Assembly: GCF_024499055.1 (NCBI RefSeq)
Contig: NZ_CP071249.1
Coordinates: 2,039,001-2,103,000 of the forward strand
Direction: 5' to 3'
Length of the DNA: 64,000 nucleotides
DNA from: Turicibacter bilis
Lineage (GTDB): Bacteria; Bacillota_I; Bacilli_A; MOL361; Turicibacteraceae
Part shown: one piece after another, positions 1-64,000 of the stretch
Layout of the letters: each line of letters begins with the position of its first letter
Numbering within the stretch: the first letter of the stretch is position 1
Made by a program: the position numbers and the translations under genes
The notes under the pieces: generated by a model
The model's input: the letters and a program-made list of their open reading frames with translations, nothing else
Told to the model about the DNA's origin: nothing
Database searches by the model: none

Positions 1-1
1 T

Positions 2-1177
2 GGATTTGCAAGTTTTGTAATCTTATTAGTTTTACTTAAAGATGAACCATTGAAGTTAATGAGAGAAAGTAGTTACTTGAAAATTTCAACAGTTTCTAAA
101 TGGTTAATGAAGTTTTTAAAGCCATTTGATTTTGAAACAAGATTTAAATATTCATTGGCTTTTAGGAATATTGGAAAAATACTTTCATTGTTTAGTATTG
201 TGCTAGTAGCAAGTAGTTTCCTTGTTTTTTCCTCAATCGCTTTTAAGTCAGTAGAGAATATTGTGGATAAGGCGTTTAAAAACGTTAATTACAGTTATCA
301 AATTAAGTACAACAAGTTAATTAACAAACCATTTACTGAGACAGAAACTCCATTTTTAGAATATATGGTAGAACCGATTTTAGATGAGAAAAATACAGCT
401 TTCTGTTTGTACGGTATCGATCCTTATAACTTTATCAATCCGCTTTATAATGCGGCGGGCGAAGAAATTACCTCTTTGGCGAAAGATGGTGTGATTATTA
501 ACGAGTTTATTGCTCGTGCCTATTCATTACAAATAGGTGATGAACTGTCTCTTCAAGTTAAAGGAAAGGTGCTCAGTTATCCGGTGGTTGGGATTGTTAA
601 TCACTACAATGGTCCGATGCTCTATACAAGTCTTAATGGCTTAATTAGAAATCTAGATCTTGAAGCGGGTGTTTATAATGGAAAATGGAGTAATGATCGA
701 CCGGATAGTGATAAAAACCTTTCTTATATTTTTTCCATCGATGATCTAGCGAGAAATATAGAAGTTGGGATGGACATGATTCAAGTCTCGTTAATGATTA
801 TGGTAGTTGTTGCTGTTATTTTGGGTAGCATTATGATGATATTGATTACAACCTTCATTATTGATGAAAATCAGAAACAGATTTCGATTCTTAAAGTGAT
901 GGGATACTGTGAGAATGAGATTTCGAAAATGGTGTTAACGATCTATTTCCCCTTTGTGATGATAGCTTATTTATTGAGTATTCCCCTAACTAGAGCAGGA
1001 GTCGATTATATTATGACGCTGATTGCTTCCGAACTTCCAATGGCAATTCCAACGGATTTTACAATGGCTCAAACTATTATTGGGGGACTTACGGTTATGA
1101 TGACTTACTTGATTGCCATGAAGTGTTCAAAAGTTCAGCTTGATAAAATTTCATTACATGAGGTTTTAAAGTATTAG
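2..1177 (+). CDS. ABC transporter permease, FtsX/MacB type (C-terminal part)
   Basis: The frame is open to the left edge, so the N-terminus is missing; about 391 residues are visible. The part shown has a membrane segment at the edge, another near residues 55-75, an extracytoplasmic domain of about 170 residues, then three C-terminal membrane segments. The stretch DENQKQISILKVMGY between the first two of these is typical of FtsX-like permeases, where it lies on the cytoplasmic side near the ATPase. The family exports lipids, peptides or antibiotics, or transmits an envelope signal; the substrate cannot be told. The partner ATPase should lie upstream of the window. pyrR follows after a short gap. 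Confidence 0.8.
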   Translation, partial: GFASFVILLVLLKDEPLKLMRESSYLKISTVSKWLMKFLKPFDFETRFKYSLAFRNIGKILSLFSIVLVASSFLVFSSIAFKSVENIVDKAFKNVNYSYQIKYNKLINKPFTETETPFLEYMVEPILDEKNTAFCLYGIDPYNFINPLYNAAGEEITSLAKDGVIINEFIARAYSLQIGDELSLQVKGKVLSYPVVGIVNHYNGPMLYTSLNGLIRNLDLEAGVYNGKWSNDRPDSDKNLSYIFSIDDLARNIEVGMDMIQVSLMIMVVVAVILGSIMMILITTFIIDENQKQISILKVMGYCENEISKMVLTIYFPFVMIAYLLSIPLTRAGVDYIMTLIASELPMAIPTDFTMAQTIIGGLTVMMTYLIAMKCSKVQLDKISLHEVLKY

Positions 1178-1262
1178 TTTGTATTTCATATTCAAAATCT
1201 ATATGTTTTGTGATATTCTAAAGACAACCTATGTCATAAAAGAAAGGGGTCTTGTAATTCAA

Positions 1263-1793
1263 ATGGAAAAAGTGTTATTTGACCAAGATACGATTACACG
1301 TTCATTAAAAAGGATTGCTCATGAAATTTTAGAGAAAAATGATAATTTAAATGATGTTGTTATTATTGGAATCAAGACGCGTGGTTCATATTTAGCTGAA
1401 CGTCTTGTTCGTTTAATTGAAGTATTTGAAGGTGTTACTGTTCCGTTAGGAGAGTTAGATATTACAAAATATCGAGATGATATTACACGTGAAATGAAAG
1501 AAGTTATTGTAAACCAGAGTACAGTACCGATGACATTAAACGGGAAGACTGTTATTTTGGTTGATGATGTTTTATATACAGGACGTACTGTACGTGCCGC
1601 TTTAGAAGCAGTACTTGAGTATGGTCGTCCCAAAAACATTCAATTAGCCACGTTAATTGATCGCGGTCATCGTGAATTACCAATTCGCGCGGATTATGTT
1701 GGAAAGAACATTCCAACGTCTCAAAAAGAAGTTGTTAACGTTTATTTAACAGAATTAGATAAACAAGATGCTGTTGTTTTATCTAAAGAATAA
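1263..1793 (+). CDS. pyrR: PyrR, pyrimidine operon attenuation regulator / uracil phosphoribosyltransferase
   Basis: The 176-residue protein carries the PRPP-binding loop VILVDDVLYTGRT at residues 97-109 and matches the usual PyrR length of about 180. PyrR binds pyr leader RNA in response to UMP/UTP and also makes UMP from uracil and PRPP. I start it at the ATG at 1263, preceded by AGAAAGGGG; the longer in-frame extension to 1179 has no ribosome binding site and does not look like PyrR. No pyr biosynthesis genes follow; a hairpin terminator comes directly after, so it is a single-gene unit here and would act on a pyr operon elsewhere. Confidence 0.95.
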   Translation: MEKVLFDQDTITRSLKRIAHEILEKNDNLNDVVIIGIKTRGSYLAERLVRLIEVFEGVTVPLGELDITKYRDDITREMKEVIVNQSTVPMTLNGKTVILVDDVLYTGRTVRAALEAVLEYGRPKNIQLATLIDRGHRELPIRADYVGKNIPTSQKEVVNVYLTELDKQDAVVLSKE

Positions 1794-1795
1794 TT

Positions 1796-1821
1796 AAAAG
1801 GTGCCATAAGGCACCTTTTAA
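1796..1821 (+). terminator. Intrinsic terminator after pyrR
   Basis: AAAAGGTGCC and GGCACCTTTT form a 10-bp stem with a four-base ATAA loop, ending in a short T run. Confidence 0.85.
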
Positions 1822-1919
1822 TGTATAGTCTATTGAATAAAAAGATTTAAAATACAATATAATGATGTAGAGTAATTTAATAAATTATTGATTTATCGAG
1901 TATAAAGGAGGAATCATTG

Positions 1920-2294
1920 ATGCCAGAACTATCCCCTAAGATTGTCGGTCTTATGTCTACTAAATTAGATGATGGGTTAGGTATGTTTGAGTTTTTAATT
2001 GGTAGTAATGAGGAAGTATTACTTTCTTATAAATCAGTTCGAGATCGATTAATTGTAACGAATAAGAAATTATTAATTATTGATGTTCAAGGTGTAACTG
2101 GTCGTAAGAAAGAGTACATGGTTTTACCTTATTCTAAGTTAACTGGTTTTTCTTGTGAAAGTGCAGGAACCTTTGACATGGATGCGGAACTAAAAGTATG
2201 GGCATCTGCTATTAATCAGGTTGAGTTTCAGTTTTTAAAAGGGACTGATATTCGACCACTTGCAAAAGTATTAAACGAACAATTGTGTGGTTGA
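1920..2294 (+). CDS. PH-like domain protein (bPH family), cytoplasmic
   Basis: This 124-residue protein has no signal peptide or membrane segment. The alternating hydrophobic strands around DRLIVTNKKLLIIDVQG and the closing helix resemble the bacterial pleckstrin-homology-like fold (bPH, PF08000 type), whose role is generally unknown. I prefer the ATG at 1920, seven bases after AAAGGAGG, over the TTG at 1917, which is too close. It is monocistronic, bounded by the pyrR terminator and a hairpin terminator at 2404. The family assignment rests on pattern only. Confidence 0.7.
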   Translation: MPELSPKIVGLMSTKLDDGLGMFEFLIGSNEEVLLSYKSVRDRLIVTNKKLLIIDVQGVTGRKKEYMVLPYSKLTGFSCESAGTFDMDAELKVWASAINQVEFQFLKGTDIRPLAKVLNEQLCG

Positions 2295-2343
2295 TAATAC
2301 CACTAGCATTTTAGTGAATAGACGAGTATAATACTTATTAAGA

Positions 2344-2379
2344 TGAAATTATAGAAGGGGTTTAAAAACTATAATTTCA
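2344..2379 (+). other. 11-bp perfect inverted repeat between the bPH gene and mutY
   Basis: TGAAATTATAG and CTATAATTTCA are perfectly complementary, separated by 14 bases containing AAGGGG. It lies upstream of the terminator at 2404-2450. It has no T tract of its own, so it is not itself a terminator; it may be an operator or an RNA hairpin. Confidence 0.4.
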
Positions 2380-2403
2380 CCAATTAAACGTTAGTTTTAA
2401 ATG

Positions 2404-2450
2404 AAAAGCACCGAAATGTACTATGTGTCCTGCGGGTGCTTTTTATTTTT
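2404..2450 (+). terminator. Hairpin terminator before mutY
   Basis: AAAAGCACC pairs with GGGTGCTTTT across a loop of about 22 bases, followed by TATTTTTG. Confidence 0.7.
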
Positions 2451-2538
2451 GTTGAACGTAAGAATTTTGTAGTATTTTGCGTTTAATTTAATCTGATATC
2501 TGTTAGACTAGGATTATGAAGAAAAGTAGGTGAACATA

Positions 2539-3618
2539 TTGCTTGAGAATTATACTGAGCATTTAAATATAAAAGCATTTCAAGATGATTTAATTAATTG
2601 GTATTATAAAGTTAAGCGTGATCTGCCTTGGCGTATCAATCGTGACCCTTATCGTATTTTAGTATCAGAAATTATGTTACAACAAACACAAGTTGTGACG
2701 GTTATTCCTTACTATGAACGTTTTATGAAGCTATTTCCAACGACAAGAGAACTAGCCGAAGCTGATGATCAAACGTTATTAAAAGCATGGGAAGGTCTTG
2801 GTTATTACTCGCGTGCTCGCAATCTACGAGAAAGTGCACGAATGATTGAAGAGATGGGAGGATTCCCTACAACTCATGAAGAAATACTTAAGTTAAAAGG
2901 GGTTGGACCTTATACAGCAGGTGCTGTTAGCAGTATTGCTTTTGGAATTCCAGCGCCAGCCGTTGATGGAAATGTCTTTCGTGTGATGAGTCGTGTGTGT
3001 TGTATTTTTGAAGATATCGCTAAAGCGAAAACGAGAAAGATTTTTGAAGCTGTTGTTTCAGAAGTTATTTCCCATGAAGATCCGAGTGCTTTTAATCAAG
3101 GATTAATGGAATTAGGAGCAACAATTTGTACACCAAAATCTCCAAAATGTTTAGACTGTCCTGTACAAAAACATTGTCAGGCATTTAAACAGGGAATTGA
3201 TGATTTATTACCTGTTAAAACAAAAGTAAATGCTCAAACAAAAACAAAACTTGTTGTAGCAATCGTTAAAAATCAACAAGGTGAATATTTAGTGAATAAA
3301 CGTCCTGAAACGGGATTACTTGCTAATTTTTACGAGTTTTTAAGTTTTGAATATACAGGACAGAAAGAACCAAGAGAATTTTTGTTAGAAAAGTTATCCC
3401 CAATTTGTAAAGAAATCGACTGCATTGAACCAATCGGAACCTTTACTCATGTGTTTTCTCATCGTATTTGGGAAATGGAAAGTTACTGTGTGAATGTACA
3501 AACAGGATATAGTGATGAAATTGCTGAAGATTCAAATCTGTGGATTAATGAGCAGAATCTATATGAATATCCACTAGTTGCTGCTCATCAAAAAATATTA
3601 AAGGAATATGAGAAGTAA
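2539..3618 (+). CDS. mutY: MutY, adenine DNA glycosylase
   Basis: Removes adenine mispaired with 8-oxoguanine in base excision repair. Counting from the GTG at 2530, the catalytic Glu47 sits in SEIMLQQTQV, the helix-hairpin-helix LKGVGPYTAGAV spans about 122-133 with catalytic Asp146 in VDGNV, and the 4Fe-4S cluster ligands are Cys200, 207, 210 and 216 (C-X6-C-X2-C-X5-C). A C-terminal Nudix-like domain for 8-oxoG recognition begins near residue 230. The GTG at 2530 overlaps the likely ribosome binding site TAGGTGA, so I choose the TTG at 2539. The gene is complete and stands alone. Confidence 0.95.
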   Translation: MLENYTEHLNIKAFQDDLINWYYKVKRDLPWRINRDPYRILVSEIMLQQTQVVTVIPYYERFMKLFPTTRELAEADDQTLLKAWEGLGYYSRARNLRESARMIEEMGGFPTTHEEILKLKGVGPYTAGAVSSIAFGIPAPAVDGNVFRVMSRVCCIFEDIAKAKTRKIFEAVVSEVISHEDPSAFNQGLMELGATICTPKSPKCLDCPVQKHCQAFKQGIDDLLPVKTKVNAQTKTKLVVAIVKNQQGEYLVNKRPETGLLANFYEFLSFEYTGQKEPREFLLEKLSPICKEIDCIEPIGTFTHVFSHRIWEMESYCVNVQTGYSDEIAEDSNLWINEQNLYEYPLVAAHQKILKEYEK

Positions 3619-3668
3619 ATTATTTGATTATTTAGGAAAAATATGTTAAATTTATTATGAAATAGATT

Positions 3669-3750
3669 ACTAGGGGTGCCTTACGGCTGAGAGTGCAAAT
3701 TGCATAACCCTTTGAACCTGAACTAGTTAGGACTAGCGGAGGGAAGTAGA
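3669..3750 (+). promoter_or_regulatory. TPP (THI-box) riboswitch
   Basis: The segment has the hallmark TPP aptamer pieces in order: GGGGTGCC, CTGAGAG, ACCCTTTGAACCTGA, then CTAGTTAGGACTAGCG and GGAGGGAAG. It lies directly upstream of thiT. Binding of thiamine pyrophosphate would favour the hairpin at 3804-3830 and shut off thiT. Confidence 0.97.
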
Positions 3751-3803
3751 CGAGCCTTTTGATGATAAAAGGATATTCTTATACTTTAAATTATGCCGTA
3801 AAG

Positions 3804-3830
3804 CCTCCTGATTATAGGGAGGATTTTTTT
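3804..3830 (+). terminator. Expression platform of the TPP riboswitch: terminator that also hides the thiT ribosome binding site
   Basis: CCTCC pairs with GGAGG across an 8-base loop and is followed by a run of seven T. The GGAGG is also the Shine-Dalgarno sequence for the ATG at 3831. The same stem could therefore both terminate transcription and block initiation. Confidence 0.75.
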
Positions 3831-4418
3831 ATGAGAAATTCACAAACAAAAAAATTAGTAGAGATTAGTATTCTAGTAGCCTTAGCTTTTGTTCTTGATT
3901 ACTTGGCTAATCTTTTTATGGGATGGTTTTGGCCAAATGGAGGCTCAATTTCTATCTCATTAGTTCCACTCGCCATTATTGCATTCCGTTATGGATGGGT
4001 TGCAGGATTTACAGGTGGATTTGTGATGGGATTATTGCAATTATTAACGGGTGCTTATGTTATTCACCCAGTTCAATTATTATTTGATTATCCATTACCA
4101 TATGCTGTGTTAGGTTTTGTTGGGTTCTTTGCTTCAAAGGTCAATCACACAACAGGATCGAAACGTATGATTTATATTTGGGTAGCAACTGGTGTTGCTT
4201 CATTTGCTAGATTTGTATGTCATGTTATTTCTGGTGTAGTCTTCTTCTCTGAATATGCCGGATCTCAAAATCCATGGGTGTATTCAATTGTTTATAATGC
4301 TCCTTATATTATTGCTTCATATATTGTGAGTGCATTACTGTTAACGATCTTATATCAAGGATACTCTTCACAGTTAGTATTAAAAGATTCAGTGAATCAA
4401 ACTGTTAAGACGATTTAA
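3831..4418 (+). CDS. thiT: ThiT, thiamine-binding S component of an ECF transporter
   Basis: A 195-residue membrane protein with about six hydrophobic segments. The motif GWFWPNGGSISISLVPL followed by AFRYGW is characteristic of ThiT (YuaJ), which binds thiamine and pairs with the general EcfAA'T module for uptake. The frame is open further upstream to 3759, but that part lies inside the riboswitch expression platform; the ATG at 3831 follows GGAGG by eight bases. TPP control fits a vitamin importer. The thiD gene at 52.2 kb is broken, which is consistent with reliance on thiamine uptake. Confidence 0.95.
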   Translation: MRNSQTKKLVEISILVALAFVLDYLANLFMGWFWPNGGSISISLVPLAIIAFRYGWVAGFTGGFVMGLLQLLTGAYVIHPVQLLFDYPLPYAVLGFVGFFASKVNHTTGSKRMIYIWVATGVASFARFVCHVISGVVFFSEYAGSQNPWVYSIVYNAPYIIASYIVSALLLTILYQGYSSQLVLKDSVNQTVKTI

Positions 4419-4420
4419 TG

Positions 4421-4450
4421 AAAAATCCGACAAATTTGTCGGATTTTTTT
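4421..4450 (+). terminator. Terminator after thiT
   Basis: AAAAATCCGACAAA and TTTGTCGGATTTTTTT form a nearly continuous stem ending in T7. Confidence 0.9.
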
Positions 4451-4530
4451 GTGCACTTTAGAGCTCTGCCTAAATATAATATAAATATGGTATAATATAG
4501 GAGGAATTATAATTATAAGGGGGAGTTAGA

Positions 4531-4881
4531 ATGCAAGAGTTTAGTATATTTATTGCGCCGTTGTTGTTTATGTTCTTTGGACTTGTGACTTATCTTGAAT
4601 CTGATTTACCGCATCGAAGGCTTGGTTATCGTGTGTTATCAGTTAAACAAACAGTTGAGACATGGCGAGTATCTAATAAGTTTGCCGCAAAGTTATTATT
4701 GATTGTTGGTGGTATCTTATTAGTTATTGGTGTGTTTTTAAATTCTTATTTTAGAACATTAGCTATTTGGGAATTAATCATCATAAATTTAGTTGAGATT
4801 ATTGTTATGGCGCTATTAGTTGTAGGATTGACAGAATGGCGTGTTCATATGTCATTTGATAAAGAAGGTAATCGTAAGTAA
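4531..4881 (+). CDS. Small membrane protein, possibly SdpI-like
   Basis: A 116-residue protein with an N-terminal hydrophobic segment and two central ones (LLLIVGGILLVIGVF; IIINLVEIIVMALLVV). The stretch GYRVLSVKQTVETWRVSNKFAAKL before the second segment resembles the SdpI family pattern GYRT..S..S.E.W..AN..., seen in immunity proteins and transporter-like membrane proteins, but the match is loose. Start supported by AAGGGGGAG. It is a single-gene unit between terminators. Function unknown. Confidence 0.55.
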   Translation: MQEFSIFIAPLLFMFFGLVTYLESDLPHRRLGYRVLSVKQTVETWRVSNKFAAKLLLIVGGILLVIGVFLNSYFRTLAIWELIIINLVEIIVMALLVVGLTEWRVHMSFDKEGNRK

Positions 4882-4906
4882 TTATGAACGAACAATTTAA
4901 AAACTT

Positions 4907-4954
4907 AAGGCCTACGCTTAATTAACAATTAATTAAACGTAGGCCTTTTTTTAT
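4907..4954. terminator. Bidirectional terminator between convergent genes
   Basis: AAGGCCTACG and CGTAGGCCTT flank an inner TTAATT/AATTAA pairing, with T8 on the + side. It serves the gene at 4531 and the minus-strand gene ending at 4951. Confidence 0.85.
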
Positions 4955-5097
4955 TTAGATGAATTGTTTTTCATTACGAAGTCATATCCTTTTAAGAAGA
5001 GATACGTCAAAACTGATACGACGGAAAGTAAGATAACGAGATTGCTAGCAATATAGGTAAGTGCTTGTAATGGCGTATTAACTGATTCTACTGGCAT
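4951..5097 (-). CDS. 48-residue membrane protein ending in KNNSSK
   Basis: The short protein has one hydrophobic segment (IASNLVILLSVVSVLTYLFL) followed by a basic tail, KGYDFVMKNNSSK. Its ATG is preceded by AAAGGAGGAG, an excellent ribosome binding site; a longer in-frame start at 5145 has none. A 53-residue minus-strand protein at 10458-10619 has the same plan and a similar tail (IKNNSN), so the two may belong to one family. Function unknown. Confidence 0.6.
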   Translation of the reverse strand: MPVESVNTPLQALTYIASNLVILLSVVSVLTYLFLKGYDFVMKNNSSK

Positions 5098-5292
5098 ATA
5101 ATATTCTCCTCCTTTACAATTCAGTATAAGTAAACAGATGATCATTCATACATCTGCCTGATATTTTTCTCATTTTACTAAGTAAAATAGATTAAAAATA
5201 AGGAAGAATTCTGTTGTTTCTGTATTTTATTTGGTGGATTTCGGTGTGTTTTTGTAGTATTCTATGGATATTGAGACATAGGAGGTTTGAAG

Positions 5293-6093
5293 ATGGATAT
5301 TAAGGTTGCATTTTTTGATGTAGATGGGACAATTGTGGATAATCATTCAAAGAAAAATCAGTCGTCTGATATGGAGTTAGTGCCAGCTTCAACGGTTGAG
5401 GCAATTCGTTTATTAAAAGAGAATGGAATTACACCATTTATTGCAACAGGACGTTCACCGTTCATGATTGAGGAATTATTAAAGGGACTAGAGATTGATA
5501 GTTTTATTTGTACAAATGGTCAGTATGCAGTGATGAATGGCCGTGTCATGTATGAAGCGCCATATAGTCAAGCGTTATTAGATGAAATTGTAGCAGTGGC
5601 AAAAGAAAATCATGTGCCATTACTATGGATGCCGACTCATCATTATGTGTTATCCGGGGAAAATCAAGAAGTATTACTCGAGGCACTTGATAATATGAAC
5701 TTACCTTATCCAATCATTGAAACAAATTTAGAGAAACCGAATTATAAAATTTATCAAATGGTAGCGGGAGTAACAAAGGAAAATGAACATATCTTTGAAC
5801 CAATTGAGGAGGTTCGTATTGTTCGCTGGCAACCAAATGGAATTGACTTATTACCGAAGGTTGGATCAAAAGCAACAGCCATTGAAGTTATTTTAGACAA
5901 ATTAGGATTAAAACCTGAGAATGCCGTTGCTTTTGGAGATGGATTGAATGATATTGAAATGTTACAAACAGTTGGGTGTGGAGTCGCAATGGGAAATGCC
6001 CACGAAGAATTAAAAAAACATGCTGATTACGTGGCAAAACCAGTGTATGAAGATGGGATTTATAACGCTTGTAAAGATTTAGGACTAATTTAA
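5293..6093 (+). CDS. HAD-family phosphatase, Cof subfamily
   Basis: The 266-residue protein begins with the HAD nucleophile motif FFDVDGT and ends with GDGLNDIEM, the acidic Mg-binding motif IV; the central cap is of the Cof (C2B) type. The family dephosphorylates sugar phosphates, flavin or pyridoxal phosphates. The ATG at 5293, seven bases after GGAGG, is preferred to the upstream TTG at 5287. It is monocistronic with a hairpin terminator. The specific substrate cannot be read from the sequence. Confidence 0.9.
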   Translation: MDIKVAFFDVDGTIVDNHSKKNQSSDMELVPASTVEAIRLLKENGITPFIATGRSPFMIEELLKGLEIDSFICTNGQYAVMNGRVMYEAPYSQALLDEIVAVAKENHVPLLWMPTHHYVLSGENQEVLLEALDNMNLPYPIIETNLEKPNYKIYQMVAGVTKENEHIFEPIEEVRIVRWQPNGIDLLPKVGSKATAIEVILDKLGLKPENAVAFGDGLNDIEMLQTVGCGVAMGNAHEELKKHADYVAKPVYEDGIYNACKDLGLI

Positions 6094-6097
6094 TATG

Positions 6098-6131
6098 AAA
6101 GTCACTGAAGTTGTTGTTTCAGTGGCTTTTT
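6098..6131 (+). terminator. Terminator after the Cof-type phosphatase
   Basis: AAAGTCACTGAA pairs with TTTCAGTGGCTTTTT across a 7-base loop. Confidence 0.85.
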
Positions 6132-6379
6132 ATGTTAAAATTCAAAAAAATCCATATGAGAGGGAATTTGAAGATAATCGTTTATTGAGTTGGGAGCGTG
6201 GAATGGGGAGCTAATCATTAAAGTAATAGAAGGAATTTGGAGGTTTCTACAATAATTCGTCATTATCCACATAATTTCTACAAACTATTTTTGTATGATA
6301 GATGAGTGTTAAACTTAATACTAGGCAAATGCTCGTTGCCTTTATTTATATTGGGAGAGTATGTTTAAACCATCACTAT
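6132..6379. other. Intergenic stretch, nothing recognised
   Basis: This AT-rich gap between two convergent units has no convincing ORF with a ribosome binding site and no recognisable RNA motif. Confidence 0.6.
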
Positions 6380-6418
6380 AAAAAAGCTGTTATCTGATAC
6401 GATAACAGCTTTTTTATT
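6380..6418. terminator. Bidirectional terminator
   Basis: AAAAAGCTGTTATC and GATAACAGCTTTTTT make a 14-bp stem with runs of A and T on either side. It ends the minus-strand HAD gene. Confidence 0.9.
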
Positions 6419-6420
6419 AT

Positions 6421-7062
6421 TTATTTTAAATGTTCGATAACGTCTAATAATGAGTCTACGATTTTTAGTGTTTTAGAGGCGAACTCTTCTGCTGGATATT
6501 TCATATCTGGTACACAGATGACATCGATGTTTCCAGCATGAGCAGCTGTAATTCCCGCCTCACTATCTTCTAACACTAAGGCTTCTTCTGGTGTAATACC
6601 TAATTTTTCACAAGCAGTTAAGAAGATTTCTGGATTTGGCTTTCCATTTCTGACTTCATCGCCACAGATTGTATCATCAAAATAATGGCCGATATTAGCT
6701 GCTTGTAAGATCATATTAGCACGCGCGCGAGAACTACTTGTGGCAACAATTGTTTTATATCCATTTTCTTTTAAGAATGTTAGTAATTCAAAAATTCCTG
6801 TTTTAAGTGGCACACTTTGTTGTAGTCGATGATCTAAAGATACATGAACATCGTTCCAAACTTCAGTGATTGGGAAATCTTCTCCATAGTGATCGATAAA
6901 TACTTGATAGACACTTTGTTTATTTTTGCCTAAACAACGGCGATACATGTTTTCATCAAAGTGATACTCTAATTGTTCTAGCTTACGACAGTATTCCTCG
7001 TAAGTCACTCGTTCACTATCAATCATTAATCCATCCATATCAAAAATAACAGCTTTTTTCAT
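6421..7062 (-). CDS. HAD-family hydrolase, beta-phosphoglucomutase/phosphatase type
   Basis: A 213-residue protein with the nucleophile motif FDMDGLMIDSE, a four-helix cap, the motif II serine in VATSSSR and the motif III/IV stretch GKPNPEIF...VLEDSEAG. This is the subfamily that includes beta-phosphoglucomutase, sugar-phosphate phosphatases and pseudouridine 5'-phosphatase. The start has GAGGGATAGAG upstream. It is a single gene, divergent from nothing and closed by a bidirectional terminator. Substrate is not determinable here. Confidence 0.88.
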   Translation of the reverse strand: MKKAVIFDMDGLMIDSERVTYEEYCRKLEQLEYHFDENMYRRCLGKNKQSVYQVFIDHYGEDFPITEVWNDVHVSLDHRLQQSVPLKTGIFELLTFLKENGYKTIVATSSSRARANMILQAANIGHYFDDTICGDEVRNGKPNPEIFLTACEKLGITPEEALVLEDSEAGITAAHAGNIDVICVPDMKYPAEEFASKTLKIVDSLLDVIEHLK

Positions 7063-7226
7063 CTCTATCCCTCATCTTAATTCAAATTATGTCTGCATTA
7101 TAACAACCTAAAGAATAGAAAGCAATCGTTTACTTTGAATTATAAAAATCAATATAAATAAAACCTAAAAAGAAAGTGCTAAATAAGTCTATTTATCAGT
7201 TTTTTTTCATTAAATTACCTTCAGTA

Positions 7227-7736
7227 TTAGAATGATCCGTTTAATTTTCTAATTTTGAAAATATTTGCTCCAAACCAGTAAGGAATGAATTGACCAGCTT
7301 CAAGTAGCTTTATCAGTTCATCTTCTTGAACCCATTTAGCATCGACTACTTCTTCAGGTTGGAGTGTGATATCTTTAAGATCAATCTCTTGTTCAATGAA
7401 CCAATAATCATCAAATCCTTGGTCAAAGTTGATCGTAAAATGAGGACGTAAGCCATCAAGATTAATCTCAATTCCTAGTTCTTCTTTGACTTCGCGGATG
7501 GCTGCCATGCGACTATCCTCATCTTGTAGTGCTGAACCTGCTGCAGAAATATCCCATATTCCCGGCCAACCAATTTTATCAGGATGACGTCTTTGAATTA
7601 AGAGTTCATTTTTACTGTTAAAAATGCAGACATGGATAACGAGATGATAATCACCTGATTGCATCTCATCACCTCGACGGTAAATTCGCCCTGTTTTATT
7701 TCTGTTTTCATCATAAATGTCCCAGTATTCAATCAT
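7227..7736 (-). CDS. Nudix hydrolase, isopentenyl-diphosphate isomerase-like subgroup
   Basis: A 169-residue protein with a complete Nudix box, G-X5-E-X7-R-E-X2-E-E-X-G-I, beginning at GSALQDEDS. The N-terminal EYWDIYDENRN...GRIYRRGD matches the YfcD/Idi-like group of small Nudix enzymes, which hydrolyse nucleoside diphosphate derivatives; true IPP isomerases have additional conserved residues I do not see. GAGGG upstream supports the ATG. It is a lone gene divergent from tex. Confidence 0.85.
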   Translation of the reverse strand: MIEYWDIYDENRNKTGRIYRRGDEMQSGDYHLVIHVCIFNSKNELLIQRRHPDKIGWPGIWDISAAGSALQDEDSRMAAIREVKEELGIEINLDGLRPHFTINFDQGFDDYWFIEQEIDLKDITLQPEEVVDAKWVQEDELIKLLEAGQFIPYWFGANIFKIRKLNGSF

Positions 7737-8187
7737 CGTTTAATCCCTCACTTTATTTCAAATATTACATTTCTTTTTCAATTTTATAGTGTACATATTT
7801 TAATACGATTAAGTTTACAAATAGAATTGCTATTGTGTTTATTTCGTCATTTATTTCTATTTTTTCAATATGGTGCTCTTCATTATTTATTAATCTTGAT
7901 AGAAATGCACTCCTTTTTAACAGGTCAATCAAAAATCTAAAGTTAACTTTACTATTTGTAGTATGTCATTTATTAATTATTGTTTTTATCGTATAGTAGA
8001 TTTGTCTTTCTTCGTTACTATGTTTGGAATATTTTTCTTAAAATGTGAAGAAGGTCTCATTTTTATGATACAATATTTTACGTCCTTGTTTAGGAAAACA
8101 AATGAAAGTTTATATTTATAGCATTACGCTTAAAGTTTTAAATAATTATCAACTGATGCGTATATAAAAAGGAGGGGCTTTTCTTCT
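7737..8187. other. Divergent intergenic region between the Nudix gene and tex
   Basis: About 450 bases of AT-rich DNA that must hold the promoters of both genes. An open frame at 7659-7940 crosses into the Nudix gene, lacks a ribosome binding site and is rejected. No RNA motif was recognised. Confidence 0.5.
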
Positions 8188-10377
8188 ATGGAACAACAAT
8201 TTATGAATGATTTATATAAGCAAATTGCGAAACAATTAAATATTACAACGAACCAAATTAATGCAGTACTTAAATTATTAGAAGAGGGATCGACGGTTCC
8301 ATTCATTGCTCGTTATCGTAAAGAGGTAACAGGGGCCCTTGATGAAGAACAAATCCGTGAAATTTCTAAAACGTATGAGTACGGGGTAAACTTACAACAA
8401 CGTAAAGATGATGTCATTCGTTTAATTGATGAAAAAGGGATGTTAACACCTGAATTAAAGAAACAAATTTTAAAAGCAGAGAAGTTAACAGAAATTGAGG
8501 ATCTATACCGTCCATTTAAAGAGAAGAAAAAAACGCGTGCAACGATGGCGAAAGCAAAAGGGTTAGAGCCATTAGCACACTATTTATTAACATATCCAGT
8601 AAGCGGTGTTGAAGCTGAGGCTGAAAAATATATCAATGAAGAAATTAAAAGCGTTGATGAGGCTTTACAAGGGGCACGTGATATTATTGCTGAAATTATT
8701 GCCGATAACGCTGATTATCGTAAATGGATTCGTGAGTATATGACGAAAAAAGGTGAGATTCAATCGAAAGTACGTGATGAATCATTAGATGAGCGTAAAG
8801 TTTATGAACAATATTATGATTACAGTGAACCCATCTCACGTATTGTTCCTCACCGTATTTTAGCGATGAACCGTGGAGAATCAGAGAAAATTTTACGTAT
8901 CTCTATTTTAGATGATGCAGAAGGGGTACATCGTTACTTAGTAAAAGAAGTGATTCCTGTTCGCGAAGTGACAGAATCAACAAAACAAGTGAAATTAGCG
9001 ATTGAAGATGCTTATAAGCGTTTAATTAAACCATCGATTGAACGTGAAATTCGTGCCAATTTAAAAGAAGTGGCTGAAAACCAAGCGATTCATATCTTCT
9101 CAGAAAACGTGCGCCAATTATTATTACAACCACCAATGAAAGGAAAAGTGGTTTTAGGAGTGGACCCTGCATTCCGTACCGGATGTAAATTAGCTGTTGT
9201 TGATGAAACAGGAAAAGTTTTAGATATTGATGTGATTTATCCACATGAAAAATCTAAAGGTTCAACGGCTGATCCAAAGTTAGTGGCGGCAGCTCGTGCG
9301 AAGGTCATTGATAAAATTAATAAGTATCAAGTTGAGATTGTTTCTATCGGAAATGGAACAGCTTCACGCGAGACAGAAAGCTTTATCGTTGATGTTTTGA
9401 AAGAAATTAAACATCCAATTTATTATATTATTACAAATGAAGCGGGGGCATCGGTTTATTCTGCTTCAGAATTGGCACGAAAAGAGTTTCCTGATTTACA
9501 GGTCGAAGAACGTTCAGCGGTATCGATCGCACGTCGTTTACAAGATCCATTAGCCGAACTTGTTAAGATTGATCCAAAATCAATTGGGGTTGGACAGTAT
9601 CAGCATGATGTGACGCAATCAAAATTAAATGATTCGTTAAACTTCGTCGTTGAAACAACGGTTAACCAGGTAGGGGTTAATGTTAATACGGCATCACCTG
9701 CGTTATTAAAATATGTAGCGGGACTTTCAGCAACTATCGCGAATAATATTGTTAAACACCGTGATGAGGTTGGGAAGTTTACAAAGCGTGAAGAATTAAA
9801 GAAAGTAGCTCGTTTAGGGGCGAAAACGTATGAGCAAGCGATTGGATTCTTACGTATCATTGATGGAGTGAATCCACTTGATAAAACAGGAATTCACCCT
9901 GAAAGTTATAAAGTAGCAGAACAAGTGCTTGAAACGTTAGGATTTACGAAAGATGATTTAGGAACTCCTGCATTAAAGTCTGCGGTTGAGAAAGCAGATC
10001 GTCAGGATTTAGTTCAAACATTAGGAGTAGGGGAGCATACATTAAATGATATTTTAGATGCATTCGTCGCACCAAACCGTGATCCTCGTGATGATATTGA
10101 AGCACCACTTTTACGCTCTGATGTTTTAAAATTAGAAGATTTAAAACCAGGAATGGAATTACAAGGAACAGTGCGTAACGTCGTAGACTTTGGAGTCTTT
10201 GTTGACTGTGGAGTAAAAGAAGATGGACTCGTTCACTTATCAAAAATGCGCAAGCAATTCGTTAAACATCCAATGGATGTTGTTTCAGTTGGAGATATCG
10301 TTAAAGTGTGGGTAGACTCAGTCGATTTACAACGTAAACGATTAGCTCTGACTATGATTGCTCCAGAAGCACAATAA
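8188..10377 (+). CDS. tex: Tex family S1 RNA-binding protein
   Basis: At 729 residues it has the full Tex/YdcI architecture: N-terminal helical domain with FIARYRKE near residue 40, a YqgF/RuvC-like domain starting at GVDPAFRTGCK (about residue 325), tandem helix-hairpin-helix motifs (about 490-560) and a C-terminal S1 domain (GTVRNVVDFGVFVDCG, about 650-720). Tex binds nucleic acid and associates with the transcription machinery. AAAGGAGGGG upstream supports the start. It is monocistronic with its own terminator. Confidence 0.96.
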   Translation: MEQQFMNDLYKQIAKQLNITTNQINAVLKLLEEGSTVPFIARYRKEVTGALDEEQIREISKTYEYGVNLQQRKDDVIRLIDEKGMLTPELKKQILKAEKLTEIEDLYRPFKEKKKTRATMAKAKGLEPLAHYLLTYPVSGVEAEAEKYINEEIKSVDEALQGARDIIAEIIADNADYRKWIREYMTKKGEIQSKVRDESLDERKVYEQYYDYSEPISRIVPHRILAMNRGESEKILRISILDDAEGVHRYLVKEVIPVREVTESTKQVKLAIEDAYKRLIKPSIEREIRANLKEVAENQAIHIFSENVRQLLLQPPMKGKVVLGVDPAFRTGCKLAVVDETGKVLDIDVIYPHEKSKGSTADPKLVAAARAKVIDKINKYQVEIVSIGNGTASRETESFIVDVLKEIKHPIYYIITNEAGASVYSASELARKEFPDLQVEERSAVSIARRLQDPLAELVKIDPKSIGVGQYQHDVTQSKLNDSLNFVVETTVNQVGVNVNTASPALLKYVAGLSATIANNIVKHRDEVGKFTKREELKKVARLGAKTYEQAIGFLRIIDGVNPLDKTGIHPESYKVAEQVLETLGFTKDDLGTPALKSAVEKADRQDLVQTLGVGEHTLNDILDAFVAPNRDPRDDIEAPLLRSDVLKLEDLKPGMELQGTVRNVVDFGVFVDCGVKEDGLVHLSKMRKQFVKHPMDVVSVGDIVKVWVDSVDLQRKRLALTMIAPEAQ

Positions 10378-10388
10378 TATTTTTAGAT

Positions 10389-10436
10389 AAACAAAGAGGG
10401 ACTATGTCTAACTAGACGTAATCCCTCTTTGTTTAT
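10389..10436. terminator. Terminator after tex
   Basis: AAACAAAGAGGGA pairs with TCCCTCTTTGTTT across about 20 bases; A and T runs on the two sides allow function in both directions. Confidence 0.8.
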
Positions 10437-10457
10437 TTACTGCACCTTGGCTTTAGA

Positions 10458-10619
10458 TTAATTCGAATTATTTTTGATATAAATTTTTAAACATTTAATC
10501 AATAGAATGAGTGCATAAATAACTAAGAAGTAACTAATCAAGTTTAATAGATTAGGTAATCTAAATAAGATGGAAGAAAAGAAACTCATCATAAAGTTTG
10601 TTTCTCCTACTATTTCCAT
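10458..10619 (-). CDS. 53-residue membrane protein ending in IKNNSN
   Basis: The minus strand encodes a short protein with a hydrophobic core (LISYFLVIYALILLI) and a basic tail KCLKIYIKNNSN. Its ATG is preceded by AAAGGAG at good spacing. The plan matches the 48-residue protein at 4951-5097. It is convergent with tex and shares the terminator region. Function unknown; a small regulatory membrane peptide is possible. Confidence 0.55.
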   Translation of the reverse strand: MEIVGETNFMMSFFSSILFRLPNLLNLISYFLVIYALILLIKCLKIYIKNNSN

Positions 10620-10725
10620 GTTATTCTGCTCCTTTCTTTAGGCATAGTATATCACACAAATGGAAAAAAATGTTACAATATCGATGTAACGGTAAGGTGA
10701 TTTTTAATCATGAGAGGAGAGTTTG

Positions 10726-11193
10726 ATGAGTTATTTTAACTTCATTGCTTCAGATTATGAAATGCCAGGTGTGGATAATACAGATAAGCATCGAATGATG
10801 GTTAAAGAAGCAGTTGATAGAGGGCTGATGATGAATGAATATGATTTACCTTTAGATTCAGAAGTTTTAATCTATGAAACAGAGGAAGAGTTTGATGAGC
10901 TCATGATCCATTCTAGTGATTTTATTAATGATAAAGTAGTTCGCACTCATACGAAAAAATCTTATCTGAATGATGTTCATTTAGGGTCATGTGAGTGTCA
11001 CTATGAGGCCTTACTTTGTTATCTTTATCAAAATATGAAGCCTGGAACAACAGTTGAACTTTGGAAGATTTGGGTGAGCGAACTTGAAAAGCCGATTGTA
11101 AAAACTATCAATTTACAAGATCTTACGATTCAACATCTCGATACCATGCTAAAGCATCAAAATAAAACGAGTGCCTTATTTATAAAGAACTAA
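10726..11193 (+). CDS. Conserved hypothetical cytoplasmic protein, 155 residues
   Basis: No signal, membrane segment or motif that I recognise. It is acidic in the first half (YETEEEFDELM) and has a Cys-rich patch, GSCECHYEALLC, near residues 90-100. A GAGGAGAG ribosome binding site supports the ATG at 10726. It lies alone between tex and the parvulin gene. The Cys/His cluster could bind metal, but there is no second half-site to support that. Confidence 0.75.
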   Translation: MSYFNFIASDYEMPGVDNTDKHRMMVKEAVDRGLMMNEYDLPLDSEVLIYETEEEFDELMIHSSDFINDKVVRTHTKKSYLNDVHLGSCECHYEALLCYLYQNMKPGTTVELWKIWVSELEKPIVKTINLQDLTIQHLDTMLKHQNKTSALFIKN

Positions 11194-11515
11194 AAACAGA
11201 TAATAGTTATTATCGAGTATAAGTACAATAGATGAAAGTTTTTTATCTTTATTATAGCTCTCATAATTTTGACCAAAGAATCGAGCGTTCTTTTTTATTC
11301 ACAGATTGTAATATTAAGTGCGAACATGATGGGATTAGTTTATTACACTAATGCTATGAAATGTTTGGATGTTAAAAAGGTGTTATTCCTATTTATATAT
11401 AGGGAATTGTGGATAATATTGAAATACCGATGAATAATTTGGTATATATATTTACTAAAGTTGAAATAAATAATACAATAGGTCTATAAAAAGAACCCGA
11501 AAGGATGTTACGATC
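11194..11515. other. Intergenic stretch upstream of the parvulin gene
   Basis: AT-rich, with a pair of short inverted segments (CCTATTTATATATAGG near 11390) but no ORF with a ribosome binding site. Presumably carries the promoter of the downstream gene. Confidence 0.4.
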
Positions 11516-12235
11516 ATGTCAAAAGTATTAGCAAAAGTTAAAGATTATGCTATCACTGAAGAAATGTTAAATGAAACAGTTGAAGCATTACGTACTCAAC
11601 AAAATATTAATATTACATCAGAAGAACAAAAACAAGATTTATTAGACGAATTAATTGCACGTCAATTAGTTGTTGAAGATGCAATTGAGTCAGGATTAAC
11701 ACAAACAGAAGAATTCCAAAAATTATATCGTGAATTTGTTTTCCAACACAGCATTGGACAAATGTTTAAAACAATCAATGTAACAGATGAAGAATGTGAA
11801 GCATACTACAACGAAAATAAAGAACAATTCAAAGAAGAAATGATTCGTGCGGCTCATATCTTAGTTGAAGAAGAGGAGCAAGCTAATGAATTATTAGCAG
11901 CAATCGAAGGTGGAGCAGACTTCCATGAATTAGCAAGCGCAAACTCTAAATGTCCATCTGGATCACGTGGTGGAGATTTAGGAGATTTCGGTCGTGGACA
12001 AATGGTTCCTGAATTCGAGCAAGCAGCATTCGCTTTAAATATCGGAGAAATCTCAGGAGTGGTTAAAACACAATTCGGTTACCACTTAATCAAATTATTA
12101 GATAAAAAAGATATTGTTCCATTCACTGATGTAAAAGGTCAAATTCAACAATACTTAACATCTAAAAAACAAAACGAAATGTACTCTAACTTCACTCAAG
12201 GATTAAAATCTAAATATACAGTAGAAAAAGCTTAA
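11516..12235 (+). CDS. Peptidyl-prolyl cis-trans isomerase, parvulin type, cytoplasmic
   Basis: A 239-residue protein with an N-terminal SurA-like helical region and a rotamase domain from about residue 115 (IRAAHILVEEEEQA ... GGDLGDFGRGQMVPEFEQAAF ... KTQFGYHLIKL). The family speeds proline isomerisation and chaperones folding. There is no signal peptide or lipobox, so unlike PrsA it should act in the cytoplasm. GAAAGGATG precedes the ATG. The gene ends just upstream of the acpP promoter. Confidence 0.92.
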   Translation: MSKVLAKVKDYAITEEMLNETVEALRTQQNINITSEEQKQDLLDELIARQLVVEDAIESGLTQTEEFQKLYREFVFQHSIGQMFKTINVTDEECEAYYNENKEQFKEEMIRAAHILVEEEEQANELLAAIEGGADFHELASANSKCPSGSRGGDLGDFGRGQMVPEFEQAAFALNIGEISGVVKTQFGYHLIKLLDKKDIVPFTDVKGQIQQYLTSKKQNEMYSNFTQGLKSKYTVEKA

Positions 12236-12242
12236 AAAAGTA

Positions 12243-12271
12243 TTTACTTTGTATTTCAAACTATTTATAAT
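12243..12271 (+). promoter_or_regulatory. acpP promoter with a FabT-box-like palindrome in the spacer
   Basis: TTTACT (12243-12248) and TATAAT (12266-12271) are spaced by 17 bases. The spacer and the edge of the -35 hold ACTTTGTATTTCAAACT (12246-12262), which agrees at most positions with the published FabT box ANTTTGATTATCAAATT. fabT itself lies just downstream of acpP. Confidence 0.6.
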
Positions 12272-12303
12272 AATACTATAGTTAGATGAAGGAGGAAGTT
12301 AAA

Positions 12304-12528
12304 ATGGTATTTGATCGCGTTAAAGAAATTATTGTAGATGAATTAGGTGTAGATGAGGCAGCAGTATCAATTGAATCAACGTTAGAAGATTTAGGAGCTG
12401 ACTCATTAGACGCTGTAGAATTAATCATGGCATTAGAAGAAGAATACGATTTAGAAATCGCTGAAGAAGATGCAAAATCAATGAAAAGCGTAAAAAATAT
12501 CGTTGAATATATCGAAAGCCATCAATAA
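12304..12528 (+). CDS. acpP: Acyl carrier protein
   Basis: A 74-residue acidic four-helix protein with the phosphopantetheine attachment motif GADSLD (Ser34). It carries growing acyl chains in fatty acid synthesis. The ATG at 12304 lies at proper spacing from GGAGG; the upstream in-frame ATG at 12286 sits on the ribosome binding site itself. It is unusual in being separate from the fab gene cluster, but is next to fabT, and a FabT-like box overlaps its promoter. A terminator follows. Confidence 0.97.
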
Positions 12529-12537
12529 TTTGAGCTT

Positions 12538-12577
12538 AACTAGGAGAGTGATTAAACCCATTCTCCTAGTTTTTTAA
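12538..12577 (+). terminator. Terminator after acpP
   Basis: AACTAGGAGAGTG pairs with CATTCTCCTAGTT and is followed by T6. Confidence 0.9.
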
Positions 12578-12718
12578 ACAAAATAAAAAAACGGTCATAA
12601 TTCATTTAATTTCGCTCAATCTAAATTTATAGATGATATAATGTAAGCGGTTGTGTTTTGCTTGGAAATATAAAAAATATGAGCGATTTCGCTTGACTTT
12701 AAATTAGGAGGTGCAAGG

Positions 12719-13165
12719 GTGGAACGTTCAAGAAAAGTAGTTAATGATTTATTAACAGATGTTTTTAACCAAATTTTAATTTTAGAAGAACGTAACTTAA
12801 CTGAGCACGATGCGGTCGATGTGACAATGACGGAGATTCATGTTATTGAAGCCATCCGTAAGTGTGAACCAGCCACAATGGGGACAGTTTCTAAACGTTT
12901 AATGATTACGATGGGAACTTTAACAACTTCAGTTAACCGTTTAGTTGAAAAAGGTTATGTGACACGTAAGCGTGATGTCAATGATCGTCGTGTTGTTTTG
13001 CTAGATTTAACTGAAAAAGGGCAAAAGGTTTTTGAAATTCATGAAGAATTCCATGAGGAATTAGTCAACGCGGCATTAAAAGATTTAGAATTCCGTGAAG
13101 ATTTAGTTCAAGCCTTAGAGAGTATTTATCGTTTCTTTAAAAAATTACAAGAAAAGCATCAATAA
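12719..13165 (+). CDS. fabT: FabT-like MarR family regulator of fatty acid synthesis
   Basis: A 148-residue MarR protein: winged helix between about residues 38 and 105 (MTEIHVIEAI ... MGTVSKRLMITMGTLTTSVNRLVEKGYVTRKRD). The recognition helix and the LNDLLTD-type N-terminus resemble FabT of lactic acid bacteria, which represses fab genes when bound to acyl-ACP. The start is GTG with TAGGAGGTG upstream. Position directly after acpP and the FabT-like box in the acpP promoter support the call. It probably controls fab genes elsewhere. Confidence 0.82.
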   Translation: MERSRKVVNDLLTDVFNQILILEERNLTEHDAVDVTMTEIHVIEAIRKCEPATMGTVSKRLMITMGTLTTSVNRLVEKGYVTRKRDVNDRRVVLLDLTEKGQKVFEIHEEFHEELVNAALKDLEFREDLVQALESIYRFFKKLQEKHQ

Positions 13166-13268
13166 CGCTCTTATTGGCGAATTAAGTAAGATAATTACAA
13201 AAAATTCATAAGGAATCAATTTCAATTATATGGTTTAATAGTCATATAAGAGGAGTTGATTTTTTTTT

Positions 13269-14237
13269 ATGTTTAAATCAGTTATATCAAAAACGCTAGT
13301 CATTGCCAGTTTATTAGTGGGGGGCTTCTTATTGAAAGTAAGTGCCGCCCCAATAGCAGAGGACGTTAATTTATATAATCATTATAATTTATTTTATGGT
13401 CTCAATCATGAGGAGCTATTATTTATGCTTTATCATGGGTATGGATTTAAGACTAATCACGTGTTAACCGCTTCAGATATTGACTTAAATCTTGTGAGTG
13501 ATTATGCGCTACTTGTTAATTTAACGACCAATGAGGTTATCTATGAGAAAAATGCTTACCAAAGAACTTACCCAGCTTCATTGACGAAGATGATGACTGT
13601 CTTAGTGGGTATCGAACATAGACCAGATGGACCGATTACTATTGATATCGATTATAATACGCTTGCAGAAGAGGGAGCCGCGATTGCAGGATTCGTAAAT
13701 GGAGAAAGCGTCTCGTATGACGATTTATTATATGGAACGATGCTACCTTCTGGAGCGGATGCGGCACTTATGATTGCAAAAGTAGTCGCTGGTTCAGAGG
13801 AAGGATTCGTCGCACTGATGAACGAGAAAGCTCAAGAATTGGGAATGGAAGATACTCATTTCACAAATGTCGTAGGCCTTCATGACGATAATCATTACTC
13901 AACACCATGGGACTTAGCTATTTTAGAGAAAGTTGCTTTAAAGAATGATGAGTTTAGAGAGATTTTTTCTGCTAAATCTTATACAACTACAAGTTCGAGC
14001 CGATTAACTTTTACGAGCCGTATGTTTGATCGTATGGGAGATCCGGTTTTTGATGGAGGAGAAGTCTTAGGTGGAAAAACAGGTTATACGGAAGAAGCTG
14101 CCCTATGTTTAGCTAGCTATGCTACGGATGGCAAGAACGAATATGCATTAGTGACAACACATGCTAATGGGAGTCCGTATACACCACAATATCACGTGCT
14201 GGATGCGTTAGAAGGTTATGATTATTTTTTGAATTAG
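13269..14237 (+). CDS. D-alanyl-D-alanine carboxypeptidase (DacA/PBP5 family)
   Basis: An exported 322-residue protein with a signal peptide (LVIASLLVGGFLLKVSAAP). It has the SxxK nucleophile motif SLTK at residues 104-107 and the KTG motif in GGKTGYT. The SxN motif position reads SGADAA, so the usual Asn is Ala; this variant may still be active but deserves attention. The enzyme trims the terminal D-Ala of peptidoglycan stem peptides outside the cell. No long C-terminal anchor domain follows, so it is shorter than classical PBP5. AGAGGAG precedes the ATG. Confidence 0.9.
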   Translation: MFKSVISKTLVIASLLVGGFLLKVSAAPIAEDVNLYNHYNLFYGLNHEELLFMLYHGYGFKTNHVLTASDIDLNLVSDYALLVNLTTNEVIYEKNAYQRTYPASLTKMMTVLVGIEHRPDGPITIDIDYNTLAEEGAAIAGFVNGESVSYDDLLYGTMLPSGADAALMIAKVVAGSEEGFVALMNEKAQELGMEDTHFTNVVGLHDDNHYSTPWDLAILEKVALKNDEFREIFSAKSYTTTSSSRLTFTSRMFDRMGDPVFDGGEVLGGKTGYTEEAALCLASYATDGKNEYALVTTHANGSPYTPQYHVLDALEGYDYFLN

Positions 14238-14351
14238 AGAATCAATTGATTAAATAGCCCCTATATACCCGTAACCTTAGTCGTGAGTAGTTCAAAAGTC
14301 AGGACTTTATCCACAAGCAGAAGATTGTATCAAAGAAATTACAAATGATTT

Positions 14352-14402
14352 AAAGAGCATAAGTGATATAATCCCCTTGTTATATCACTTATGCTCTTTT
14401 TA
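14352..14402 (+). terminator. Strong terminator after the carboxypeptidase gene
   Basis: A 20-bp stem (AAAGAGCATAAGTGATATAA with its complement) closes over a 7-base loop and ends in T5. Confidence 0.92.
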
Positions 14403-14494
14403 AAGTGGTAATGTTGTTCATAATGTAACAAAATTAAGAATAATTATTGAGAAAAATTGTAAGACTAAGGGTAGATTAAAGAGGGAATGATATT

Positions 14495-15274
14495 ATGAAT
14501 TTAAAAAAGAAGGTAGCTCATCAACCATTTTCATGTGAATTAGAAGGAGCAACAACAGCAGTGATTTTTATTCATGGGATTTTAGAAGGACCGTATCAAT
14601 TTCATGGATTAGCTGAAAAGATTTTAGATCAAGGAATGTCATCTTTCGGAATTTTACTCCCTGGACATGGTGGCAGTGCACGAGAGTTTGCTAAAAGTCA
14701 TCGTAAGCAGTGGATAAAGTACGTTAACTGCCAGATTGAAGAGATTTCAAAGAAATATCCACAGATTATTCTTGTGGGACATTCAATGGGGACGTTATTA
14801 TCATTATTAGTATGTGAAAAGCATGAGGCTGTCGTTGGGGTTGTCTGTTTGGCAACTCCGTTATCGGTTAAGGTTAGCTTAAAAGGATTTGTTTGTTCAC
14901 TTAAGGTATTAACAGGACATTATAGTCAAGATGATGAATATGTATTAGCCAGTTATCGGGCTTGGAGTATTTCAAAAGGAACGTGGGGGGATTATCTTAA
15001 ATGGATTCCAAGATATTTAGATTTATTCCACTTAATATATGAGACGAAAAAACAATTACCTATGATTAAAAAGCCGTTATTATTCATTCACTGTCAATGT
15101 GATGAATTTGTTAGAAATAGAACAACGAAAATTTTGAAAAAGAAATTAACGGGCGATAATTATGAATTGATTGAACTTTGTAAATCAGGACATTTCTATT
15201 ATAGAGGAGATGAAAGTCAAACATTAGAACAAGCCATTCTTAAGTTTGTAACACAGTTTAAAGTTGATAACTAA
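14495..15274 (+). CDS. Alpha/beta hydrolase, carboxylesterase/lysophospholipase-like
   Basis: A 259-residue cytoplasmic protein with the oxyanion HG motif (VIFIHGILEGP), nucleophile elbow GHSMG (about residue 95-99), an acid residue in HCQCDEFV and a His in SGHFYY near the C-terminus. This completes a Ser-Asp-His triad of the esterase/monoacylglycerol lipase type. Start supported by GAGGGAATG. A bidirectional terminator separates it from the convergent methyltransferase. Substrate unknown. Confidence 0.85.
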   Translation: MNLKKKVAHQPFSCELEGATTAVIFIHGILEGPYQFHGLAEKILDQGMSSFGILLPGHGGSAREFAKSHRKQWIKYVNCQIEEISKKYPQIILVGHSMGTLLSLLVCEKHEAVVGVVCLATPLSVKVSLKGFVCSLKVLTGHYSQDDEYVLASYRAWSISKGTWGDYLKWIPRYLDLFHLIYETKKQLPMIKKPLLFIHCQCDEFVRNRTTKILKKKLTGDNYELIELCKSGHFYYRGDESQTLEQAILKFVTQFKVDN

Positions 15275-15277
15275 ATA

Positions 15278-15313
15278 CAAAAGGCGTCGTTTTTAAAAAC
15301 GACGCCTTTTGTA
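15278..15313. terminator. Bidirectional terminator
   Basis: ACAAAAGGCGTCGTTTTT is followed at once by its complement, giving an almost loopless stem flanked by A and T runs. It serves both convergent genes. Confidence 0.9.
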
Positions 15314-15318
15314 TGTGA

Positions 15319-15924
15319 TTATTTAATGCCTACAACGCTGAATAAACTATAGGGATGCTTTTTATTTTCAACTGGTTTATAACTTGAATAGAATTTACGT
15401 CCACTAACTTCTTTTAGTCCTGCTTCTGTTAAGGCACTAACCATTTCATTAATCGTAAATCCATGGTGTCCCTCAAAGTTTTCATGCTCACGATGAAATT
15501 CCCCGTTATCAGGAAGTAAATCGACAATAATCAGCTTTCCATTTGTTTTTAAATAGCTAACTAATTTCTTAATGACCGATTGAAAATCTTTGATATGATG
15601 CATCACCATGGAACTATAGATGATATCAAATTTTCGATCAAAGTCTGATTCTAAGATATCCCCTGTATAAGTTTGTATATTAGTTATATTTTGGTCGACT
15701 AGTTTTTGTTCAAGCTCTTTAATCATTTTGCTAGAGCTATCCACCATTAACCCTTCTGAAATTTTCTTTTTTAGATTTAAGGAGATTAGACCTGTTCCAC
15801 ATCCGAATTCCATCACTTCAAGCGGTCCATGACCGATATAACTTTCAATTTCAATACTCACTGCTTGAGCACGCTTGATGCGGATATCGGTATCCAAAGT
15901 TGATGCTAGTTGGTTGAAATCCAA
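15319..15924 (-). CDS. Class I SAM-dependent methyltransferase
   Basis: About 201 residues with motif I MEFGCGTGLISLNL, the acidic end of beta-2 (LMVDSSSKM), motif IV region IIYSSMVMHHI and a DLLPDNGEFHREHE segment typical of small-molecule methyltransferases. I favour a TTG start at 15924, eight bases after AAAGGGAG; the longer ATG start at 15957 has no ribosome binding site. No partner gene is adjacent, so the substrate is unknown. Confidence 0.85.
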   Translation of the reverse strand: MDFNQLASTLDTDIRIKRAQAVSIEIESYIGHGPLEVMEFGCGTGLISLNLKKKISEGLMVDSSSKMIKELEQKLVDQNITNIQTYTGDILESDFDRKFDIIYSSMVMHHIKDFQSVIKKLVSYLKTNGKLIIVDLLPDNGEFHREHENFEGHHGFTINEMVSALTEAGLKEVSGRKFYSSYKPVENKKHPYSLFSVVGIK

Positions 15925-15957
15925 ATTCACCACTCCCTTTTGAAACAATTTAAGCAT

Positions 15958-16497
15958 TTAGCGATAATAGTATTATTTTATCATATTTCAAGCTATTTGA
16001 CATGTTTTCTAATAGAATACCACTCTACATTAATTGACATATATTTACACTATCTGTAAAACATAAAAGATACAAATGAGAAGTTGTATGAGTGATTGCT
16101 CTATATTAGGATATCAGTTAGTTAATTTTTGATAAATGTTTACTTAATTTAGATGAACGATTCAGGAATAAACCAATGATTTATTAGCGATAGGGTGTCT
16201 ATACTCACGATCATCTATTGAATAAAACTATCACAAAAATTAAGCATTATTAAAGTAAGTGATTAATAATATGTTGTATAAGAAGTAGAAATCTTTATTA
16301 AAGTTGTTTAATAAGCTTAAACCTGGTGTAGCCAATGTACGCTATTCATCTGTTTCTGTATAGACGATATTAGTAAAAAGATGGTAAACTTAACATCAGA
16401 ACAAGTTGGATTAAAGGTTAGGTGAGGAGTAGCAATCATCTTTCCACTTGTGTGATGTATCGGAATTTTATTGTTAAAAAAAGGGAGACGTTGAAAA
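15958..16497. other. Intergenic region with no recognised gene
   Basis: About 540 AT-rich bases. Open frames at 16317-16550 (-) and 16422-16628 (+) overlap the following membrane protein gene in other frames and are taken as spurious. No RNA motif recognised. Confidence 0.5.
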
Positions 16498-17160
16498 ATG
16501 TTAAAGAGGAAGACAATCAAACAAATAGTTGTAGAAGGGGTAGGTGCCATTTGGTTCTTTCTAGCGCTCGTATCAACAATTGTTTTGATCGTATTAAATT
16601 GTACTCCAATTTATCAATATGTGATTGATAAGTATCAATTATCGCTAATCACAGGTCTATCAGCAGAAAAGTTAATGTTAAACTATAAAAGTATTATTTC
16701 TTACTTACAAAGGCCAAGCGGAGGTTATTTAGAATTACCAGATTTCGTAATGAGTGAAGCGGGAATGATTCATTTCGCAGATGTTAAAAATATTTTTCTA
16801 GCTTTATATATCATTGTATTATTATTTATTGTTGCCCTGGGAATCTTTATTGTTATGAAGCATCAGCATAAAGATAAATGTATTTTATCAATTTTCAATC
16901 AAGGAGCTAATCTAGTCTTCATTGTTTTTGGAGTATTAATTTGTTTAATTACGTTTAATTTCTCTAATACATTTACAATGTTCCATAAGATTTTTTTTAG
17001 AAATGATTACTGGGTATTTGATTATCGAACAGATCCTGTTATCCTAGCATTACCAGAACAATTGTTTATGCTGTTAAGTATCATTATTATTGTCTTTTTA
17101 TTTGTAGTCTGTGGATTAATTAAATATACTTATTATAAAATGAAAAAGTCTAACAACTAG
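16498..17160 (+). CDS. TIGR01906 family integral membrane protein
   Basis: A 220-residue protein with four to five membrane segments. Features typical of the TIGR01906/DUF1461 family are visible: HFADVKNIF before the second segment, and FHKIFFRNDYWVFDYRTDPVI..LPEQLF before the last. The family is common in Firmicutes and its role is unknown. The ribosome binding site is GGGAG. It is a single gene with a terminator overlapping its stop region. Confidence 0.82.
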   Translation: MLKRKTIKQIVVEGVGAIWFFLALVSTIVLIVLNCTPIYQYVIDKYQLSLITGLSAEKLMLNYKSIISYLQRPSGGYLELPDFVMSEAGMIHFADVKNIFLALYIIVLLFIVALGIFIVMKHQHKDKCILSIFNQGANLVFIVFGVLICLITFNFSNTFTMFHKIFFRNDYWVFDYRTDPVILALPEQLFMLLSIIIIVFLFVVCGLIKYTYYKMKKSNN

Positions 17161-17173
17161 TTAGACTTTTTTT
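17143..17173 (+). terminator. Terminator overlapping the end of the TIGR01906 gene
   Basis: AAAAAGTCTAACAACTAG folds onto TTAGACTTTTTTT; the stem begins within the last codons of the gene. Confidence 0.85.
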
Positions 17174-17250
17174 ATCAATTCATCAAATTTATATATTAGA
17201 TGGCAAACACCTACATACACTATAATAACAATAAATGTGAGGTGTTAGTA

Positions 17251-18204
17251 ATGATATTTCGAGGGCGGCAGTTGTTTAGATTAAAGGTTGGATTAGTGCT
17301 AGCAGGTGGAGGGGCTAAAGGAGCTTATCAAGCGGGGGTAATTCGTGCATTATGGGATTTAGACTTAATTGATAATATCGATGTCGTATCAGGCGTGTCT
17401 ATTGGAACATTAAATGCTCTTTGTTTATGCATGAAAAATCGCGATTTGATTGATCAAAGTTGGAAGTCGCTCTCTTATTCAAAAATTGTAACTAAAGGGG
17501 ATGGACTTAAGATCAGTGATATTGGTGATTTAATTAAAAAAATTACAATTCATAAGGGAGAGCCAATAGTTGATAGTATTGATTTAGGTGCATTAGGTCT
17601 GATCTCTCAAAAAGGAATTAGGGATTATATTAAGGAATTTGTTGATGTTGGTATCTTACATCAAACCAATATCGATGTATATAGCTGTGCTTATAATGTG
17701 ACAGATGGGCATCCAGAATATTTTCGATTAAATGATTATTCTGAAGAGGAGATTATTGATATTACGCTCGGTTCATGTGCAGTTCCATATATTTTCCCAC
17801 CTGTTTCCTTCAAGGGGAAGCAATATGCTGATGGAGGAATTAATAATCCACTTTATTCTTCTGCAAATGCTGATAATGTTCCTATTTCTCCATTAATGAA
17901 TCATGATTTAGATTTGATTATTGTTGTTCACTTAAACTATACTGATCAAGTTGATAAGCGTTTATATCAACAGTTTAACATTATAGAAATCTATCCATCA
18001 TCATCACTTGAGTTAATTAATGGATCTGGAACATTGAATTTTAATCAAGCCTCTATCACTGAAAAGATTCAAATAGGGTACCGAGATGCTCTAGTTTCTT
18101 TAACACCTATGTTAATTGCTAATTTAAAAGGGAAAAGTATGAGTCCTTATATTCGCCATCATATGAAATGGAATGATCAGTTTTTAAAAAAATATCGAAA
18201 GTAA
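17251..18204 (+). CDS. Patatin-like phospholipase
   Basis: A 317-residue cytoplasmic protein with the patatin oxyanion motif AGGGAKGAYQAG near residue 18, nucleophile GVSIG (about residue 50) and the catalytic Asp in DGG (ADGGINNP). The family hydrolyses acyl esters of phospholipids. ATG at 17251 follows GAGGTGTTAGTA; a longer in-frame start at 17200 has no ribosome binding site. It lies between terminators, alone. The role in the cell (lipid turnover or defence against something) cannot be decided. Confidence 0.9.
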   Translation: MIFRGRQLFRLKVGLVLAGGGAKGAYQAGVIRALWDLDLIDNIDVVSGVSIGTLNALCLCMKNRDLIDQSWKSLSYSKIVTKGDGLKISDIGDLIKKITIHKGEPIVDSIDLGALGLISQKGIRDYIKEFVDVGILHQTNIDVYSCAYNVTDGHPEYFRLNDYSEEEIIDITLGSCAVPYIFPPVSFKGKQYADGGINNPLYSSANADNVPISPLMNHDLDLIIVVHLNYTDQVDKRLYQQFNIIEIYPSSSLELINGSGTLNFNQASITEKIQIGYRDALVSLTPMLIANLKGKSMSPYIRHHMKWNDQFLKKYRK

Positions 18205-18238
18205 AAGGACAGACTCAATTTTAATCTGTCCTTTTATT
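18203..18238. terminator. Terminator between patatin and nuclease genes
   Basis: AAAAGGACAGA pairs with TCTGTCCTTTT; convergent genes share it. Confidence 0.85.
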
Positions 18239-18239
18239 A

Positions 18240-18797
18240 TTATTTAGTTTCTAATTGCTTAAAGATTTCGGCATATTTTATATTTGGTGGGAATTTCTTT
18301 GCAACAGCGTATCCATCAATGATTAATTTAGCATTATACATATAATTTGAGATATCCTCAATATCATTTGAATCAACGTTATTAGTTAACCATACATAAG
18401 CTAATGTTCGTCCATATTGATCATGAAGTTCTTCATCATATTCTAAATATAATGTTTGATTTTTTTTAAGTTGTTCTTTTGTATAATCACTCGCAAGTTG
18501 ACCTTCAGCAGTATTTTTATTTGCATCTGGATGAACACTCTCAGGCGTATCTATACCAATCAGTCTTACACGAAGATCAGAGCCTGCTTGATTAGTGACG
18601 ATAATTGTATCACCATCAACAACGCGTTTTAATGTCACAGTTTCTAATTGAATATTACTATTATTAAATAGTTGCTCGATTTTATCGATCGCAGGTTCAC
18701 CGAATACTATTGTTAAAATAATTAAACCGATAATAACGAGAGCTTTAGCAGGCGTTGGTAGCTGTTTAATCCATTTATTTAAGTGTCTATGTTTCAT
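18240..18797 (-). CDS. Membrane-anchored thermonuclease (SNase-like)
   Basis: A 185-residue protein: an N-terminal membrane anchor (ALVIIGLIILTIVFG), then a staphylococcal-nuclease fold from about residue 53. Active-site features visible are VVDGDTI, the Arg and Glu in RVRLIGIDTPES and the second Arg in YGRTLAYVWL. It cleaves DNA or RNA outside the cell with calcium, and may serve in nutrient scavenging or DNA uptake. The ribosome binding site is AGAGAGGAAG. No partner genes adjoin. Confidence 0.92.
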   Translation of the reverse strand: MKHRHLNKWIKQLPTPAKALVIIGLIILTIVFGEPAIDKIEQLFNNSNIQLETVTLKRVVDGDTIIVTNQAGSDLRVRLIGIDTPESVHPDANKNTAEGQLASDYTKEQLKKNQTLYLEYDEELHDQYGRTLAYVWLTNNVDSNDIEDISNYMYNAKLIIDGYAVAKKFPPNIKYAEIFKQLETK

Positions 18798-18955
18798 AAA
18801 ATCTACTTCCTCTCTTTAATGCGCTAATGTTTATCAATTCATTTTAACAAAGAGTTAGTGATTTTAAAAGCGAGGGTAATATAAAAAAAGATAGCACACG
18901 TTCATATTTATCTGCATAGTATAGATAGGATATAACTTCATTATAGGAGGGCTCA

Positions 18956-19126
18956 ATGATGAGTGCTTTAATTAGCTTATTAGTTAGCTTATTTATGCTT
19001 TTAATCTTTATTGTTAAATTATCATTCTTTGTTGTAGTGATTGGGCTTCAATATGGGGTTCCAGCGTACATCATTTATAAGTTAGTTCGATTCGTTACAA
19101 GGCCTTTTAGATATTCTGCCTTGTAA
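18956..19126 (+). CDS. 56-residue membrane protein, basic tail
   Basis: Two adjoining hydrophobic stretches (LISLLVSLFMLLIFIV; FFVVVIGLQYGVPAYII) followed by a basic tail YKLVRFVTRPFRYSAL. ATAGGAGGG precedes tandem ATG codons at 18956 and 18959. A terminator follows the stop. It is too small for usual gene callers. Function unknown. Confidence 0.6.
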   Translation: MMSALISLLVSLFMLLIFIVKLSFFVVVIGLQYGVPAYIIYKLVRFVTRPFRYSAL

Positions 19127-19142
19127 GTTATCAGTTCATAAA

Positions 19143-19176
19143 TTAAAGCGATAGTCATGAGGCTATCGCTTTTTAT
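19143..19176 (+). terminator. Terminator after the 56-residue membrane protein gene
   Basis: AAAGCGATAG pairs with CTATCGCTTTTT across TCATGAGG. Confidence 0.85.
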
Positions 19177-19244
19177 GAAAGTAAAAATCTATATATAAAC
19201 AGAAATGTTTTCTACATTTAATACAGCAACCGAAATATGGAATG

Positions 19245-19315
19245 GCTATGCCGTGCAAGGCAGACTATAGTCCAGCTAAAAGTTTTTACGATGTAAAAAA
19301 CTTATCTAGACTGAT
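19245..19315 (-). repeat. Dispersed repeat element, copy with no central unit
   Basis: Read on the minus strand this copy begins AAGTTTTTTACATCGTAAAA, passes directly to CTGGACTATAGTCTG and ends at ACGGCATA. The same flanks surround the three-unit copy at 62334-62536, so this copy looks like the element with its central hairpin units missing. It lies between convergent genes. Confidence 0.65.
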
Positions 19316-19328
19316 ATAATTTATTATC

Positions 19329-19393
19329 AAAAAAGCGAGGAACTATGTTTTGTAAAAACACCATAGTCTCTCATAATGGTTGAGCTTTTGATT
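19329..19393 (-). terminator. Two-level hairpin terminator after the nucleoside hydrolase gene
   Basis: On the minus strand AAAAGC...GCTTTTTT encloses an inner GAGACTATG/CATAGTTCCTC stem, ending in T6. Confidence 0.65.
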
Positions 19394-19418
19394 AAAATCT
19401 ATTCTTTTAAATTTTTCT

Positions 19419-20351
19419 TTATTTGTTTTCCTTCATTAATAAAGTATTAAATAGATATGTTTTTAATAGCTCACCATCAAGGTCGATACAAGTAGTAGAG
19501 TTGGGTGTCGCTGATTCTTGGTCTAAGAAAATTTGTCCGTAGTTCTCTTCTTTTTTTGTTTCCACAGTTGCGTGAGCTTCAATACAGTTGGTCATGACCT
19601 CTGGCCAAATCGCACAAATCATTGCGGTTGGATCTGCTAATTCAAATCCATTTAGACCAAGTCCTTTACAGAAGTCATGAAGTGATTTTGTACAGCGAAC
19701 AGCGAATTTCGCAATTGGAGAATCACTATTCTCTAAATAGGCTAAATCATCTTCAGTAATGAATGCTCTTTTTTCAATGACATCCCAACCGACAAATAGT
19801 TTTGGAACATCTAGTCCTAATACGATTGAAAGTGCCTCTGCATCGACATAGACATTGAATTCAGCAGTTTCAGTTGTATTACCAGGTCCTAGTCCTGTTC
19901 CTGCCATTAACGTAATCGATTTTAATTTATTCATTGTTTCTGGTGCCTTTAAGGCAGCCATTGCAATATTTGTTAATGGGCCAAGCGTAATTAATTCAAT
20001 TTCATATGGATGTTCTTCAATTAAACGAATTAGGGCATCCATAGCATGTTCAGATTCGATTGGAATATTTGATTTCGGTAAAAACATATTTCCAAGACCA
20101 TCTTCACCGTGAACATCAGCTGCTGTGAATAAATTACGGAATAATGGTTTGCTCATCCCACCATAAACAGCAGGTTGATAAGTATCAGCCACCTTAATGG
20201 CTGTTAGAGCGTTTTGAATTGATTGTTCTAAGCCAACGTTTCCAGCAACAACGGTTAATGCTAAAACCTCAATACTTGGTTCACGAAGTGCAGTAATAAT
20301 TGCAATCACGTCATCTGATGCGGTATCCGTATCAATAATAAACTTTCTCAT
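19419..20351 (-). CDS. Nucleoside hydrolase (inosine/uridine-preferring family)
   Basis: A 310-residue enzyme with the calcium-binding DTDTASDD motif at residues 7-14, and a second conserved region LITLGPLTNIA near 120 and VYVDAEALSIVL near 165. It cleaves ribonucleosides into base and ribose for salvage. The ribosome binding site GGAGGAG is strong. No transporter adjoins, but a nucleoside kinase and transporter occur at 45.5 kb. The substrate range within the family is not determinable. Confidence 0.93.
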   Translation of the reverse strand: MRKFIIDTDTASDDVIAIITALREPSIEVLALTVVAGNVGLEQSIQNALTAIKVADTYQPAVYGGMSKPLFRNLFTAADVHGEDGLGNMFLPKSNIPIESEHAMDALIRLIEEHPYEIELITLGPLTNIAMAALKAPETMNKLKSITLMAGTGLGPGNTTETAEFNVYVDAEALSIVLGLDVPKLFVGWDVIEKRAFITEDDLAYLENSDSPIAKFAVRCTKSLHDFCKGLGLNGFELADPTAMICAIWPEVMTNCIEAHATVETKKEENYGQIFLDQESATPNSTTCIDLDGELLKTYLFNTLLMKENK

Positions 20352-20596
20352 ATAATCTCCTCCAAATAACTTCTAGCGCTAGTGTATCATAAATTCGACA
20401 AAATTAGCTAAGAAGTAATCCATTTTTTACAGCATAAAAACTTTATGGCTTTTATAGGAGGCTTATATTTAGGATGTTTTAAGATTTTAGCTTGGAAAAT
20501 AGTTATAAATATGATGGATTTGTTTGTAAAGATTATAAAATTTATTTAATTATATCTTCATTTTAATCATAAGATTGAAGGGGGGAGGGGATTAGG

Positions 20597-20980
20597 TTGA
20601 AAAAAATCCTTTGTTTATTTGTTTTGGTGCTAGGGGTAGTTGGGTGTTCTAATTCAGTATTAAGTGACGATTACGATGAAGCCACTTTAAAGTCATCAGC
20701 ACAGAAGGTTCTAGAACAGTTAAATGCAGGCGAGTATCAAGCAATCACAGATTCGGTAAGTTTAGATTTACAAAATGATTTAAGTGCCGATGTTATTAAA
20801 CAGGCATGGATTCCATTATATGAAAAGTTAGGAACTTTTGATGCTATTTCTAATTATATTATCGCTGGAAAAGAGGAGTATGCTGTAGTTGTTGTATTAG
20901 CCAAATATGAAAAGGGGACATTACAACTTACGTTAAGTTATAATCCACAGATGGAACTAGTCGGACTCTATATGAAATAA
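20597..20980 (+). CDS. Lipoprotein with DUF3887-like domain
   Basis: A 127-residue protein with a lipoprotein signal ending in the lipobox VVGC (Cys17). The mature part has a helical beginning and an alternating beta sheet, ending in GTLQLTLSYNPQMELVGLYMK, typical of the DUF3887/NTF2-like fold. The start is TTG after GGGGGAGGGG. It probably sits on the outer face of the membrane. Function unknown. Confidence 0.75.
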   Translation: MKKILCLFVLVLGVVGCSNSVLSDDYDEATLKSSAQKVLEQLNAGEYQAITDSVSLDLQNDLSADVIKQAWIPLYEKLGTFDAISNYIIAGKEEYAVVVVLAKYEKGTLQLTLSYNPQMELVGLYMK

Positions 20981-21078
20981 TGAATAAAAATTAGCTTGAG
21001 ACTTGATTATCTGAAATTAATTTTTTATGATAGATGTATATTATCGAAATTTGACTGATAGAGGGAAAAGGGAAGCGT

Positions 21079-21543
21079 ATGTTTATTTTAAAATCAATTA
21101 TTTTATTTAGTTTTATTTTTTTTATGGTTCAAAATGTTCAATCTATTATTAAGCGTAAGCGATTTGTTTCCTATTCAAAATATGTAGGACATGTTAAGCA
21201 AGCGGTGAATGAAATTAATATTGATATGGTTCAAGAAGTAACTCAAATGTACGATGAAGCCGGTAAGATGGTTGATGCAAGTGTCTTAATTAATAATTTA
21301 AGAATCTTAACAGGCGTTCTTTTTGTTTTTCATCCTGTTGTTGGGGCATTTGTTTATCATAAACCATTGTTAACTTTAGTAGCCTTTGGATTATCGATGG
21401 CCTATTTAGTTGGGAATTATTGCTTAGAACAAATTTTAGCGGGTATTGAGAAAAAAGGATATTTTATGGTTGATTATATTGTCGATCATATGATTCCATT
21501 TTTAAATCTGGGGATTGTTATCTTAATGTCAATTTACTTATAA
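21079..21543 (+). CDS. Hypothetical membrane protein, 154 residues
   Basis: One N-terminal membrane segment with a basic following region (IIKRKRFVSYSK), a helical linker of about 45 residues, then three further hydrophobic segments. No known motif. GAGGGAAAAGGGAAG precedes the ATG. It follows the lipoprotein gene by about 100 bases on the same strand and might be co-expressed. A terminator follows. Confidence 0.7.
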   Translation: MFILKSIILFSFIFFMVQNVQSIIKRKRFVSYSKYVGHVKQAVNEINIDMVQEVTQMYDEAGKMVDASVLINNLRILTGVLFVFHPVVGAFVYHKPLLTLVAFGLSMAYLVGNYCLEQILAGIEKKGYFMVDYIVDHMIPFLNLGIVILMSIYL

Positions 21544-21545
21544 AT

Positions 21546-21577
21546 AAAAGGACTGAATAATCAGTCCTTTTATTTTA
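21546..21577. terminator. Terminator between convergent genes
   Basis: AAAAGGACTGA and TCAGTCCTTTT form an 11-bp stem around a short loop. Confidence 0.85.
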
Positions 21578-22226
21578 CCCAAACTACTAAATCATTTAGC
21601 GATTGACGTGTTTTGGGTGTAGGCTCGTTGATGCGATAACCGAAGGCTATCATTAATGTTAGATAAAACTCGTCTTTATTTAATAAGTTGTGCTTAATTA
21701 ATATCTCTTCAACGGCTTCTTGATCGTAACCCCCCATTGCACAAGAATCAATTTGTTGCATAGCTGATACTGTCATCATATTTGCTGCGGCTATGTATGT
21801 TTGTAAACATGAATAATTTAAGAGGGCTTGCTCATTGTTTTGAAAACGTGTATCTTCAATCATTTTAATAACCCCTTTGAAGTTTTCAATAGCTTCCTGA
21901 GGCATTTGTTTAACATCTGTTAATAAATGATGAATGTATGAAGAATCATGTTTTAATTCTTTAGGCATACGACTTAATAAAATCACTAAATGTGAACAGG
22001 AAGGGATTTGTTTTTTTCCACCCCATGAAACAGTAGCTAACTCTTCTCGTAACGATTCGTTTTGAATGACAAGAAACTTCCATGGTTCAATTCCCATTGA
22101 ACTTGGTGATAATTGACCACCTTTTAAGATAATTTCAAAATCTGAGTCTGAAATCTTTTTCGACGAATCAAATTCTTTGCAGGCATGACGGAAATTTAAG
22201 ATTTCTAAGATTTGTTCATGAGTCAT
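21570..22226 (-). CDS. NAD(P)H-dependent nitroreductase family protein
   Basis: A 218-residue FMN-binding flavoprotein of the NfsB/YfkO type. The FMN-phosphate Arg-rich N-terminus (LNFRHACKEFD), the SPSSMGIEPWKFLVI segment and the C-terminal AFGYR are visible. The family reduces quinones and nitro compounds using NAD(P)H. AGGAGG precedes the ATG. A second, unrelated nitroreductase-family gene lies at 49.9 kb. Confidence 0.9.
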   Translation of the reverse strand: MTHEQILEILNFRHACKEFDSSKKISDSDFEIILKGGQLSPSSMGIEPWKFLVIQNESLREELATVSWGGKKQIPSCSHLVILLSRMPKELKHDSSYIHHLLTDVKQMPQEAIENFKGVIKMIEDTRFQNNEQALLNYSCLQTYIAAANMMTVSAMQQIDSCAMGGYDQEAVEEILIKHNLLNKDEFYLTLMIAFGYRINEPTPKTRQSLNDLVVWVK

Positions 22227-22322
22227 AAAGAACCTCCTATATAGTTACAGTTTATAACGAAAAATATTTTATTATTTGGCTATGTTAGCTAACTTTGTGA
22301 TTAATTATATGGAAAATAGATT

Positions 22323-23450
22323 ATAATATGGACATAAACTACACTTCAGTTAATTTACAGAAAGGATATCTAATATTATGTCAAAAAAGGATATAAAAGC
22401 TATAATAAAAGACTTAAAAAAGAATGAACTTACAGAATTAATTTCAGTAGCACAAGAAGTATTAAGTACTTTATTTAATTCTTCTGAAATTAGAGAGAAT
22501 GTTAAAGAAAGTAGATTTTCCAAGGGATATGAATGTCCAAAATGTCAATGTAAAGATGTAAATAAAAATGGGAAGTCTAACGGAAGACAAAGATATATCT
22601 GTAAACATTGTCGTACAAGTTTTGATGAGTTTACTATGTCTCCATTTTCTAATACAAAATTAGGTTTAGATAAATGGTTAAAATACTGTGAGTTAATGAT
22701 ATTAGGGCTTTCTGTAAGAAAATGTGCTGAAGAAGTTGGTGTAGGTGTTAAAACCTCTTTCTATATGCGTCATAGAATACTTGATGTAATCAATCTATCA
22801 TTAAAAAATGATAAAGTTGAAGGCATAGTAGAAGTAGATGAATGCTTTATTCGAGAGTCTTTTAAGGGTAATCATTCTAAAAGTACTACATTTGTAATGC
22901 CTAGAAACCCTAGAAAAAGAGGTAAAGGTAAAAATGATAAGAAGAAAAGAGGAATATCAAAAGAGCAGATTTGTATAGAGACCGCAATTGATAGAAAAGG
23001 AAATATCCTTATGGGTGCTGTTTGTAATGGTAGAATTACAACAAATCAAATAGTTAACTTTTTTGACAATAAAGTATGCGAAGGGGCTACTTTTTGTGTA
23101 GATTCACATAAATCATATGTGGGAATAAAGGATAAGTTAAACGTAGAATTAAAGCAAGTTCCTAGAGGAAAATCAATGATAGATACTGTTTATCATTTAC
23201 AGCATATAAATGCTCTTCACAGTAGCTTTAAGAGATGGTTAATGACTTTTAATGGTGTATCTACAAAATATATCAATAATTATTTAGCGTGGTTTAAATT
23301 TTTGCAACTAAGTAAAAAAAATAAGAAGAATGACCGAATTAAAGACATGTTAGTGAATGTAGCGACTAAGGATACATGTATAACTAGAACTACTATTAGA
23401 AATAGATTTATTGAGTTAACTTAAAATAAGAAACTTTACTCCATATTAAT
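22323..23450 (+). mobile_element. IS1595-type insertion sequence (ends tentative)
   Basis: The transposase gene at 22378 is framed by GGACATAAACTAC on the left (from about 22330) and, on the minus strand, GGAGTAAAGTTTC on the right (to about 23442). Both begin GGA and match at only about half the positions, so they are weak terminal repeats. The flanking 8-mers are similar but not identical. The boundaries are therefore approximate. Confidence 0.5.
22378..23424 (+). CDS. IS1595 family transposase
   Basis: A 348-residue protein with an N-terminal zinc ribbon (CPKCQCKD ... YICKHC, about residues 59-82) and an ISXO2-type catalytic domain: VEVDECF (first Asp), VDSHKSY (second Asp) and HINALHSSFKRWL...GVSTKYINNYLAWF near the end. 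Codon choice is rich in AGA and ATA, unlike the flanking native genes and like the resistance cassette that follows, so the two may have arrived together. The gene is complete. Confidence 0.92.
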   Translation: MSKKDIKAIIKDLKKNELTELISVAQEVLSTLFNSSEIRENVKESRFSKGYECPKCQCKDVNKNGKSNGRQRYICKHCRTSFDEFTMSPFSNTKLGLDKWLKYCELMILGLSVRKCAEEVGVGVKTSFYMRHRILDVINLSLKNDKVEGIVEVDECFIRESFKGNHSKSTTFVMPRNPRKRGKGKNDKKKRGISKEQICIETAIDRKGNILMGAVCNGRITTNQIVNFFDNKVCEGATFCVDSHKSYVGIKDKLNVELKQVPRGKSMIDTVYHLQHINALHSSFKRWLMTFNGVSTKYINNYLAWFKFLQLSKKNKKNDRIKDMLVNVATKDTCITRTTIRNRFIELT

Positions 23451-23465
23451 AAAACTATTTTGCGA

Positions 23466-23567
23466 TTGGAAAATAATAGAATATTTTGTACAATATAATA
23501 AGGTTCGTAATTGTTATATATTGTGAACTTCGATATACTTTACAGTGAATATTATTTATGTTACTAT
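23466..23567 (+). promoter_or_regulatory. Tandem promoters of the resistance cassette
   Basis: Two sigma-A type promoters with ideal 17-bp spacers: TTGGAA (23466) with TACAAT (23489-23494), and TTTACA (23539) with TACTAT (23562-23567). The second would start transcription about 25 bases before the first leader ORF. Confidence 0.6.
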
Positions 23568-23600
23568 TAAATTTGATAAAACAAGAAAGGAGTTAGATTT

Positions 23601-23681
23601 ATGATAAATTTATATAGAATGATTAATAAATTAAAAATAATAGATATAACTCCTACATATATATTATATAAATATATTTAA
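23601..23681 (+). CDS. Leader peptide 0 (26 residues) with a KLK arrest motif
   Basis: A short ORF with the strong ribosome binding site AAGAAAGGAG. Residues 8-13 read INKLKI; Lys-Leu-Lys fits the +X+ motif at which macrolide-bound ribosomes stall. The ORF runs through the 5' arm (ACTCC, 23649-23653) of a possible antiterminator and ends 10 bases before the terminator hairpin. Its amino acids are otherwise dull, which suits a regulatory leader. Inference: stalling at KLK leaves the antiterminator arm free and allows read-through. Confidence 0.65.
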   Translation: MINLYRMINKLKIIDITPTYILYKYI

Positions 23682-23728
23682 GACATATATCTGCTGGAGT
23701 ATTTAATTATATTCAAGCGGATTTTTTT
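23649..23728 (+). promoter_or_regulatory. Attenuator after leader peptide 0
   Basis: Terminator: CTGCT-G-GAGTAT (23691-23702) pairs with ATATTC-A-AGCGG (23709-23720), followed by ATTTTTTT. Competing fold: ACTCCTACATATAT (23649-23662) with ATATATCTGCTGGAGT (23685-23700), which uses the 5' half of the terminator. The two are mutually exclusive, as in classical transcription attenuation. Confidence 0.65.
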
Positions 23729-23755
23729 ATTAACTAAAATAAGGAGGTGGCTATA

Positions 23756-23785
23756 ATGCTTGCATATATCAGATTAAGAGGATAG
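23756..23785 (+). CDS. Leader peptide 1, MLAYIRLRG
   Basis: A nine-residue ORF behind the strong site AAGGAGGTGG. It ends in RLRG; RLR is the arrest motif of ErmD-type and mef(A) leader peptides, where ribosomes stall in the presence of macrolides. The stop codon is part of hairpin GATAGC/GCTATC (23781-23804), and a second hairpin (23787-23840) begins two bases after it. The same IRLRG ending recurs in leader peptide 2, 1 kb downstream. Confidence 0.8.
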   Translation: MLAYIRLRG

Positions 23786-23845
23786 CGCACGAGTTGTGGC
23801 TATCGTTAAACAAATTTAATAAAATGTCATAACTTCGTGCTATTT
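23781..23845 (+). promoter_or_regulatory. Attenuator hairpins after leader peptide 1
   Basis: GCACGAGTTGTGGC (23787-23800) pairs with GTCATAACTTCGTGC (23826-23840) as 14 bp with one bulged base, followed by a weak T-rich run. A competing 6-bp hairpin GATAGC/GCTATC (23781-23804) overlaps its 5' arm. A ribosome stalled at RLR would cover bases up to about 23790 and disturb both. Confidence 0.65.
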
Positions 23846-23879
23846 TATATGAATAATAGAAATAGGAAGGTTATGAACA

Positions 23880-24758
23880 ATGAGAAAATTAAAAAAGATT
23901 GAAGTTTTAAGAGAATTACTTAATGAAAATATATCAATACTTAGATGTCCAGTGTGTAAAAAATCTATAAAATCTATAAAAGAAAGTAGTGTATTATGTG
24001 AAAATAACCATTGCTTTAATATATCTAAAAAAGGATATGTTAATTTAGTAAAGAATAATGCTAAGACAATATATGATAAAAAATTATTTGAATCTAGAAG
24101 TAAAATATATGAATATGGTATATATGACGAGCTTTCTAAAGAGATAATGGATATAGTGGATAAATATACGTCAAAAAAGAATGCTAATTTTGTACTAGAT
24201 GTTGGTTGCGGAGAAGGGTATTATTTAAATCAACTATATTCAGATGAAAAAATAAATAGTAAGTGTAAATTATTTGGAATAGATATATCAAGAGAAGGAA
24301 TTTCACTTGCTACAAGATACGAAAATAGCATACTATGGAGTGTCTCAGACTTATCAAATCTACCATTTGAAAATGGTAAATTTGATATAATAATAGATAT
24401 ACTTTCACCATCGAATTATAGTGAATTTACTAGAGTTTTAAACAAAGGTGGAGTTGTAATAAAAGTAATTCCAGATGAACACTACTTAAAAGAGATAAGG
24501 TCTAAAATAAAAGATAAAATAAAAAAAGACACTTACTCTAATAAAAATGTTATAAATTCATTTAAAGATAACTTGGAAATCGTCTATGATAAAAGAATCA
24601 CTTATAAAACAAATATATATAATTTAGAAGATTTTATAAAAATGACGCCATTAACATCTGGTTTGAGCAAAGAACAAATAAATGAATTAACTAAATGTGA
24701 TATAGAAAATATAACGATTGATTTAAAAATTATAGTCGGTAAAGTAGGTAAAAGTTAG
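23880..24758 (+). CDS. RlmA(II)/TlrB-like 23S rRNA guanine-N1 methyltransferase
   Basis: A 292-residue protein. The N-terminal zinc site is C23-X2-C26-X13-C40-X3-H44, as in RlmA. The SAM motif VLDVGCGEGYY lies near residue 105, followed by FGIDISREG and the RlmA-like SPSNYSEFTRVLNKGG near 180. RlmA(II)/TlrB methylates G748 in the exit tunnel and gives resistance to tylosin-type macrolides; RlmA(I) acts on G745. Which base is used here cannot be read, but the macrolide-type leader peptides favour resistance. Codons are AGA/ATA-rich, which suggests transfer from a clostridial host. AGGAAGG precedes the ATG. Confidence 0.85.
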   Translation: MRKLKKIEVLRELLNENISILRCPVCKKSIKSIKESSVLCENNHCFNISKKGYVNLVKNNAKTIYDKKLFESRSKIYEYGIYDELSKEIMDIVDKYTSKKNANFVLDVGCGEGYYLNQLYSDEKINSKCKLFGIDISREGISLATRYENSILWSVSDLSNLPFENGKFDIIIDILSPSNYSEFTRVLNKGGVVIKVIPDEHYLKEIRSKIKDKIKKDTYSNKNVINSFKDNLEIVYDKRITYKTNIYNLEDFIKMTPLTSGLSKEQINELTKCDIENITIDLKIIVGKVGKS

Positions 24759-24769
24759 GAGGTAATAAA

Positions 24770-24814
24770 ATGAATATACGTGGATGTATACATTCAATAA
24801 GATTAAGAGGATAA
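24770..24814 (+). CDS. Leader peptide 2, MNIRGCIHSIRLRG
   Basis: A 14-residue ORF behind TTAGGAGG at seven-base spacing, starting 12 bases after the methyltransferase stop. It ends IRLRG, as does leader peptide 1. A hairpin begins at once after the stop. It is placed to control hflX separately from the methyltransferase. Confidence 0.8.
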   Translation: MNIRGCIHSIRLRG

Positions 24815-24891
24815 GGCACGGGTTGTGGCTATTGTCTTAACATAATTAAAAGTCATAATCCCGTGATATTTAAATATTTAAGTTTAAATAT
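24815..24891 (+). promoter_or_regulatory. Attenuator hairpin after leader peptide 2
   Basis: CACGGGTTGTGGC (24817-24829) pairs with GTCATAATCCCGTG (24852-24865), 13 bp with the same bulge as in the leader 1 hairpin. One A-T pair of that hairpin is G-C here, a compensatory change supporting the RNA fold. A second stem ATATTTAAA/TTTAAATAT (24866-24891) follows. Confidence 0.65.
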
Positions 24892-24907
24892 AAAATTATA
24901 GGAGATT

Positions 24908-26158
24908 ATGAAAATGAGAAAAAGAGGAATAATTGTAGGAATTAATATAAATAACAAAAATAATTTTGAGGAATCTATAATAGAACTTAAGAATTTATGT
25001 ATAGCTTGTGATATAGAAATAGTTGGAGAAATGGAGCAAAATTTAAAGAAGATAAATCCAACTTTCTATATGGGTAGTGGTAAAATTGAAGAATTACGAG
25101 ATTTAATCGAAGAGATGAATGCTGAAATAATAGTATTTAATAATGAATTATCTGCATCACAGATAAAAAATATTGAAGAAGAAGTAAAGTGTAGTATTAT
25201 AGATAGGACAGCTTTAATACTAGATATATTTGCAAATAGAGCAAAAACAAGAGAAGCTAAGTTGCAAGTAGAGGTTGCAAGGCTTCAGTATGAACTCCCA
25301 AGGTTAATTGGTGCCAATGAAAACCTAGGTCGTCAAAGTGGTGGAGTTGGTACTAAAAATAGGGGAGCAGGAGAAACGAAGTTAGAACTAGACCGTAGAC
25401 GTATAGAAGATAGAATAGCTAGTTTAAACAAGGAATTAGAAATATTGAAGTATCAAAGAAATACTCAAAAAAACAAAAGAAAAAAATCTAGCATACCTAA
25501 TGTAGCACTAGTAGGATATACTAATGCAGGTAAATCGTCAGTTATGAATGTATTAGTTGAAAAGTTTATTAATAAAGAAGATAAAAAAGTATTTGAAAAA
25601 AACATGCTATTTGCAACATTGGAGACTTATGTTAGAAATATTAAACTACATAATAACAAATCTTTTTTACTGTATGATACAGTTGGATTTGTAGGCGATT
25701 TGCCTCATAACTTAGTTAAAGCTTTTAGATCAACACTGGAGGAGGTTTGCGATGCAGACTTATTAGTTCATATTATAGATATATCTAATCCTAATTATAA
25801 AAATCAGATAGATGTTACTAATGAAACATTAAGCCAAATAGGAGCTGATAATATTCCTATGATTTATGTATATAATAAGATTGATTTAATTGATTTAGAT
25901 AAATTAGATAATAATAAAATATTAATTTCAGCTAAAAGAGATATAGGAATAGATAGATTAATAGAATCTATTTGTGAAAAAGTATTTGAAGATTATATAA
26001 GATTTAAGTTAAAAATTCCATATTCAGAAGGAAAGATGATATCTAATATAATGGAGAATGCAACTATCTTAGACTCTGAATATATAGAGGATGGAGTAAT
26101 ATTCAATATTGAATTTAGTGAAAAAGAGTATGTTAAATATAAACAATACATAATTTAG
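24908..26158 (+). CDS. hflX: HflX-type ribosome-splitting GTPase
   Basis: A 416-residue protein with the full HflX plan: N-terminal nucleotide-binding domain (PTFYMGSGKIEEL; IVFNNELSASQIKN), the coiled linker with GRQSGGVGTKNRGAGETKLE near residue 140, then the GTPase with G1 GYTNAGKSS (about 200), G3 DTVGF and G4 NKID. HflX splits stalled 70S ribosomes; in Listeria and mycobacteria homologues protect against macrolides and lincosamides. It is in the same operon as the rRNA methyltransferase and has its own RLR leader. Foreign codon use. This is likely an additional copy of hflX dedicated to resistance. Confidence 0.92.
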   Translation: MKMRKRGIIVGININNKNNFEESIIELKNLCIACDIEIVGEMEQNLKKINPTFYMGSGKIEELRDLIEEMNAEIIVFNNELSASQIKNIEEEVKCSIIDRTALILDIFANRAKTREAKLQVEVARLQYELPRLIGANENLGRQSGGVGTKNRGAGETKLELDRRRIEDRIASLNKELEILKYQRNTQKNKRKKSSIPNVALVGYTNAGKSSVMNVLVEKFINKEDKKVFEKNMLFATLETYVRNIKLHNNKSFLLYDTVGFVGDLPHNLVKAFRSTLEEVCDADLLVHIIDISNPNYKNQIDVTNETLSQIGADNIPMIYVYNKIDLIDLDKLDNNKILISAKRDIGIDRLIESICEKVFEDYIRFKLKIPYSEGKMISNIMENATILDSEYIEDGVIFNIEFSEKEYVKYKQYII

Positions 26159-26253
26159 CATTAACTTAGATATATGATATAAAGTATATTACTATAGTTG
26201 AGAATTAATTAAATTACAAAATTAATAAAGCACGAACAATTTGAAGCAATCTA

Positions 26254-26313
26254 TAAAAATAACCACATCTTAGAATTCAATATATTGAAAATACTAATGT
26301 GTGGTTATTTTTA
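26254..26313 (+). terminator. Terminator of the resistance operon
   Basis: AAAAATAACCACAT pairs with ATGTGTGGTTATTTTT across about 30 bases; it ends the methyltransferase-hflX unit. Confidence 0.75.
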
Positions 26314-26540
26314 TGCCATATTTATCACGAAGAAAGCTAACATAGCCTATTATTTAAAGGATTAAATTAACAATTTTTTAGAAATGAGTTAGAGTATTTT
26401 CTGGTTCATATATCTTATCGTTATTAGTTTTGTTTCCTTCTACATACTTATATTGTGTGAATAGTAATTTATTTTATCTAATTTTCTATTAATGTGCAAT
26501 TTTAAAGAAAAATTTTCCATCATATGAAAATACACTGATC

Positions 26541-27731
26541 CTACGCAATTTTCAACTCTTCAAAAATGGTTTTTAATGCCACTCCATTTTGGGCTTTACG
26601 ATAAATTATTTTTACTAATTCTTGCTTTTGTTTTCGTTGACATTGGCGTAAACTTTCACCCAGACAACTGTTGTTCGGAGTCATGCGCTTTAAATAAAGG
26701 TAAACGAATTGAATCATTAACATCAATCGTTTAATTCCTTTCAAGGCTCGAATCTGATACTGTCCCATTCCAAAATTTTGCTTCACTTCTCGGAAAAAGA
26801 TTTCAATGGGCCAACGTTTAGTATAGTGTTTAAGCAGTTGCTTGGCAGACATTTTTAGATCATGACTCACAAAACAACGTAAAGCTTTTTCTTCCAAAGG
26901 AGCCGTGTGAGGCCAACTTAAAATGATTTGAACGACATGTCCCCCTCTTATCCTTCCTTGATATAGATAAGTATAATAACGCTCAGATCCGACAGTCACT
27001 AAGTCGAGATCTTTGAGGGATAAGGTGTTCGCAAATTGTTTCAGTTGAATCCCTTTCGGACGATAGCCTTTAGGCAGAATGATTCGATTCGTTTTGATAC
27101 CTCCTAAGTAATAAAAGCCTAATTGATTAGCGATTTGGAATAAGGCTTCACACGAATACCAACTATCAGCTAGGATGTATCCTTTATGAGGTGGTTTAGG
27201 TAAAGTGGTGAGAATCTCTTTAACGAGTTCAATTTTACTCTGTTTATCTTTCTCATACGGAATGATTTGATACGGTAAGATGACATCATCACATTGAAGC
27301 ATCACAGTAACAAATTGATGACCATAAACGGATTGATGATGAAGATGAGAGTAGTGCCAATCACATCCTTGAATAGGATAAGTCGCCTGTGACGAAGGCT
27401 TCGTTTTAACACATGTTGTATCATCTACTAATACGTAAATAGGTTTTCCTGTTTGATGTGAACGATTGTAAAGGCAAGAGAGAAGATAGGCTTGAATTTG
27501 ATTAGAAATCGCCCCATCATCCCAGGGACTATCATTTAAAAATCGTCCAAAAGTTGTCCGATGACAATGCTTAACGGCAGAGATTTTCCCCTGATAATTT
27601 TCCTGAATCATCACGTTTAGAAACTGGTTAAGATGATTAAACTGAGGTTTAGATAAAAATAAATCTAAGTCAAGCTGTTTTAGAAATTTGAAAATTGAAT
27701 TTGAATCTGATATAATACTGTCCATGAACAT
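26541..27731 (-). CDS. IS4-superfamily transposase (DDE)
   Basis: A 396-residue transposase with first catalytic Asp in VLVDDTTC (about residue 103), second in ILADSWYS (about 190) and the IS4 signature Y-X2-R-X3-E-X6-K in YTKRWPIEIFFREVK near residue 315. All catalytic residues are present, so it may be active. Codon use is like the native genes (CGT, CAT), unlike the cassette next to it. It therefore may have arrived separately. Confidence 0.93.
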   Translation of the reverse strand: MFMDSIISDSNSIFKFLKQLDLDLFLSKPQFNHLNQFLNVMIQENYQGKISAVKHCHRTTFGRFLNDSPWDDGAISNQIQAYLLSCLYNRSHQTGKPIYVLVDDTTCVKTKPSSQATYPIQGCDWHYSHLHHQSVYGHQFVTVMLQCDDVILPYQIIPYEKDKQSKIELVKEILTTLPKPPHKGYILADSWYSCEALFQIANQLGFYYLGGIKTNRIILPKGYRPKGIQLKQFANTLSLKDLDLVTVGSERYYTYLYQGRIRGGHVVQIILSWPHTAPLEEKALRCFVSHDLKMSAKQLLKHYTKRWPIEIFFREVKQNFGMGQYQIRALKGIKRLMLMIQFVYLYLKRMTPNNSCLGESLRQCQRKQKQELVKIIYRKAQNGVALKTIFEELKIA

Positions 27732-27797
27732 TAACTCAATTCCCCCTTGTTAATTGGTTGTGCGAGACTTAATTATACAAGGATTTGAGTTAATGTT
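27727..27797. repeat. Long inverted repeat at the transposase start
   Basis: AACATTAACTCAA (27727-27739) and TTGAGTTAATGTT (27785-27797) are perfect complements; CCTTGT/ACAAGG pairs inside. The stem covers the transposase start codon and would block translation of transcripts that read in from outside, a known way for insertion sequences to limit transposition. Confidence 0.7.
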
Positions 27798-27907
27798 TTT
27801 TCTTTTTGCATTGGTATTTTATAACTGGAAATTAATTGGAAGTAGTTTTGCACATTAATAGTAATTTTTATGATAAAAATTTGCATCATATGTCTGTATG
27901 TTTAAAC

Positions 27908-27942
27908 TAAAAAACCAAGAAGAAAAACTCTTCTTGGTTTGA
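27908..27942 (-). terminator. Minus-strand terminator
   Basis: AAAACCAAGAAG pairs with CTTCTTGGTTT; the T run (GGTTTTTTAG) is on the minus strand. Confidence 0.65.
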
Positions 27943-28418
27943 AAGATAAAGGAAATTTCCAAAAATAAAAATTTTAAAAAAGGAGATTTTATATTAAAAA
28001 ATAGTGATATGTACAAAGAGTACCATACATTATATGCAAGCTTTTTAGATTGTAGACTAAAAATTAGAAGGTAATATGGTTAGGATCTCAATCACTATGG
28101 TCTTCTTTATTTAATGAATGGATTAACTGTATATCTTTAGGTGAATTTTTAAAGTCAAAGAGTTCGGACTTTCCTTTAATATAGGTCTTTATTATTCCTT
28201 TTAAATGAGGATTTCCTATTTATTATAATAGTTTCTATGTCAATTACAATTATTTTATCTGTTCTAAATAAATGTAAATCATACAATAAAAGTCCACGAG
28301 TTAAGGTCTCGTGGACTTTTGAGGATTTAGGAAGTAGAAAGAAGGCTATAGAATTACTTAGCATATTAAAACATGTAGCCAATTATTATGTTATCCATTT
28401 TCCTTACTCTTATTCTAA
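27943..28418. other. Intergenic region beside the island, probable gene debris
   Basis: Holds a hairpin AAAAGTCCACGAG/CTCGTGGACTTTT (28288-28320). An open frame at 28237-28422 runs straight through that hairpin and lacks a ribosome binding site; its second half (RKKAIELLSILKHVANYY) looks protein-like and may be a remnant. Nothing else recognised. Confidence 0.4.
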
Positions 28419-28907
28419 TTAGTTGTTATTTTTCTCGTTATGAAGACAGTTGTCAATTGCAATGACCATGGCGATGAAGAAGGTCTCATTTTCTCCATGA
28501 GTCACTGTTAATTTATAGCTATCACCGAATGTGAACCATTCTTTTTCGATGGTTCCCATCGTATGACCATCTTTCGTAATCGAGAAATCATAATCCCAAA
28601 AGTCCCCATGAATTTCGAAATTACCATAATTACTTTCAACATCAAGCTTTGGTCTGAAGAATGTTGCACGACGTTTAATGGTCGCACAAAGAATGTCATT
28701 TTGATATACGTCATATGCCCCAAAGAAAGACATGACGCGTTGTTTGATACGAAATAATGGTTTTCCATTTAAGTCGCTGATGGTTAATTCATCCCCAATC
28801 GAGAAAAATTTTCCGGTTACCTCATAGACCGGCTGTTCGTCCACGTCATAAACATAATAACGATCTCTTAGTGTAAAAATCTTTTGTTTAATATAAAAGG
28901 TTCTCAT
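28419..28907 (-). CDS. LURP-one-related family protein
   Basis: A 162-residue protein. The repeated pattern of paired beta strands (FYIKQKIFTLRDRYYVYDV; VYEVTGKFFSIGDELTISD; LFRIKQRVMSFFGAYDVY) is that of the LURP-one/YxjI fold, related to tubby C-terminal domains and found widely in bacteria. Biochemical role is unsettled; lipid binding has been suggested for the fold. GAGGGGATGAGAGG upstream supports the ATG. It is 20 bases downstream of the aldo/keto reductase gene on the same strand and likely co-transcribed. Confidence 0.85.
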   Translation of the reverse strand: MRTFYIKQKIFTLRDRYYVYDVDEQPVYEVTGKFFSIGDELTISDLNGKPLFRIKQRVMSFFGAYDVYQNDILCATIKRRATFFRPKLDVESNYGNFEIHGDFWDYDFSITKDGHTMGTIEKEWFTFGDSYKLTVTHGENETFFIAMVIAIDNCLHNEKNNN

Positions 28908-28927
28908 CCTCTCATCCCCTCTAGGAA

Positions 28928-29866
28928 TTATTGAAAATCTTTTGAGTTAAATTGTTTGTTTAGAGTTTCCATGAAATCAATCAATTGATCTTCGCGGCTC
29001 GCTCCAGCTAAAGCACACATCGGCATATCTTGGACAAAGAAGAATCCCATAATAATCTGTGTTAAGCTCGCCTTGTATTTCGATGTTAACACCTGTAAGT
29101 GTTCAGCTAATTTTATATTTTCCTCTGTATAGTAAGGACTAGTTGTTACATCAACCCCGGCTGCTAATTTCGTAAAGAATCCACTACATAAACTAAAATA
29201 AGGCATGGCTAGTATGTTTGACTCTTGATGGAATTTTAACATTTCTTCATCCATGGTTACCATTGTCTCATCTGGATAGGGTTTCATTTGGCTTGATGCA
29301 ATATTATATAAGGCTTGGTTTGCAACAAATCCACGATATCCTTTTTCTTTGCAATAAGCCATTGCTTCTTTCATACGAGCGGTTGTCCAGTTTGAGCATC
29401 CATAGTATTTAATTTTTCCTTCACGTACGAAATCTTCCATTGTCTCAATCAATTCTGAAACGGGTCGATTCAAGTCATCACGATGATAGAAGTAAATATC
29501 AATACAGTCAATGCGAAGAGCCTTCAAGCTTTTCTCTAAGTCGATTCTCATGTTTTCTTTACTTAATCGACTTTCATGCATCGTATTAAGAGCTGGGTGT
29601 CCACCTTTTGTAATGATGACTAAATCATCATGTCCACCTCGATACTGAATCCAATCTCCAATCACTCGCTCTGAACGACCGATTTCTCCTTCAACCCAAT
29701 CATTATAGATTCGTGCGGTATCAATAACATTTCCTCCAAGACTTACGTACAGATCTAACATTTTAAATGCATCTTCATGATCCCAGGCCACACCTGCATT
29801 AGCTGTTCCAAATCCAATAGGGCACAACGAAAGTTCTGTATCTTTAATCTGAATGCGTTGCATCAT
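28928..29866 (-). CDS. Aldo/keto reductase
   Basis: A 312-residue TIM-barrel oxidoreductase. Catalytic residues visible: Asp and Tyr in IDTARIYND, Lys in IITKGGH and His in YFYHRDD; the NADP-binding end reads ALAGASREDQL. It reduces aldehydes or ketones with NADPH; the substrate is unknown. The ribosome binding site is GAAGGAGTGAG. It is the first gene of a two-gene unit with the LURP-one gene. Confidence 0.93.
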   Translation of the reverse strand: MMQRIQIKDTELSLCPIGFGTANAGVAWDHEDAFKMLDLYVSLGGNVIDTARIYNDWVEGEIGRSERVIGDWIQYRGGHDDLVIITKGGHPALNTMHESRLSKENMRIDLEKSLKALRIDCIDIYFYHRDDLNRPVSELIETMEDFVREGKIKYYGCSNWTTARMKEAMAYCKEKGYRGFVANQALYNIASSQMKPYPDETMVTMDEEMLKFHQESNILAMPYFSLCSGFFTKLAAGVDVTTSPYYTEENIKLAEHLQVLTSKYKASLTQIIMGFFFVQDMPMCALAGASREDQLIDFMETLNKQFNSKDFQ

Positions 29867-30073
29867 CTCACTCCTTCAAGTTTTGTTACTTAAAAGTATG
29901 GCATTTTTTGAGATTATAGTAAAGAAAATTATATTGTCTATTAATTTTCAAATATAATATGAATCTTATTTTTTTACAAATGATAGATTATCTTTTTAAG
30001 TGAATTTAGGCATGATTAGGTCAAGGTGGCTTTTTATTTGAATGATAATCAAAATGGTATATACCCTAAAAAA

Positions 30074-30113
30074 GTAAAAAGCATTAAGCTTATATAAAGT
30101 CTCAATGCTTTGA
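30074..30113 (-). terminator. Minus-strand terminator after the 30141 gene
   Basis: AAAGCATTGAG...AATGCTTTTTAC read on the minus strand; the stem is 9-10 bp. Confidence 0.6.
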
Positions 30114-30140
30114 ATTTGCTGATTAATAAGGAGTTATTAG

Positions 30141-30689
30141 TTAAAATTCTTGCAACTTACTATTTGGAAAATTTGATTCGTTAGAAGATTGAAAAAAATG
30201 ATGAGATGATTCGCCAAATAATTCATCAAAGATGTTTTGAATCTCATCAATAATGGTTGGATAACTGTTTGATTCAAAATAAAAAGGTTGTGGATAATTT
30301 CCATAAGGTTCGATGGAATATTGATAGTAAAAATCTGCAGTATTAGATGGGGATTGGTCATATAAATAAGTGTTTTGTGATGTAGGATGATTTTGAGTGA
30401 AGTAGGCAAAAGAGGCGGTTAAGAAACATGAAATCGCACTGACAACAGCTAATCCCGTAACCAATGAACGATTATCATGTCGTAAGTTAGTTAACAAGTT
30501 ATTTATATATGCTTTGCATGACTGAACAATTGAGTCCAGTAAAGAAGGTTTTGTTTTAGTTTCTGACTCATTTGTTTCAGCTTTTTCTTCATGAAAGCTT
30601 TCTTCAATCGTTGATTCTGCTTGTTTATCACTCATCCTTGAATCTAATGAACTTTCATTTAAGTCTGTGTCTTTTTTAGTCATTTCCAT
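30141..30689 (-). CDS. Single-pass membrane protein, hypothetical
   Basis: A 182-residue protein: an acidic, Ser/Glu-rich cytoplasmic N-terminus of about 75 residues, one membrane segment (LVTGLAVVSAISCFLTASFAYF), and an outer part rich in Tyr, Asn, Ser and Pro. GGAGGG precedes the ATG. No family recognised. It lies between two insertion elements or debris and is immediately upstream of the transposase gene at 30730, which may have separated it from its original neighbours. Confidence 0.6.
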   Translation of the reverse strand: MEMTKKDTDLNESSLDSRMSDKQAESTIEESFHEEKAETNESETKTKPSLLDSIVQSCKAYINNLLTNLRHDNRSLVTGLAVVSAISCFLTASFAYFTQNHPTSQNTYLYDQSPSNTADFYYQYSIEPYGNYPQPFYFESNSYPTIIDEIQNIFDELFGESSHHFFQSSNESNFPNSKLQEF

Positions 30690-30729
30690 TAAAATCCCTC
30701 CAATGATTTGTTGAATTTAGTATATCATC

Positions 30730-32112
30730 TCAACTTTCGCACAACGAAAAGCCTAATAACCCCTTGATGTAATTAGGTAAAGTCATCATCCAATTGTCTA
30801 GTTGTTTTTTCACTACTTCTGTGTTAATTGTAATTTCTCTTTCTCCTAGGTCGATGATTTCTTGAACCATCGTTAAAAGTCCTTTTAATGCTGTTTCTAA
30901 ATCCACATCTTTGACTTCTGAACAGTAGTCATAAAAAATCATTCCTAATGTTTTAGGGTCATTCGTTTTACGATTCTCCCACGCTAAAAAGATATAACGT
31001 GTAAAAACAATCGTTGTATGTCCAATCATTGAGTCATATGAACGACATTGAAATTCTTTATTCAATTTTAAGTGAGATTTATTGCACTTAAAAAACACTT
31101 CAATGTCCCAACGGTAACCATAGATCCTAATGATTTCTTCATCACTTAAACTTGTGTTTGTACTTAAAATCGCTAACCACTCTGTTTTATATTTTCGATG
31201 ACGAATGAAGACGATCTTAACTGGAATGCCGTTATTTAATTTAACTTGAATGGATCCTAGACTTCCCTCTTGATGAGAAAATATCTTTTGATTGACGTTA
31301 CAGTGTGTTATCAATGTTTGAAGTGGGAATTTCTTTCCTTTATACTGATAAAATCGTTTAGAAGTCTTTTTAACCATCCCAATGACATCAAGCCCCTCAT
31401 TCATCACTTCTTTAATTAAGGGAGCTTCTGTGAACCACGAATCCATTAAGAGGTAATCAGCTGCTATGCCTTGAGATAAAGTTTGTTTCACCAAGTTTAG
31501 AGTGGCAGTGGGTTTATCGATCAGTGCTTCTATACGACGCTTATACCCACTACTGCGTTTATCGATCTCTGATGAAAGATTGACTAGTAACTTCTTGGCA
31601 CTTACCATTAATGAAAAATTACAAGGGATAAATGAATATCCATCCGACCATCCAAGCGTTAACAGTTGAAATCCTTTGAGATACTTATGACTGACATGAT
31701 CATAAACCGTTGAAAGTAGCTCTACTTTTTTACTACGATGACGTTCAAATAAAGAGTCATCTACAATTAAAACATTAACACGATCATCCGTTGTGAGTTT
31801 CGTACAAAGTGAAATCACGTAAGAGCTTAAAGAAAGCAAGAAGCGACGCCAATTGTAAGTAGAGGTACTTAAAAAGCGGTAGACCACATCTTTTCCTGGT
31901 AAATCAGAAGCTTTACGATCACAGAATTTAGATTGAAACCACGTTCTATGATGAAAAGTTAATAGAAAAATCAACGTAAAGAGGTAAAGACAAGAGAACC
32001 CCTTAGATTTTTTAATGTTAGCTTGGCGTAAATGGGAACTGATTTTTAGTTCAGAAAAAGTTGCTTGCATTTCTTTGGGTAAAAGCATAAATTTTTTAAA
32101 TGGTGGTAACAT
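30730..32112 (-). CDS. IS4-family transposase, second type
   Basis: A 460-residue DDE transposase unrelated in detail to the one at 26.5 kb. Catalytic Asp in VLIVDDSLF (about residue 118) and LLMDSWFT (about 225), and the signature Y-X2-R-X3-E-X6-K in YGYRWDIEVFFKCNK near 335. All are intact. I could not find clear terminal inverted repeats, so no element boundaries are given. A perfect 12-bp inverted repeat lies just upstream of its start. Confidence 0.9.
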   Translation of the reverse strand: MLPPFKKFMLLPKEMQATFSELKISSHLRQANIKKSKGFSCLYLFTLIFLLTFHHRTWFQSKFCDRKASDLPGKDVVYRFLSTSTYNWRRFLLSLSSYVISLCTKLTTDDRVNVLIVDDSLFERHRSKKVELLSTVYDHVSHKYLKGFQLLTLGWSDGYSFIPCNFSLMVSAKKLLVNLSSEIDKRSSGYKRRIEALIDKPTATLNLVKQTLSQGIAADYLLMDSWFTEAPLIKEVMNEGLDVIGMVKKTSKRFYQYKGKKFPLQTLITHCNVNQKIFSHQEGSLGSIQVKLNNGIPVKIVFIRHRKYKTEWLAILSTNTSLSDEEIIRIYGYRWDIEVFFKCNKSHLKLNKEFQCRSYDSMIGHTTIVFTRYIFLAWENRKTNDPKTLGMIFYDYCSEVKDVDLETALKGLLTMVQEIIDLGEREITINTEVVKKQLDNWMMTLPNYIKGLLGFSLCES

Positions 32113-32118
32113 AATGAT

Positions 32119-32175
32119 GACATCCTTTCTATTGGCTGGTTACCATTAGTATTTCCAGAAAGGATGTCTTTTTTT
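32119..32175. repeat. 12-bp inverted repeat beside the second transposase
   Basis: GACATCCTTTCT (32119-32130) and AGAAAGGATGTC (32157-32168) are perfect complements followed by T7. It may be a terminator that shields the transposase from outside transcription, or a subterminal feature of the element. Confidence 0.65.
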
Positions 32176-32390
32176 ATGTCATCCAGTAAAAAGAATAAAT
32201 TGTCAAGAGCGATACTCGATAGATGCCCTCCCTTAGAAGATTAAGGAGGTATGATTATTTTTCAACTGAGAAAGTTGAGATATCATTTCTAAAGTTACAA
32301 GTTGGTTAAATTGTGTATGGAAATTTTATTAATGTAAATAAGTTAATTAACTACTGAATATAATGTTTTGTAATAGGGGGGAGATTAAGA

Positions 32391-34622
32391 ATGAGATTTA
32401 TTAAAACAATCATTAGTCAGATGACGCTTGAAGAGAAAGTGTGGATGTGCTCAGGAGCAGATTTTTGGCGATTAAAATCAGTTGAACATCTCGGTATTCC
32501 AACTGTCATGGTGAGTGATGGACCACATGGATTAAGAAAACAATCGGACGAAGCAGATTTTTCAGATATCAACAATAGTATTAAAGCGGTTTGTTTTCCA
32601 ACAGGAGCAACGACTGCTTGTTCATTTGATCGAAATTTATTAAAAACATTAGGATGTGCCTTAGGAGAAGAATGTCAGGCAGAAAATGTAGCTGTTCTTT
32701 TAGGACCGGCGATTAATATTAAGCGTTCTCCTTTAGGTGGACGAAATTTTGAATACTTTTCAGAGGATCCTTATTTAACAGGGGAGATGGCAGCATCTCA
32801 TATTACAGGTGTTCAAAGTCAACATGTTGGGACAAGCCTTAAACATTTTGCTTGTAATAATCAAGAGAGTTATCGAATGACAGCAAGTGCAGAGGTTGAT
32901 GAACGAACATTACGGGAAATCTACTTACCCGGATTTGAACGAGCGGTAAAATCAGCAAAACCTTGGACTGTAATGACCTCATATAATCGTTTGAATGGGG
33001 AATTTACATCTGAATCTCATTATTTATTAACCGATATTTTAAGAAATGAATGGGGCTTTGATGGTTATGTCATGAGTGATTGGGGAGCAGTTAATAATCG
33101 AGTAAAGGGATTAAAAGCAGGAATGGATCTAGAAATGCCGGGTAGCAACGGAACAAATGATCAATTATTATTGCAAGCTGTTAAAGATGGAACATTAAGT
33201 GAAGAAGTATTAAATAAAAGTGTTGAACGTATTTTACGTAAGATTTTTGAATTTGTGGATAATCGAAAACCAGCCATTTTTGATAAAGAAGAACATCATC
33301 GATTAGCGCGCCATATTGCAACAGAGAGTGCCGTCTTATTGAAGAATGATGATGTATTACCACTTAAAGCGACTGATACTAAGATTGCATTTATTGGTGC
33401 CTTTGCTAAAGAACCTCGTTATCAAGGAGGGGGAAGCTCACATATTAATTCTTTTAAAGTAAGTAGTGCGCTTGATGCTGTAGAGGGAATGGAGCATATT
33501 CATTTTGCTCAAGGTTTTGTGACTGATGTTGATGAGACAAGAGAAGATTTATTAAATGAAGCTATCGAGCTTGCAAAGTCGAGTGAAGTGGCTGTTATTT
33601 TCGCAGGATTACCAGATTCATCAGAGTCAGAGTTTTATGACCGAACTCATATGAAGTTACCAAACTGTCAAAATGAGTTGATTAAACAAGTGGCAGCCGT
33701 TCAACCGAACACGGTTGTCGTCTTACACAATGGATCGCCAGTAGAGATGCCGTGGGTAGATGAAGTGCCTGCGATTTTAGAGATGTATCTTGGCGGACAA
33801 GCCGTTGGAGAGGCAACGGTGGATTTATTATTTGGTGTTGTGAATCCATCTGGAAAACTAGCTGAAACGTTCCCAATTCGCTTAGAAGACAACCCATCAT
33901 ATCTTTCATATAAAGTCGTTGATAATAAAATTTACTATGATGAAAAAGTATTTGTTGGTTATCGCTATTATGATACAAAGGAAATACCAGTTCTATTTCC
34001 ATTTGGTCACGGATGCAGCTATACCACATTTGAATACAGTCATTTAGTGGTTAATCAAGATCATATTCGTGATGATGAATCATTAATAGTAAGTGTCGAT
34101 ATCACGAATACAGGAAAAGTCTTTGGTAAAGAGGTTGTTCAATTATATGTACAAGATTTAACACAAACAGCCATCCGTCCAGTAAAAGAGTTGAGACAAT
34201 TTGAAAAAGTAGCCTTACAACCAGGTGAAACTCAAACTGTTTCATTTACTTTAACAAAACGTGATTTTGCTTATTATCATACGGGAATTTCAGACTGGTA
34301 TGTACCAACAGGACAATATCGTATTTTGATTGCTAAATCTTCAAGGGATATAAAATTAGAAGAGACGATTACTGTGACAAGTACAATAGACTTACCGTTT
34401 AAGGTGACATGGAATACAACATTTAACGAGTTAGTTTCACACCCTCAGCTAAGACCAGTTATTTATGAGTTACTTGGGGTTATTGGAGAAGAAAATGTAG
34501 ATAAAGAAGCCCAGTTAGAGATGGTTAAAGAAATACCTCTTCGTGCATTACGTAGCTTCCAAGGTGTTGATAATACCACTATTGAAAGCTTAATTACGAC
34601 GTTAAATCAGCTGCTTAAATAA
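32391..34622 (+). CDS. Beta-glucosidase, glycoside hydrolase family 3
   Basis: A 743-residue cytoplasmic enzyme. The GH3 N-terminal barrel begins at MTLEEKVWMCSGADFWR and contains KHFACNNQE and the nucleophile Asp in GYVMSDWGA (about residue 228); the C-terminal GH3 domain contains GGGSSHIN, and a fibronectin III-like domain follows from about 560. It removes terminal beta-linked glucose from oligosaccharides. No signal peptide. AGGGGGGAG precedes the ATG. The trehalose operon downstream has its own promoter, so this gene stands alone. Confidence 0.93.
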   Translation: MRFIKTIISQMTLEEKVWMCSGADFWRLKSVEHLGIPTVMVSDGPHGLRKQSDEADFSDINNSIKAVCFPTGATTACSFDRNLLKTLGCALGEECQAENVAVLLGPAINIKRSPLGGRNFEYFSEDPYLTGEMAASHITGVQSQHVGTSLKHFACNNQESYRMTASAEVDERTLREIYLPGFERAVKSAKPWTVMTSYNRLNGEFTSESHYLLTDILRNEWGFDGYVMSDWGAVNNRVKGLKAGMDLEMPGSNGTNDQLLLQAVKDGTLSEEVLNKSVERILRKIFEFVDNRKPAIFDKEEHHRLARHIATESAVLLKNDDVLPLKATDTKIAFIGAFAKEPRYQGGGSSHINSFKVSSALDAVEGMEHIHFAQGFVTDVDETREDLLNEAIELAKSSEVAVIFAGLPDSSESEFYDRTHMKLPNCQNELIKQVAAVQPNTVVVLHNGSPVEMPWVDEVPAILEMYLGGQAVGEATVDLLFGVVNPSGKLAETFPIRLEDNPSYLSYKVVDNKIYYDEKVFVGYRYYDTKEIPVLFPFGHGCSYTTFEYSHLVVNQDHIRDDESLIVSVDITNTGKVFGKEVVQLYVQDLTQTAIRPVKELRQFEKVALQPGETQTVSFTLTKRDFAYYHTGISDWYVPTGQYRILIAKSSRDIKLEETITVTSTIDLPFKVTWNTTFNELVSHPQLRPVIYELLGVIGEENVDKEAQLEMVKEIPLRALRSFQGVDNTTIESLITTLNQLLK

Positions 34623-34688
34623 GTGCATAAAATAAATGAACTTCTGGAATATTAAGTGTGTAACTTAATCTTAAAGGAGGCGAGTGTT

Positions 34689-34808
34689 ATGAAATTAGCA
34701 CCTGCTCAGTTACACAGTCTTAATGAATTACATAGGAAACGCTGTAGTGCATTAACTAAAACTACTGTGTATAAAGATAATGCGAAATCTAAAACACATG
34801 TTAGTTAA
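34689..34808 (+). CDS. 39-residue basic protein, hypothetical
   Basis: A small ORF behind AAAGGAGGCG at ideal spacing, 66 bases after the beta-glucosidase gene. The protein is basic and hydrophilic (HSLNELHRKRCSALTKTT; KDNAKSKTHVS), with one Cys. A terminator follows 40 bases later, so it may end the beta-glucosidase transcript. Unknown function. Confidence 0.5.
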   Translation: MKLAPAQLHSLNELHRKRCSALTKTTVYKDNAKSKTHVS

Positions 34809-34846
34809 TGAATTTATGAGTAGCTTTCTTTAATTAAGTGCAATAC

Positions 34847-34880
34847 AAAACCAATGTCAATTTGGCATTGGTTTTTTGTT
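34847..34880 (+). terminator. Terminator before the trehalose promoter region
   Basis: AAAACCAATG pairs with CATTGGTTTTTTG across TCAATTTGG. Confidence 0.85.
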
Positions 34881-35246
34881 TTTATTTGAATGTAATCGAA
34901 CTCAATGACAGATATGGCATTTTATCAAAGTTAGATTATATATGGAAAACTAAAGAAAATTTTACTAAATCATTTTTCTGATTATAGTTAAGACTACAAT
35001 ATGAAAGTTAAATTAATTTTATAATCAGCAAGGCCAAGTTAATAACGAAATCAGCTTAAAATTGCAACCAGTTATTTATGAACTTTAAAATATGTTTGCT
35101 ATGTAATGGAATCGAGCAATTTTATAATCTTATTGAACAATAAAAGGTCATCTTATCACATCTGCCTTTTTTCTAATAAGTTAATAAAATGTATCTATAA
35201 CCCTTCGTATGGAAATAAAAGGATGAAAACGTTGCAAAAACGATTG

Positions 35247-35353
35247 TTGACAAAAGGTATACGTATAAGATAAAATGAAAGCGCGATAAAGTAGTAAACA
35301 AATACGTATATATAGCAGAAAATACCCTTAATAAAACGTATTCATATACGTAT
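35247..35353 (+). promoter_or_regulatory. Trehalose operon promoter with three TreR-type operators and a cre-like site
   Basis: TTGACA (35247-35252) and TAAAAT (35271-35276) are separated by 18 bases. The palindrome ATACGTAT occurs at 35259 (inside the spacer), 35302 and 35346, spaced 43 and 44 bases, about four helical turns. TGAAAGCGCGATAA (35276-35289), at the transcription start, resembles a CcpA cre site. This predicts induction by trehalose 6-phosphate through TreR and glucose repression. Confidence 0.65.
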
Positions 35354-35401
35354 ATGTTGCAAAAGGTTTTGGAAATTGATTAAATACTTAGGAGGTCTAC
35401 T

Positions 35402-36808
35402 ATGGGGAAATATCAAGTAGAAGCACAACAATTATTAGAATTTGTTGGCGGTAAAGATAATATTTCAATGGTAACACACTGTGTAACACGTATGCGATTT
35501 GTTTTAGTTGATCCATCACGTGCAGATGTTGAAAAAATTGAAGCATTAAAATTAGTTAAAGGAACATTTACACAAGCAGGTCAATTCCAAGTTATTATTG
35601 GAAATGAAGTTTCTACATTCTATAATGAGTTTACAAGTATTGCTGGTATTGAAGAGGCAAGTAAAGAAGATGTAAAAGAAGCTGCTAAATCAAATATGAG
35701 TTGGATTCAACGTTTAATGGCAAACTTAGCTGAAATCTTCTCACCATTAATTCCAGCGATTATTATCGGAGGTTTAATTTTAGGATTCCGTAATGTCATT
35801 GGTGATATCAAAATGTTTGAAGATGGAACGAAGAGCTTAATCGAAGTTTCACAATTCTGGGCAGGAACACATAGTTTCTTATGGTTAATTGGCGAAGCAA
35901 TCTTCCACTTCTTACCTGTAGGTATTACATGGGCAGTAACAAGAAAAATGGGTGGAACTCAAATTCTAGGGATTGTACTAGGGATTACATTAGTTTCTCC
36001 ACAGTTATTAAATGCTTATGCAGTAGGTGGAGATGCAGTTGCTCCATTTTGGGATTTTGGATTTGCAAAAGTTGATATGATTGGATATCAGGCTCAAGTA
36101 ATTCCAGCAATGTTAGCCGGATTTACATTAGTTTACTTAGAGAGATTCTTCAAAAAGATTACTCCAAATGCAATTTCAATGATTATTGTTCCATTCTTTG
36201 CTTTAGTGCCAACTGTTTTATTAGCACATACAGTTTTAGGTCCAGTTGGATGGGCAATTGGTTCTTGGATTTCTAATGTTGTTTATGCAGGATTAACATC
36301 AACATTCTCTTGGTTATTTGCTGGAGTATTTGGATTTGCTTATGCACCATTAGTAATTACAGGATTACACCATATGACAAATGCAATCGATTTACAATTA
36401 GTAGCTGAATTTGGTGGAACAATGTTATGGCCAATGATCGCTTTATCAAATATTGCACAAGGTTCAGCAGTATTAGGGATGATTTATGTTAACCGTAAAA
36501 ATGAGGAAGAAAAACAAGTTTCTATCCCAGCTTGTATCTCAGCTTATTTAGGTGTAACTGAACCAGCAATCTTCGGTATCAATATGAAGTATGGATTCCC
36601 ATTCTTAGCTGGTATGATTGGTTCTGCAGTAGCAGCAGTTATTTCAGTCGGAACAGGAGTTATGGCTAACTCAGTAGGAATTGGTGGATTACCAGGAATC
36701 TTATCAATTCAACCACAACATATGTTAATGTTCGCAGTTGCGATGCTTGCAGCAGTTGTTATCCCATTCATTTTAACAATTGTATTTGCTAAAAAGAAAT
36801 TAAAATAA
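35402..36808 (+). CDS. treP: PTS trehalose-specific EIIBC component
   Basis: A 468-residue membrane protein. The EIIB domain (residues 1-80) has the phosphorylation Cys in THCVTRMRFVL; the EIIC domain (about 105-465) spans the membrane with some ten segments and has GITEPAIFG-type sequence VTEPAIFGINMKYGFPF. It imports trehalose and phosphorylates it to trehalose 6-phosphate. There is no EIIA domain, so a glucose-type EIIA must be borrowed. First gene of the tre operon; TAGGAGG upstream. Confidence 0.95.
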   Translation: MGKYQVEAQQLLEFVGGKDNISMVTHCVTRMRFVLVDPSRADVEKIEALKLVKGTFTQAGQFQVIIGNEVSTFYNEFTSIAGIEEASKEDVKEAAKSNMSWIQRLMANLAEIFSPLIPAIIIGGLILGFRNVIGDIKMFEDGTKSLIEVSQFWAGTHSFLWLIGEAIFHFLPVGITWAVTRKMGGTQILGIVLGITLVSPQLLNAYAVGGDAVAPFWDFGFAKVDMIGYQAQVIPAMLAGFTLVYLERFFKKITPNAISMIIVPFFALVPTVLLAHTVLGPVGWAIGSWISNVVYAGLTSTFSWLFAGVFGFAYAPLVITGLHHMTNAIDLQLVAEFGGTMLWPMIALSNIAQGSAVLGMIYVNRKNEEEKQVSIPACISAYLGVTEPAIFGINMKYGFPFLAGMIGSAVAAVISVGTGVMANSVGIGGLPGILSIQPQHMLMFAVAMLAAVVIPFILTIVFAKKKLK

Positions 36809-36922
36809 TTTAAAAATAAATAGTACATGGATATTATAGTAATACCTAATTTCATTCTCCTCTTGAGGGAAAAAGGGGAGTCTGTATTATCCATTTCGTG
36901 CAATAAAGAAGGAGTTTATAGT

Positions 36923-38578
36923 ATGAAAGATTTTAAGAATAGTGTTGTTTATCAAATTTATCCAAAGTCTTTTAATGATTCGAATAATGATGGATTAGGT
37001 GATTTACGTGGAGTCGTAGAAAAATTAGATTACTTAGAAGGATTAGGCGTTGATTATATTTGGTTAACACCATTCTTTGTTTCTCCACAAAATGATAATG
37101 GATATGATATTGCAGATTACTATAATATTGATCCTGCTTATGGAACAATGGAAGATTTTGAAGCTTTAGTTGAAGGGGCAACAAAACGTAATATCAAAAT
37201 CATGTTAGATATGGTGTTTAATCATACATCTACTCATCATGTTTGGTTCCAAAAAGCTTTACAAGGAGATCCAAAATATAAAAATTATTATATTTTCAGA
37301 AAAGGTGAAAATGGGAATCCGCCAACAAACTGGGTTTCTAAATTTGGTGGAAACGCATGGGAATATGTTGAACAGTTTGATGAATATTATTTACATTTAT
37401 TTGATGTAACTCAAGCTGATTTAAACTGGGAGAACCCTGAATTACGTCAAGAAGTTTATAATGTTGTAAACTTCTGGATTGAAAAAGGAGTTAAAGGATT
37501 CCGATTAGATGTTATTAACTTAATTTCCAAACCAGATCTTCTTGAAAATGATTATATTGGTGATGGGCGTCGCTTCTATACAGATGGACCACGTATTCAC
37601 CAATATTTAAAAGAATTAAATGAAAATACATTCGGTAAGCATGAGGATATTATTACTGTAGGAGAAATGTCTTCAACAACAATTGAAAACTGTTTAAAAT
37701 ACTCAAATCCAGATGAAAAAGAATTAAGCATGGTGTTTAATTTTCATCACTTAAAAGTAGATTATAAGGATGGAGATAAGTGGAAGCTAAAAGAATTTGA
37801 TTTTGCTGAATTAAAAGACTTACTTAACACCTGGCAAACAAGTATGATGGAGGGGAATGGATGGAATGCAGTCTTCTGGTGTAACCACGATCAACCACGT
37901 ATTGTTTCACGTTTAGGAGATGATAAAAACTATCATAAACAATCAGCAAAAATGTTAGCAACAGCTATTCATTGTTTACGTGGAACACCGTATATTTACC
38001 AAGGTGAAGAGATTGGAATGACAAATCCTTACTTTAATGATATTAATAAATATCGTGATGTTGAAAGCTTAAATTATTATAATATCTTAAGAGAGCAAGG
38101 ACATACAGAAGAAGAAACATACGATATTATCATGGCTCGTTCTCGTGATAACTCACGTACACCAATGCAATGGAATAGCAATGTCAATGCAGGGTTTAGT
38201 GAAGGAACACCATGGATAGGAGTCATTGATAATTATGAAACAATTAACGTTGAACGTAACTTATCTGATGAGAATTCAATCTATAACCACTATAAAAAAT
38301 TAATCCAATTAAGAAAACAGTACAATGTCATTGCAGATGGAATATATGAGCCAATGTTAGTTGATCATGAAGCTGTTTATGCATATCGCCGTTTATTAGA
38401 TAATGAAGTTTTAATTGTTTTAAATAATTTCTATGGAAAAGATACAACAGTAACATTAAATATCGAAGATTTTGATGATTATACTTGTTTACTTTCTAAT
38501 TATGAATCACAAAATTTAACTAATCAAATGACGCTTCGTCCATATGAATCAATTATTTTCTATAAAAAAACTAAATAA
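36923..38578 (+). CDS. treA: Trehalose-6-phosphate hydrolase (GH13)
   Basis: A 551-residue alpha-amylase family enzyme that splits trehalose 6-phosphate into glucose and glucose 6-phosphate. The barrel begins VVYQIYPKSFNDSNNDGLGD; catalytic residues are Asp in GFRLDVIN, Glu in VGEMSS and Asp in NHDQPR. I choose ATG 36923, ten bases after AAGGAG; the open frame extends to 36827 without support. It lies 114 bases after treP in the same unit. Confidence 0.95.
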   Translation: MKDFKNSVVYQIYPKSFNDSNNDGLGDLRGVVEKLDYLEGLGVDYIWLTPFFVSPQNDNGYDIADYYNIDPAYGTMEDFEALVEGATKRNIKIMLDMVFNHTSTHHVWFQKALQGDPKYKNYYIFRKGENGNPPTNWVSKFGGNAWEYVEQFDEYYLHLFDVTQADLNWENPELRQEVYNVVNFWIEKGVKGFRLDVINLISKPDLLENDYIGDGRRFYTDGPRIHQYLKELNENTFGKHEDIITVGEMSSTTIENCLKYSNPDEKELSMVFNFHHLKVDYKDGDKWKLKEFDFAELKDLLNTWQTSMMEGNGWNAVFWCNHDQPRIVSRLGDDKNYHKQSAKMLATAIHCLRGTPYIYQGEEIGMTNPYFNDINKYRDVESLNYYNILREQGHTEEETYDIIMARSRDNSRTPMQWNSNVNAGFSEGTPWIGVIDNYETINVERNLSDENSIYNHYKKLIQLRKQYNVIADGIYEPMLVDHEAVYAYRRLLDNEVLIVLNNFYGKDTTVTLNIEDFDDYTCLLSNYESQNLTNQMTLRPYESIIFYKKTK

Positions 38579-38642
38579 TAGTTATACTAAAGCATCAAAT
38601 CTTTTCAAAATAGAAAAATAAAAAGTTTGAAGGTGTATAACA

Positions 38643-38682
38643 ATAAAGGGGACTTCATCATAATGGTGCGGTCCTTTTTGTA
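38643..38682 (+). terminator. Possible weak terminator between treA and treR
   Basis: AAAGGGGAC and GTCCTTTTT pair across about 20 bases. It may reduce treR expression relative to treA. Confidence 0.45.
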
Positions 38683-38730
38683 TATTGAGATATAATAGGG
38701 CACATGATAGAATAAATAAGGTGATTAATA

Positions 38731-39486
38731 ATGAAAAGTAAATACGTTAAAATATATGATGATATTTTAAATAAAATAGAGAATAATATTTATAAGGTTG
38801 GAGATTGTTTACCATCAGAAGCTGATTTAATGAAAGAATACGAGGTGTCACGTGATACGATTCGTAAATCGTTAAATATGCTTGTAACAAATGGATACAT
38901 TACAAAGGCACGTGGAAAATTAGCAACTGTAAGTGATATTCATAAACTAAATTTCCCAATTGCAAAAATTACAAGTTTCTCTGAACTTTCGCAACAAGAG
39001 CATATGGAAAGTCAAACTATTCTTGAAGAATTTCAAGTCGTTAAAAATAATAAATATATTATGGATAAGCTTAATTTAACAGAGGAACAAGAAGTTTGGA
39101 ATATTTTAAGAACACGTCGAATTGATGGGGAACGTGTAATCCTAGATCAGGACTATATCAGACGTGATATCGTTGATGGCTTAACAGAAGAAATTTGTAC
39201 AGATTCTATCTATAAATACATCGAGCAGGAATTAAATATTCAAATTGGCTATGCTAAGAAAGAAATTACAGTACAAAAAGTATCGGAGCTTGATCGCAAA
39301 TACTTAGATATTAAAGATGATGAAATGATTGTTGTTGTTAAAAGTTATACTTACTTGTCAGATGGTCGTTTATTTCAATACACAATATCTAAGCATCGTG
39401 CTGACCGATTTAAGTTTGTTGAATTTGCAGTACGAACAAATCCTAACTTATTACCAGTTGAATTGATGTTAAATAAACAGCTGTAG
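38731..39486 (+). CDS. treR: TreR, GntR-family repressor of the trehalose operon
   Basis: A 251-residue regulator with a GntR winged helix (residues 1-70: KIYDDILNKIENNIYKVGD ... SEADLMKEYEVSRDTIRKSL) and a UTRA effector domain from about 90. It should bind the ATACGTAT sites upstream of treP and release them on trehalose 6-phosphate. AAGGTGATTAATA precedes the ATG. A terminator closes the operon. Confidence 0.92.
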   Translation: MKSKYVKIYDDILNKIENNIYKVGDCLPSEADLMKEYEVSRDTIRKSLNMLVTNGYITKARGKLATVSDIHKLNFPIAKITSFSELSQQEHMESQTILEEFQVVKNNKYIMDKLNLTEEQEVWNILRTRRIDGERVILDQDYIRRDIVDGLTEEICTDSIYKYIEQELNIQIGYAKKEITVQKVSELDRKYLDIKDDEMIVVVKSYTYLSDGRLFQYTISKHRADRFKFVEFAVRTNPNLLPVELMLNKQL

Positions 39487-39505
39487 TTTTATATTTTTCA
39501 TCAAT

Positions 39506-39545
39506 AAAAGTCCATGCTAATAATCAATTAGCATGGACTTTTTGA
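39506..39545 (+). terminator. Terminator of the tre operon
   Basis: AAAAGTCCATGCTAA pairs with TTAGCATGGACTTTTT, a 15-bp stem with T5. Confidence 0.92.
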
Positions 39546-40567
39546 ATAGGAGCGTGAAATCAGATAAAAGGAGGAACTCTAGTTAGATGTTTGGTTAACT
39601 AATAACCAGTAATAGTTTCTACCGAATCCGACAAATTATTTATAAATTCGAAAAAAATTGTTGTTTTTTAACATAATTAATGAATAGTAACCTATTGGGC
39701 TATTACTTCGATATGATTGCGTTTTCATCTTCTAATTTAGCGCAATTGCAAGTAATTAAACCAATAATAACAACTTGATTTTTGATGTAGTGAAATAAAA
39801 TCACCCTTATGATTGTTATGATATTCTAAGAAGAAGGCATCAATTGTAGTTTCAGGGAATAAATCTTTGCTGCAGAATCATAATTACCTGATAAGAATTA
39901 TGAAGAATGAAAATTTCCTCAGCAGACATGTCATCCAATAGATAAGTTTTGAAATTTTTTAGAAAGTGATTCATTAATTAATGCAACGTATTTACGACAG
40001 GGGGGTAATCTATGTTTTGTTTTTTCAATGGTCATAATATAAAATCAGACTTGTTTTTTTTATGTAATTATACACATTCAATAATTCTTTTATCTTTTAA
40101 TCAATAAGCTACAGTATTTAGCAACGTATAATTAAATGATTGGTTACTGATAAGATAACTTTATTTATTTTCGGCATTAATTGACAATATGATGCAAAAT
40201 GTATTATAATTTTAATAGAATCAATACACTATATGATAAGATAATCGGATATAAAGTAGCCGTTTTATTTTCTCTAATTGATTCTAACATTGTGAACATG
40301 GATCAGGTATTTATATCAATTATACAGTACAAGATTCTATTATCATTCCTAATTTTAATAGGGTATGTTATGCACAATAGGTAGGGAATAAGAGCTCCCA
40401 ACTCATATTATTTCTTACTTAGTATAAATAATCTGAAAGACTACCCAATTTTAGATTATTTTTGAACGAAACTCCCATAAGTACTAAAATATCATTACAT
40501 ATATAATGGTATTTTAAAGTAAAAGATACCCAAAACGTCTTTAATAAATAAGATATGAGAACCCGGG
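39546..40567. other. 1-kb AT-rich region without an intact gene
   Basis: No long frame has a ribosome binding site. A 31-codon ORF at 40012-40107 follows AGGGGGG but encodes nothing recognisable. On the minus strand between about 39720 and 39960, protein-like runs (DAFFLEYHNNHKGDFISLHQK) are broken by stops and frame changes, so a decayed gene is likely. Confidence 0.4.
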
Positions 40568-40614
40568 AAAAGAAGCCATCTAGACACCTTTTGTGTTGTG
40601 ATGGCTTCTTTTTC
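40568..40614 (+). terminator. Terminator-like hairpin
   Basis: AAAAGAAGCCATC pairs with GATGGCTTCTTTTTC across about 20 bases; no intact gene precedes it, which fits a decayed unit upstream. Confidence 0.75.
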
Positions 40615-40627
40615 ATATGTTATAACA

Positions 40628-40658
40628 TAAAAACACGACATAGAAGTCGTGTTTTTAT
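40628..40658. terminator. Terminator of the 40.7-43.3 kb ABC operon
   Basis: AAAAACACGAC pairs with GTCGTGTTTTT; A and T runs on both sides. Confidence 0.8.
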
Positions 40659-40692
40659 TATGATTATGTTAAAGGGTGGGGAAGGAGATTGA

Positions 40693-41802
40693 TTAGTCTT
40701 GATTTACAGTTTTTAATTGATAATTATTAACTAACCCTTGATCAGGACGAATCATGATTTTTCCTTCATAAATAATTTTATCGGTTGAAGGATCTAGCAC
40801 TGATAAGTACTGTGTACTTGAATTAGTATTGTATGATTCATACATTGTATAAACTAAATCATTATTTTCAGTGAGACTCTGTGGATATATTGATTCAAAT
40901 TCATTTGTTGATGATTCAATAAAGCTTGGTGTTTGAGTTGGAGTTAAATTGATTTCCTGATTGTCATCATTAAAAGATGCTTTCATAATAACTGAATCAA
41001 TTAGGAAAAATAGTTCATTATTCACTGTAGTAATATTTTCAATATAGACGTATTCATCAACTCCGTTCATTTTATAAGTTTTTGTTTCGTTAGTCTCGAG
41101 TGTTGTTATCATTAAATGATTTGATTCATTAGGATTTCTATAAATCACGCCATTGTGAACATATATTGACGACCATTCAGAAAGTTCTTCTTCATACTTT
41201 AGGCTTAATTTTAATGTGGTTGGATCAATTTCATAAGTGAGAATACGGTCATTTTTATTCCCACGTTGATCATAAACCTTCGCAATGTAGTAGTATTTTC
41301 CGTTATTCTCAGTTAGAAATTCAGTCATGATATTTTCACCGTATAGCAGCTGATCTAGTGAAACTTCTTGGATATTAATTTGTCCTGTGTCCTTGTTTTT
41401 TGAACGAATTCGAAGAACAGGCTCAGTATTCGTATAGAGGTAAGAGTAATTAAAGTTGGCCGTTATCAAATAATTATCATTTTCTAATGTTTCCGGCCAT
41501 GTTAAGTGACGGTATAATTCTCGATTTTCTAATACATCTTCTCCGACTCCATGAAACGTATCATATTTAGTTGGTGTCAATGAAGCATTCTCTCCTGTAA
41601 TAATGACTTTAGAAAACTGATTAGGTCCTGTTTTTGTAATATTTTCTAATTGAATTCCATTTAATGCTGTAACATTCCCACTTAATGTTTCTAAACGGAA
41701 ATCTGTATTATATGGTGTCGCTTCAGTTTGTACCATCAATCCTAGAGCACCTAATGATAATAAACTAGCTGTACTTAATCCAATAATATGATATAACTTC
41801 AT
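40693..41802 (-). CDS. Exported protein of an ABC operon, beta-propeller-like
   Basis: A 369-residue protein with an N-terminal signal or anchor (IIGLSTASLLSLGALGLMV). The rest is rich in beta strand and turn repeats (GKYYYIAKVYD; VHNGVIYRNPN; NNELFFLIDSV), as in a propeller, without a known motif. It is the last of three genes read from 43317 and starts 14 bases after the permease gene, so it is translationally linked to the transporter. It may sense or assist the transporter outside the membrane. Confidence 0.65.
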   Translation of the reverse strand: MKLYHIIGLSTASLLSLGALGLMVQTEATPYNTDFRLETLSGNVTALNGIQLENITKTGPNQFSKVIITGENASLTPTKYDTFHGVGEDVLENRELYRHLTWPETLENDNYLITANFNYSYLYTNTEPVLRIRSKNKDTGQINIQEVSLDQLLYGENIMTEFLTENNGKYYYIAKVYDQRGNKNDRILTYEIDPTTLKLSLKYEEELSEWSSIYVHNGVIYRNPNESNHLMITTLETNETKTYKMNGVDEYVYIENITTVNNELFFLIDSVIMKASFNDDNQEINLTPTQTPSFIESSTNEFESIYPQSLTENNDLVYTMYESYNTNSSTQYLSVLDPSTDKIIYEGKIMIRPDQGLVNNYQLKTVNQD

Positions 41803-41815
41803 ATTTTCACCTCAC

Positions 41816-42622
41816 CTAAATTGAAACTTTTTTATTTAAAAGCCATGCGCAAATTAAAATACTAACGGTACTCATTCCAAAGACAAATCCATAATCAACA
41901 AAAAATCGCTCATCGATATATAAATACAATGTTTTTGTATAAATAAACAAGGCGATATTAGCGATGCCAAAAATAGCCCCAGCAATTAATCCAAAGATTT
42001 TTTTTGAACGATCGCATAAGACAAAAACTGAAATGAGACTAAACATTAAGATAATAAACGCTATCTTATAGATAAAATCACTGATAGAGAGTGGTAATAT
42101 CATCCCAATAAAATAAGATTTTTGTAACATCGTTGTCATTAATTGATTAGCTACCGTTCCATCAAGCAGTAAAGCATTCATCAACAAAGCGCCAATACCT
42201 AAGTTAATCAAGATTACCCCATAAAAACAAAAAACAGACAGTAGGATAATGACTAACTTAGATAAGAAAATTGAGAAACGTTGTCCTTTTAAAGAAAGAA
42301 GCATATAAATACGTTTAGATGCTCCAAACCATTCTTTATACCATAAGTAGAAGGCAACACAAACTAAAAGGATAGCAGCAAAAATATAGGATAAGGGCAA
42401 GAAAGCTGTACTATCAAAAATTTGAACTAAGCTTAGCTTTCCATTAGATTGTACATATTCTGAAACTGAGCTACTCATGATTTCAGGTAGCATCTCATTT
42501 TTGTAATTACCAATCGAGCGATAGAACATTCCAGTTGATAAAGCTGTTAGTCCGATAAATAAAGTGCCCAACCAAGGTAGGATTTTTTTAATTTCAATTT
42601 CGATTAATGTTAGAAATTTCAT
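41816..42622 (-). CDS. ABC transporter permease subunit
   Basis: A 268-residue membrane protein with about six hydrophobic segments (the first near residues 17-33, the last near 245-262), in the style of ABC-2 type permeases without a clear signature. It begins two bases after the ATPase stop codon. Together they form a transporter of the YtrBC/BcrAB style, often linked to cell envelope stress or bacitracin-like peptides. The substrate is inference only. Confidence 0.75.
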   Translation of the reverse strand: MKFLTLIEIEIKKILPWLGTLFIGLTALSTGMFYRSIGNYKNEMLPEIMSSSVSEYVQSNGKLSLVQIFDSTAFLPLSYIFAAILLVCVAFYLWYKEWFGASKRIYMLLSLKGQRFSIFLSKLVIILLSVFCFYGVILINLGIGALLMNALLLDGTVANQLMTTMLQKSYFIGMILPLSISDFIYKIAFIILMFSLISVFVLCDRSKKIFGLIAGAIFGIANIALFIYTKTLYLYIDERFFVDYGFVFGMSTVSILICAWLLNKKVSI

Positions 42623-42624
42623 TA

Positions 42625-43317
42625 TTACACCTCACAATATAAAGTTCTCATTTTTTCAACGATAGTTAACCCTTCAGCTTGTGCATCAGCCTTAGAGAAA
42701 TTAGCAAAGACTTGACCTTCTTCTAATAAAACAACATAGTCTGCTATATCTTGAACTTCATCGATTTCATGAGTAGTAATTACGACGGTTTGACCTTCAT
42801 CTAAAAATTCAGACTTTAACATACTAATGAATGATTGACGTGTAAAAACGTCGATTCCACTAAATGGCTCATCTAATAAAATATAAGGTGCTTTTTGACA
42901 CATTCCTACAATAATATTAAAACGGGCTAAATTTCCTTTAGATAATTCCTTTAGTTTTTTATCTGTTGGGACTTTAAACAATTGAATCATACGTTCAGCT
43001 TTTTCGGTATCAAATCCTGGATAAAAGACTTTAGCAAACTCTAAGTTTTGTGGAACTGTCCATCCTAGATCATGAATTGGAATATCAGGCACGTATGCTA
43101 TTTTATTAATATTTTTTTGAGTAATTTTCTCTCCATCAACTAAAATTTCACCTTTATTAATTGGAATTAATCTCATAATTGATTTCATTGTTGTACTTTT
43201 TCCAACCCCATTTAAACCAAGTAAACAAGTAATATATCCCTTTTTAAACTCTATTGAAACGTCATCAAGTACAACTTTTCTTCCATAACGCTTCGTTACA
43301 TTTTTCAGCTCTAGCAT
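42625..43317 (-). CDS. ABC transporter ATP-binding protein
   Basis: A 230-residue ATPase: Walker A GLNGVGKSTT (about 33-42), signature LSKGNLARFN, Walker B YILLDEPFSGID and the H-loop in TTHEIDEVQD. It powers the permease encoded next. It resembles the BcrA/YtrB group, but no GntR regulator of the YtrA type precedes it here. AAGGAGGATC upstream supports the ATG; first gene of the operon. Confidence 0.93.
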   Translation of the reverse strand: MLELKNVTKRYGRKVVLDDVSIEFKKGYITCLLGLNGVGKSTTMKSIMRLIPINKGEILVDGEKITQKNINKIAYVPDIPIHDLGWTVPQNLEFAKVFYPGFDTEKAERMIQLFKVPTDKKLKELSKGNLARFNIIVGMCQKAPYILLDEPFSGIDVFTRQSFISMLKSEFLDEGQTVVITTHEIDEVQDIADYVVLLEEGQVFANFSKADAQAEGLTIVEKMRTLYCEV

Positions 43318-43753
43318 GAAGATCCTCCTTTTTAATTCTCACAATTAAATCCTAAACTCAGTATAAAGTGTAAATATTAAGAAATACGTAACAAAATTAT
43401 GAAGAAAATCTTAAGAATTTCTTAATGGGGGGAATAGGAGAAAATATACGTTAAAGAAAGAGAATACCTTAAATAAAATCTTTGAGTGATTCTGTTGAGG
43501 TAAATATTATAATTATAAACTTAAGTACCTGTAGTAGAGAGTTTTTTCATTCCTTTAAACAAAAAGCTAAGTCAGTAAAAAACTGACTTAGCTTTTTTCA
43601 TGAAATCTATTTGCTTAGCATATTGCTTAATTTGTATTTTACTATGTGTTATAGTTATGAATTAGGTAATACCAAGTTTTAATTTCAGGTGAAGAAGAAA
43701 TGATAACTTGTTTTATAAAGAAATATTTTTGACAATAGCAGAGGTGTTGTTTA
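43318..43753. other. Divergent intergenic region
   Basis: Holds the ABC operon promoter on the minus strand, an inverted repeat TTAAGAAttTCTTAA near 43410, and a terminator-like hairpin at 43561-43598 (AAAAAGCTAAGTCAG/CTGACTTAGCTTTTTT). No gene seen. Confidence 0.5.
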
Positions 43754-44008
43754 ATGTTTAATGATGTTTTATTTGTTGTGAATAATGATGAGTTACACAT
43801 TCATGACTATTTTACTCGTGAATTTATTGAACGTGTAAAATTAGGGGAAAAACTTCAAGTCGAGTGTTATGATGAGATGGTTTTTCTTTCAGGTCAATTA
43901 AAAAAAGATCCAATTACAAATAAACTTTATTTATGTGACCGTAATGGCTTTATTTGTGACATTGAATTTGGTCAAGTTTATGAAAAAGTTTGGATTCTTA
44001 AAGATTAA
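43754..44008 (+). CDS. 84-residue hypothetical protein
   Basis: A small soluble acidic protein, with short beta strands (DVLFVVNNDELHIHDYF) and one central KLGEKLQVECYDEMVFLSGQL segment. Loosely like small Firmicutes DUF proteins that form an SH3-like barrel; I cannot assign it. GAGGTG precedes the ATG and a terminator follows, so it is an independent unit. Confidence 0.65.
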   Translation: MFNDVLFVVNNDELHIHDYFTREFIERVKLGEKLQVECYDEMVFLSGQLKKDPITNKLYLCDRNGFICDIEFGQVYEKVWILKD

Positions 44009-44009
44009 T

Positions 44010-44038
44010 TAAGTCACTCTTCCTGAGTGACTTTTTTT
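44010..44038 (+). terminator. Terminator
   Basis: AAGTCACTC-TTCCT-GAGTGACTTTTTTT. Confidence 0.88.
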
Positions 44039-44104
44039 ACGATGAAGTATTAATTTAATTCAGCGTTAGGTATAATAAAGACAGTGTTGAAAGGAGATGA
44101 TTTA

Positions 44105-44593
44105 ATGAAGTTAAGTAGTCAAGGTATTGTTAATGGTGTCATTCATGATCGTTACGGGAAACGTGGACCAATGAATGAGTATGAGATGCCGACTGTTTCG
44201 TTACCTTTAAAAATTGAAGATGCACCGGCTAATACCGTTTCGTATGCATTAGTTTTAGAAGATAAGGATGCCTTTCCAGTCTGTGGTTTCTCATGGATTC
44301 ATTGGACAGCTGCCAATATTACAAAAACACAACTTCAAGAAAATGAAAGCCAAAGTGCGACTGATTTTATTCAAGGTGTTAATAGCTGGATAAGTGACGG
44401 TACCCCAGTAGAAGCCTGTAGTTATTACGGTGGAATGGCGCCACCAGATGCACCTCATGTTTATGAAATTCATGTCTATGCGTTAGACACAATGCTTGAT
44501 TTAAAACAAGGATTCAACTATAACGAGTTGTATCATCAAATGGATGGGCATATTTTAGATCAAGGCACTTTAAAAGGTATTTATAAGAATTAA
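44105..44593 (+). CDS. YbhB/YbcL family (PEBP-like) protein
   Basis: A 162-residue protein of the phosphatidylethanolamine-binding/Raf kinase inhibitor-like fold. Typical segments are LPLKIEDAPANTVSYALVLED, GFSWIHWTAANI and the late AMDPHVYEIHVYAL-type strand PPDAPHVYEIHVYALD. The bacterial members have no settled role. ATG 44105 follows AAAGGAGATG; an in-frame TTG at 44084 lies before the ribosome binding site and is rejected. Confidence 0.9.
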   Translation: MKLSSQGIVNGVIHDRYGKRGPMNEYEMPTVSLPLKIEDAPANTVSYALVLEDKDAFPVCGFSWIHWTAANITKTQLQENESQSATDFIQGVNSWISDGTPVEACSYYGGMAPPDAPHVYEIHVYALDTMLDLKQGFNYNELYHQMDGHILDQGTLKGIYKN

Positions 44594-44596
44594 CGT

Positions 44597-44633
44597 AAAA
44601 GCTCCTAAAAGATAATCTCTAGGAGCTTTTTAT
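44597..44633 (+). terminator. Terminator after the YbhB gene
   Basis: AAAAGCTCCTA pairs with TAGGAGCTTTTTAT. Confidence 0.85.
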
Positions 44634-44812
44634 AATCTTAATAGAAAAAATAAAATTATTTAACAATTAGTCAAATGTATCCAAGGGGTGTTTATTATCT
44701 ATTTAGGAGAGAATTTATGAATACAACTTTTTTAAATACTGGAATACAACAAGAAGCAGACGTCATACAAGAGAGGCTATGTATTATTTAATTAAGTTTT
44801 TAGGCAACTGGG

Positions 44813-45055
44813 TTATTCATTATGGACTCTTTTCTTTATCTTTATTTTTTGTCCGTGTAAGAAGTATCCTAGGATAGAAGATATTAAAGTTATCATTGTA
44901 ATAATAAAAAAGCTTTTCCAAGAAAGAGCTAAAATATGTTCGAGTGAATTAAAGATAAGAATAATCGACAGATTCAATAATAAGAGAAAAATATTAGTAA
45001 TGCTACCGATAATACTAATAAATCTAAGAGTTTTTAATAGTTGATACATAATCAT
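44813..45055 (-). CDS. 80-residue membrane protein, hypothetical
   Basis: Two membrane segments (GSITNIFLLLLNLSIILIF; SFFIITMITLISSILGYFL) and a basic tail GQKIKIKKRVHNE. I start it at the ATG at 45055, which follows AAAGGGAG; the in-frame ATG at 45070 precedes that site. No family recognised. It lies divergent from the deoxynucleoside kinase. Confidence 0.55.
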   Translation of the reverse strand: MIMYQLLKTLRFISIIGSITNIFLLLLNLSIILIFNSLEHILALSWKSFFIITMITLISSILGYFLHGQKIKIKKRVHNE

Positions 45056-45473
45056 GTTCTCCCTTTCCATTAATAGTTATTGAATAACATGAATTTTAAC
45101 AAATCATCTATCTATAAAATTGTCGATGAAACACAGCTTTATTTAATTTTTTTGCTTGTGGATAAATAAAATTTTATTTTAAATTGGTCGTTTAAAAAAG
45201 AGTAAATTTTAATTTTTTCTTGACAAAATAGGAGATTGAAAAACGCGGTTTGTAATCGTTTTCTTTGCGAAAGGGAAGATGATTTTTTTGTCAAAAAATA
45301 ACTTGTGGATAAAAAATTATGGTGAAATTTGGACAGAATATTATGTGTGATTTTGTTGTTTTTTTGTGCTATGATTTAAACCGTGCTATTTTTTGAGGGG
45401 CGTTATCTAAGAGTTGCTATCTCAAAAAAACTATTGTATTTTTAAGTAAGTTTATGAAAGGTAAGGGTGAAGA
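45056..45473. other. Divergent promoter region upstream of the deoxynucleoside kinase
   Basis: About 400 very AT-rich bases with several T tracts, three copies of CTTGTGGATAAA-like sequence near 45160 and 45300 (CTTGTGGATAAAT; CTTGTGGATAAAA) that resemble DnaA-box sequence TTATCCACA on the minus strand. No gene seen. Confidence 0.45.
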
Positions 45474-46127
45474 ATGTTGATTACAATTGGAGCTATGATT
45501 GGAGCTGGGAAAACAAGTTTAGCAGAACTTGTTGCAGAGCATTTTAATTCAGAAGTATTTTATGAGAGTGTGGATGATAATCCAATTTTACCGTTATTTT
45601 ATACAGCATCAGAAGAGGAAATCCAAGCGAAACGTTATCCGTTTTTATTACAATTATGGTTTTTAAATACCCGTTTTAAAAGTATTAAAGAAGCTTTAGT
45701 TCATGATAATAATGTACTAGATCGTAGTATTTATGAAGATTGGTATTTTGCTAAAGTTAATAAAGAACTAGGTCGTATTTCAGAATTAGAATTTAGTTTA
45801 TATGAATCCCTTTTAGACAACATGATGGAGGAATTAAAAGGATTACCCAAAAAAGCGCCAGACTTAATGATTTATTTATCAGGAAGCTTTGAAACAATTA
45901 TTGAACGTATCAAAAAACGTGGACGTGAATATGAATTAGATGAAGGATTAGTATCTTATTACTATGAGTTATGGAAAGGATACGACAACTGGATTGAGCA
46001 ACATTACGATGCTAGCGAAGTACTTGTCATCAATATTGATGAAATTGATTATGTTAATAATGAAGAAGATAAGAAAAAAGTTTTATCAATGATTGAAGAA
46101 AAATTAAACGAGATTCGCAACCGTTAA
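45474..46127 (+). CDS. Deoxynucleoside kinase (dAdo/dGuo kinase family)
   Basis: A 217-residue enzyme with P-loop GAMIGAGKTSL at the N-terminus, substrate motif YESVDDNP and the DRS motif in VLDRSIYEDWYF (about residue 83), and the LID Arg residues in KKRGREYE. It phosphorylates deoxynucleosides for salvage. GTAAGGGTGAAG precedes the ATG. The nucleoside transporter gene starts 18 bases later, which makes an uptake-and-trap unit. Confidence 0.93.
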   Translation: MLITIGAMIGAGKTSLAELVAEHFNSEVFYESVDDNPILPLFYTASEEEIQAKRYPFLLQLWFLNTRFKSIKEALVHDNNVLDRSIYEDWYFAKVNKELGRISELEFSLYESLLDNMMEELKGLPKKAPDLMIYLSGSFETIIERIKKRGREYELDEGLVSYYYELWKGYDNWIEQHYDASEVLVINIDEIDYVNNEEDKKKVLSMIEEKLNEIRNR

Positions 46128-46145
46128 TAGAAAGTAGCGTGCAGC

Positions 46146-47120
46146 ATGAATAGCATCTTTAGTTTAATTGCAGTTATTGGAGGAATTGCTGAAGGATATG
46201 TGTTTGCTATTAATGTTTTATCGCTTATCGTTTTTACGTCAGCATTAATTTCAGTATTATACTTTTTAAAAATCATCCCATTTTTAGTGAAATATGTTGG
46301 GAAGTTTATTGCACGTTTAATGAAGACTACAGAAGTTGAAACTTTTTGTGCAGTAGCTAATAGTTTTTTAGGTGGAACAGAGGCGCCATTAGTCATTAAA
46401 CCTTATTTACCGAAGTTAACAAAATCAGAACTATTTGCTGTCATGGTCGGTGGTTTTGGTTCCGCCTCAGCGAGTATTTTAGGTGGATATAGTATGATGG
46501 GAATTGATATCAAATATTTATTAATCGCAGTCTTTACTGTTCCATTTAGTACCTTAATGATTTCAAAAATGATGTTGCCTGAAACAGAAACGTCAAAAAC
46601 AGCAAATACTGAAATTGTTGGTTCTGAAGCTGAAACATTGTTTGATGCTATTTCAGAAGGAACGAGTAATGGACTTGGATTAGCTCTTAATGTTGGTGCA
46701 AGTTTAATTGCCTTTGTTGGACTTATTGCCATCGTGAATGCCTTTTTAGGATTATTTGGGGTAAGTCTATCAACATTATTCGGTTACGTCTTTTTACCAG
46801 TTGCTTACTTATTTCATATTCCACCAGACGAGGCATTTACTTTTGCTTCATTAATTGGAACGAAGCTAAGTATAAATGAATTTGTTGCTTATGGAGAAAT
46901 GGTTGATGTTATAAACGTGTTATCCCCTCGAACGATTGCAATCTTATCGGTCGTATTGTGTAACTTCGCGAACTTCTCAGTTATTGGAATTCAAGTCGGT
47001 GCATTTGCGTCACTAACACCTGAACGTAAAGGTGAGGTTGCAACACTAGGAATTAAAGCATTAATTTGTGGAACAATTTCAACTTTATTAACAGGCGCTA
47101 TTTTAGGAATCTTTTTATAA
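46146..47120 (+). CDS. Concentrative nucleoside transporter, N-terminally short
   Basis: A 324-residue membrane protein whose gate and C-terminal core match NupC/CNT: FTSALISVLYFLKI, GGTEAPLVIKPYLPKLTKSELFAVMVGG and ATKL-like GTKLSINEFVAY. Known bacterial CNTs are near 400 residues; here about 80 residues with the first membrane segments are missing. An in-frame TAG at 46128 rules out an earlier start, and the ATG has no good ribosome binding site, though it could be coupled to the kinase stop 18 bases away. It may be a functional short form or a 5'-truncated pseudogene. Confidence 0.8.
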   Translation: MNSIFSLIAVIGGIAEGYVFAINVLSLIVFTSALISVLYFLKIIPFLVKYVGKFIARLMKTTEVETFCAVANSFLGGTEAPLVIKPYLPKLTKSELFAVMVGGFGSASASILGGYSMMGIDIKYLLIAVFTVPFSTLMISKMMLPETETSKTANTEIVGSEAETLFDAISEGTSNGLGLALNVGASLIAFVGLIAIVNAFLGLFGVSLSTLFGYVFLPVAYLFHIPPDEAFTFASLIGTKLSINEFVAYGEMVDVINVLSPRTIAILSVVLCNFANFSVIGIQVGAFASLTPERKGEVATLGIKALICGTISTLLTGAILGIFL

Positions 47121-47128
47121 AATAAATA

Positions 47129-47169
47129 AGAAAAAGGGTTAACGATGATAAATCGTTAACCCTTTTTAA
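47129..47169. terminator. Bidirectional terminator
   Basis: AAAAAGGGTTAACGAT pairs with ATCGTTAACCCTTTTT; shared by convergent genes. Confidence 0.92.
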
Positions 47170-48371
47170 TTTTCTGTTTGAAGTAAACGGTCACTTGTTA
47201 ATTTAATTCCAATAGCACCAATTGGGGCAGTAATTAACACACTTAAAATAGCGATAGCCTGCATAATTTCTCCACCAGCAACTCCCATTTGCATTGGAAT
47301 GGCAGCTTTGGCGGATTGAACCGTTGCTTTAGGGAGGTAAGCAATGACACAAAAGATACGTTCTTTAAATGATAAGTTAGTCCCGATTAATGAGATTAAC
47401 ACACCAATTGAGCGTACACTTAATGAGATAGCTAGAATTCCACATCCAATCAAGAAAAACTCTCCAACTAATGTTGGATTAATTGCCATTCCTACAAAGG
47501 CAAATAAATAAAGTTTACCAGTTTTCCAAATACGATTCATTTGATTAAGAATCATTTGGGAACTATCCACAACATAGTTACGAATAAAGAACCCATAAAG
47601 CATGACAGTTAATAATGAGTTAAAGATTTCAAGATGAAAATATTTTTCTATGGCTCGCATCAATAAACATAATCCAAACGCGACGATGACTTTCCCAATC
47701 GATGAAGAAATCTTTTCAATGATTGGTTTTGAAAGCTTATATACGATAAATCCAGCTGCTACACTGATGATGATGGTTAATGGAATCATTAACAGTTGCA
47801 TCGGAACAGAAATAGCTTCACCACTTGTTGTTTGCATATAAATACCTAAAAAAGTAGTGAACAAAGTAATAGCAATGGTATCGTCTGCACTTGCGCCAAC
47901 GAGAAGCATTTGAGGAATAGCTTTATCCTGGCCAACTTTACGATTAATTAAATCAATCATTGATGGAATTAAAACAGCTGGACTTACAGCTGCAATAATA
48001 AATCCTAAAATAGCTCCCTGAATAAAACTAAATTTAAGAAATAACATAGCCATTAATGCGATTGTAAACCCTTCGAGTGTTGCTGGAATAGCACTTAATA
48101 AGATGGCAGGGCGACCGATTTGTTTCATTTGGGCTACACTAATCCCTAACCCTCCAATAAATAGCACGGTTACTAGGGCAATATCTTTTAGTGTTGGTGC
48201 AATAGTTAGTGTGGCATCTGGTACTAAGTTTAGGAATGATGGACCAATTAACATCCCAATAAGCATCATTCCAATTAAAGAGGGTAACTTAATATATTCA
48301 ATAAGTTTCCCACTATAATGAGCCAATATTCCGATAATCAATAAGCTAATTAATACAATGATAAGTGTCAT
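47166..48371 (-). CDS. Cation/proton antiporter (CPA family) under fluoride riboswitch control
   Basis: A 401-residue membrane protein with about twelve segments. N-terminal LIEYIKLPSLIGMMLIGMLIGP and the core VGASADDTIAITLF (acidic ion-binding pair near residues 165-175) match the Na+/H+ exchanger (CPA1/CPA2) fold. I start it at 48371 after TTAGGAGG. A fluoride riboswitch lies directly upstream. Antiporters of this class are known fluoride-regulon members, thought to balance ions or protons during fluoride stress. Confidence 0.9.
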   Translation of the reverse strand: MTLIIVLISLLIIGILAHYSGKLIEYIKLPSLIGMMLIGMLIGPSFLNLVPDATLTIAPTLKDIALVTVLFIGGLGISVAQMKQIGRPAILLSAIPATLEGFTIALMAMLFLKFSFIQGAILGFIIAAVSPAVLIPSMIDLINRKVGQDKAIPQMLLVGASADDTIAITLFTTFLGIYMQTTSGEAISVPMQLLMIPLTIIISVAAGFIVYKLSKPIIEKISSSIGKVIVAFGLCLLMRAIEKYFHLEIFNSLLTVMLYGFFIRNYVVDSSQMILNQMNRIWKTGKLYLFAFVGMAINPTLVGEFFLIGCGILAISLSVRSIGVLISLIGTNLSFKERIFCVIAYLPKATVQSAKAAIPMQMGVAGGEIMQAIAILSVLITAPIGAIGIKLTSDRLLQTEN

Positions 48372-48398
48372 ATCTTTACCTCCTAACTGATAACTCAC

Positions 48399-48452
48399 AA
48401 AAAAGACTCCTACTCTTTAATCCACAATAAAAAGAATTAAAGAGTAGGAGTC
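48399..48452 (-). terminator. Terminator of the fluoride riboswitch
   Basis: On the minus strand GACTCCTACTCTTTAAT pairs with ATTAAAGAGTAGGAGTC and is followed by T6. Its 5' arm uses the GACTCCTAC end of the aptamer, so fluoride binding and termination exclude one another. Confidence 0.92.
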
Positions 48453-48495
48453 ATTAGCTTTCGCGGTTAATGGCGAACTCCATCGCCTATTCAAT
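48443..48495 (-). promoter_or_regulatory. Fluoride (crcB-motif) riboswitch
   Basis: Read on the minus strand: GGCGATGGAGTTCGCC, then ATTAACCGC, a short GCGAAAGC hairpin, then TAATGACTCCTAC. These are the conserved elements of the fluoride aptamer. It precedes the antiporter gene and is of the 'on' type by its terminator arrangement. Confidence 0.95.
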
Positions 48496-48579
48496 ACTCT
48501 TATTATATGATGTGACTATTAAAATGTAAATAAAAAATAAAAAGAGGATAGAATTAAAATTAATCAATTATTAGTCTGA

Positions 48580-48837
48580 TCACTTTATTAGAGCTTTGAA
48601 TGGTTGTATGATATATGATAAGTTTTCAAGGAAATCAAATACTGTATTGGGGGAGATTATATTTTGAATCAATTGATCAAAATTTATACCGGGATTAGAG
48701 TTCTCCAAGCTATTTTTTAACCAAGACTTTAATCCACCGCTAACTGTATTAGAAGCAGAAGGTGTATTAGTATATTGATTTAGAAATTGCGCTTTGTCAT
48801 TTTCATTTAACAGTGCTTGGGAAAGGATGAATAGGTG
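48580..48837 (-). pseudogene. C-terminal remnant of an unknown gene
   Basis: The minus strand holds 85 sense codons ending in TGA with a protein-like composition (LNENDKAQFLNQY; SGGLKSWLKNSLENSNPG; LENLSYIIQPFKALIK). There is no start codon with a ribosome binding site and stops occur just upstream. It looks like the tail of a longer gene whose front is gone. The family is not recognised. Confidence 0.45.
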
Positions 48838-49039
48838 ACTTTAAAATATTTAATCCTAACCTAGACGCCAAAAGTAATTAGGTTATTTCATTGATTCCGA
48901 CTAAAAAATAGTTTTACAGTTGGGCTAGTTTCTTTGATTATCCTTAACTCTACGAAGCGTTTATTGAATAAGACATAAAAGTTGTTAAAATGATATAGGG
49001 TGTGCTTTAGTTTTTGATAAGAATTGAAAGGAGGCTAGA

Positions 49040-49627
49040 ATGATGGATTATCAAAAAATTGGTGTGTTGATTTATGAATTACGAAAAGAAAAAAATATGA
49101 CCCAAAAGCAAGTGGCCCAATTAATGAATATAAGTGATAAAACGATTAGTAAATGGGAACGAGGACTAGGCTGTCCAGACGTCTCATTATTACCTGAACT
49201 TGCAACTATTTTTGGAGTCAGTGTCGATCATCTATTAGCTGGAGAGTTGAAAATTAATGAACAAATAGGAGGAAATATGAGAAACTTAAAATTTTATGAA
49301 TGTCCACAGTGTGGAAATTTAATGACAGCAACAGCAGAAGCAAGTTTATCTTGCTGTGGAAAAACATTACAATCATTAGTACCAAAAAAAGTAGAAGCTG
49401 GACATGAACTAAACATTGAAGAAATCGATGGAGAATTATACGTTACATCCAATCATGAAATGACAAAAGAGCACTACATTACCTTCACCGCTTTTGTTAC
49501 AGGAGACACTATCTTAATGAGTAAACAATACCCTGAGTGGCATATGCAATTTAGATTCCAAAAACGTAAACATGGGAAGCTTTATTTCTATTGTAAAAAA
49601 CACGGTTTATTTTATCAGGTTATTTAG
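49040..49627 (+). CDS. XRE-family regulator fused to a superoxide reductase-like (desulfoferrodoxin) domain
   Basis: A 195-residue protein. Residues 5-65 are an XRE helix-turn-helix (LRKEKNMTQKQVAQLMNIS). Residues 86-112 have a desulforedoxin-like metal site: C88-X2-C91...C105-C106. Residues 115-195 match superoxide reductase, and the five ligands of its iron centre have counterparts: H122, H139 and H145 (SNHEMTKEHYI), C185 and H188 (YCKKHGLF). This could be a redox- or metal-sensing repressor, or a reductase with a DNA-binding tail. AAAGGAGG precedes the ATG. No target gene adjoins on the same strand. Confidence 0.82.
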   Translation: MMDYQKIGVLIYELRKEKNMTQKQVAQLMNISDKTISKWERGLGCPDVSLLPELATIFGVSVDHLLAGELKINEQIGGNMRNLKFYECPQCGNLMTATAEASLSCCGKTLQSLVPKKVEAGHELNIEEIDGELYVTSNHEMTKEHYITFTAFVTGDTILMSKQYPEWHMQFRFQKRKHGKLYFYCKKHGLFYQVI

Positions 49628-49639
49628 CTATATAACTCC

Positions 49640-49785
49640 AGATAAGTTTTTAATATAGCGAAAGCTTTAAAGCCCTAGTAATTGAGGATACATTTTTTTC
49701 GAAAATGGTAGGTGACCCATTCCCTATCAGCGGAAGAAAGCTATGAGTTTGTAAACCCACTACATAGCATAGGTGACCATGCTCA
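49640..49785 (+). repeat. Dispersed repeat element, diverged copy with one clear unit
   Basis: Starts AAGTTTTTAATATAGCGAAA and CTTTAAAGCCCTAG, then has one unit 49671-49719 (AGCCCTAGTAATTGAGGATA ... GGTAGGTGACCCA) and a second degenerate unit beginning TTCCCTATCAG and ending CATAGGTGACCA. It corresponds to the element at 62334-62536. Confidence 0.7.
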
Positions 49786-49882
49786 ATTTGAAATGTATTT
49801 TGAACAGAGGAGAGATTTATAAGCTGCTATCTTTGTATTAGAACAATAAAATGAAATGCTAGCATTTTTAAATAATACTAAC

Positions 49883-49916
49883 AAAAAAAGATGACATCAA
49901 GTCATCTTTTTTTATT
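49883..49916. terminator. Bidirectional terminator
   Basis: AAAAAAAGATGACATCAAGTC folds onto GTCATCTTTTTTT; it ends the minus-strand nitroreductase gene. Confidence 0.85.
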
Positions 49917-50553
49917 AGTCAATGAAGGTTACTACTTCTTCAAGTGGTTTACGTTTAGGTGCAGGGGGCGTATTTTCCTCAGGAACGCCTAAAGCAATTA
50001 AAGACATAAGATGATAACCAGGCTTGTTAAAATTAATTAATGTTTCAATTCTATTTTTAGCGTGTGTTGGGCCCGTCATGTAACAAGCTCCATATCCCAT
50101 TTCTGTAGCAGCTAATAAGAAGTTTTCAACAGCCGCTCCAATTCCTTGAGCTGCTGATTGAGGTGCCATGATTTCAGCTAAGCGTTGTTCACTGGCTCCA
50201 TTTGCTTTTAAAATATCATACTCAATCATGTCATAGTCATTAGCGTACACGATAATAACAACAGGTGCATGTTGAAATAGAGTATAGTATTTTAATAATT
50301 TCATATAGTGTGTTTTTTCTGTTTCAGAACGAGCTATTTCAGCAATAGCAATATGACTTTCAGAGACGATTTCAGTGAGTTTTTTGATAATGTCACGATT
50401 TTGTAACACAACGAAGTGCCAATTCTGTTGATTCTTTGGTGATGGAGCATGAGTAGCTGCATCTAATAAAGTTAAGATATCTTCTTTTGGAATGGATTGA
50501 TTTTTAAATTTACGAATACTTTTACGCTTATAAATAAAATCTAAGTTTGCCAT
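49915..50553 (-). CDS. Nitroreductase family protein
   Basis: A 212-residue FMN-dependent family member: YKRKSIRKFKNQSI at the N-terminus binds the FMN phosphate; HAPSPKNQQNWHFVV, MAPQSAAQGIGAAVENFLLAA and MGYGACYMTGP follow. I start it at 50553 after AAAGGAG; the longer ATG at 50586 is without support. The start lies just after the AraC gene stop (50567), so the two form one unit and AraC probably controls it. Confidence 0.9.
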   Translation of the reverse strand: MANLDFIYKRKSIRKFKNQSIPKEDILTLLDAATHAPSPKNQQNWHFVVLQNRDIIKKLTEIVSESHIAIAEIARSETEKTHYMKLLKYYTLFQHAPVVIIVYANDYDMIEYDILKANGASEQRLAEIMAPQSAAQGIGAAVENFLLAATEMGYGACYMTGPTHAKNRIETLINFNKPGYHLMSLIALGVPEENTPPAPKRKPLEEVVTFID

Positions 50554-50566
50554 AACGACTCCTTTG

Positions 50567-51397
50567 TTAAGATGTAAAGTTCGCACTACGGTATTCTCGT
50601 GGGCAAGTTCCTACAACTTTTTTGAAGATTTTTGAGAATACAAGTGCATCTGTATATCCAACAGAGTGCGAAACTTCTTGAATACTTAATGTTGATTGTT
50701 TTAATAGACGACAAGCTTTATTAATTCGATATTGAATGAGATAATTCTTTGGAGAATTATCCATTTTCTCATTGAATAATTTAGTTAAGTACTTTCGGTT
50801 GATTCCAACATGATTTGAGATTTCCTCAACTGTAATTTGACGTGAATAATTTGTTTCAATATATTCAATAGCTTGACGAATATAGTCAGCTTGGCGACTG
50901 ATTGTTTGAATTCTAGGGATTTGTGGTTCAGTATGATCACAGAGTGTTCCAATTAAAGCATAGAATCCGCTAATAGCTTGTAAATCTGCACTCTTTGGAT
51001 GGTTAACTGATTCGAGAATGTACTCAAAACAAGCTTCAACTTTCTTACCATTCTCACAATTTGAAATAGGAGATGAGACAGATAATCCAATACGTGCTAA
51101 GTAATCATCCACGGCTTGACCATTAAATCCAATAAAATGATAGGACCATGGATTCAATAAATCTGGTCTGTAACTAACAATAACTTGTGGTGGAATTAGA
51201 AAGCAAGTTCCTTCTACGATTGTATAATCCTGTCCATCGATCGTTAAAAAGCCTGACCCCTCTGTTACATAATATAGGCTATAATAATCACGAATTCCAG
51301 GCCCCCATGATTGGTTCTTTTCACAATCATTGTTACCACAGTGATAAAGCATAAAATCTAATCTAGAATAATCCGCTTTTGGTTTAAAACAATACAT
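50567..51397 (-). CDS. AraC-family transcriptional regulator
   Basis: A 276-residue regulator. The N-terminal cupin-like sensor (YYSLYYVTEGSGFLTIDG) covers residues 25-100; the C-terminal double helix-turn-helix starts near 175 (QITVEEISNHVGINRKYLTKLFNEK) and ends with the AraC signature SVGYTDALVFSKIFKKVVGTCP. The sensor type is usual for sugar-responsive AraC proteins. First gene of a unit with the nitroreductase. GGAGGGGGAT precedes the ATG. Confidence 0.93.
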   Translation of the reverse strand: MYCFKPKADYSRLDFMLYHCGNNDCEKNQSWGPGIRDYYSLYYVTEGSGFLTIDGQDYTIVEGTCFLIPPQVIVSYRPDLLNPWSYHFIGFNGQAVDDYLARIGLSVSSPISNCENGKKVEACFEYILESVNHPKSADLQAISGFYALIGTLCDHTEPQIPRIQTISRQADYIRQAIEYIETNYSRQITVEEISNHVGINRKYLTKLFNEKMDNSPKNYLIQYRINKACRLLKQSTLSIQEVSHSVGYTDALVFSKIFKKVVGTCPREYRSANFTS

Positions 51398-51724
51398 TTT
51401 AAATATCCCCCCTCCATATCTGAAGTCATTATATCATAATTTAATGGCTTTATGTATATTGATTGAAAGCACTTTTATATATATTGTATAATATTGACTG
51501 TTATTAGTGGATGCGTTTTTATATTAATTAAGTGTGTAATCGATTACATATAGAGGAAGTAGATATTGTAATATTAGTAGTAACAAAACTGTATGAGATT
51601 TTTATTTGTATAACTTTATGGTTAAGATTGATAATTTATACAATTTTAAAGAGATAAATTGTATAAATCATATTAAAACAGACCACAACGAGAGTAGTCT
51701 TGAAAGGGTTAGGAGGGAGACTTT
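51398..51724. promoter_or_regulatory. Divergent control region with two operator-like palindromes
   Basis: TGTAATCGATTACA (51535-51548) is a perfect 14-bp palindrome with a central CG, as in LacI-type operators. ATTTATACAATTT (51634-51646) and AAATTGTATAAAT (51656-51668) are a perfect 13-bp inverted repeat with a 9-base spacer, just upstream of the acetyltransferase gene. The binding proteins are not known. Confidence 0.5.
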
Positions 51725-52177
51725 ATGAACATTAAACAAGCAAATTTAAATGATGTATTAGATGTAGCGAGATTAGCGTTAGTTTTATGGCCCCATCACT
51801 CAATGCACGCTATGGCACTAAAAATTTCAGAAACAATACAAGAGAATAAAGGAGCCTACTTTTTAGCACTTGATAAAAATGAAACCATTGGTTTTGCTCA
51901 GGTTAATTTAAGACATGATTATGTAGAAGGGACACATAGTAGTCCAGTTGGATACTTAGAAGGAATCTTCGTTGTTGAGAATTATCGTCAACAAGGTGGT
52001 GCAAAACAATTATTAGCTGCATGTGAAAAATGGGCACGTGAACAAGGATGTGAAGAATTAGCAAGTGACTGTGAATTATCTAGTGAAGAAAGCCTAAACT
52101 TTCATCGTTGTGTTGGGTTTGAAGAAGCGAATCGTATTATCTGTTTTACAAAACCATTAAAAGGCGAATCGTATTAA
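51725..52177 (+). CDS. Aminoglycoside 6'-N-acetyltransferase-like GNAT protein
   Basis: A 150-residue GNAT enzyme with the AAC(6')-I hallmarks LALVLWP, LRHDYVEGTHSSPVGYLEGIFV, the acetyl-CoA loop YRQQGGAKQLL, and ASDCELSSEESLNFHRCVGFEEANRIICF. The family acetylates the 6' amino group of aminoglycosides; chromosomal forms may have other natural substrates. TTAGGAGGG precedes the ATG. It sits directly before a 5'-truncated thiD, so it may have been inserted there. Confidence 0.88.
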   Translation: MNIKQANLNDVLDVARLALVLWPHHSMHAMALKISETIQENKGAYFLALDKNETIGFAQVNLRHDYVEGTHSSPVGYLEGIFVVENYRQQGGAKQLLAACEKWAREQGCEELASDCELSSEESLNFHRCVGFEEANRIICFTKPLKGESY

Positions 52178-52187
52178 TTTTTATTAA

Positions 52188-52618
52188 ATACCACGGATGT
52201 GCTCATTCATCAACTTCTCCCGTTAGCCACAATTATAACACCTAACCTTTTAGAGGCTGAGGTGTTATGCGGATTTAAAATCACTTCAAAAGCAGACATG
52301 ATAAATGCAGCAAAAACTATTTCAGGCCAATTAAACGGAGGCGTTTCAGTTAAAGGTGGACACTCTGTGAGTGATGCGGATGATTTACTCTATGCTAATG
52401 AACAAGAGTATTGATTCAATAGTGAACGTGTGTTGACTGAAAATACACATGGGACAGGATGCACCTTATCATCGGCCATTGCATGCCATTTAGCAGCGGG
52501 ATGTTCACTACAAGATAGTGTTAAATTTGCGAAAGATTATATTACAGGGGCATTGAAACAAGGATTAGATTTAGGCCAAGGGAATGGCCCACTTGATCAT
52601 ACGTATATTATTAAATAG
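52188..52618 (+). pseudogene. thiD: thiD remnant (HMP/HMP-P kinase), 5'-truncated and with a nonsense codon
   Basis: The frame starts within ThiD at LLPLATIITPNLLEAEVLCG and lacks the N-terminal half. A TGA at 52412-52414 interrupts it at EQEY-stop-FNSERV, where ThiD has Trp, and the same frame goes on through HGTGCTLSSAIACHLA (anion hole motif) to GPLDHTYIIK. Two lesions show that the gene is dead. It would have phosphorylated hydroxymethylpyrimidine for thiamine synthesis. The acetyltransferase gene ends 10 bases before the junction. Confidence 0.9.
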
Positions 52619-52619
52619 T

Positions 52620-52655
52620 AAAAAAGATGAGACCAGTTTTAGTCTCATCTTTTTA
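52620..52655. terminator. Terminator after the thiD remnant
   Basis: AAAAAGATGAGAC pairs with GTCTCATCTTTTT; it also overlaps the end of the minus-strand mini-gene. Confidence 0.85.
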
Positions 52656-52743
52656 TGTCATCGAAGAAGTCTGTGTATAGTAGGGCGAATACAATAAATA
52701 GAATAATGCAGATTGCGGCTGTTCTTCCATTAAACCACCCCAT
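52645..52743 (-). CDS. 32-residue membrane peptide
   Basis: MGWFNGRTAA leads into a single membrane helix (ICIILFIVFALLYTDFF) and the tail DDIKR. AAAAGGAAG precedes the ATG. Its stop lies in the terminator stem. Such peptides are often regulators of membrane enzymes, spore coat components or toxins; nothing here decides. Confidence 0.5.
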   Translation of the reverse strand: MGWFNGRTAAICIILFIVFALLYTDFFDDIKR

Positions 52744-53039
52744 AATACCACTTCCTTTTATAAAGATTCATGATGATAGATTCAAGTATTTATATATATC
52801 CAATATAAATGATATGCACTGAGGGATAAGGAAATGACAGGCATATAAGTCAAGAGTAGTGACAATACATTTAATTAAATTGTAACATAAAGTCAGTACA
52901 TACTTAGAACGGCTATCATTATAAGTGGGGATTATGACTAGGGGACTTATAATAAGGTAACTATTTTAAATTCACACCTTTAATTTTGTTTGTCGTTAAA
53001 CGAAATAAATTAATCTGAGAGTGACTGATGGATAATAAA
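52744..53039. other. Intergenic region, nothing recognised
   Basis: Presumably contains the promoter of the minus-strand mini-gene. No ORF with a ribosome binding site and no RNA motif seen. Confidence 0.5.
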
Positions 53040-53076
53040 TAAACCTCTATCGATAGTTGATAGAGGTTTATTTTAC
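53038..53076. terminator. Terminator of the 53.1 kb membrane protein gene
   Basis: AAACCTCTATC and GATAGAGGTTT form an 11-bp stem with A and T runs on both sides. Confidence 0.85.
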
Positions 53077-53456
53077 TTGTTGGTAGTTGTTGATAATGAA
53101 TAATTTTTAATAAACCAATATAAGTGATAAAATACTGCAATTAAGTAAATAAGTTTAGAAATATTAGTTAAGAAAAAGATATCAATCACACTACTGAATG
53201 CAATAACGCAAGCTGTTATTATTTCACGACGATAAAGAGCTTGAAATGAAGGAGCTTTTGTTAACTCTTTAATTTCTTTTTGGCGTTTAGAAAGCACAAC
53301 TAATGAAATTCCTAAGAAAATCAGGAATAAAAGAAGCTGTGTTAGGATTATGATACTGGGTTGATTTAAAGAGATTCCTAAATTAGATAAATAAGATAAT
53401 GAACAGAAGAACCAAATGTAAAACCAAAAGGTTAATTTTTGAATACGGATTGTCAT
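53073..53456 (-). CDS. Hypothetical membrane protein, 127 residues
   Basis: Four hydrophobic segments in pairs (LTFWFYIWFFCSLSYL; SIIILTQLLLFLIFLGISLVVL; EIITACVIAFSSVIDIFFL; LIYLIAVFYHLYWFI), with a basic loop SKRQKEIKEL between the second and third. No family recognised. AAAAGGTGGTG precedes the ATG. Single gene. Confidence 0.65.
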   Translation of the reverse strand: MTIRIQKLTFWFYIWFFCSLSYLSNLGISLNQPSIIILTQLLLFLIFLGISLVVLSKRQKEIKELTKAPSFQALYRREIITACVIAFSSVIDIFFLTNISKLIYLIAVFYHLYWFIKNYSLSTTTNK

Positions 53457-53551
53457 GATAGCACCACCTTTTAAAGCATTATACTACAAATTTACTATAA
53501 AAAGATAGGTCATCATAAAAAGCCTTCACTAAGAGCTTTTAAAAAGATAAA

Positions 53552-53590
53552 AAAAACAGAAGTAAGCAATTAGGCTTACTTCCGTTTTAA
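53552..53590 (-). terminator. Terminator of the yjjI-yjjW unit
   Basis: On the minus strand AAAACGGAAGTAAGC pairs with GCTTACTTCTGTTTT and runs into a long T tract. Confidence 0.85.
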
Positions 53591-53591
53591 G

Positions 53592-54425
53592 TTAAACAAT
53601 AATTGTATTTAAAACGCCTAAGTTATGAGCGATAGATTCTAATTTTTTCATGTCATCATCCGTTGGGGTTTGCATATTTAAATGATTTTTCCGAACACCG
53701 AGATGACGATATTTAATCAGCTTATAACGAATATTATGTCCACTAATTTTTTTAGAGACTTCACGAATGGTTTCCTCATTATTAAAGAGTTCAGGCACAA
53801 TAACCGTACGAACTTCATAAAGTTTTCCACAATCCACAAGGTAGTCTAAATTTTTAAGGACCATATCGTTATCAGCTTTTATATATTTTCGATGAGTTTC
53901 TTTATCCCATACTTTTATATCAAGCATAATCCCATCTGTCAAAGCCATTAGTTCAGGATGCTCCCTTAAATCCGTTGATCCATTGGTATCAATGAAGCAT
54001 GTTAATCCAATTTCTTTTGCTTTGGTGAAAAGCTCAATTAAAAATGGAGCTTGTAGTGTACACTCACCGCCAGAAACAGTAATCCCTTGAATAAATGGAC
54101 GATAGTTTTCAATTTCTTTCATGATGTCATCGGCTGATTGGACTTTATATTTAGGAGTACTGTTACGATGACATTTTTTCGTGCAGGCATCGCACTCAAC
54201 ACAAAGTGCTGGATTGAAAAGAACACGTCGTTCTTCACGATTGACAGATAGTGCTTCAACCGGGCAGAAACTGACGCAGAAACTACAGTTAATACAATGA
54301 TTAATGGTTTCAGGGTTATGGCAGTAGACGCAGTCAAAATTACATCCTTGTAAAAAGATGGCGGTACGATTTCCAGGGCCGTCAACAGAACTGAAAGGAA
54401 TGATTTTATTTAAATAACCGTTCAT
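53592..54425 (-). CDS. yjjW: YjjW family glycyl-radical enzyme activase
   Basis: A 277-residue radical SAM protein. The cluster motif is GCNFDCVYC (C-X3-C-X2-C, about residues 29-35), followed by an inserted pair of ferredoxin 4Fe-4S sites (CINCSFCVSFC; CVECDACTKKC), then the SAM-binding TVSGGECTLQ. It generates the glycyl radical on its partner YjjI. Its ATG overlaps the yjjI stop by one base (TAATG), so translation is coupled. Confidence 0.93.
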   Translation of the reverse strand: MNGYLNKIIPFSSVDGPGNRTAIFLQGCNFDCVYCHNPETINHCINCSFCVSFCPVEALSVNREERRVLFNPALCVECDACTKKCHRNSTPKYKVQSADDIMKEIENYRPFIQGITVSGGECTLQAPFLIELFTKAKEIGLTCFIDTNGSTDLREHPELMALTDGIMLDIKVWDKETHRKYIKADNDMVLKNLDYLVDCGKLYEVRTVIVPELFNNEETIREVSKKISGHNIRYKLIKYRHLGVRKNHLNMQTPTDDDMKKLESIAHNLGVLNTIIV

Positions 54426-55906
54426 TAGCGTACTTTTCGCTCGTACACTTTTCCATTACGAACTTGTCCTTGTCCAAGCACAACGGTATCTTGAAGTGTA
54501 GCAATTCCTTGATCTAATTTTGCAATTTCGCTACGTTTAACAAGGTATCCTGTAATACGAATCACATCTGCATCTGATGAGTAAAGTGAGAAGTAACGCA
54601 TTCCTTCTTTAAATGCCCCTTGAATGATATTTAAAATAAATTCAGGATTATTGGCTGCATTTAATTCGAATGGGAAGATATCCCCAACCCCTGATGGGAA
54701 GTATTTGTGGAAACGAGCCGTTTGTTTTAAATGTTTCCACAACTCTGGTTCTTCTCCAATTGGGATACGAGAACCTGGGCTTGTATTAATGTCATCACCG
54801 ATTCCAACTTGAGCATGTAATAATAAGCGCTCATTTGTCACAGTACAATGTTTACTTTCAAAGTTATTGATGAAGTCTTCCATGGCATCCATGATACGCA
54901 CACCTAAATCATCTGCAATCTGTGAATGACCAAATTTATCTTCTAATTTTTCCGCTTTTAATAAAGTATTCACACACTCAGCAAGTCCTACTAATCCAAA
55001 CATTGAAGTAAAACGATCTTTTGAAATGAATCCTTCTTTAACTAAGAAGTTTGTTTCAAAGAATGTACTTTCTTCAACGATGTATCGAATGCGCTCATTG
55101 ATATAGTTTGCCATACAAGTCATGGCATGAGGTAATTTATTGTTGAAGAAATCATCGATATCAGTTGCTGTTTCCGCTAGTTTTGAAAGGCGCATACGTA
55201 CTAATGTGTGGGCCCCTCCACCAACATGAAGACCGTTATAACAACTTGCAATTCCGTAATCACCTAAATCTTCAGTGAACATCGCATGGTTAGCGAAACT
55301 TGGTTTAGCTGTTACTAAAGCAGTTTTAATCGCTTCAATAGCTAAATCGTCTGGTGTTTCTTCATTATATTTTAACGTTAAATTAGGAATGGCGTTTTCT
55401 AGTTCGCGTTCCACTTCTAAAATAATCTTAGCTGCTTTTGTCGGTTTTGGACCTAAGTTAGCATGACAGAATGAGTCTGTAATTGTGCGATCTAATTGTG
55501 TGAAGAATAAACGAATTGCCAATTTAGCCTCTTCTTCATCTGTAATGAATGGTTCTAATAAGTAATCAATGTTTCCAATATATACAGGCATTGTTGTAAT
55601 CGAAGGAACATGCTTATAGAAAATTAATAAGTAGTTTGTTGCTTCCCAAATGTTTTTAGGGGGATCTAGTTGTAAGAATTGGCATCCTTCTTTCATGAAT
55701 TTCTCATAGTTAGGAAGAATATAGCGTGGACGATATGGGACATTTCCCTCAAATAAATCACAAATAATTCCCGCATCACGTAACGCTTGTGTTTCTTCTG
55801 AAATATTTAAGACTTGAACACTATTTTCAGCATAACGTGCTAATGCTACGACTTTCTGTTCAAATGTTAAAGTTGTATCCTTAACAATTTGTTCAACACC
55901 AGTCAT
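54425..55906 (-). CDS. yjjI: YjjI family glycyl-radical enzyme
   Basis: A 493-residue oxygen-sensitive enzyme family member (DUF3029). The C-terminal glycyl-radical segment reads VIRITGYLVKR near residue 463; upstream are GIASCYNGLHVGGGAHTLVRM and a Cys within the barrel as expected of the family. The reaction of YjjI is not known. Start at 55906 after TGAGGTGAG; the longer frame to 55933 lacks support. It fits anaerobic metabolism. Confidence 0.92.
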   Translation of the reverse strand: MTGVEQIVKDTTLTFEQKVVALARYAENSVQVLNISEETQALRDAGIICDLFEGNVPYRPRYILPNYEKFMKEGCQFLQLDPPKNIWEATNYLLIFYKHVPSITTMPVYIGNIDYLLEPFITDEEEAKLAIRLFFTQLDRTITDSFCHANLGPKPTKAAKIILEVERELENAIPNLTLKYNEETPDDLAIEAIKTALVTAKPSFANHAMFTEDLGDYGIASCYNGLHVGGGAHTLVRMRLSKLAETATDIDDFFNNKLPHAMTCMANYINERIRYIVEESTFFETNFLVKEGFISKDRFTSMFGLVGLAECVNTLLKAEKLEDKFGHSQIADDLGVRIMDAMEDFINNFESKHCTVTNERLLLHAQVGIGDDINTSPGSRIPIGEEPELWKHLKQTARFHKYFPSGVGDIFPFELNAANNPEFILNIIQGAFKEGMRYFSLYSSDADVIRITGYLVKRSEIAKLDQGIATLQDTVVLGQGQVRNGKVYERKVR

Positions 55907-56183
55907 AAATCTCACCTCATAGTTAATATTCAAAACCCAGGGTGTTAACGACCGCAGGGTAAGATTACATTATAACATTTCACGCTAGATATTCACTATA
56001 CGAAAAAAAATCCATATAAAGGCTAATAATTGATAGGATCTATTTGTCAATAGTAGTTATGTTAAGTAGAGGAATATCTTTTGAGTTATTTCATGTAGAA
56101 AGTATTCTTTTTATAGACACGTTTTAATCAGAGTAGGTTATTAGTAATTTAACAAATAAATGGAATAAAATGTAAATATTGTG
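55907..56183. other. Divergent region between yjjI and the T-box leader
   Basis: Carries the yjjI promoter on the minus strand. A short GC-rich stretch near 55940 (CCCAGGGTGTTAACGACCGC) stands out in the AT-rich surroundings. No gene seen. Confidence 0.4.
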
Positions 56184-56212
56184 TTGACTTCGTGTCTATG
56201 AGGTGCTAAGAT
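56184..56212 (+). promoter_or_regulatory. Promoter of the brnQ T-box leader
   Basis: TTGACT (56184-56189) and TAAGAT (56207-56212) with a 17-base spacer. Confidence 0.7.
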
Positions 56213-56234
56213 AATCACAACAAGAAATCAAATT

Positions 56235-56512
56235 CGTTGAAGAGAAAGAGTAAGTTAGTTTAATACCCCACAGAGAGTCGACATTTGCTGAGAGTCGATG
56301 GTCACGGATTAACTGAAAATCATCTCTGAGAAGTAAGGCTGAATCAAGAGTAAGTCTTTCCGGGCGTCTTTTCCCGTTATCAAAAAAAGCCGTTAAAACC
56401 TTTAAATAGGTGAGACGTGTAGAGTGCTATAGGCTTTTTTAGCTTATAGAATTTGGGTGGTACCACGGAGAACTTTCGTCCCATGAATGTTATATTCATG
56501 GGATTTTTTTAT
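56235..56512 (+). promoter_or_regulatory. T-box riboswitch, probable isoleucine specifier
   Basis: Contains the T-box core GGGTGGTACCACGG (56455-56468) that pairs with uncharged tRNA, and a terminator CCCATGAAT/ATTCATGGG with T7 (56479-56509). In stem I, the TCTCT at the base pairs with AGAGA near 56240. The specifier loop reads CTGAAAATCATC; ATC (56319-56321), followed by a purine, would be an Ile codon. Control of a branched-chain amino acid transporter fits. Confidence 0.9.
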
Positions 56513-56741
56513 TCTCTGAAATTATCTCATTGATTGAGGAAGGTGAAGATCTTTACTACTTACTATGCGGATGTTTTAGCAATGAGAAAAGTTTTTGATT
56601 CAAAGGTTGTTAAGTATTTGGAGGGAGTGATTCAATTGGAGTCTGATATTTTAGGTGATATTATTGAGTGAAATCTAGAAAATCAAAGTTAGAGATTAGT
56701 TTTTGGGGGAACAAAGATTAATCCACAAGGGAGGCATTTTC

Positions 56742-58091
56742 ATGAATAAATTATCAAGAAAAGATTTATTATTAGTTAGTTTAATGTTATTCTCATTGTT
56801 TTTCGGGGCAGGAAATTTAATCTTCCCACCGTTTCTTGGACAAAGTGCAGGAACAGAGATGTGGGTTTCAATGTTAGGATTTTTTATTACAGCGGTTGGA
56901 TTTCCCGTACTTGGAGTTGTTGCTGTTGCTAAGTCAAAGGGGTTATATAATCTAGCTAACCGTGTGAATCCGGTCTTTGCTTCTGTATTTACCGTCTTAA
57001 TTTATTTATCAATTGGACCAGGGCTTGGAATTCCTCGTGCAGGAAGTTTACCATTTGAAATGGCAGTCGCTCCTTATTTACCAGCAGAATTTTCAGTAAC
57101 TTTAGCACGTTTCTTATTTACAGCTGTTTTTTTCTGTGTGGCTTATTGGTTAGCTTTAGCGCCAACTAAATTAGTCGATCGCATGGGAAAGGTGTTAACC
57201 CCAACTCTTTTAACTTTAATTGCAGTTATCTTTGTAGGATCACTTATTAAACCACTAGGTGGTTATGGAGAACCAACAGGAGATTATGCAACGACGCCAT
57301 TTGTTAAAGGATTTTTAGAGGGATATTTAACAATGGATACAATTGCAGCTTTAAACTTTGGAATTGTCATTGCTTTAGCAATCAAAACTAAAGGATTAGA
57401 AGAAGAAAAAGGAGTTGTTAGCACGACCGTTAAAGCCGGGTTAATTGCAGGGGGATTATTAGTCGCTATCTATTCGATTTTGGGACATTTAGGGGCAATG
57501 AGCGGAGCTGTTTACGGAGCTACTGAAAATGGCGCGCAAACGTTAACGCATGTTATGACTGATATCTTCGGAACTCCAGGGGCTATCCTACTAGCAGTTG
57601 TTTTCACATTAGCATGTTTAACAACATGTGTTGGTTTAATCACATCTTGTGGACAATATTTTGCTTCATTAACTCCAAAAATGAGCTACAAAGTATGGGC
57701 TACGGTGTTGGCTTTTGCAAGTTTTACTTTAGCTAATATGGGATTAAATCAAATCCTCTCAATTTCAGTTCCAATCTTAAATGCCATCTATCCAGTGGCA
57801 ATCATGTTAATCGTTTTAGCGATGATGAATCGATTTATCAATGAAAGTCGTTTAGTTTATAGTGTAACAATCTTAGTCACTGGAATCATAAGTGTGGTAG
57901 ATGCCTTAAATCAAGTAAATGTTCGTTTAGGAGCTTTAACAACATGGTGTGAATACCTTCCATTATATAAACAAGGATTAGGATGGGTAACGTTGGCTCT
58001 CGGAGCTATTGTTGTGACAGTTGTCATGGATAAAGTCTTCCAGTTATCAACATCAAACCAAACCACAACAGTTAAATGTGTAGAAGAGTAA
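56742..58091 (+). CDS. brnQ: BrnQ, branched-chain amino acid carrier
   Basis: A 449-residue secondary transporter with about twelve membrane segments. N-terminal SLFFGAGNLIFPPFLGQSAG and GPGLGIPRAGSLPFEM are family hallmarks. It brings in Leu, Ile and Val with Na+ or H+. ATG 56742 follows AAGGGAGG; the frame is open to 56703 without a site. It is controlled by the upstream T-box. Between the terminator and this start lie about 230 bases with no certain gene. Confidence 0.95.
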   Translation: MNKLSRKDLLLVSLMLFSLFFGAGNLIFPPFLGQSAGTEMWVSMLGFFITAVGFPVLGVVAVAKSKGLYNLANRVNPVFASVFTVLIYLSIGPGLGIPRAGSLPFEMAVAPYLPAEFSVTLARFLFTAVFFCVAYWLALAPTKLVDRMGKVLTPTLLTLIAVIFVGSLIKPLGGYGEPTGDYATTPFVKGFLEGYLTMDTIAALNFGIVIALAIKTKGLEEEKGVVSTTVKAGLIAGGLLVAIYSILGHLGAMSGAVYGATENGAQTLTHVMTDIFGTPGAILLAVVFTLACLTTCVGLITSCGQYFASLTPKMSYKVWATVLAFASFTLANMGLNQILSISVPILNAIYPVAIMLIVLAMMNRFINESRLVYSVTILVTGIISVVDALNQVNVRLGALTTWCEYLPLYKQGLGWVTLALGAIVVTVVMDKVFQLSTSNQTTTVKCVEE

Positions 58092-58094
58092 AAT

Positions 58095-58129
58095 GAAAAG
58101 AGGTATCGTTAGCGATACCTCTTTTATAT
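58095..58129 (+). terminator. Terminator after brnQ
   Basis: AAAAGAGGTATCG pairs with CGATACCTCTTTT across TTAG. Confidence 0.88.
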
Positions 58130-58229
58130 ATGGAAAGAAAAACATGATTCATGATGCAAGTGAGTATAATGAAAGTATATGTAGTATCTAGAGATTCTAA
58201 TGTTTTTTATATAGATAGGGGAGAGCTAA

Positions 58230-58802
58230 ATGGAAATTAGGGATTATCAAATAGAAGATGAAACCAGTTGGGTACGTTGTCGCGTGTTATCTTTTTTAGA
58301 TACGGCTTATTATGACATTGTGGCAAGAGAGAAGGAAAGATATCAACATCCGTCTATTGAATTGGTCGCAGTAGAAAACGGAGTTGTTATAGGATTGCTT
58401 GATATTGAGTGTGAAGAAGAACCAAATGCTATTTGCACAGCACATGAGACGTTAGGGGCTATGATTTGGCATTTAGCTGTACATCCAGATTATCGCCGTA
58501 AAGGAATTGGCACTTCTTTGTTGAATGAGGCACAAAAAAGATTAAAGGAAAAACAGATTACTTATCTTGAAGCATGGACCCGTGATGACAAATGGGTGCA
58601 ACGTTGGTACCTAAAGCAACAATTTATGAAATTAAGTACATATTTACACGTCTATGTAAATGGAAATAATGGGATTCGATCACAAGTTTCAGGACTGATT
58701 CCAGTCCAGTCATTCTGCCAATATACAGGGACGGATTGGGACATGATCAAAAAAAGATACAAACGAGTTCACGAGTGTACTGGGTTCGTTAAAATGCTTT
58801 AA
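58230..58802 (+). CDS. GNAT family N-acetyltransferase
   Basis: A 190-residue protein with the GNAT core WHLAVHPDYRRKGIGTSLL (acetyl-CoA loop RRKGIG near residues 93-98) and beta strand YLEAWTRDD. The C-terminal 60 residues are outside the usual core. Substrate unknown. GATAGGGGAG precedes the ATG. It converges with the staygreen gene; their ends overlap by 4 bases. Confidence 0.85.
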   Translation: MEIRDYQIEDETSWVRCRVLSFLDTAYYDIVAREKERYQHPSIELVAVENGVVIGLLDIECEEEPNAICTAHETLGAMIWHLAVHPDYRRKGIGTSLLNEAQKRLKEKQITYLEAWTRDDKWVQRWYLKQQFMKLSTYLHVYVNGNNGIRSQVSGLIPVQSFCQYTGTDWDMIKKRYKRVHECTGFVKML

Positions 58803-59239
58803 TAGTCTTTAAAAGAACCAAAGCATTCGGTTCGATTTAATTTTGAATCCTGTGATTGAAAGAAGACATAGATAGGGGCATTTTCAAATTGTGGATAAAG
58901 ATGAAACAAATGAGGATCTCCATGTTTAATAGCACTCAATGCTAAAGGGAGTTCTTTCATAAAAATTTCATTTCGTTTAGTTGACGATTTGGTGCCATCA
59001 ATTCCATCTACACGAATGTAAACATAAAAATAATATTGACCTGAGCTATTCGTCATCCACTCTGCCGCCACCTCATCTCGCATTGTTGTGAACTTCTCGT
59101 AAGCAAAATCAGGTCCAATGACTAAAAATAATTCACCTGTCTGATCGGAATGTGTTAACGTATATCGTCTTGGTTGAATTTGATTTAGATTAGACAAGCG
59201 ATAGTTAATCCACAATTTATTTGGGTTAAAAGTACTCAT
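58799..59239 (-). CDS. Staygreen family protein
   Basis: A 146-residue protein with the staygreen pattern: FNPNKLWINY, PRRYTLTHSDQTGELFLVIG, TTMRDEVAAEWM and ELPLALSAIKHGDPHLF followed by APIYVFFQS. Plant SGR proteins are Mg-dechelatases that start chlorophyll breakdown; many non-photosynthetic bacteria have short homologues with no settled natural role. AAGGAGGAG precedes the ATG. It is divergent from the cupin gene. Confidence 0.88.
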   Translation of the reverse strand: MSTFNPNKLWINYRLSNLNQIQPRRYTLTHSDQTGELFLVIGPDFAYEKFTTMRDEVAAEWMTNSSGQYYFYVYIRVDGIDGTKSSTKRNEIFMKELPLALSAIKHGDPHLFHLYPQFENAPIYVFFQSQDSKLNRTECFGSFKDY

Positions 59240-59341
59240 ATCATCTCCTCCTTAGTCTATTGTATGATGGTTGCCTAATTTTGGTCATTCATAACACGAT
59301 GGTCATGAAGCATACTAAGGTTGATGAAATGGAGGTCTATT

Positions 59342-59650
59342 ATGAGTGAACAAAATCAATTTTATAAGTTGAAAAGTTTAAATGAAGATCAACGAGTCAT
59401 CGCAAGTGATTCTAAAATCCGTACCGTTTATTTTAATTTTGATGTTGGGCGAGGATTACCGAAACATAGTCATAATGGATATGCGACCATTTATGTGATT
59501 AAAGGCGAAATAGGAATGAGTTTTAGTGATGGTCAAAGCTATGAGTTATTAACTGGAGATTTTTTATCCTTTGATGCTAGGGTAGAACATGATGTCCTTG
59601 CTACATTAGAAAGTGAAATATTAGTGACCATTTCAGAGTCATTAGATTAA
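59342..59650 (+). CDS. Small cupin-domain protein
   Basis: A 102-residue single-domain cupin. Motif 1 residues GRGLPKHSHNGYATIYVIKGE give two His and a Glu-like ligand; motif 2 is LLTGDFLSFDARVEHDV. Such proteins bind metal and may be isomerases, dioxygenases or sensors. ATG 59342 follows GGAGG; the in-frame ATG at 59321 is before the site. The exported protein gene starts nine bases after its stop. Confidence 0.82.
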   Translation: MSEQNQFYKLKSLNEDQRVIASDSKIRTVYFNFDVGRGLPKHSHNGYATIYVIKGEIGMSFSDGQSYELLTGDFLSFDARVEHDVLATLESEILVTISESLD

Positions 59651-59659
59651 GTTGCTATC

Positions 59660-60868
59660 ATGAAAAAAGTTATTTTATTATTCATTTTATTTATGCTACC
59701 ATCCACTTCCGTCTTCGCTGCTTCTTCAGTTGTGGCGATTAAAGAGAACGAAATTGTGGCGATTCATTTGGAGCAAAATAATAAAGTAATAACTTTGAAT
59801 AAAGGTGAGGATTTTTTCAATCCTAAAATCTTTGATAATAAACAGTTTGTTGCTTACCAAGATTTAAAATCAAACGTCTATCTATCAAAGTTAAATGATC
59901 CATTTGATACAATATTTCAAATGTCTGATGTTAAGTCGTACACTTTATATGGTAATAACCTTATCTTCTCTAAATCAGAAGGTGGCATATTTTTATACGA
60001 TATGAGTAAAAACAAAGTCATCTCTTTAATTGAGAAGTCAAAGTATTATTATGATGAATTAACGATTAATTCTCAAGGACTTTTATTTGCGAAGAAATAT
60101 CTAATTCGAGAATACTCACCTTTAGGAATCATTCAATATGATTTAAATAAGAAAACGGAGTCTTTAATTATTGATTATATTCCCATTACAAAAGACGACA
60201 TTGGAATGGACCCTTCTATTGCTAAATTATCGACAAATGGTGAGCTGTTATATATCTGGTGTGAACCTAATTCAGCTTCGCAACGAATGGATGGTGTTCC
60301 ATTATGTGTTTATGATGTGAAGATAAAAGAGTTTAAAACGTTTAATCAAATTAAGATGTTGGTGTATCCCGATAATTTAGCCATTCATCCAACTAACGAT
60401 GATCTCATTGCAGTTATTAATGGAACATGGCGTATGATGAATGAGAATAAGCAGTTACAATTATTTAATCCGATGAATGAGCAAATCGAGAATATAACAA
60501 AACCAGGTATCGTAGCCATGAGTCCATCCTTTTCACAGGACGGAACGAGGCTCTATTATTCAGCTGGTATAGAAGTGAAAGATCAATATACTACCTTTGT
60601 ACCAGGAAGCAATCAAATTTACGTGTATGATTTAAACACGAAAAAGACCGAGAAGCTAACCAATGATCTAACTGGTTTTGATTTCTATCCACAAGAAATT
60701 GAAAATGAAGAATTACTATTTTTAAGATTTGATAAAGATCACCAGTTAAGTTTAGTGAGAAGAGAAAATAAGGGTGAGGAAAGTATTATCCTAACTAACT
60801 TATTAACGACTAATTTTGAAGTCTATGGCCACCTAGATAGCTATCAAATTTTGAGTGTTAAATACTAA
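59660..60868 (+). CDS. Exported beta-propeller-like protein (TolB/PD40-like)
   Basis: A 402-residue protein with a signal peptide (VILLFILFMLPSTSVFAAS) and then repeated beta motifs: MSPSFSQDGTRLYYSAG is a typical PD40/TolB blade, and others such as LYGNNLIFSKSEGGIFLYDMS repeat the pattern. It should be secreted or cell-surface. The start has no good ribosome binding site and lies nine bases after the cupin stop, so translation is probably coupled. Function unknown. Confidence 0.75.
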   Translation: MKKVILLFILFMLPSTSVFAASSVVAIKENEIVAIHLEQNNKVITLNKGEDFFNPKIFDNKQFVAYQDLKSNVYLSKLNDPFDTIFQMSDVKSYTLYGNNLIFSKSEGGIFLYDMSKNKVISLIEKSKYYYDELTINSQGLLFAKKYLIREYSPLGIIQYDLNKKTESLIIDYIPITKDDIGMDPSIAKLSTNGELLYIWCEPNSASQRMDGVPLCVYDVKIKEFKTFNQIKMLVYPDNLAIHPTNDDLIAVINGTWRMMNENKQLQLFNPMNEQIENITKPGIVAMSPSFSQDGTRLYYSAGIEVKDQYTTFVPGSNQIYVYDLNTKKTEKLTNDLTGFDFYPQEIENEELLFLRFDKDHQLSLVRRENKGEESIILTNLLTTNFEVYGHLDSYQILSVKY

Positions 60869-60877
60869 ATTGATGGA

Positions 60878-60928
60878 ATAAAAAAAGACTTTTCACACAT
60901 TAAAATAGCTAGAAAAGTCTTTTTTACT
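60878..60928 (+). terminator. Terminator after the propeller gene
   Basis: AAAAAAGACTTTTC pairs with GAAAAGTCTTTTTT across about 17 bases. Confidence 0.85.
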
Positions 60929-61180
60929 ACTTGAAAAATATCATTTTCAACTATAGTTTAGTTATAGAACAATTTTGTTCGTAAAGGAACGAAATAACAA
61001 AATGTTAAACATTTCTTTTCTTAACTAAAGAAAGGAATTTATCCAGCTTAACGGGGATTACTGTCATGAATAAATCGTTATCGATTGATTGTAGAAAAAA
61101 CAGTCATGGAAGATAGGGGAGGTGTAATAATGATAATTTTGAGTTTGTTTTAAACAAAGATTAATAGGATGAGGTGGAGT
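60929..61180. other. nagA upstream region
   Basis: Holds a hairpin TTTTGTT...AACAAAA around 60971-61000 with inner GTTCG/CGAAAT, and near-direct repeats CTGTCATGAA/CAGTCATGGA at about 61062 and 61104. A seven-codon ORF (61130) follows GGGGAGG. These may be regulatory, but I recognise none. Confidence 0.4.
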
Positions 61181-62317
61181 ATGAAAGCAATTATTAATGG
61201 GAAATTAGTAACACTAAATGGGGTTATTGAAAATAAAGTTTTAGTTTTTAATGAAATAATTCAGCATATTCAAACAGAAGTGCCAATCGATTGTGATGTG
61301 ATTGATGCTAAGGGTATGTATATTGCTCCAGGATTAATCGATGTTCATGTCCATGGAAGCTGCGGAGCAGATACGATGGATCAAACAACGGAAGCGATTA
61401 AATTAATGAGTGCAGGTATTGCTAAGAATGGGGTAACATCATTTTTACCAACAACGATGACGATGAGTCCTAAAGATATTTATGGTGCTTTAGATGTGGT
61501 TCGTGAATGTATGGGACAATTATTAAACGGGGCGAAAGTATTAGGTGCTCACATGGAAGGCCCCTTTATCAATAGGATTTATAAAGGGGCTCAACCGGAA
61601 CAATATGTTATTAAACCGAGTTATGAATTTATCAAAGACTATACAGATGTGATTAGATTAGTTTCATATGCACCTGAAATGGATGAAGATTATTCATTCA
61701 CAAAAGATGTGAAAGAAAAAACAGATATTACGTTGTCGATTGGACATACAAATGCAACATATGACCAAGCCAAAGAAGCCTTTTCTTTAGGATGTTCGCA
61801 TGTGACACATTTATTTAATGCAATGACACCATTAAATCATCGTGAGCCAGGTGTAGTCGGAGCCTCTTTAACTAGTGATGTTTTTACTGAGTTAATCGCT
61901 GACACGATTCATGTGAATAAACAATTGTTTCAATTCGTATTAGACAATAAAGGAAAAGAAAAGATTGTTTTAATTACAGATAGTATGCGCGCAGGATGCA
62001 TGAAGGATGGGCAATATGATCTTGGTGGACAGCCGGTAGTTGTTAAAGATGGAGCTGCCCGATTAGAAAGTGGAAACTTAGCGGGAAGTGTCTTAACATT
62101 AAACAAAGCCATCTATAACTTCTTGCAAAATACAAATGCTACTGTTGCCGAAGTTATTCACATGGCTTCATTAAATCCAGCGACATCCATTGGAGTTTCC
62201 AATCGTAAAGGAAGTTTAGAAATCGGAAAAGATGCAGATATTGCAATCTTTGACGAGGAAATGAATTGTTATTTATCCATCGTTGAAGGTCGCGAGGTTT
62301 ATAACCAACTTGATTAA
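61181..62317 (+). CDS. nagA: N-acetylglucosamine-6-phosphate deacetylase
   Basis: A 378-residue amidohydrolase that converts GlcNAc-6-P to glucosamine-6-P. Motifs: metal-binding DVHVHGSCG (about residue 58), HMEGPFIN, SIGHTNATYDQA, HLFNAMTPLNHREPG and the catalytic Asp in LITDSMRAG. ATG 61181 follows GAGGTGG; the ATG at 61169 lies in that site. No nagB is next to it. It is followed by the dispersed repeat whose first hairpin may serve as terminator. Confidence 0.95.
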   Translation: MKAIINGKLVTLNGVIENKVLVFNEIIQHIQTEVPIDCDVIDAKGMYIAPGLIDVHVHGSCGADTMDQTTEAIKLMSAGIAKNGVTSFLPTTMTMSPKDIYGALDVVRECMGQLLNGAKVLGAHMEGPFINRIYKGAQPEQYVIKPSYEFIKDYTDVIRLVSYAPEMDEDYSFTKDVKEKTDITLSIGHTNATYDQAKEAFSLGCSHVTHLFNAMTPLNHREPGVVGASLTSDVFTELIADTIHVNKQLFQFVLDNKGKEKIVLITDSMRAGCMKDGQYDLGGQPVVVKDGAARLESGNLAGSVLTLNKAIYNFLQNTNATVAEVIHMASLNPATSIGVSNRKGSLEIGKDADIAIFDEEMNCYLSIVEGREVYNQLD

Positions 62318-62333
62318 GATATAAGCTCCCATA

Positions 62334-62536
62334 AGTTTTTTACATCGTAAAAACTTTTAAAGCCCTAGCAATTGAGGAATAGATTTCTTTCAGAAATTGC
62401 TAGGTGACCCAAGCCCTGCCAGTGGAGGATACATTTCCGTTGGAAATGGCAGGTGACCCAAGCCCTAGCAGCTGAGGATACATTTTCTTCGAAGATGTCA
62501 GGCTGGCTCCAGACTATAGTCTGTCCTGGACGGCAT
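62334..62536 (+). repeat. Dispersed repeat element with three tandem hairpin units
   Basis: Order: hairpin AAGTTTTTTAC-ATC-GTAAAAACTT (62334-62357), then units at 62361-62411, 62412-62460 and 62461-62510, then CAGACTATAGTCTG and ACGGCATA. Each unit begins AGCCCT, has an outer stem (CCTAGCA/TGCTAGG; CCTGCCA/TGGCAGG), a conserved GAGGATAC-like bulge, an inner stem (ATTTC/GAAAT; ATTTCC/GGAAAT) and the tail GGTGACCCA. Stems covary between units. Confidence 0.75.
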
Positions 62537-62796
62537 AAATATTAAACATTTAGATTGCTATACAAAATATTTCTGTATGTATATAGTAAATGAAAATATG
62601 TCAGCTGATATCAATTCATAGTACAATTATTCAAGAATATAACAGCTTTGTTAGACAGATGGATTTAAAATTTATTGAATACTCGAAAAGTATTAACATT
62701 TAAATGAGTGGTAAAATAAATATAAAAAAGTTATAATTATCCATTGGATTAGTTTTTAATCTAATAAGAGTATCATTATAGTTTAGGTGTGATAAA

Positions 62797-64000
62797 ATGT
62801 TTTTAACAATAGGAGAAAAGATTCGTCAGGCAAGAGATAAGTACGGGTTGAAGCAAATTGCATTTGAATCTTATGGATTCTCACGTAATTATATTAGTAT
62901 GATTGAGACAGAGAAGCGCTCCTTAAATGAAAATATGCTAAGAAATGTTTATGATGCAATTTGTGAATTAAGTAATTGTCACTATCAGCAAGACTATTCC
63001 TATACTGAGTTTATAAAATCACCTGTTGAACAAGCAAGAGAATGGCTAGAGCAGCATTGTAATCTTCAAGATGCCTTAAATCAATATGAAACTTTTAATA
63101 AGATTGCATCAGATTTTGAGTTAATTGAATATAAAATTAAAATAGAAACATTACTTGGATTACACTATGTTAAAAATGATGAGTTATTAGTAGCCAATGC
63201 TCATTTATTAAAGGCAATTGGATACTGTATCCAGGTTGCTAAAAATCCTGCTTCTTTATATGAGGTAGTAGGAACTAATTATATTACATTAGGGCAATAT
63301 CAAGAAGCTATTTCTATCTTACAACTGTCTATTAATTGTCAGGAGGGGGATAGGGGGCAAAATATTAATCGCATTCGATATTATATTTCTCTTTGTTATT
63401 TAAATGAAGGCAAGTATGAAAAAAGTTTAGAGTGGATTACTCCGGTATTAGAACAAAGTGAATATCTACAGCCTAAAGCGGCAGCTTATTTAATTAAATC
63501 GACTATTTTAAAAAGACAAGGTCGAGATGAGTTAGGAAGAGAGTTATTACTCGAATTGATTAATAATCCTTTTTATGAAGATTATTTGGGTTATGCTTAT
63601 CATAATTTAGGCTGTAGCTTTAAAGACTCAGGACTATATCAACAAGCACTTGATTGTTTGAAGATAGCACTCCCTCTCCGTGAAACAGTTAAGCAACGCT
63701 CGATTACCAAATGTTTGATGGGCGAAGTTTATTTTAGAATAGGCAATTATGAAAAAGCTCATAGTTTATTAGTCGAGGTTAAAGATATTATTTTTCATAA
63801 AGGTTCTCTTGAACAACAAGAGGCGACTTTAGAGTGGGGATTAGATTTATATTTGGAAACTCAAGACTTTGAGTCCATGTTGATTTTGTTAGAGGATATT
63901 CAAAAATTAGTTGATAAAGAGATATTAGATGAGTTTATTTATACGAAATTTCAAAATCGATTATATAAAAGGATTATGAATGATGTTCTTGGTCAACAGA
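62797..64000 (+). CDS. XRE/TPR transcriptional regulator, RRNPP-like (partial)
   Basis: The frame is open from an ATG at 62797 (site TTTAGGTG) to the right edge, 401 codons, so the C-terminus is missing. Residues 1-65 are a helix-turn-helix of XRE type (GEKIRQARDKYGLKQIAFES ... SRNYISMIETEKRSL). From about 85 on there are helical repeats of TPR type (ANAHLLKAIGYCIQVA; NYITLGQYQEAISILQ; CYLNEGKYEKSLEW; FRIGNYEKAHSLL). This is the plan of RRNPP regulators such as Rgg and PlcR that bind short peptides. A small pheromone gene could lie just beyond the edge. Confidence 0.85.
   Translation, partial: MFLTIGEKIRQARDKYGLKQIAFESYGFSRNYISMIETEKRSLNENMLRNVYDAICELSNCHYQQDYSYTEFIKSPVEQAREWLEQHCNLQDALNQYETFNKIASDFELIEYKIKIETLLGLHYVKNDELLVANAHLLKAIGYCIQVAKNPASLYEVVGTNYITLGQYQEAISILQLSINCQEGDRGQNINRIRYYISLCYLNEGKYEKSLEWITPVLEQSEYLQPKAAAYLIKSTILKRQGRDELGRELLLELINNPFYEDYLGYAYHNLGCSFKDSGLYQQALDCLKIALPLRETVKQRSITKCLMGEVYFRIGNYEKAHSLLVEVKDIIFHKGSLEQQEATLEWGLDLYLETQDFESMLILLEDIQKLVDKEILDEFIYTKFQNRLYKRIMNDVLGQQ

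Follow-up and report, generated by a model that had tools for sequence, protein, structure and literature searches.

Several described systems come close to the locus reported here. In Bacillus subtilis, the RlmA(II)-type gene tlrB (yxjB) follows a 9-aa leader, MIIQFIRYR, which ends in R-X-R and serves both a terminator and a hairpin sequestering the Shine-Dalgarno sequence (SD), the latter relieved by a stalled ribosome; this is a lone chromosomal gene with neither an hflX partner nor a transposon, and 180 similar leaders have been reported ahead of tlrB homologues (PMC6851288). In Listeria, the HflX paralogue hflXr (lmo0762), together with rli80, is a single gene behind a 14-aa RLR leader; it was shown to be controlled by ribosome-mediated attenuation of transcription, and it gives resistance by ribosome splitting (PMC6310831). 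A macrolide efflux gene is likewise under drug-dependent attenuation in mef/mel, although there it is transcription that is attenuated and the hairpins belong to another family (PMC4335068). Among mobile elements, tISCpe8 (lnuP) and MTnSag1 (lnu(C)) are IS1595-family resistance elements with one resistance cargo (PMC5704250).

Here, we describe an rlmA-hflX operon in a 64,000-nt stretch of Turicibacter bilis DNA (the window, i.e., the whole stretch analysed), where it forms the cargo of a complete 4,070-bp IS1595-family transposon at 22278-26347. We consider it likely that the locus as a whole is a laterally acquired IS1595-family transposon carrying a macrolide/lincosamide-type resistance operon with a translational attenuator for each gene. 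The transposon and the closing hairpin of the operon consist of the following parts:

22270-22277, no strand: target site duplication, left copy, 8 bp, TATTATTT, same letters as 26348-26355
22278-22303, plus strand: left terminal inverted repeat, GGCTATGTTAGCTAACTTTGTGATTA, inverted match to the right end
22378-23424, plus strand: IS1595-family transposase, 348 aa (NF033547)
26258-26315, plus strand: terminator-like hairpin closing the operon (AATAACCACAT...ATGTGTGGTTATTTTT), read from the sequence, with a counterpart in locus L005
26322-26347, minus strand: right terminal inverted repeat
26348-26355, no strand: target site duplication, right copy, 8 bp, TATTATTT

The terminal inverted repeats are about 25 bp long (22278-22303 pairing with 26347-26322) and the flanking 8-bp duplication is perfect, which together show that the operon was acquired laterally. 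The transposase scores 197.5 bits against the IS1595 DDE transposase model NF033547 (cutoff 75) and is 81-82% identical to those of loci L089 and L102, the former sitting upstream of the same cassette. The same inverted repeats, with perfect duplications, bracket the elements in L004 and L094; 8-bp duplications are present in these two and in L102, and the transposon ends with their duplications are seen in three independent insertions. In its DDE transposase, repeats of about 25 bp, 8-bp duplications and AT-rich targets, the element resembles tISCpe8 and MTnSag1, but it is larger (4.07 kb) and carries an attenuated two-gene operon. A sequence-only reading of this DNA had proposed a drug-sensing, two-gene ribosome-defence operon with RLR leaders, which the present analysis supports; it overlooked the intact transposon that carries it, as well as the occurrence of the same leader module before erm and mef-like genes.

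The operon opens with a putative promoter and a leader of its own kind:

23539-23567, plus strand: putative promoter, TTTACA-17-TACTAT, with TG ahead of the -10; equal layout 5' of leader 1 in L004 and L009
23601-23681, plus strand: leader ORF 1, 26 aa, KLK inside, good SD, MINLYRMINKLKIIDITPTYILYKYI
23689-23728, plus strand: intrinsic terminator 3' of leader 1, stem ATCTGCT/AGCGGAT, T7, from folding

Leader 1 is a separate leader ahead of an ordinary intrinsic terminator, unlike leaders 2 and 3. The terminator folds at -13.6 kcal/mol, and its stem is altered yet retained in L004 (ATCCACT/AGTGGAT) and in L009; a terminator pattern scan, stricter than folding, passed no site, this one included. 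Among the scanned genomes, relatives of the leader itself (MINLYRMINKLKIIDTTPKYNII in 4 genomes, MKNLYMIINKLNKTHITPTKTY in L009) never occur apart from this cassette. Serial stalling at all three leaders had been proposed, and for the first of them the proposal found no support: KLK is not conserved, reading KLN in the P. bifermentans plasmid relative/L009, and in the stall model the terminator forms at every P-site position to the last codon of the window copy and at all positions of the L009 copy. KLK as a switch is thus unsupported. An ACTCC/GGAGT anti-terminator was also considered and rejected, the GGAGT half being absent from L004. The two RLR leaders stand before the resistance genes:

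23756-23785, plus strand: leader ORF 2, MLAYIRLRG, candidate sensor for rlmA, good SD, R1 match 113.6 bits
23788-23801, plus strand: rlmA attenuator arm A (CACGAGTTGTGGCT), A:B covariation with 9 pairs changed on both sides
23826-23839, plus strand: rlmA attenuator arm B (GTCATAACTTCGTG), partner of A or C, from covariation and stall scan
23864-23876, plus strand: rlmA attenuator arm C, the rlmA SD region (AGGAAGGTTATGA), from B:C covariation
23880-24758, plus strand: rlmA/tlrB-type 23S rRNA (guanine-N1) methyltransferase, 292 aa, intact, from domain and profile searches
24770-24814, plus strand: leader ORF 3, MNIRGCIHSIRLRG, candidate sensor for hflX, good SD, R1 match 111.9 bits
24817-24830, plus strand: hflX attenuator arm A (CACGGGTTGTGGCT), from R1 match, covariation and stall scan
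24852-24865, plus strand: hflX attenuator arm B (GTCATAATCCCGTG), from covariation and stall scan
24900-24911, plus strand: hflX attenuator arm C, the hflX SD region (AGGAGATTATGA), from covariation and sequestered in the MFE structure
24908-26158, plus strand: hflX, HflXr group, 416 aa, intact, from profile search and tree

The three short ORFs first noticed at 23601, 23756 and 24770 are confirmed at these starts with good SDs, each is followed by a hairpin as described, and both downstream genes are intact. The rlmA product carries the RlmA Zn-ribbon (PF21302) and Methyltransf_31, both above cutoffs, and aligns to 1p91 RlmA; it reaches 170 bits against NCBIfam PRK11088, under its cutoff. The G745 model scores highest and TlrB lower, all below cutoffs, and Listeria RlmA behaves likewise; these scores do not separate G745 from G748 specificity. 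The target nucleotide of the cargo enzyme is presumably G748. RlmA(II) is a housekeeping gene in many Gram-positives, and for this reason the cargo copy might bring merely modest resistance. The hflX product scores 439 bits against TIGR03156 (cutoff 217) and is 49% identical to Listeria HflXr versus 36% to Lmo1296. In the HflX tree it belongs to a 10-row group that includes Listeria HflXr (Lmo0762; 88/98), with Lmo1296 outside on a long branch, and the leader-controlled HflX proteins form a clade (95/94). The homology suggests that the cargo HflX may confer resistance via ribosome splitting. The first ATG of hflX, at 24908, falls within arm C, and a start at 24914 is better spaced.

The two RLR leaders are parts of a single conserved module, which runs from the leader ORF through arms A and B to the ribosome-binding site of the gene (C); its A:B and B:C pairings are mutually exclusive, and both covary. 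For A:B, 96.4% of cells are paired and 9 of 19 pairs have changed on both sides, with 0 of 500 shuffles scoring as high; for B:C, a pairing that played no part in fitting the alignment, the figures are 91.8% and 4 of 8, and again 0 of 500 shuffles matched the covariation score. Neither the hairpin 3' of leader 2 nor that 3' of leader 3 is a terminator of the classical type. A covariance model of the module, R1, served as the search model. Of 297 genomes from one clostridial order, 21 contain the module, and the genes behind it are exclusively rlmA, hflX, erm or mef. Matches with a readable gene precede rlmA, hflX or erm, with mef in genome G187, and wherever gene and leader can both be read the leader is in frame and ends in R/K-X-R/K plus G or R. 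Among the partner genes are a genuine member of the Erm family and pumps resembling Mef; the mef-like copy in L009 has a leader without RXR (MNAKQAVIIFGI), and a Romboutsia mef-like leader, MIHSMRLR, gives a weak R1 match (30.5 bits). A phylum-wide scan with strict filters detected no module outside the query genome, and Rfam returned no match up to E=5. Plasmid searches with the leader DNA yielded a single module match, the copy of module 3 (the hflX module) from P. bifermentans, along with a short stretch on a Ligilactobacillus plasmid that adjoins the transposon end.

Conservation of the leaders in homologous loci, whose absence had been named beforehand as a refuting outcome, was found for the RLR leaders, whose ORF, SD and RLR are all conserved. 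Mini-ORFs are admittedly frequent, with 25 short ORFs in the window carrying a loose R/K-X-R/K near the end and a loose SD, and the motif alone is therefore no proof. That the leaders arose by chance beside unrelated hairpins is nevertheless scarcely credible, since leader, frame, position and paired stems are conserved across many genomes: across the clostridial order, RLR leaders and hairpins turn up before the same families of genes, with covarying stems. The chance reading is refuted as far as leaders 2 and 3 are concerned, and for leader 1 the doubt is limited to KLK.

In a stall scan of both window modules, the SD is shut when no ribosome is present (BC 0.94/0.97), freed when the P site is at the Leu of RLR (AB 0.73/0.77), and shut again one codon further. 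This clear switch is seen when the ribosome footprint and everything upstream are blocked; with the footprint alone blocked, the free upstream leader mispairs and the switch is weak, so the outcome depends on this choice. Equilibrium folding gave no switch in the homologues L057, L059, L064, L067 and L069. From the model, leaders 2 and 3 look like ErmC-type translational attenuators, predicted to act one per gene. Like inducible ermC, they are predicted to combine a leader, a stall-dependent swap of pairings and SD release, but here they stand in series and ahead of four unrelated gene families. The message would probably start at the promoter 5' of leader 1, and the terminator after it would probably limit read-through. 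Without drug, each leader would be read to its stop codon, arm B would bind the gene's SD and the gene would stay silent. Once a drug occupied the exit tunnel, the ribosome would stall at R-L-R with the Leu codon in the P site, halting before the arm A core and disrupting a competing leader hairpin, whereupon A:B could form and the SD be released. RlmA would then methylate the drug site and HflX would split jammed ribosomes.

Another view is that the A:B hairpins work chiefly on transcription, through termination and anti-termination, rather than on access to the ribosome-binding site. Transcription attenuation governs hflXr in Listeria (PMC6310831), and both levels of control operate on tlrB of B. 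subtilis (PMC6851288); here, a genuine terminator is present after leader 1, and alignment folding lengthens A:B to the leader's stop codon, so that a stalled ribosome would block the stem base. We find this view rather improbable, because no terminator-like site passed the pattern scan at the A:B hairpins, the U-rich stretch 3' of B lies partly within the stem, and a pure transcription model needs no covarying pairing of B with the SD. Moreover, the modules do not fall under rli80-type attenuator RNA, R1 finding nothing in the Listeria locus L045 even at E values up to 0.5. The leaders also differ, with RLR-F-P in Listeria hflXr versus RLR-G-stop here, and B. subtilis tlrB lacks the extra Gly, although both known genes share with ours an SD-sequestering hairpin (tlrB) or an HflX behind an RLR leader (hflXr). 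Alongside translational attenuation, the long A:B stem could act on transcription too.

It is doubtful, though a real possibility, that the leaders respond to drugs of other classes (lincosamides, ketolides, phenicols) and that defence against macrolides is not the operon's main purpose. Lincomycin induces Listeria hflXr more strongly than erythromycin (PMC6310831), tlrB responds to tylosin and not to erythromycin (PMC6851288), and related IS1595 elements bear lincosamide genes (PMC5704250); on the other hand, the motif for macrolide arrest is R/K-X-R/K, and erm and mef-like genes, with macrolides as their usual substrates, also lie behind the module. The cargo may also be a passive passenger, newly arrived and doing little in this host. 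Among 296 genomes of the host's class that of Turicibacter bilis alone has the module, the cargo has a G+C content of 24-28% against about 33% in its surroundings, and the host already has another HflXr-like hflX (52% identity). Every ORF and both attenuators remain intact, however, and purifying selection is evident in both genes (dN/dS 0.20 for rlmA against the Romboutsia copy and 0.15-0.17 for hflX against diverged copies), an indication, not specific to this host, that the cassette is being maintained in the range of hosts that carry it. An idle passenger is an unlikely reading.

The operon had been thought undescribed, and in part this stands. Each half is already published, tlrB behind its RYR leader (PMC6851288) and hflXr behind its RLR leader (PMC6310831), as are IS1595 elements with lincosamide resistance; the rlmA-hflX pairing, the shared sensor RNA module and the mobile carrier appear undescribed so far. 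We lean towards seeing the module as a portable cassette for drug-sensing expression: a single RNA family, used repeatedly and reshuffled in front of rlmA, hflX, erm and mef, with which transposons could assemble multi-gene operons whose genes each sense the drug themselves, making graded and self-limiting responses possible. Whether serial sensors give a graded response becomes testable, because ribosome methylation should abolish the stall needed by the next sensor. With the R1 model, candidate inducible resistance genes, a divergent Erm among them, can be detected from sequence alone. TlrB-type methylation, HflXr-type ribosome splitting and an IS1595 resistance element thus come together in Firmicutes as one mobile, apparently drug-inducible unit, which, if this holds true, resistance screens limited to erm, mef or msr would overlook.

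The locus is a real, conserved resistance operon carried by a transposon. All three leader ORFs (starting at 23601, 23756 and 24770) and both genes are present where the sequence-only reading had placed them; the coordinates it gave lie within a complete transposon. Inverted repeats GGCTATGTTAGCT... at 22278 and 26347 form the ends of this element, which contains an IS1595-family transposase, the leaders, rlmA and hflX, and TATTATTT is exactly duplicated on both flanks. An IS701-family transposase (26541–27731, minus strand) directly adjoins the right end. Among relatives, L004 is an independent insertion with a perfect 8-bp duplication (TAATAAAA), carrying rlmA, a truncated hflX, erm and hflX without a transposase, while L094, another independent insertion with its own perfect 8-bp duplication (TTAATTTA), carries erm and hflX. 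The transposase of an Enterococcus faecium plasmid element is 82% identical to that of the window. The IS1595 elements tISCpe8 and MTnSag1 likewise have inverted repeats (25 bp), 8-bp duplications and cargo, although theirs is lincosamide cargo (PMC5704250).

Loci of relatives and of the host
L102:2796–4911, IS1595 element of the E. faecium plasmid, with a polysaccharide deacetylase gene and a perfect 8-bp duplication (AAAATAAA)
L006:2306–3620, minus strand, mef-like gene of Romboutsia; leader MIHSMRLR and hairpin, weak R1 match (30.5 bits)
L009:3201–4330, RlmN/Cfr-like radical SAM methylase on a P. bifermentans plasmid; leader MIINFMRIR and hairpin
L005:6646–7419, L088:1385–2158 and L094 (minus strand), divergent Erm under the same leader module; leader MIMNGGIASIRLRR
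G000:C1:1945416–1946645, the host's own hflX (L002), grouping with Listeria HflXr

Leaders 2 (MLAYIRLRG, ahead of rlmA) and 3 (MNIRGCIHSIRLRG, ahead of hflX) each have a strong Shine-Dalgarno (SD) sequence and a stop codon one codon past RLR. The motif by itself is weak evidence, because a loose search yields 25 such mini-ORFs in the window; conservation decides. R1, a covariance model of the sensor module trained on nine modules, matched at least 21 of 297 genomes of one clostridial order, one of 296 genomes in the host's class (the window's own), and the query genome alone in a sparse phylum-wide sample; these counts are lower bounds, since the large scans used strict filters and scored few candidates per genome. 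Conservation of the leader ORFs in homologous loci, which the sequence-only reading had set as a test, holds for the RLR leaders. The genes lying 3' of the modules are rlmA, hflX or erm, and mef-like genes in genome G187 and the P. bifermentans plasmid. Module leaders have 9–15 residues and end in RLRG, RLRR, RIRG, RIRR or RLKG, and the arrays include rlmA-hflX, rlmA-hflX-erm-hflX, erm-hflX, hflX-mef and mef-hflX-rlmN. In Romboutsia, an rlmA with leader MSVLSYMRLRG is divergent from the mef-like gene; the L009 methylase, which falls short of every curated RlmN and Cfr cutoff, neighbours hflX, a mef-like gene and tetB(P). In a group of clostridial genomes (L061–L068), leaders ending in RIRG, RIRR or RLKG precede chromosomal rlmA genes or, in some cases, other genes of the module set; this may be how the module looked ancestrally.

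In each module the leader stop is followed by arm A, further 3' by arm B, and then by arm C, the SD region of the gene. A:B is paired in 96.4% of alignment cells, with both-side changes at nine pairs. The alignment was built without fitting it to B:C, which is paired in 91.8%, with both-side changes at four of eight pairs (UCAUAAUC:GAUUAUGA, CCAUAAU:AUUAUGG and GCACAAUC:GAUUGUGC, for example); B:C exceeded every shuffle both in paired cells and in covariation score, as well as every slid version, while its count of further pair types was no higher than in shuffles. In equilibrium folding with everything 5' of the ribosome blocked, both window modules shut the SD without a ribosome (B:C 0.94 and 0.97). 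When the P site sat on the Leu of RLR, A:B reached 0.73 and 0.77 and B:C fell to 0.17 and 0.12; one codon further, the SD closed again. Tylosin stalls a Bacillus subtilis leader with the P site at the equivalent position (PMC6851288). Across 25 distinct modules, median B:C probability was 0.65 free, 0.23 stalled and 0.86 with a terminating ribosome, and several showed no switching. The simulations illustrate the attenuator model and do not prove it.

Leader 1, a 26-codon ORF with KLK in its middle, is conserved in sequence only alongside this cassette (five matches, spread over 4 of the 297 genomes, and the copy on the P. bifermentans plasmid). A promoter-like site lies upstream in the window and relatives, and 3' of the leader stands a terminator whose stem varies in sequence but is preserved. 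The region is likely a transcription attenuator; reading KLK as a drug-sensing motif found no support.

The rlmA product has an RlmA zinc ribbon and a SAM methyltransferase domain, and would target G748, because Gram-positive RlmA is type II (PMC6851288). No second rlmA was found in the host genome. HflX is full-length. The tree places it in a clade of leader-controlled HflX proteins (support 95/94); a larger group (88/98) adds a plasmid copy from Lysinibacillus, Listeria HflXr and the host's own HflX, and Lmo1296 falls outside on a long branch. That host hflX, the only other one in the genome, is 52% identical and has no R1 match. Between diverged copies, dN/dS is 0.15–0.20 for both genes. 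The erm product scores above the Erm family cutoff; module-linked Erm shares about 40% identity with the top-scoring Erm found on a plasmid, and no plasmid-borne Erm reached 60%. In L004 (5290–5330) and L089, a copy in genome G250, a deletion fuses truncated hflX straight to the erm SD, removing the erm leader and hairpin. If the attenuator model is true, erm should be constitutive in both.

The sequence-only reading knew of no described operon with this pair under serial RLR leaders; neither rlmA paired with hflX nor hflX on an IS1595 element appeared in the open-access literature searched, but each half is published singly, as tlrB (PMC6851288) and hflXr (PMC6310831). A sediment HflX gave macrolide resistance in functional metagenomics (PMC5776109). 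The operon is probably drug-inducible, and it varies known kinds of system rather than representing a new kind.

Follow-up and report, generated by a model that had tools for sequence, protein, structure and literature searches.

A hairpin unit of about 49 nt in Turicibacter that appears to insert by itself and to be nested in an IS630-type MITE

The 2.79-Mb chromosome of Turicibacter (genome G000) carries a dispersed composite repeat that very probably consists of two nested mobile elements: a MITE of the IS630 type, formed by a left (A) and a right (C) module, and a separately mobile hairpin unit (B) that lies between them in varying number. Comparison of filled and empty sites shows that the B unit, usually 45–62 nt in size (typically ~49 nt), is a hairpin element in its own right and can also insert by itself. 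At the level of sequence, A and C together are a non-autonomous MITE, both ends of which match the ends of a resident insertion sequence (IS) of the IS630 family. The number of units varies at least partly through separate mobility of the unit. The stretch of DNA analysed, the window, is the 64-kb segment C1:2,039,001–2,103,000. The three copies described in an earlier note on this DNA are all present in it, with three units (the third degenerate), two units and, on the minus strand, no unit, as follows.

62,320–62,586, + strand: copy 1, A-B(3)-C, with left module, three units and right module
62320–62359, + strand: copy 1, left (A) module, with a worn TATATAAG-type terminal repeat, the GTCC closing-stem strand and the hairpin AAGTTTTT/AAAAACTT
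62360–62410, + strand: copy 1, B unit 1 (covariance model R1, 67.7 bits, E 8.4e-16)
62411–62459, + strand: copy 1, B unit 2 (R1, 71.4 bits, E 7.2e-17)
62460–62504, + strand: copy 1, B unit 3, degenerate (R1, 38.6 bits, E 2.6e-7)
62505–62586, + strand: copy 1, right (C) module, ending TTTCTGTATGTATATAG, with the right end as in other copies
49,629–49,778, + strand: copy 2, left module and two units
49629–49669, + strand: copy 2, left (A) module, from the left-end survey of the genome
49670–49718, + strand: copy 2, B unit 1 (R1, 65 bits, E 5.4e-15)
49719–49778, + strand: copy 2, B unit 2, of the long inner-hairpin type, from the structural parse
19189–19318, − strand: copy 3, intact zero-unit A+C element of 130 nt, of a young subfamily, near-identical to seven genomic copies

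The copies had been said to share flanks, and this holds for the left side; the usual right module is not recognisable 3′ of unit 2 at the 49.6-kb locus. The A module of copy 1, which is among the 66 left ends of the genome, has an exact 29-nt match to the 19.2-kb copy, and 57 nt of its C module are complementary at 75% to that copy. The near-identical partners of copy 3 lie at 62870, 505269, 779259, 789144, 856370, 1402256 and 2272971. Copy 1 begins right behind the stop codon of nagA (62,315–62,600). In genomes G001 and G004 a nagB-like gene lies immediately 3′ of nagA, where G000 has the element and unrelated sequence instead, and the 62.3-kb copy therefore occupies a rearranged spot. The nagA regions of four relatives are without the element, and the sequence 3′ of nagA in them could not be aligned with this copy. 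The window also contains a TPP riboswitch (3662–3761), a fluoride riboswitch (48438–48496) and a T-box leader (56228–56486), all at Rfam gathering scores.

A search of G000 with the covariance model, which the note had proposed for the genome and its relatives, yielded 148 matches (best E 2.5e-17, nearly all <1e-3), far more than chance would give, bearing out the view that the element is dispersed, varies in its number of covarying hairpin units and is not plain satellite DNA. A 20-mer pattern was found at 50 places in the genome and at none with the reversed control; DNA similarity, this pattern and the covariance model were concordant on a dispersed family of units. The units form ~79 clusters, 50 of them single and the largest of nine units, and adjacent units are always head to tail (67 pairs, none inverted). 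Each A-B(n)-C element contains zero to nine units, and most of the ~148 units lie inside such elements. At most 48 clusters have a MITE end, an upper bound because the end test is loose and some solo units pass it. At C1:1,095,900–1,096,850 a larger repeat holds seven units among diverged copies of a longer sequence that includes CATTATCCAGGTGG. At C1:1,115,000–1,116,000 of G003, about a dozen units of alternating types lie beside an acetyltransferase gene, and three unit types recur there in repeated order.

The other four Turicibacter genomes gave 54, 14, 44 and 30 model matches, and a genome from another genus in the family gave 21; in G002 the unit pattern also occurs near the end of contig C104. 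Units were confined to relatives of the same family: the model found none in genomes of other members of the class in a set of 60, and the five matching genomes among 392 in a survey of Bacillota all belong to Turicibacteraceae. Genomes G005 and G007 are without units. Phage and plasmid records gave no unit match, and viral contigs were rejected as carriers, since the covariance model finds no credible unit at their three pattern matches. Four unit-rich loci matched no Rfam family at the gathering score and had weak unrelated matches only (E≤5). The earlier failure to match the repeat to a known family thus stands with respect to Rfam; the element as a whole can nevertheless be placed, as a MITE of the IS630 type whose A-B(n)-C layout is BOX-like.

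Left ends of the outer element were located 66 times in G000, and a right end was recognised downstream in about two thirds of these. Zero-unit copies are 128–131 nt long and fall into at least three subfamilies, some being nearly identical and hence young; the unit-bearing copies are more diverged. Both element ends carry TATATA, and copies are nested in the TATATA end of another copy at 779,033/779,259, 1,389,850/1,389,504, 1,471,000/1,470,825 and 1,835,007/1,834,737, as would suit a TA target; an exact empty site of an A-B-C element was not found. The GTCCAG of the left module can pair with the CTGGAC that opens the right module, enclosing the left hairpin and the units. This closing stem covaries (GTCGCG/CGCGAC at 766,333, GTCCCG/CGGGAC at 1,160,825 and GTAGCG/CGCTAC at 1,922,920), and none of 1000 shuffles reached its covariation. 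The arrangement of fixed A and C modules around zero to n B modules is that of a BOX-type composite. Sixty-four of the 66 copies are clear of ORFs of at least 80 codons, and one of the remaining two is a span joining two elements. The claim that all copies are intergenic therefore applies to the A-B-C element; lone units also occur inside genes.

The A+C element has no transposase gene of its own; a PF13358 transposase is present elsewhere in G000, in two copies of a two-ORF IS of the IS630 family (DDE_3, E 4.1e-42). The left end of this IS, TATATAAACAGAAATGTATTTCAT, matches the right end of the MITE, AAACAGAAATGTATTTCAT, with 19 nt of identity, and its right end read inward, TATATAAACAGATAAGTTTTTCACAT, matches the left end of the MITE, GATAAGTTTTTCACAT, with 16 nt of identity. 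From this end identity, we infer that the IS630 transposase would move the MITE into TA-rich (TATATA) sites. The IS is found in G000 and G001 and has relatives in G006, both G001 and G006 having units, and it is absent from the unit-free G005 and G007. In G002–G004 units are present and an intact IS630 was not found, so that activity of the outer element there must be past or lost.

Several units lie inside genes with no A or C module nearby. The key comparison is among four copies of IS66 within the chromosome of G000. At a site in tnpB, one copy is empty (ATATTT|ATCG) and three carry a 49-nt unit, ATTCCCTACC...GGTGACCC, at the bar. A first site in tnpC is empty in three copies, two of which read TATAGCGTC|ATCG, and contains a 51-nt unit in the fourth. 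A second tnpC site holds a unit, antisense to the gene, in one copy; of the other three copies, two are empty and the last retains 4 nt (GGAA), a scar as expected for loss of a unit by slippage between two CTA triplets. The IS66 copy at C1:346,499–349,499 has units in tnpB and tnpC and the 4-nt scar at the third unit site. Copies of an IS3-family element in G000 provide three more sites, at each of which one copy has a unit and others have none. Of the G001 copies, one lacks a unit at IS3 site B (TTAAATTC|ATTTCCCC) and another has it, and both lack the unit that G000 copies carry at the orfA site (TTTTCC|ATTTC).

The single units at filled sites are 45–51 nt long, are cleanly inserted and lie in both orientations to the gene. 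The unit, ATTCCCTA...GGTGACCC, enters after C or T and immediately 5′ of A, a rule that rests on the sites other than two of the three IS3 sites, at which the bases adjoining the unit had also changed. There is no target duplication beyond an ambiguity of 1–3 nt, and a 1-bp duplication of the A is compatible with the sites. The right module of the MITE obeys the same rule (CCTTGC|ACGGC, 912,525). Two IS66 genes with flanks of 62% identity have an identical unit at the same position, and diverged tnpB genes have different units at one position (237,374 and 346,832); such shared positions point to preferred sites. Every Turicibacter genome examined has solo units in many genes unrelated to each other. 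ORFs that are interrupted, or that match when the flanks are joined, include IS66 Orf2, the IS66 transposase, an IS3-type orfA, an integrase core, an ISL3 transposase, a PDDEXK_2 gene and an FMN reductase; the end of radC, an ssb-like gene (a fragment without a Pfam match) and an aldo/keto reductase were identified as hosts by eye. Some insertions preserve the reading frame, namely one of 54 nt in the ssb-like gene and those of 45 nt in ISL3 transposases. The unit at C1:439,522–439,576 of G000, the 54-nt one, adds 18 residues to the ssb-like product (RSPALSSEALSHPQLVGN) and no stop.

The fold of the unit was examined in 72 distinct units, each parsed into two stems and a one-sided bulge. Stem 1 has 5 bp (CCTAN/NTAGG); next comes a bulge of 12–13 nt, confined to the 5′ side, with the consensus CAGYGGAGGATA. 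The inner stem usually has 6–7 bp, its 3′ side being stacked nearly flush, and the loop is usually TTC; the tail is TGACCCA. As had been noted from the window, bulge and tail are kept while the stems vary. The inner 5′ arms occur in thirty variants (CATTTTC, GATTTCT, CCTAACT, GCTAAG, TGCACG and GTTTCAC among them), and inner pairs are Watson-Crick in 456 cases, G.U in 18 and A.C in 9, in a parse that by design favours pairing. The mean inner stem was 6.4 bp, compared with 3.3 bp for shuffled units parsed alike and 5.1 bp for chimeras of different units. A two-stem structure named by hand was subjected to shuffles and slides on a sequence alignment of 35 units. In this structure 91.8% of cells were paired and covariation was 0.282, compared with 0.098 after shuffling, and none of 500 shuffles attained the observed score; it collapsed when the partner was slid by 1–3 columns. 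These data confirm the compensating stem changes claimed earlier. RNAalifold on a MAFFT alignment returned the outer stem only. The commonest departure is A.C at pair 4 of stem 1 (24 of the 72 units); read on the complementary strand this pair is a G.T wobble, so that the opposite strand may be the folded one.

Covariation had been taken as the mark of selection on folded RNA or single-stranded DNA. The covariation is real, but RNA function does not follow from it alone, and it is accounted for just as well by a single-stranded DNA intermediate that folds. If the units were kept for an RNA role, a chain of hairpins transcribed together with the neighbouring genes would stabilise, terminate or process transcripts, or bind a protein or ribosomes. 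Besides the strong covariation of the stems, this reading could draw on the GGAGGA that occurs in the bulge, as a possible ribosome contact, and on the placement of copies between same-direction genes, 27 of which are sense and 12 antisense; BOX and other MITEs are known to act at the RNA level (PMC3049150). The bias in orientation is weak, however, the copies without units are the youngest and resemble each other most, transposase genes contain units in either orientation, the distribution is confined to one family, and the clean solo insertions would be left unexplained. We therefore consider an RNA role unlikely.

Complementary arms could also be maintained without selection if template switching during replication copied one arm onto the other, a correction known for quasi-palindromes. 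The slippage-like 4-nt scar in one IS66 copy does suggest that units provoke replication errors. Such correction hardly accounts for the unit, however, since both helices are maintained with a conserved one-sided bulge of 12–13 nt between them, and a third of the units retain the A.C at pair 4 of stem 1 uncorrected; we regard it as quite improbable. Scarcely credible is the idea that intragenic units are harmless because they are cut out of the message or passed over by the ribosome, as mobile bypass elements or mini-introns would be. Unit-bearing IS copies did keep multiplying, one tnpB unit being found in three IS66 copies and one orfA unit in several IS3 copies, but help in trans from the existing unit-free copies explains this spread; the units lie in both orientations to the gene, and several shift the frame or add stops, and RNA bypass or splicing was rejected on these grounds of orientation and frame. 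Least probable of all is multiplication solely by tandem duplication inside the MITE, which some arrays with perfect tandem copies recall (2525733–2526039 and 2351205–2351632) and which the exact single-unit filled and empty sites outside any MITE, as well as the two IS66 genes that share an identical unit at one position and have flanks of 62% identity, contradict.

Under the preferred reading, a separately mobile unit within an IS630-type MITE, the entry points of units into the MITE would have been the A/C junction and the loop of a C-module hairpin (CCTTGC|ACGGC). The unit ends in CCC followed by A, so that its 3′ end is itself a target. Targeting of its own end would produce head-to-tail arrays of variable, mixed composition, which recombination or slippage may alter further. 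The stems would covary because the mobilising enzyme recognises a folded single strand, and the constant bulge (CAGYGGAGGATA) and tail (TAGGTGACCCA) may be its contact and cleavage sites. Our first choice for the unit, held tentatively, is a single-strand mechanism of the HUH type (IS200/IS605/RAYT-like), which is favoured by the fixed polarity, the exact insertion with little or no target duplication and a fold that is conserved while its stems are replaceable and its bulge and tail constant; transposases of the HUH type in the IS200/IS605/RAYT group handle hairpins in single-stranded form (PMC6006769). A somewhat less favoured possibility is that, in a Firmicute, the bulged hairpin of ~49 nt is the insertion unit itself, moved in single-stranded form into preferred sites by an enzyme other than a linked RAYT, and spreading by loading onto IS66, IS3, ISL3 and the IS630 MITE.

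No RAYT-like gene with flanking units was found, and no unit adjoins the Y1 genes examined. The Y1/IS200 transposase was rejected as mobiliser, being unlinked to units and absent from the unit-bearing G004. A PDDEXK_2 (Rpn-type) nuclease, suspected from unit pairs in one G002 gene, was likewise not supported because the distributions of gene and units disagree: it is present in G005 and G007, which have no units, and missing from G004, which has them. The gene concerned, on contig 104 of G002, is apparently broken by three unit pairs antisense to it.

Each half of the composite resembles known systems. BOX of Streptococcus pneumoniae, boxA-boxB(n)-boxC, also has fixed ends and a variable tandem core; its outer modules likewise pair together while the core folds alone, it exceeds 100 modules per genome, is mostly intergenic and is confined to few relatives (PMC3049150). 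ISSpn2 has been proposed for the ends of BOX (PMC3049150), whereas the Turicibacter ends match an IS630-family IS; the Turicibacter core units also occur alone in genes with empty sites, and the likeness drawn here is one of layout. RUP of S. pneumoniae, mobilised by IS630-Spn1, is similarly small (~107–130 nt) and non-autonomous, with IS630-type ends and a TA-rich target, but it is a simple repeat, the variable hairpin core being found only on the Turicibacter side (PMC2229807). REP/BIME sequences with RAYT are, like the units, short, high-copy, clustered hairpins with alternative complementary stems by subfamily, some of them in ORFs (PMC3733652, PMC6006769). In place of their GTAG/GTGG foot tag, the Turicibacter units have the ends ATTCCC.../...GGTGACCC; they also differ in having no RAYT gene flanked by units, head-to-tail arrays only and the 12–13-nt bulge, and Turicibacter lies outside the REP/RAYT host range as far as these two sources state it. 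Rickettsia palindromic elements are likewise palindromes tolerated in protein genes, sometimes in frame (PMC2229807, PMC3733652), but most are 105–146 bp or CGTC-tagged, whereas the units of 45–62 nt have no CGTC end and are also loaded into a MITE. The BrickBuilt MITE of Porphyromonas gingivalis has a leader and a tail around a variable tandem core; unlike the Turicibacter units, that core is a 23-nt minisatellite and is always intergenic (PMC4596501).

In a limited literature search we found no paper describing the Turicibacter element, and the combination of the two halves with clean single-unit insertions matches no described family. The scarcity of empty sites is largely why the origin of BOX-type composite repeats and of intragenic palindromes has stayed unsettled. 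In Turicibacter, sites with and without the unit can be compared inside a single genome, the outer ends match those of a resident transposase element and natural compensatory variants are many, and the movement of a 49-nt hairpin thereby becomes directly testable. As a whole, these features suggest that composite repeats can arise by one tiny mobile element colonising another.
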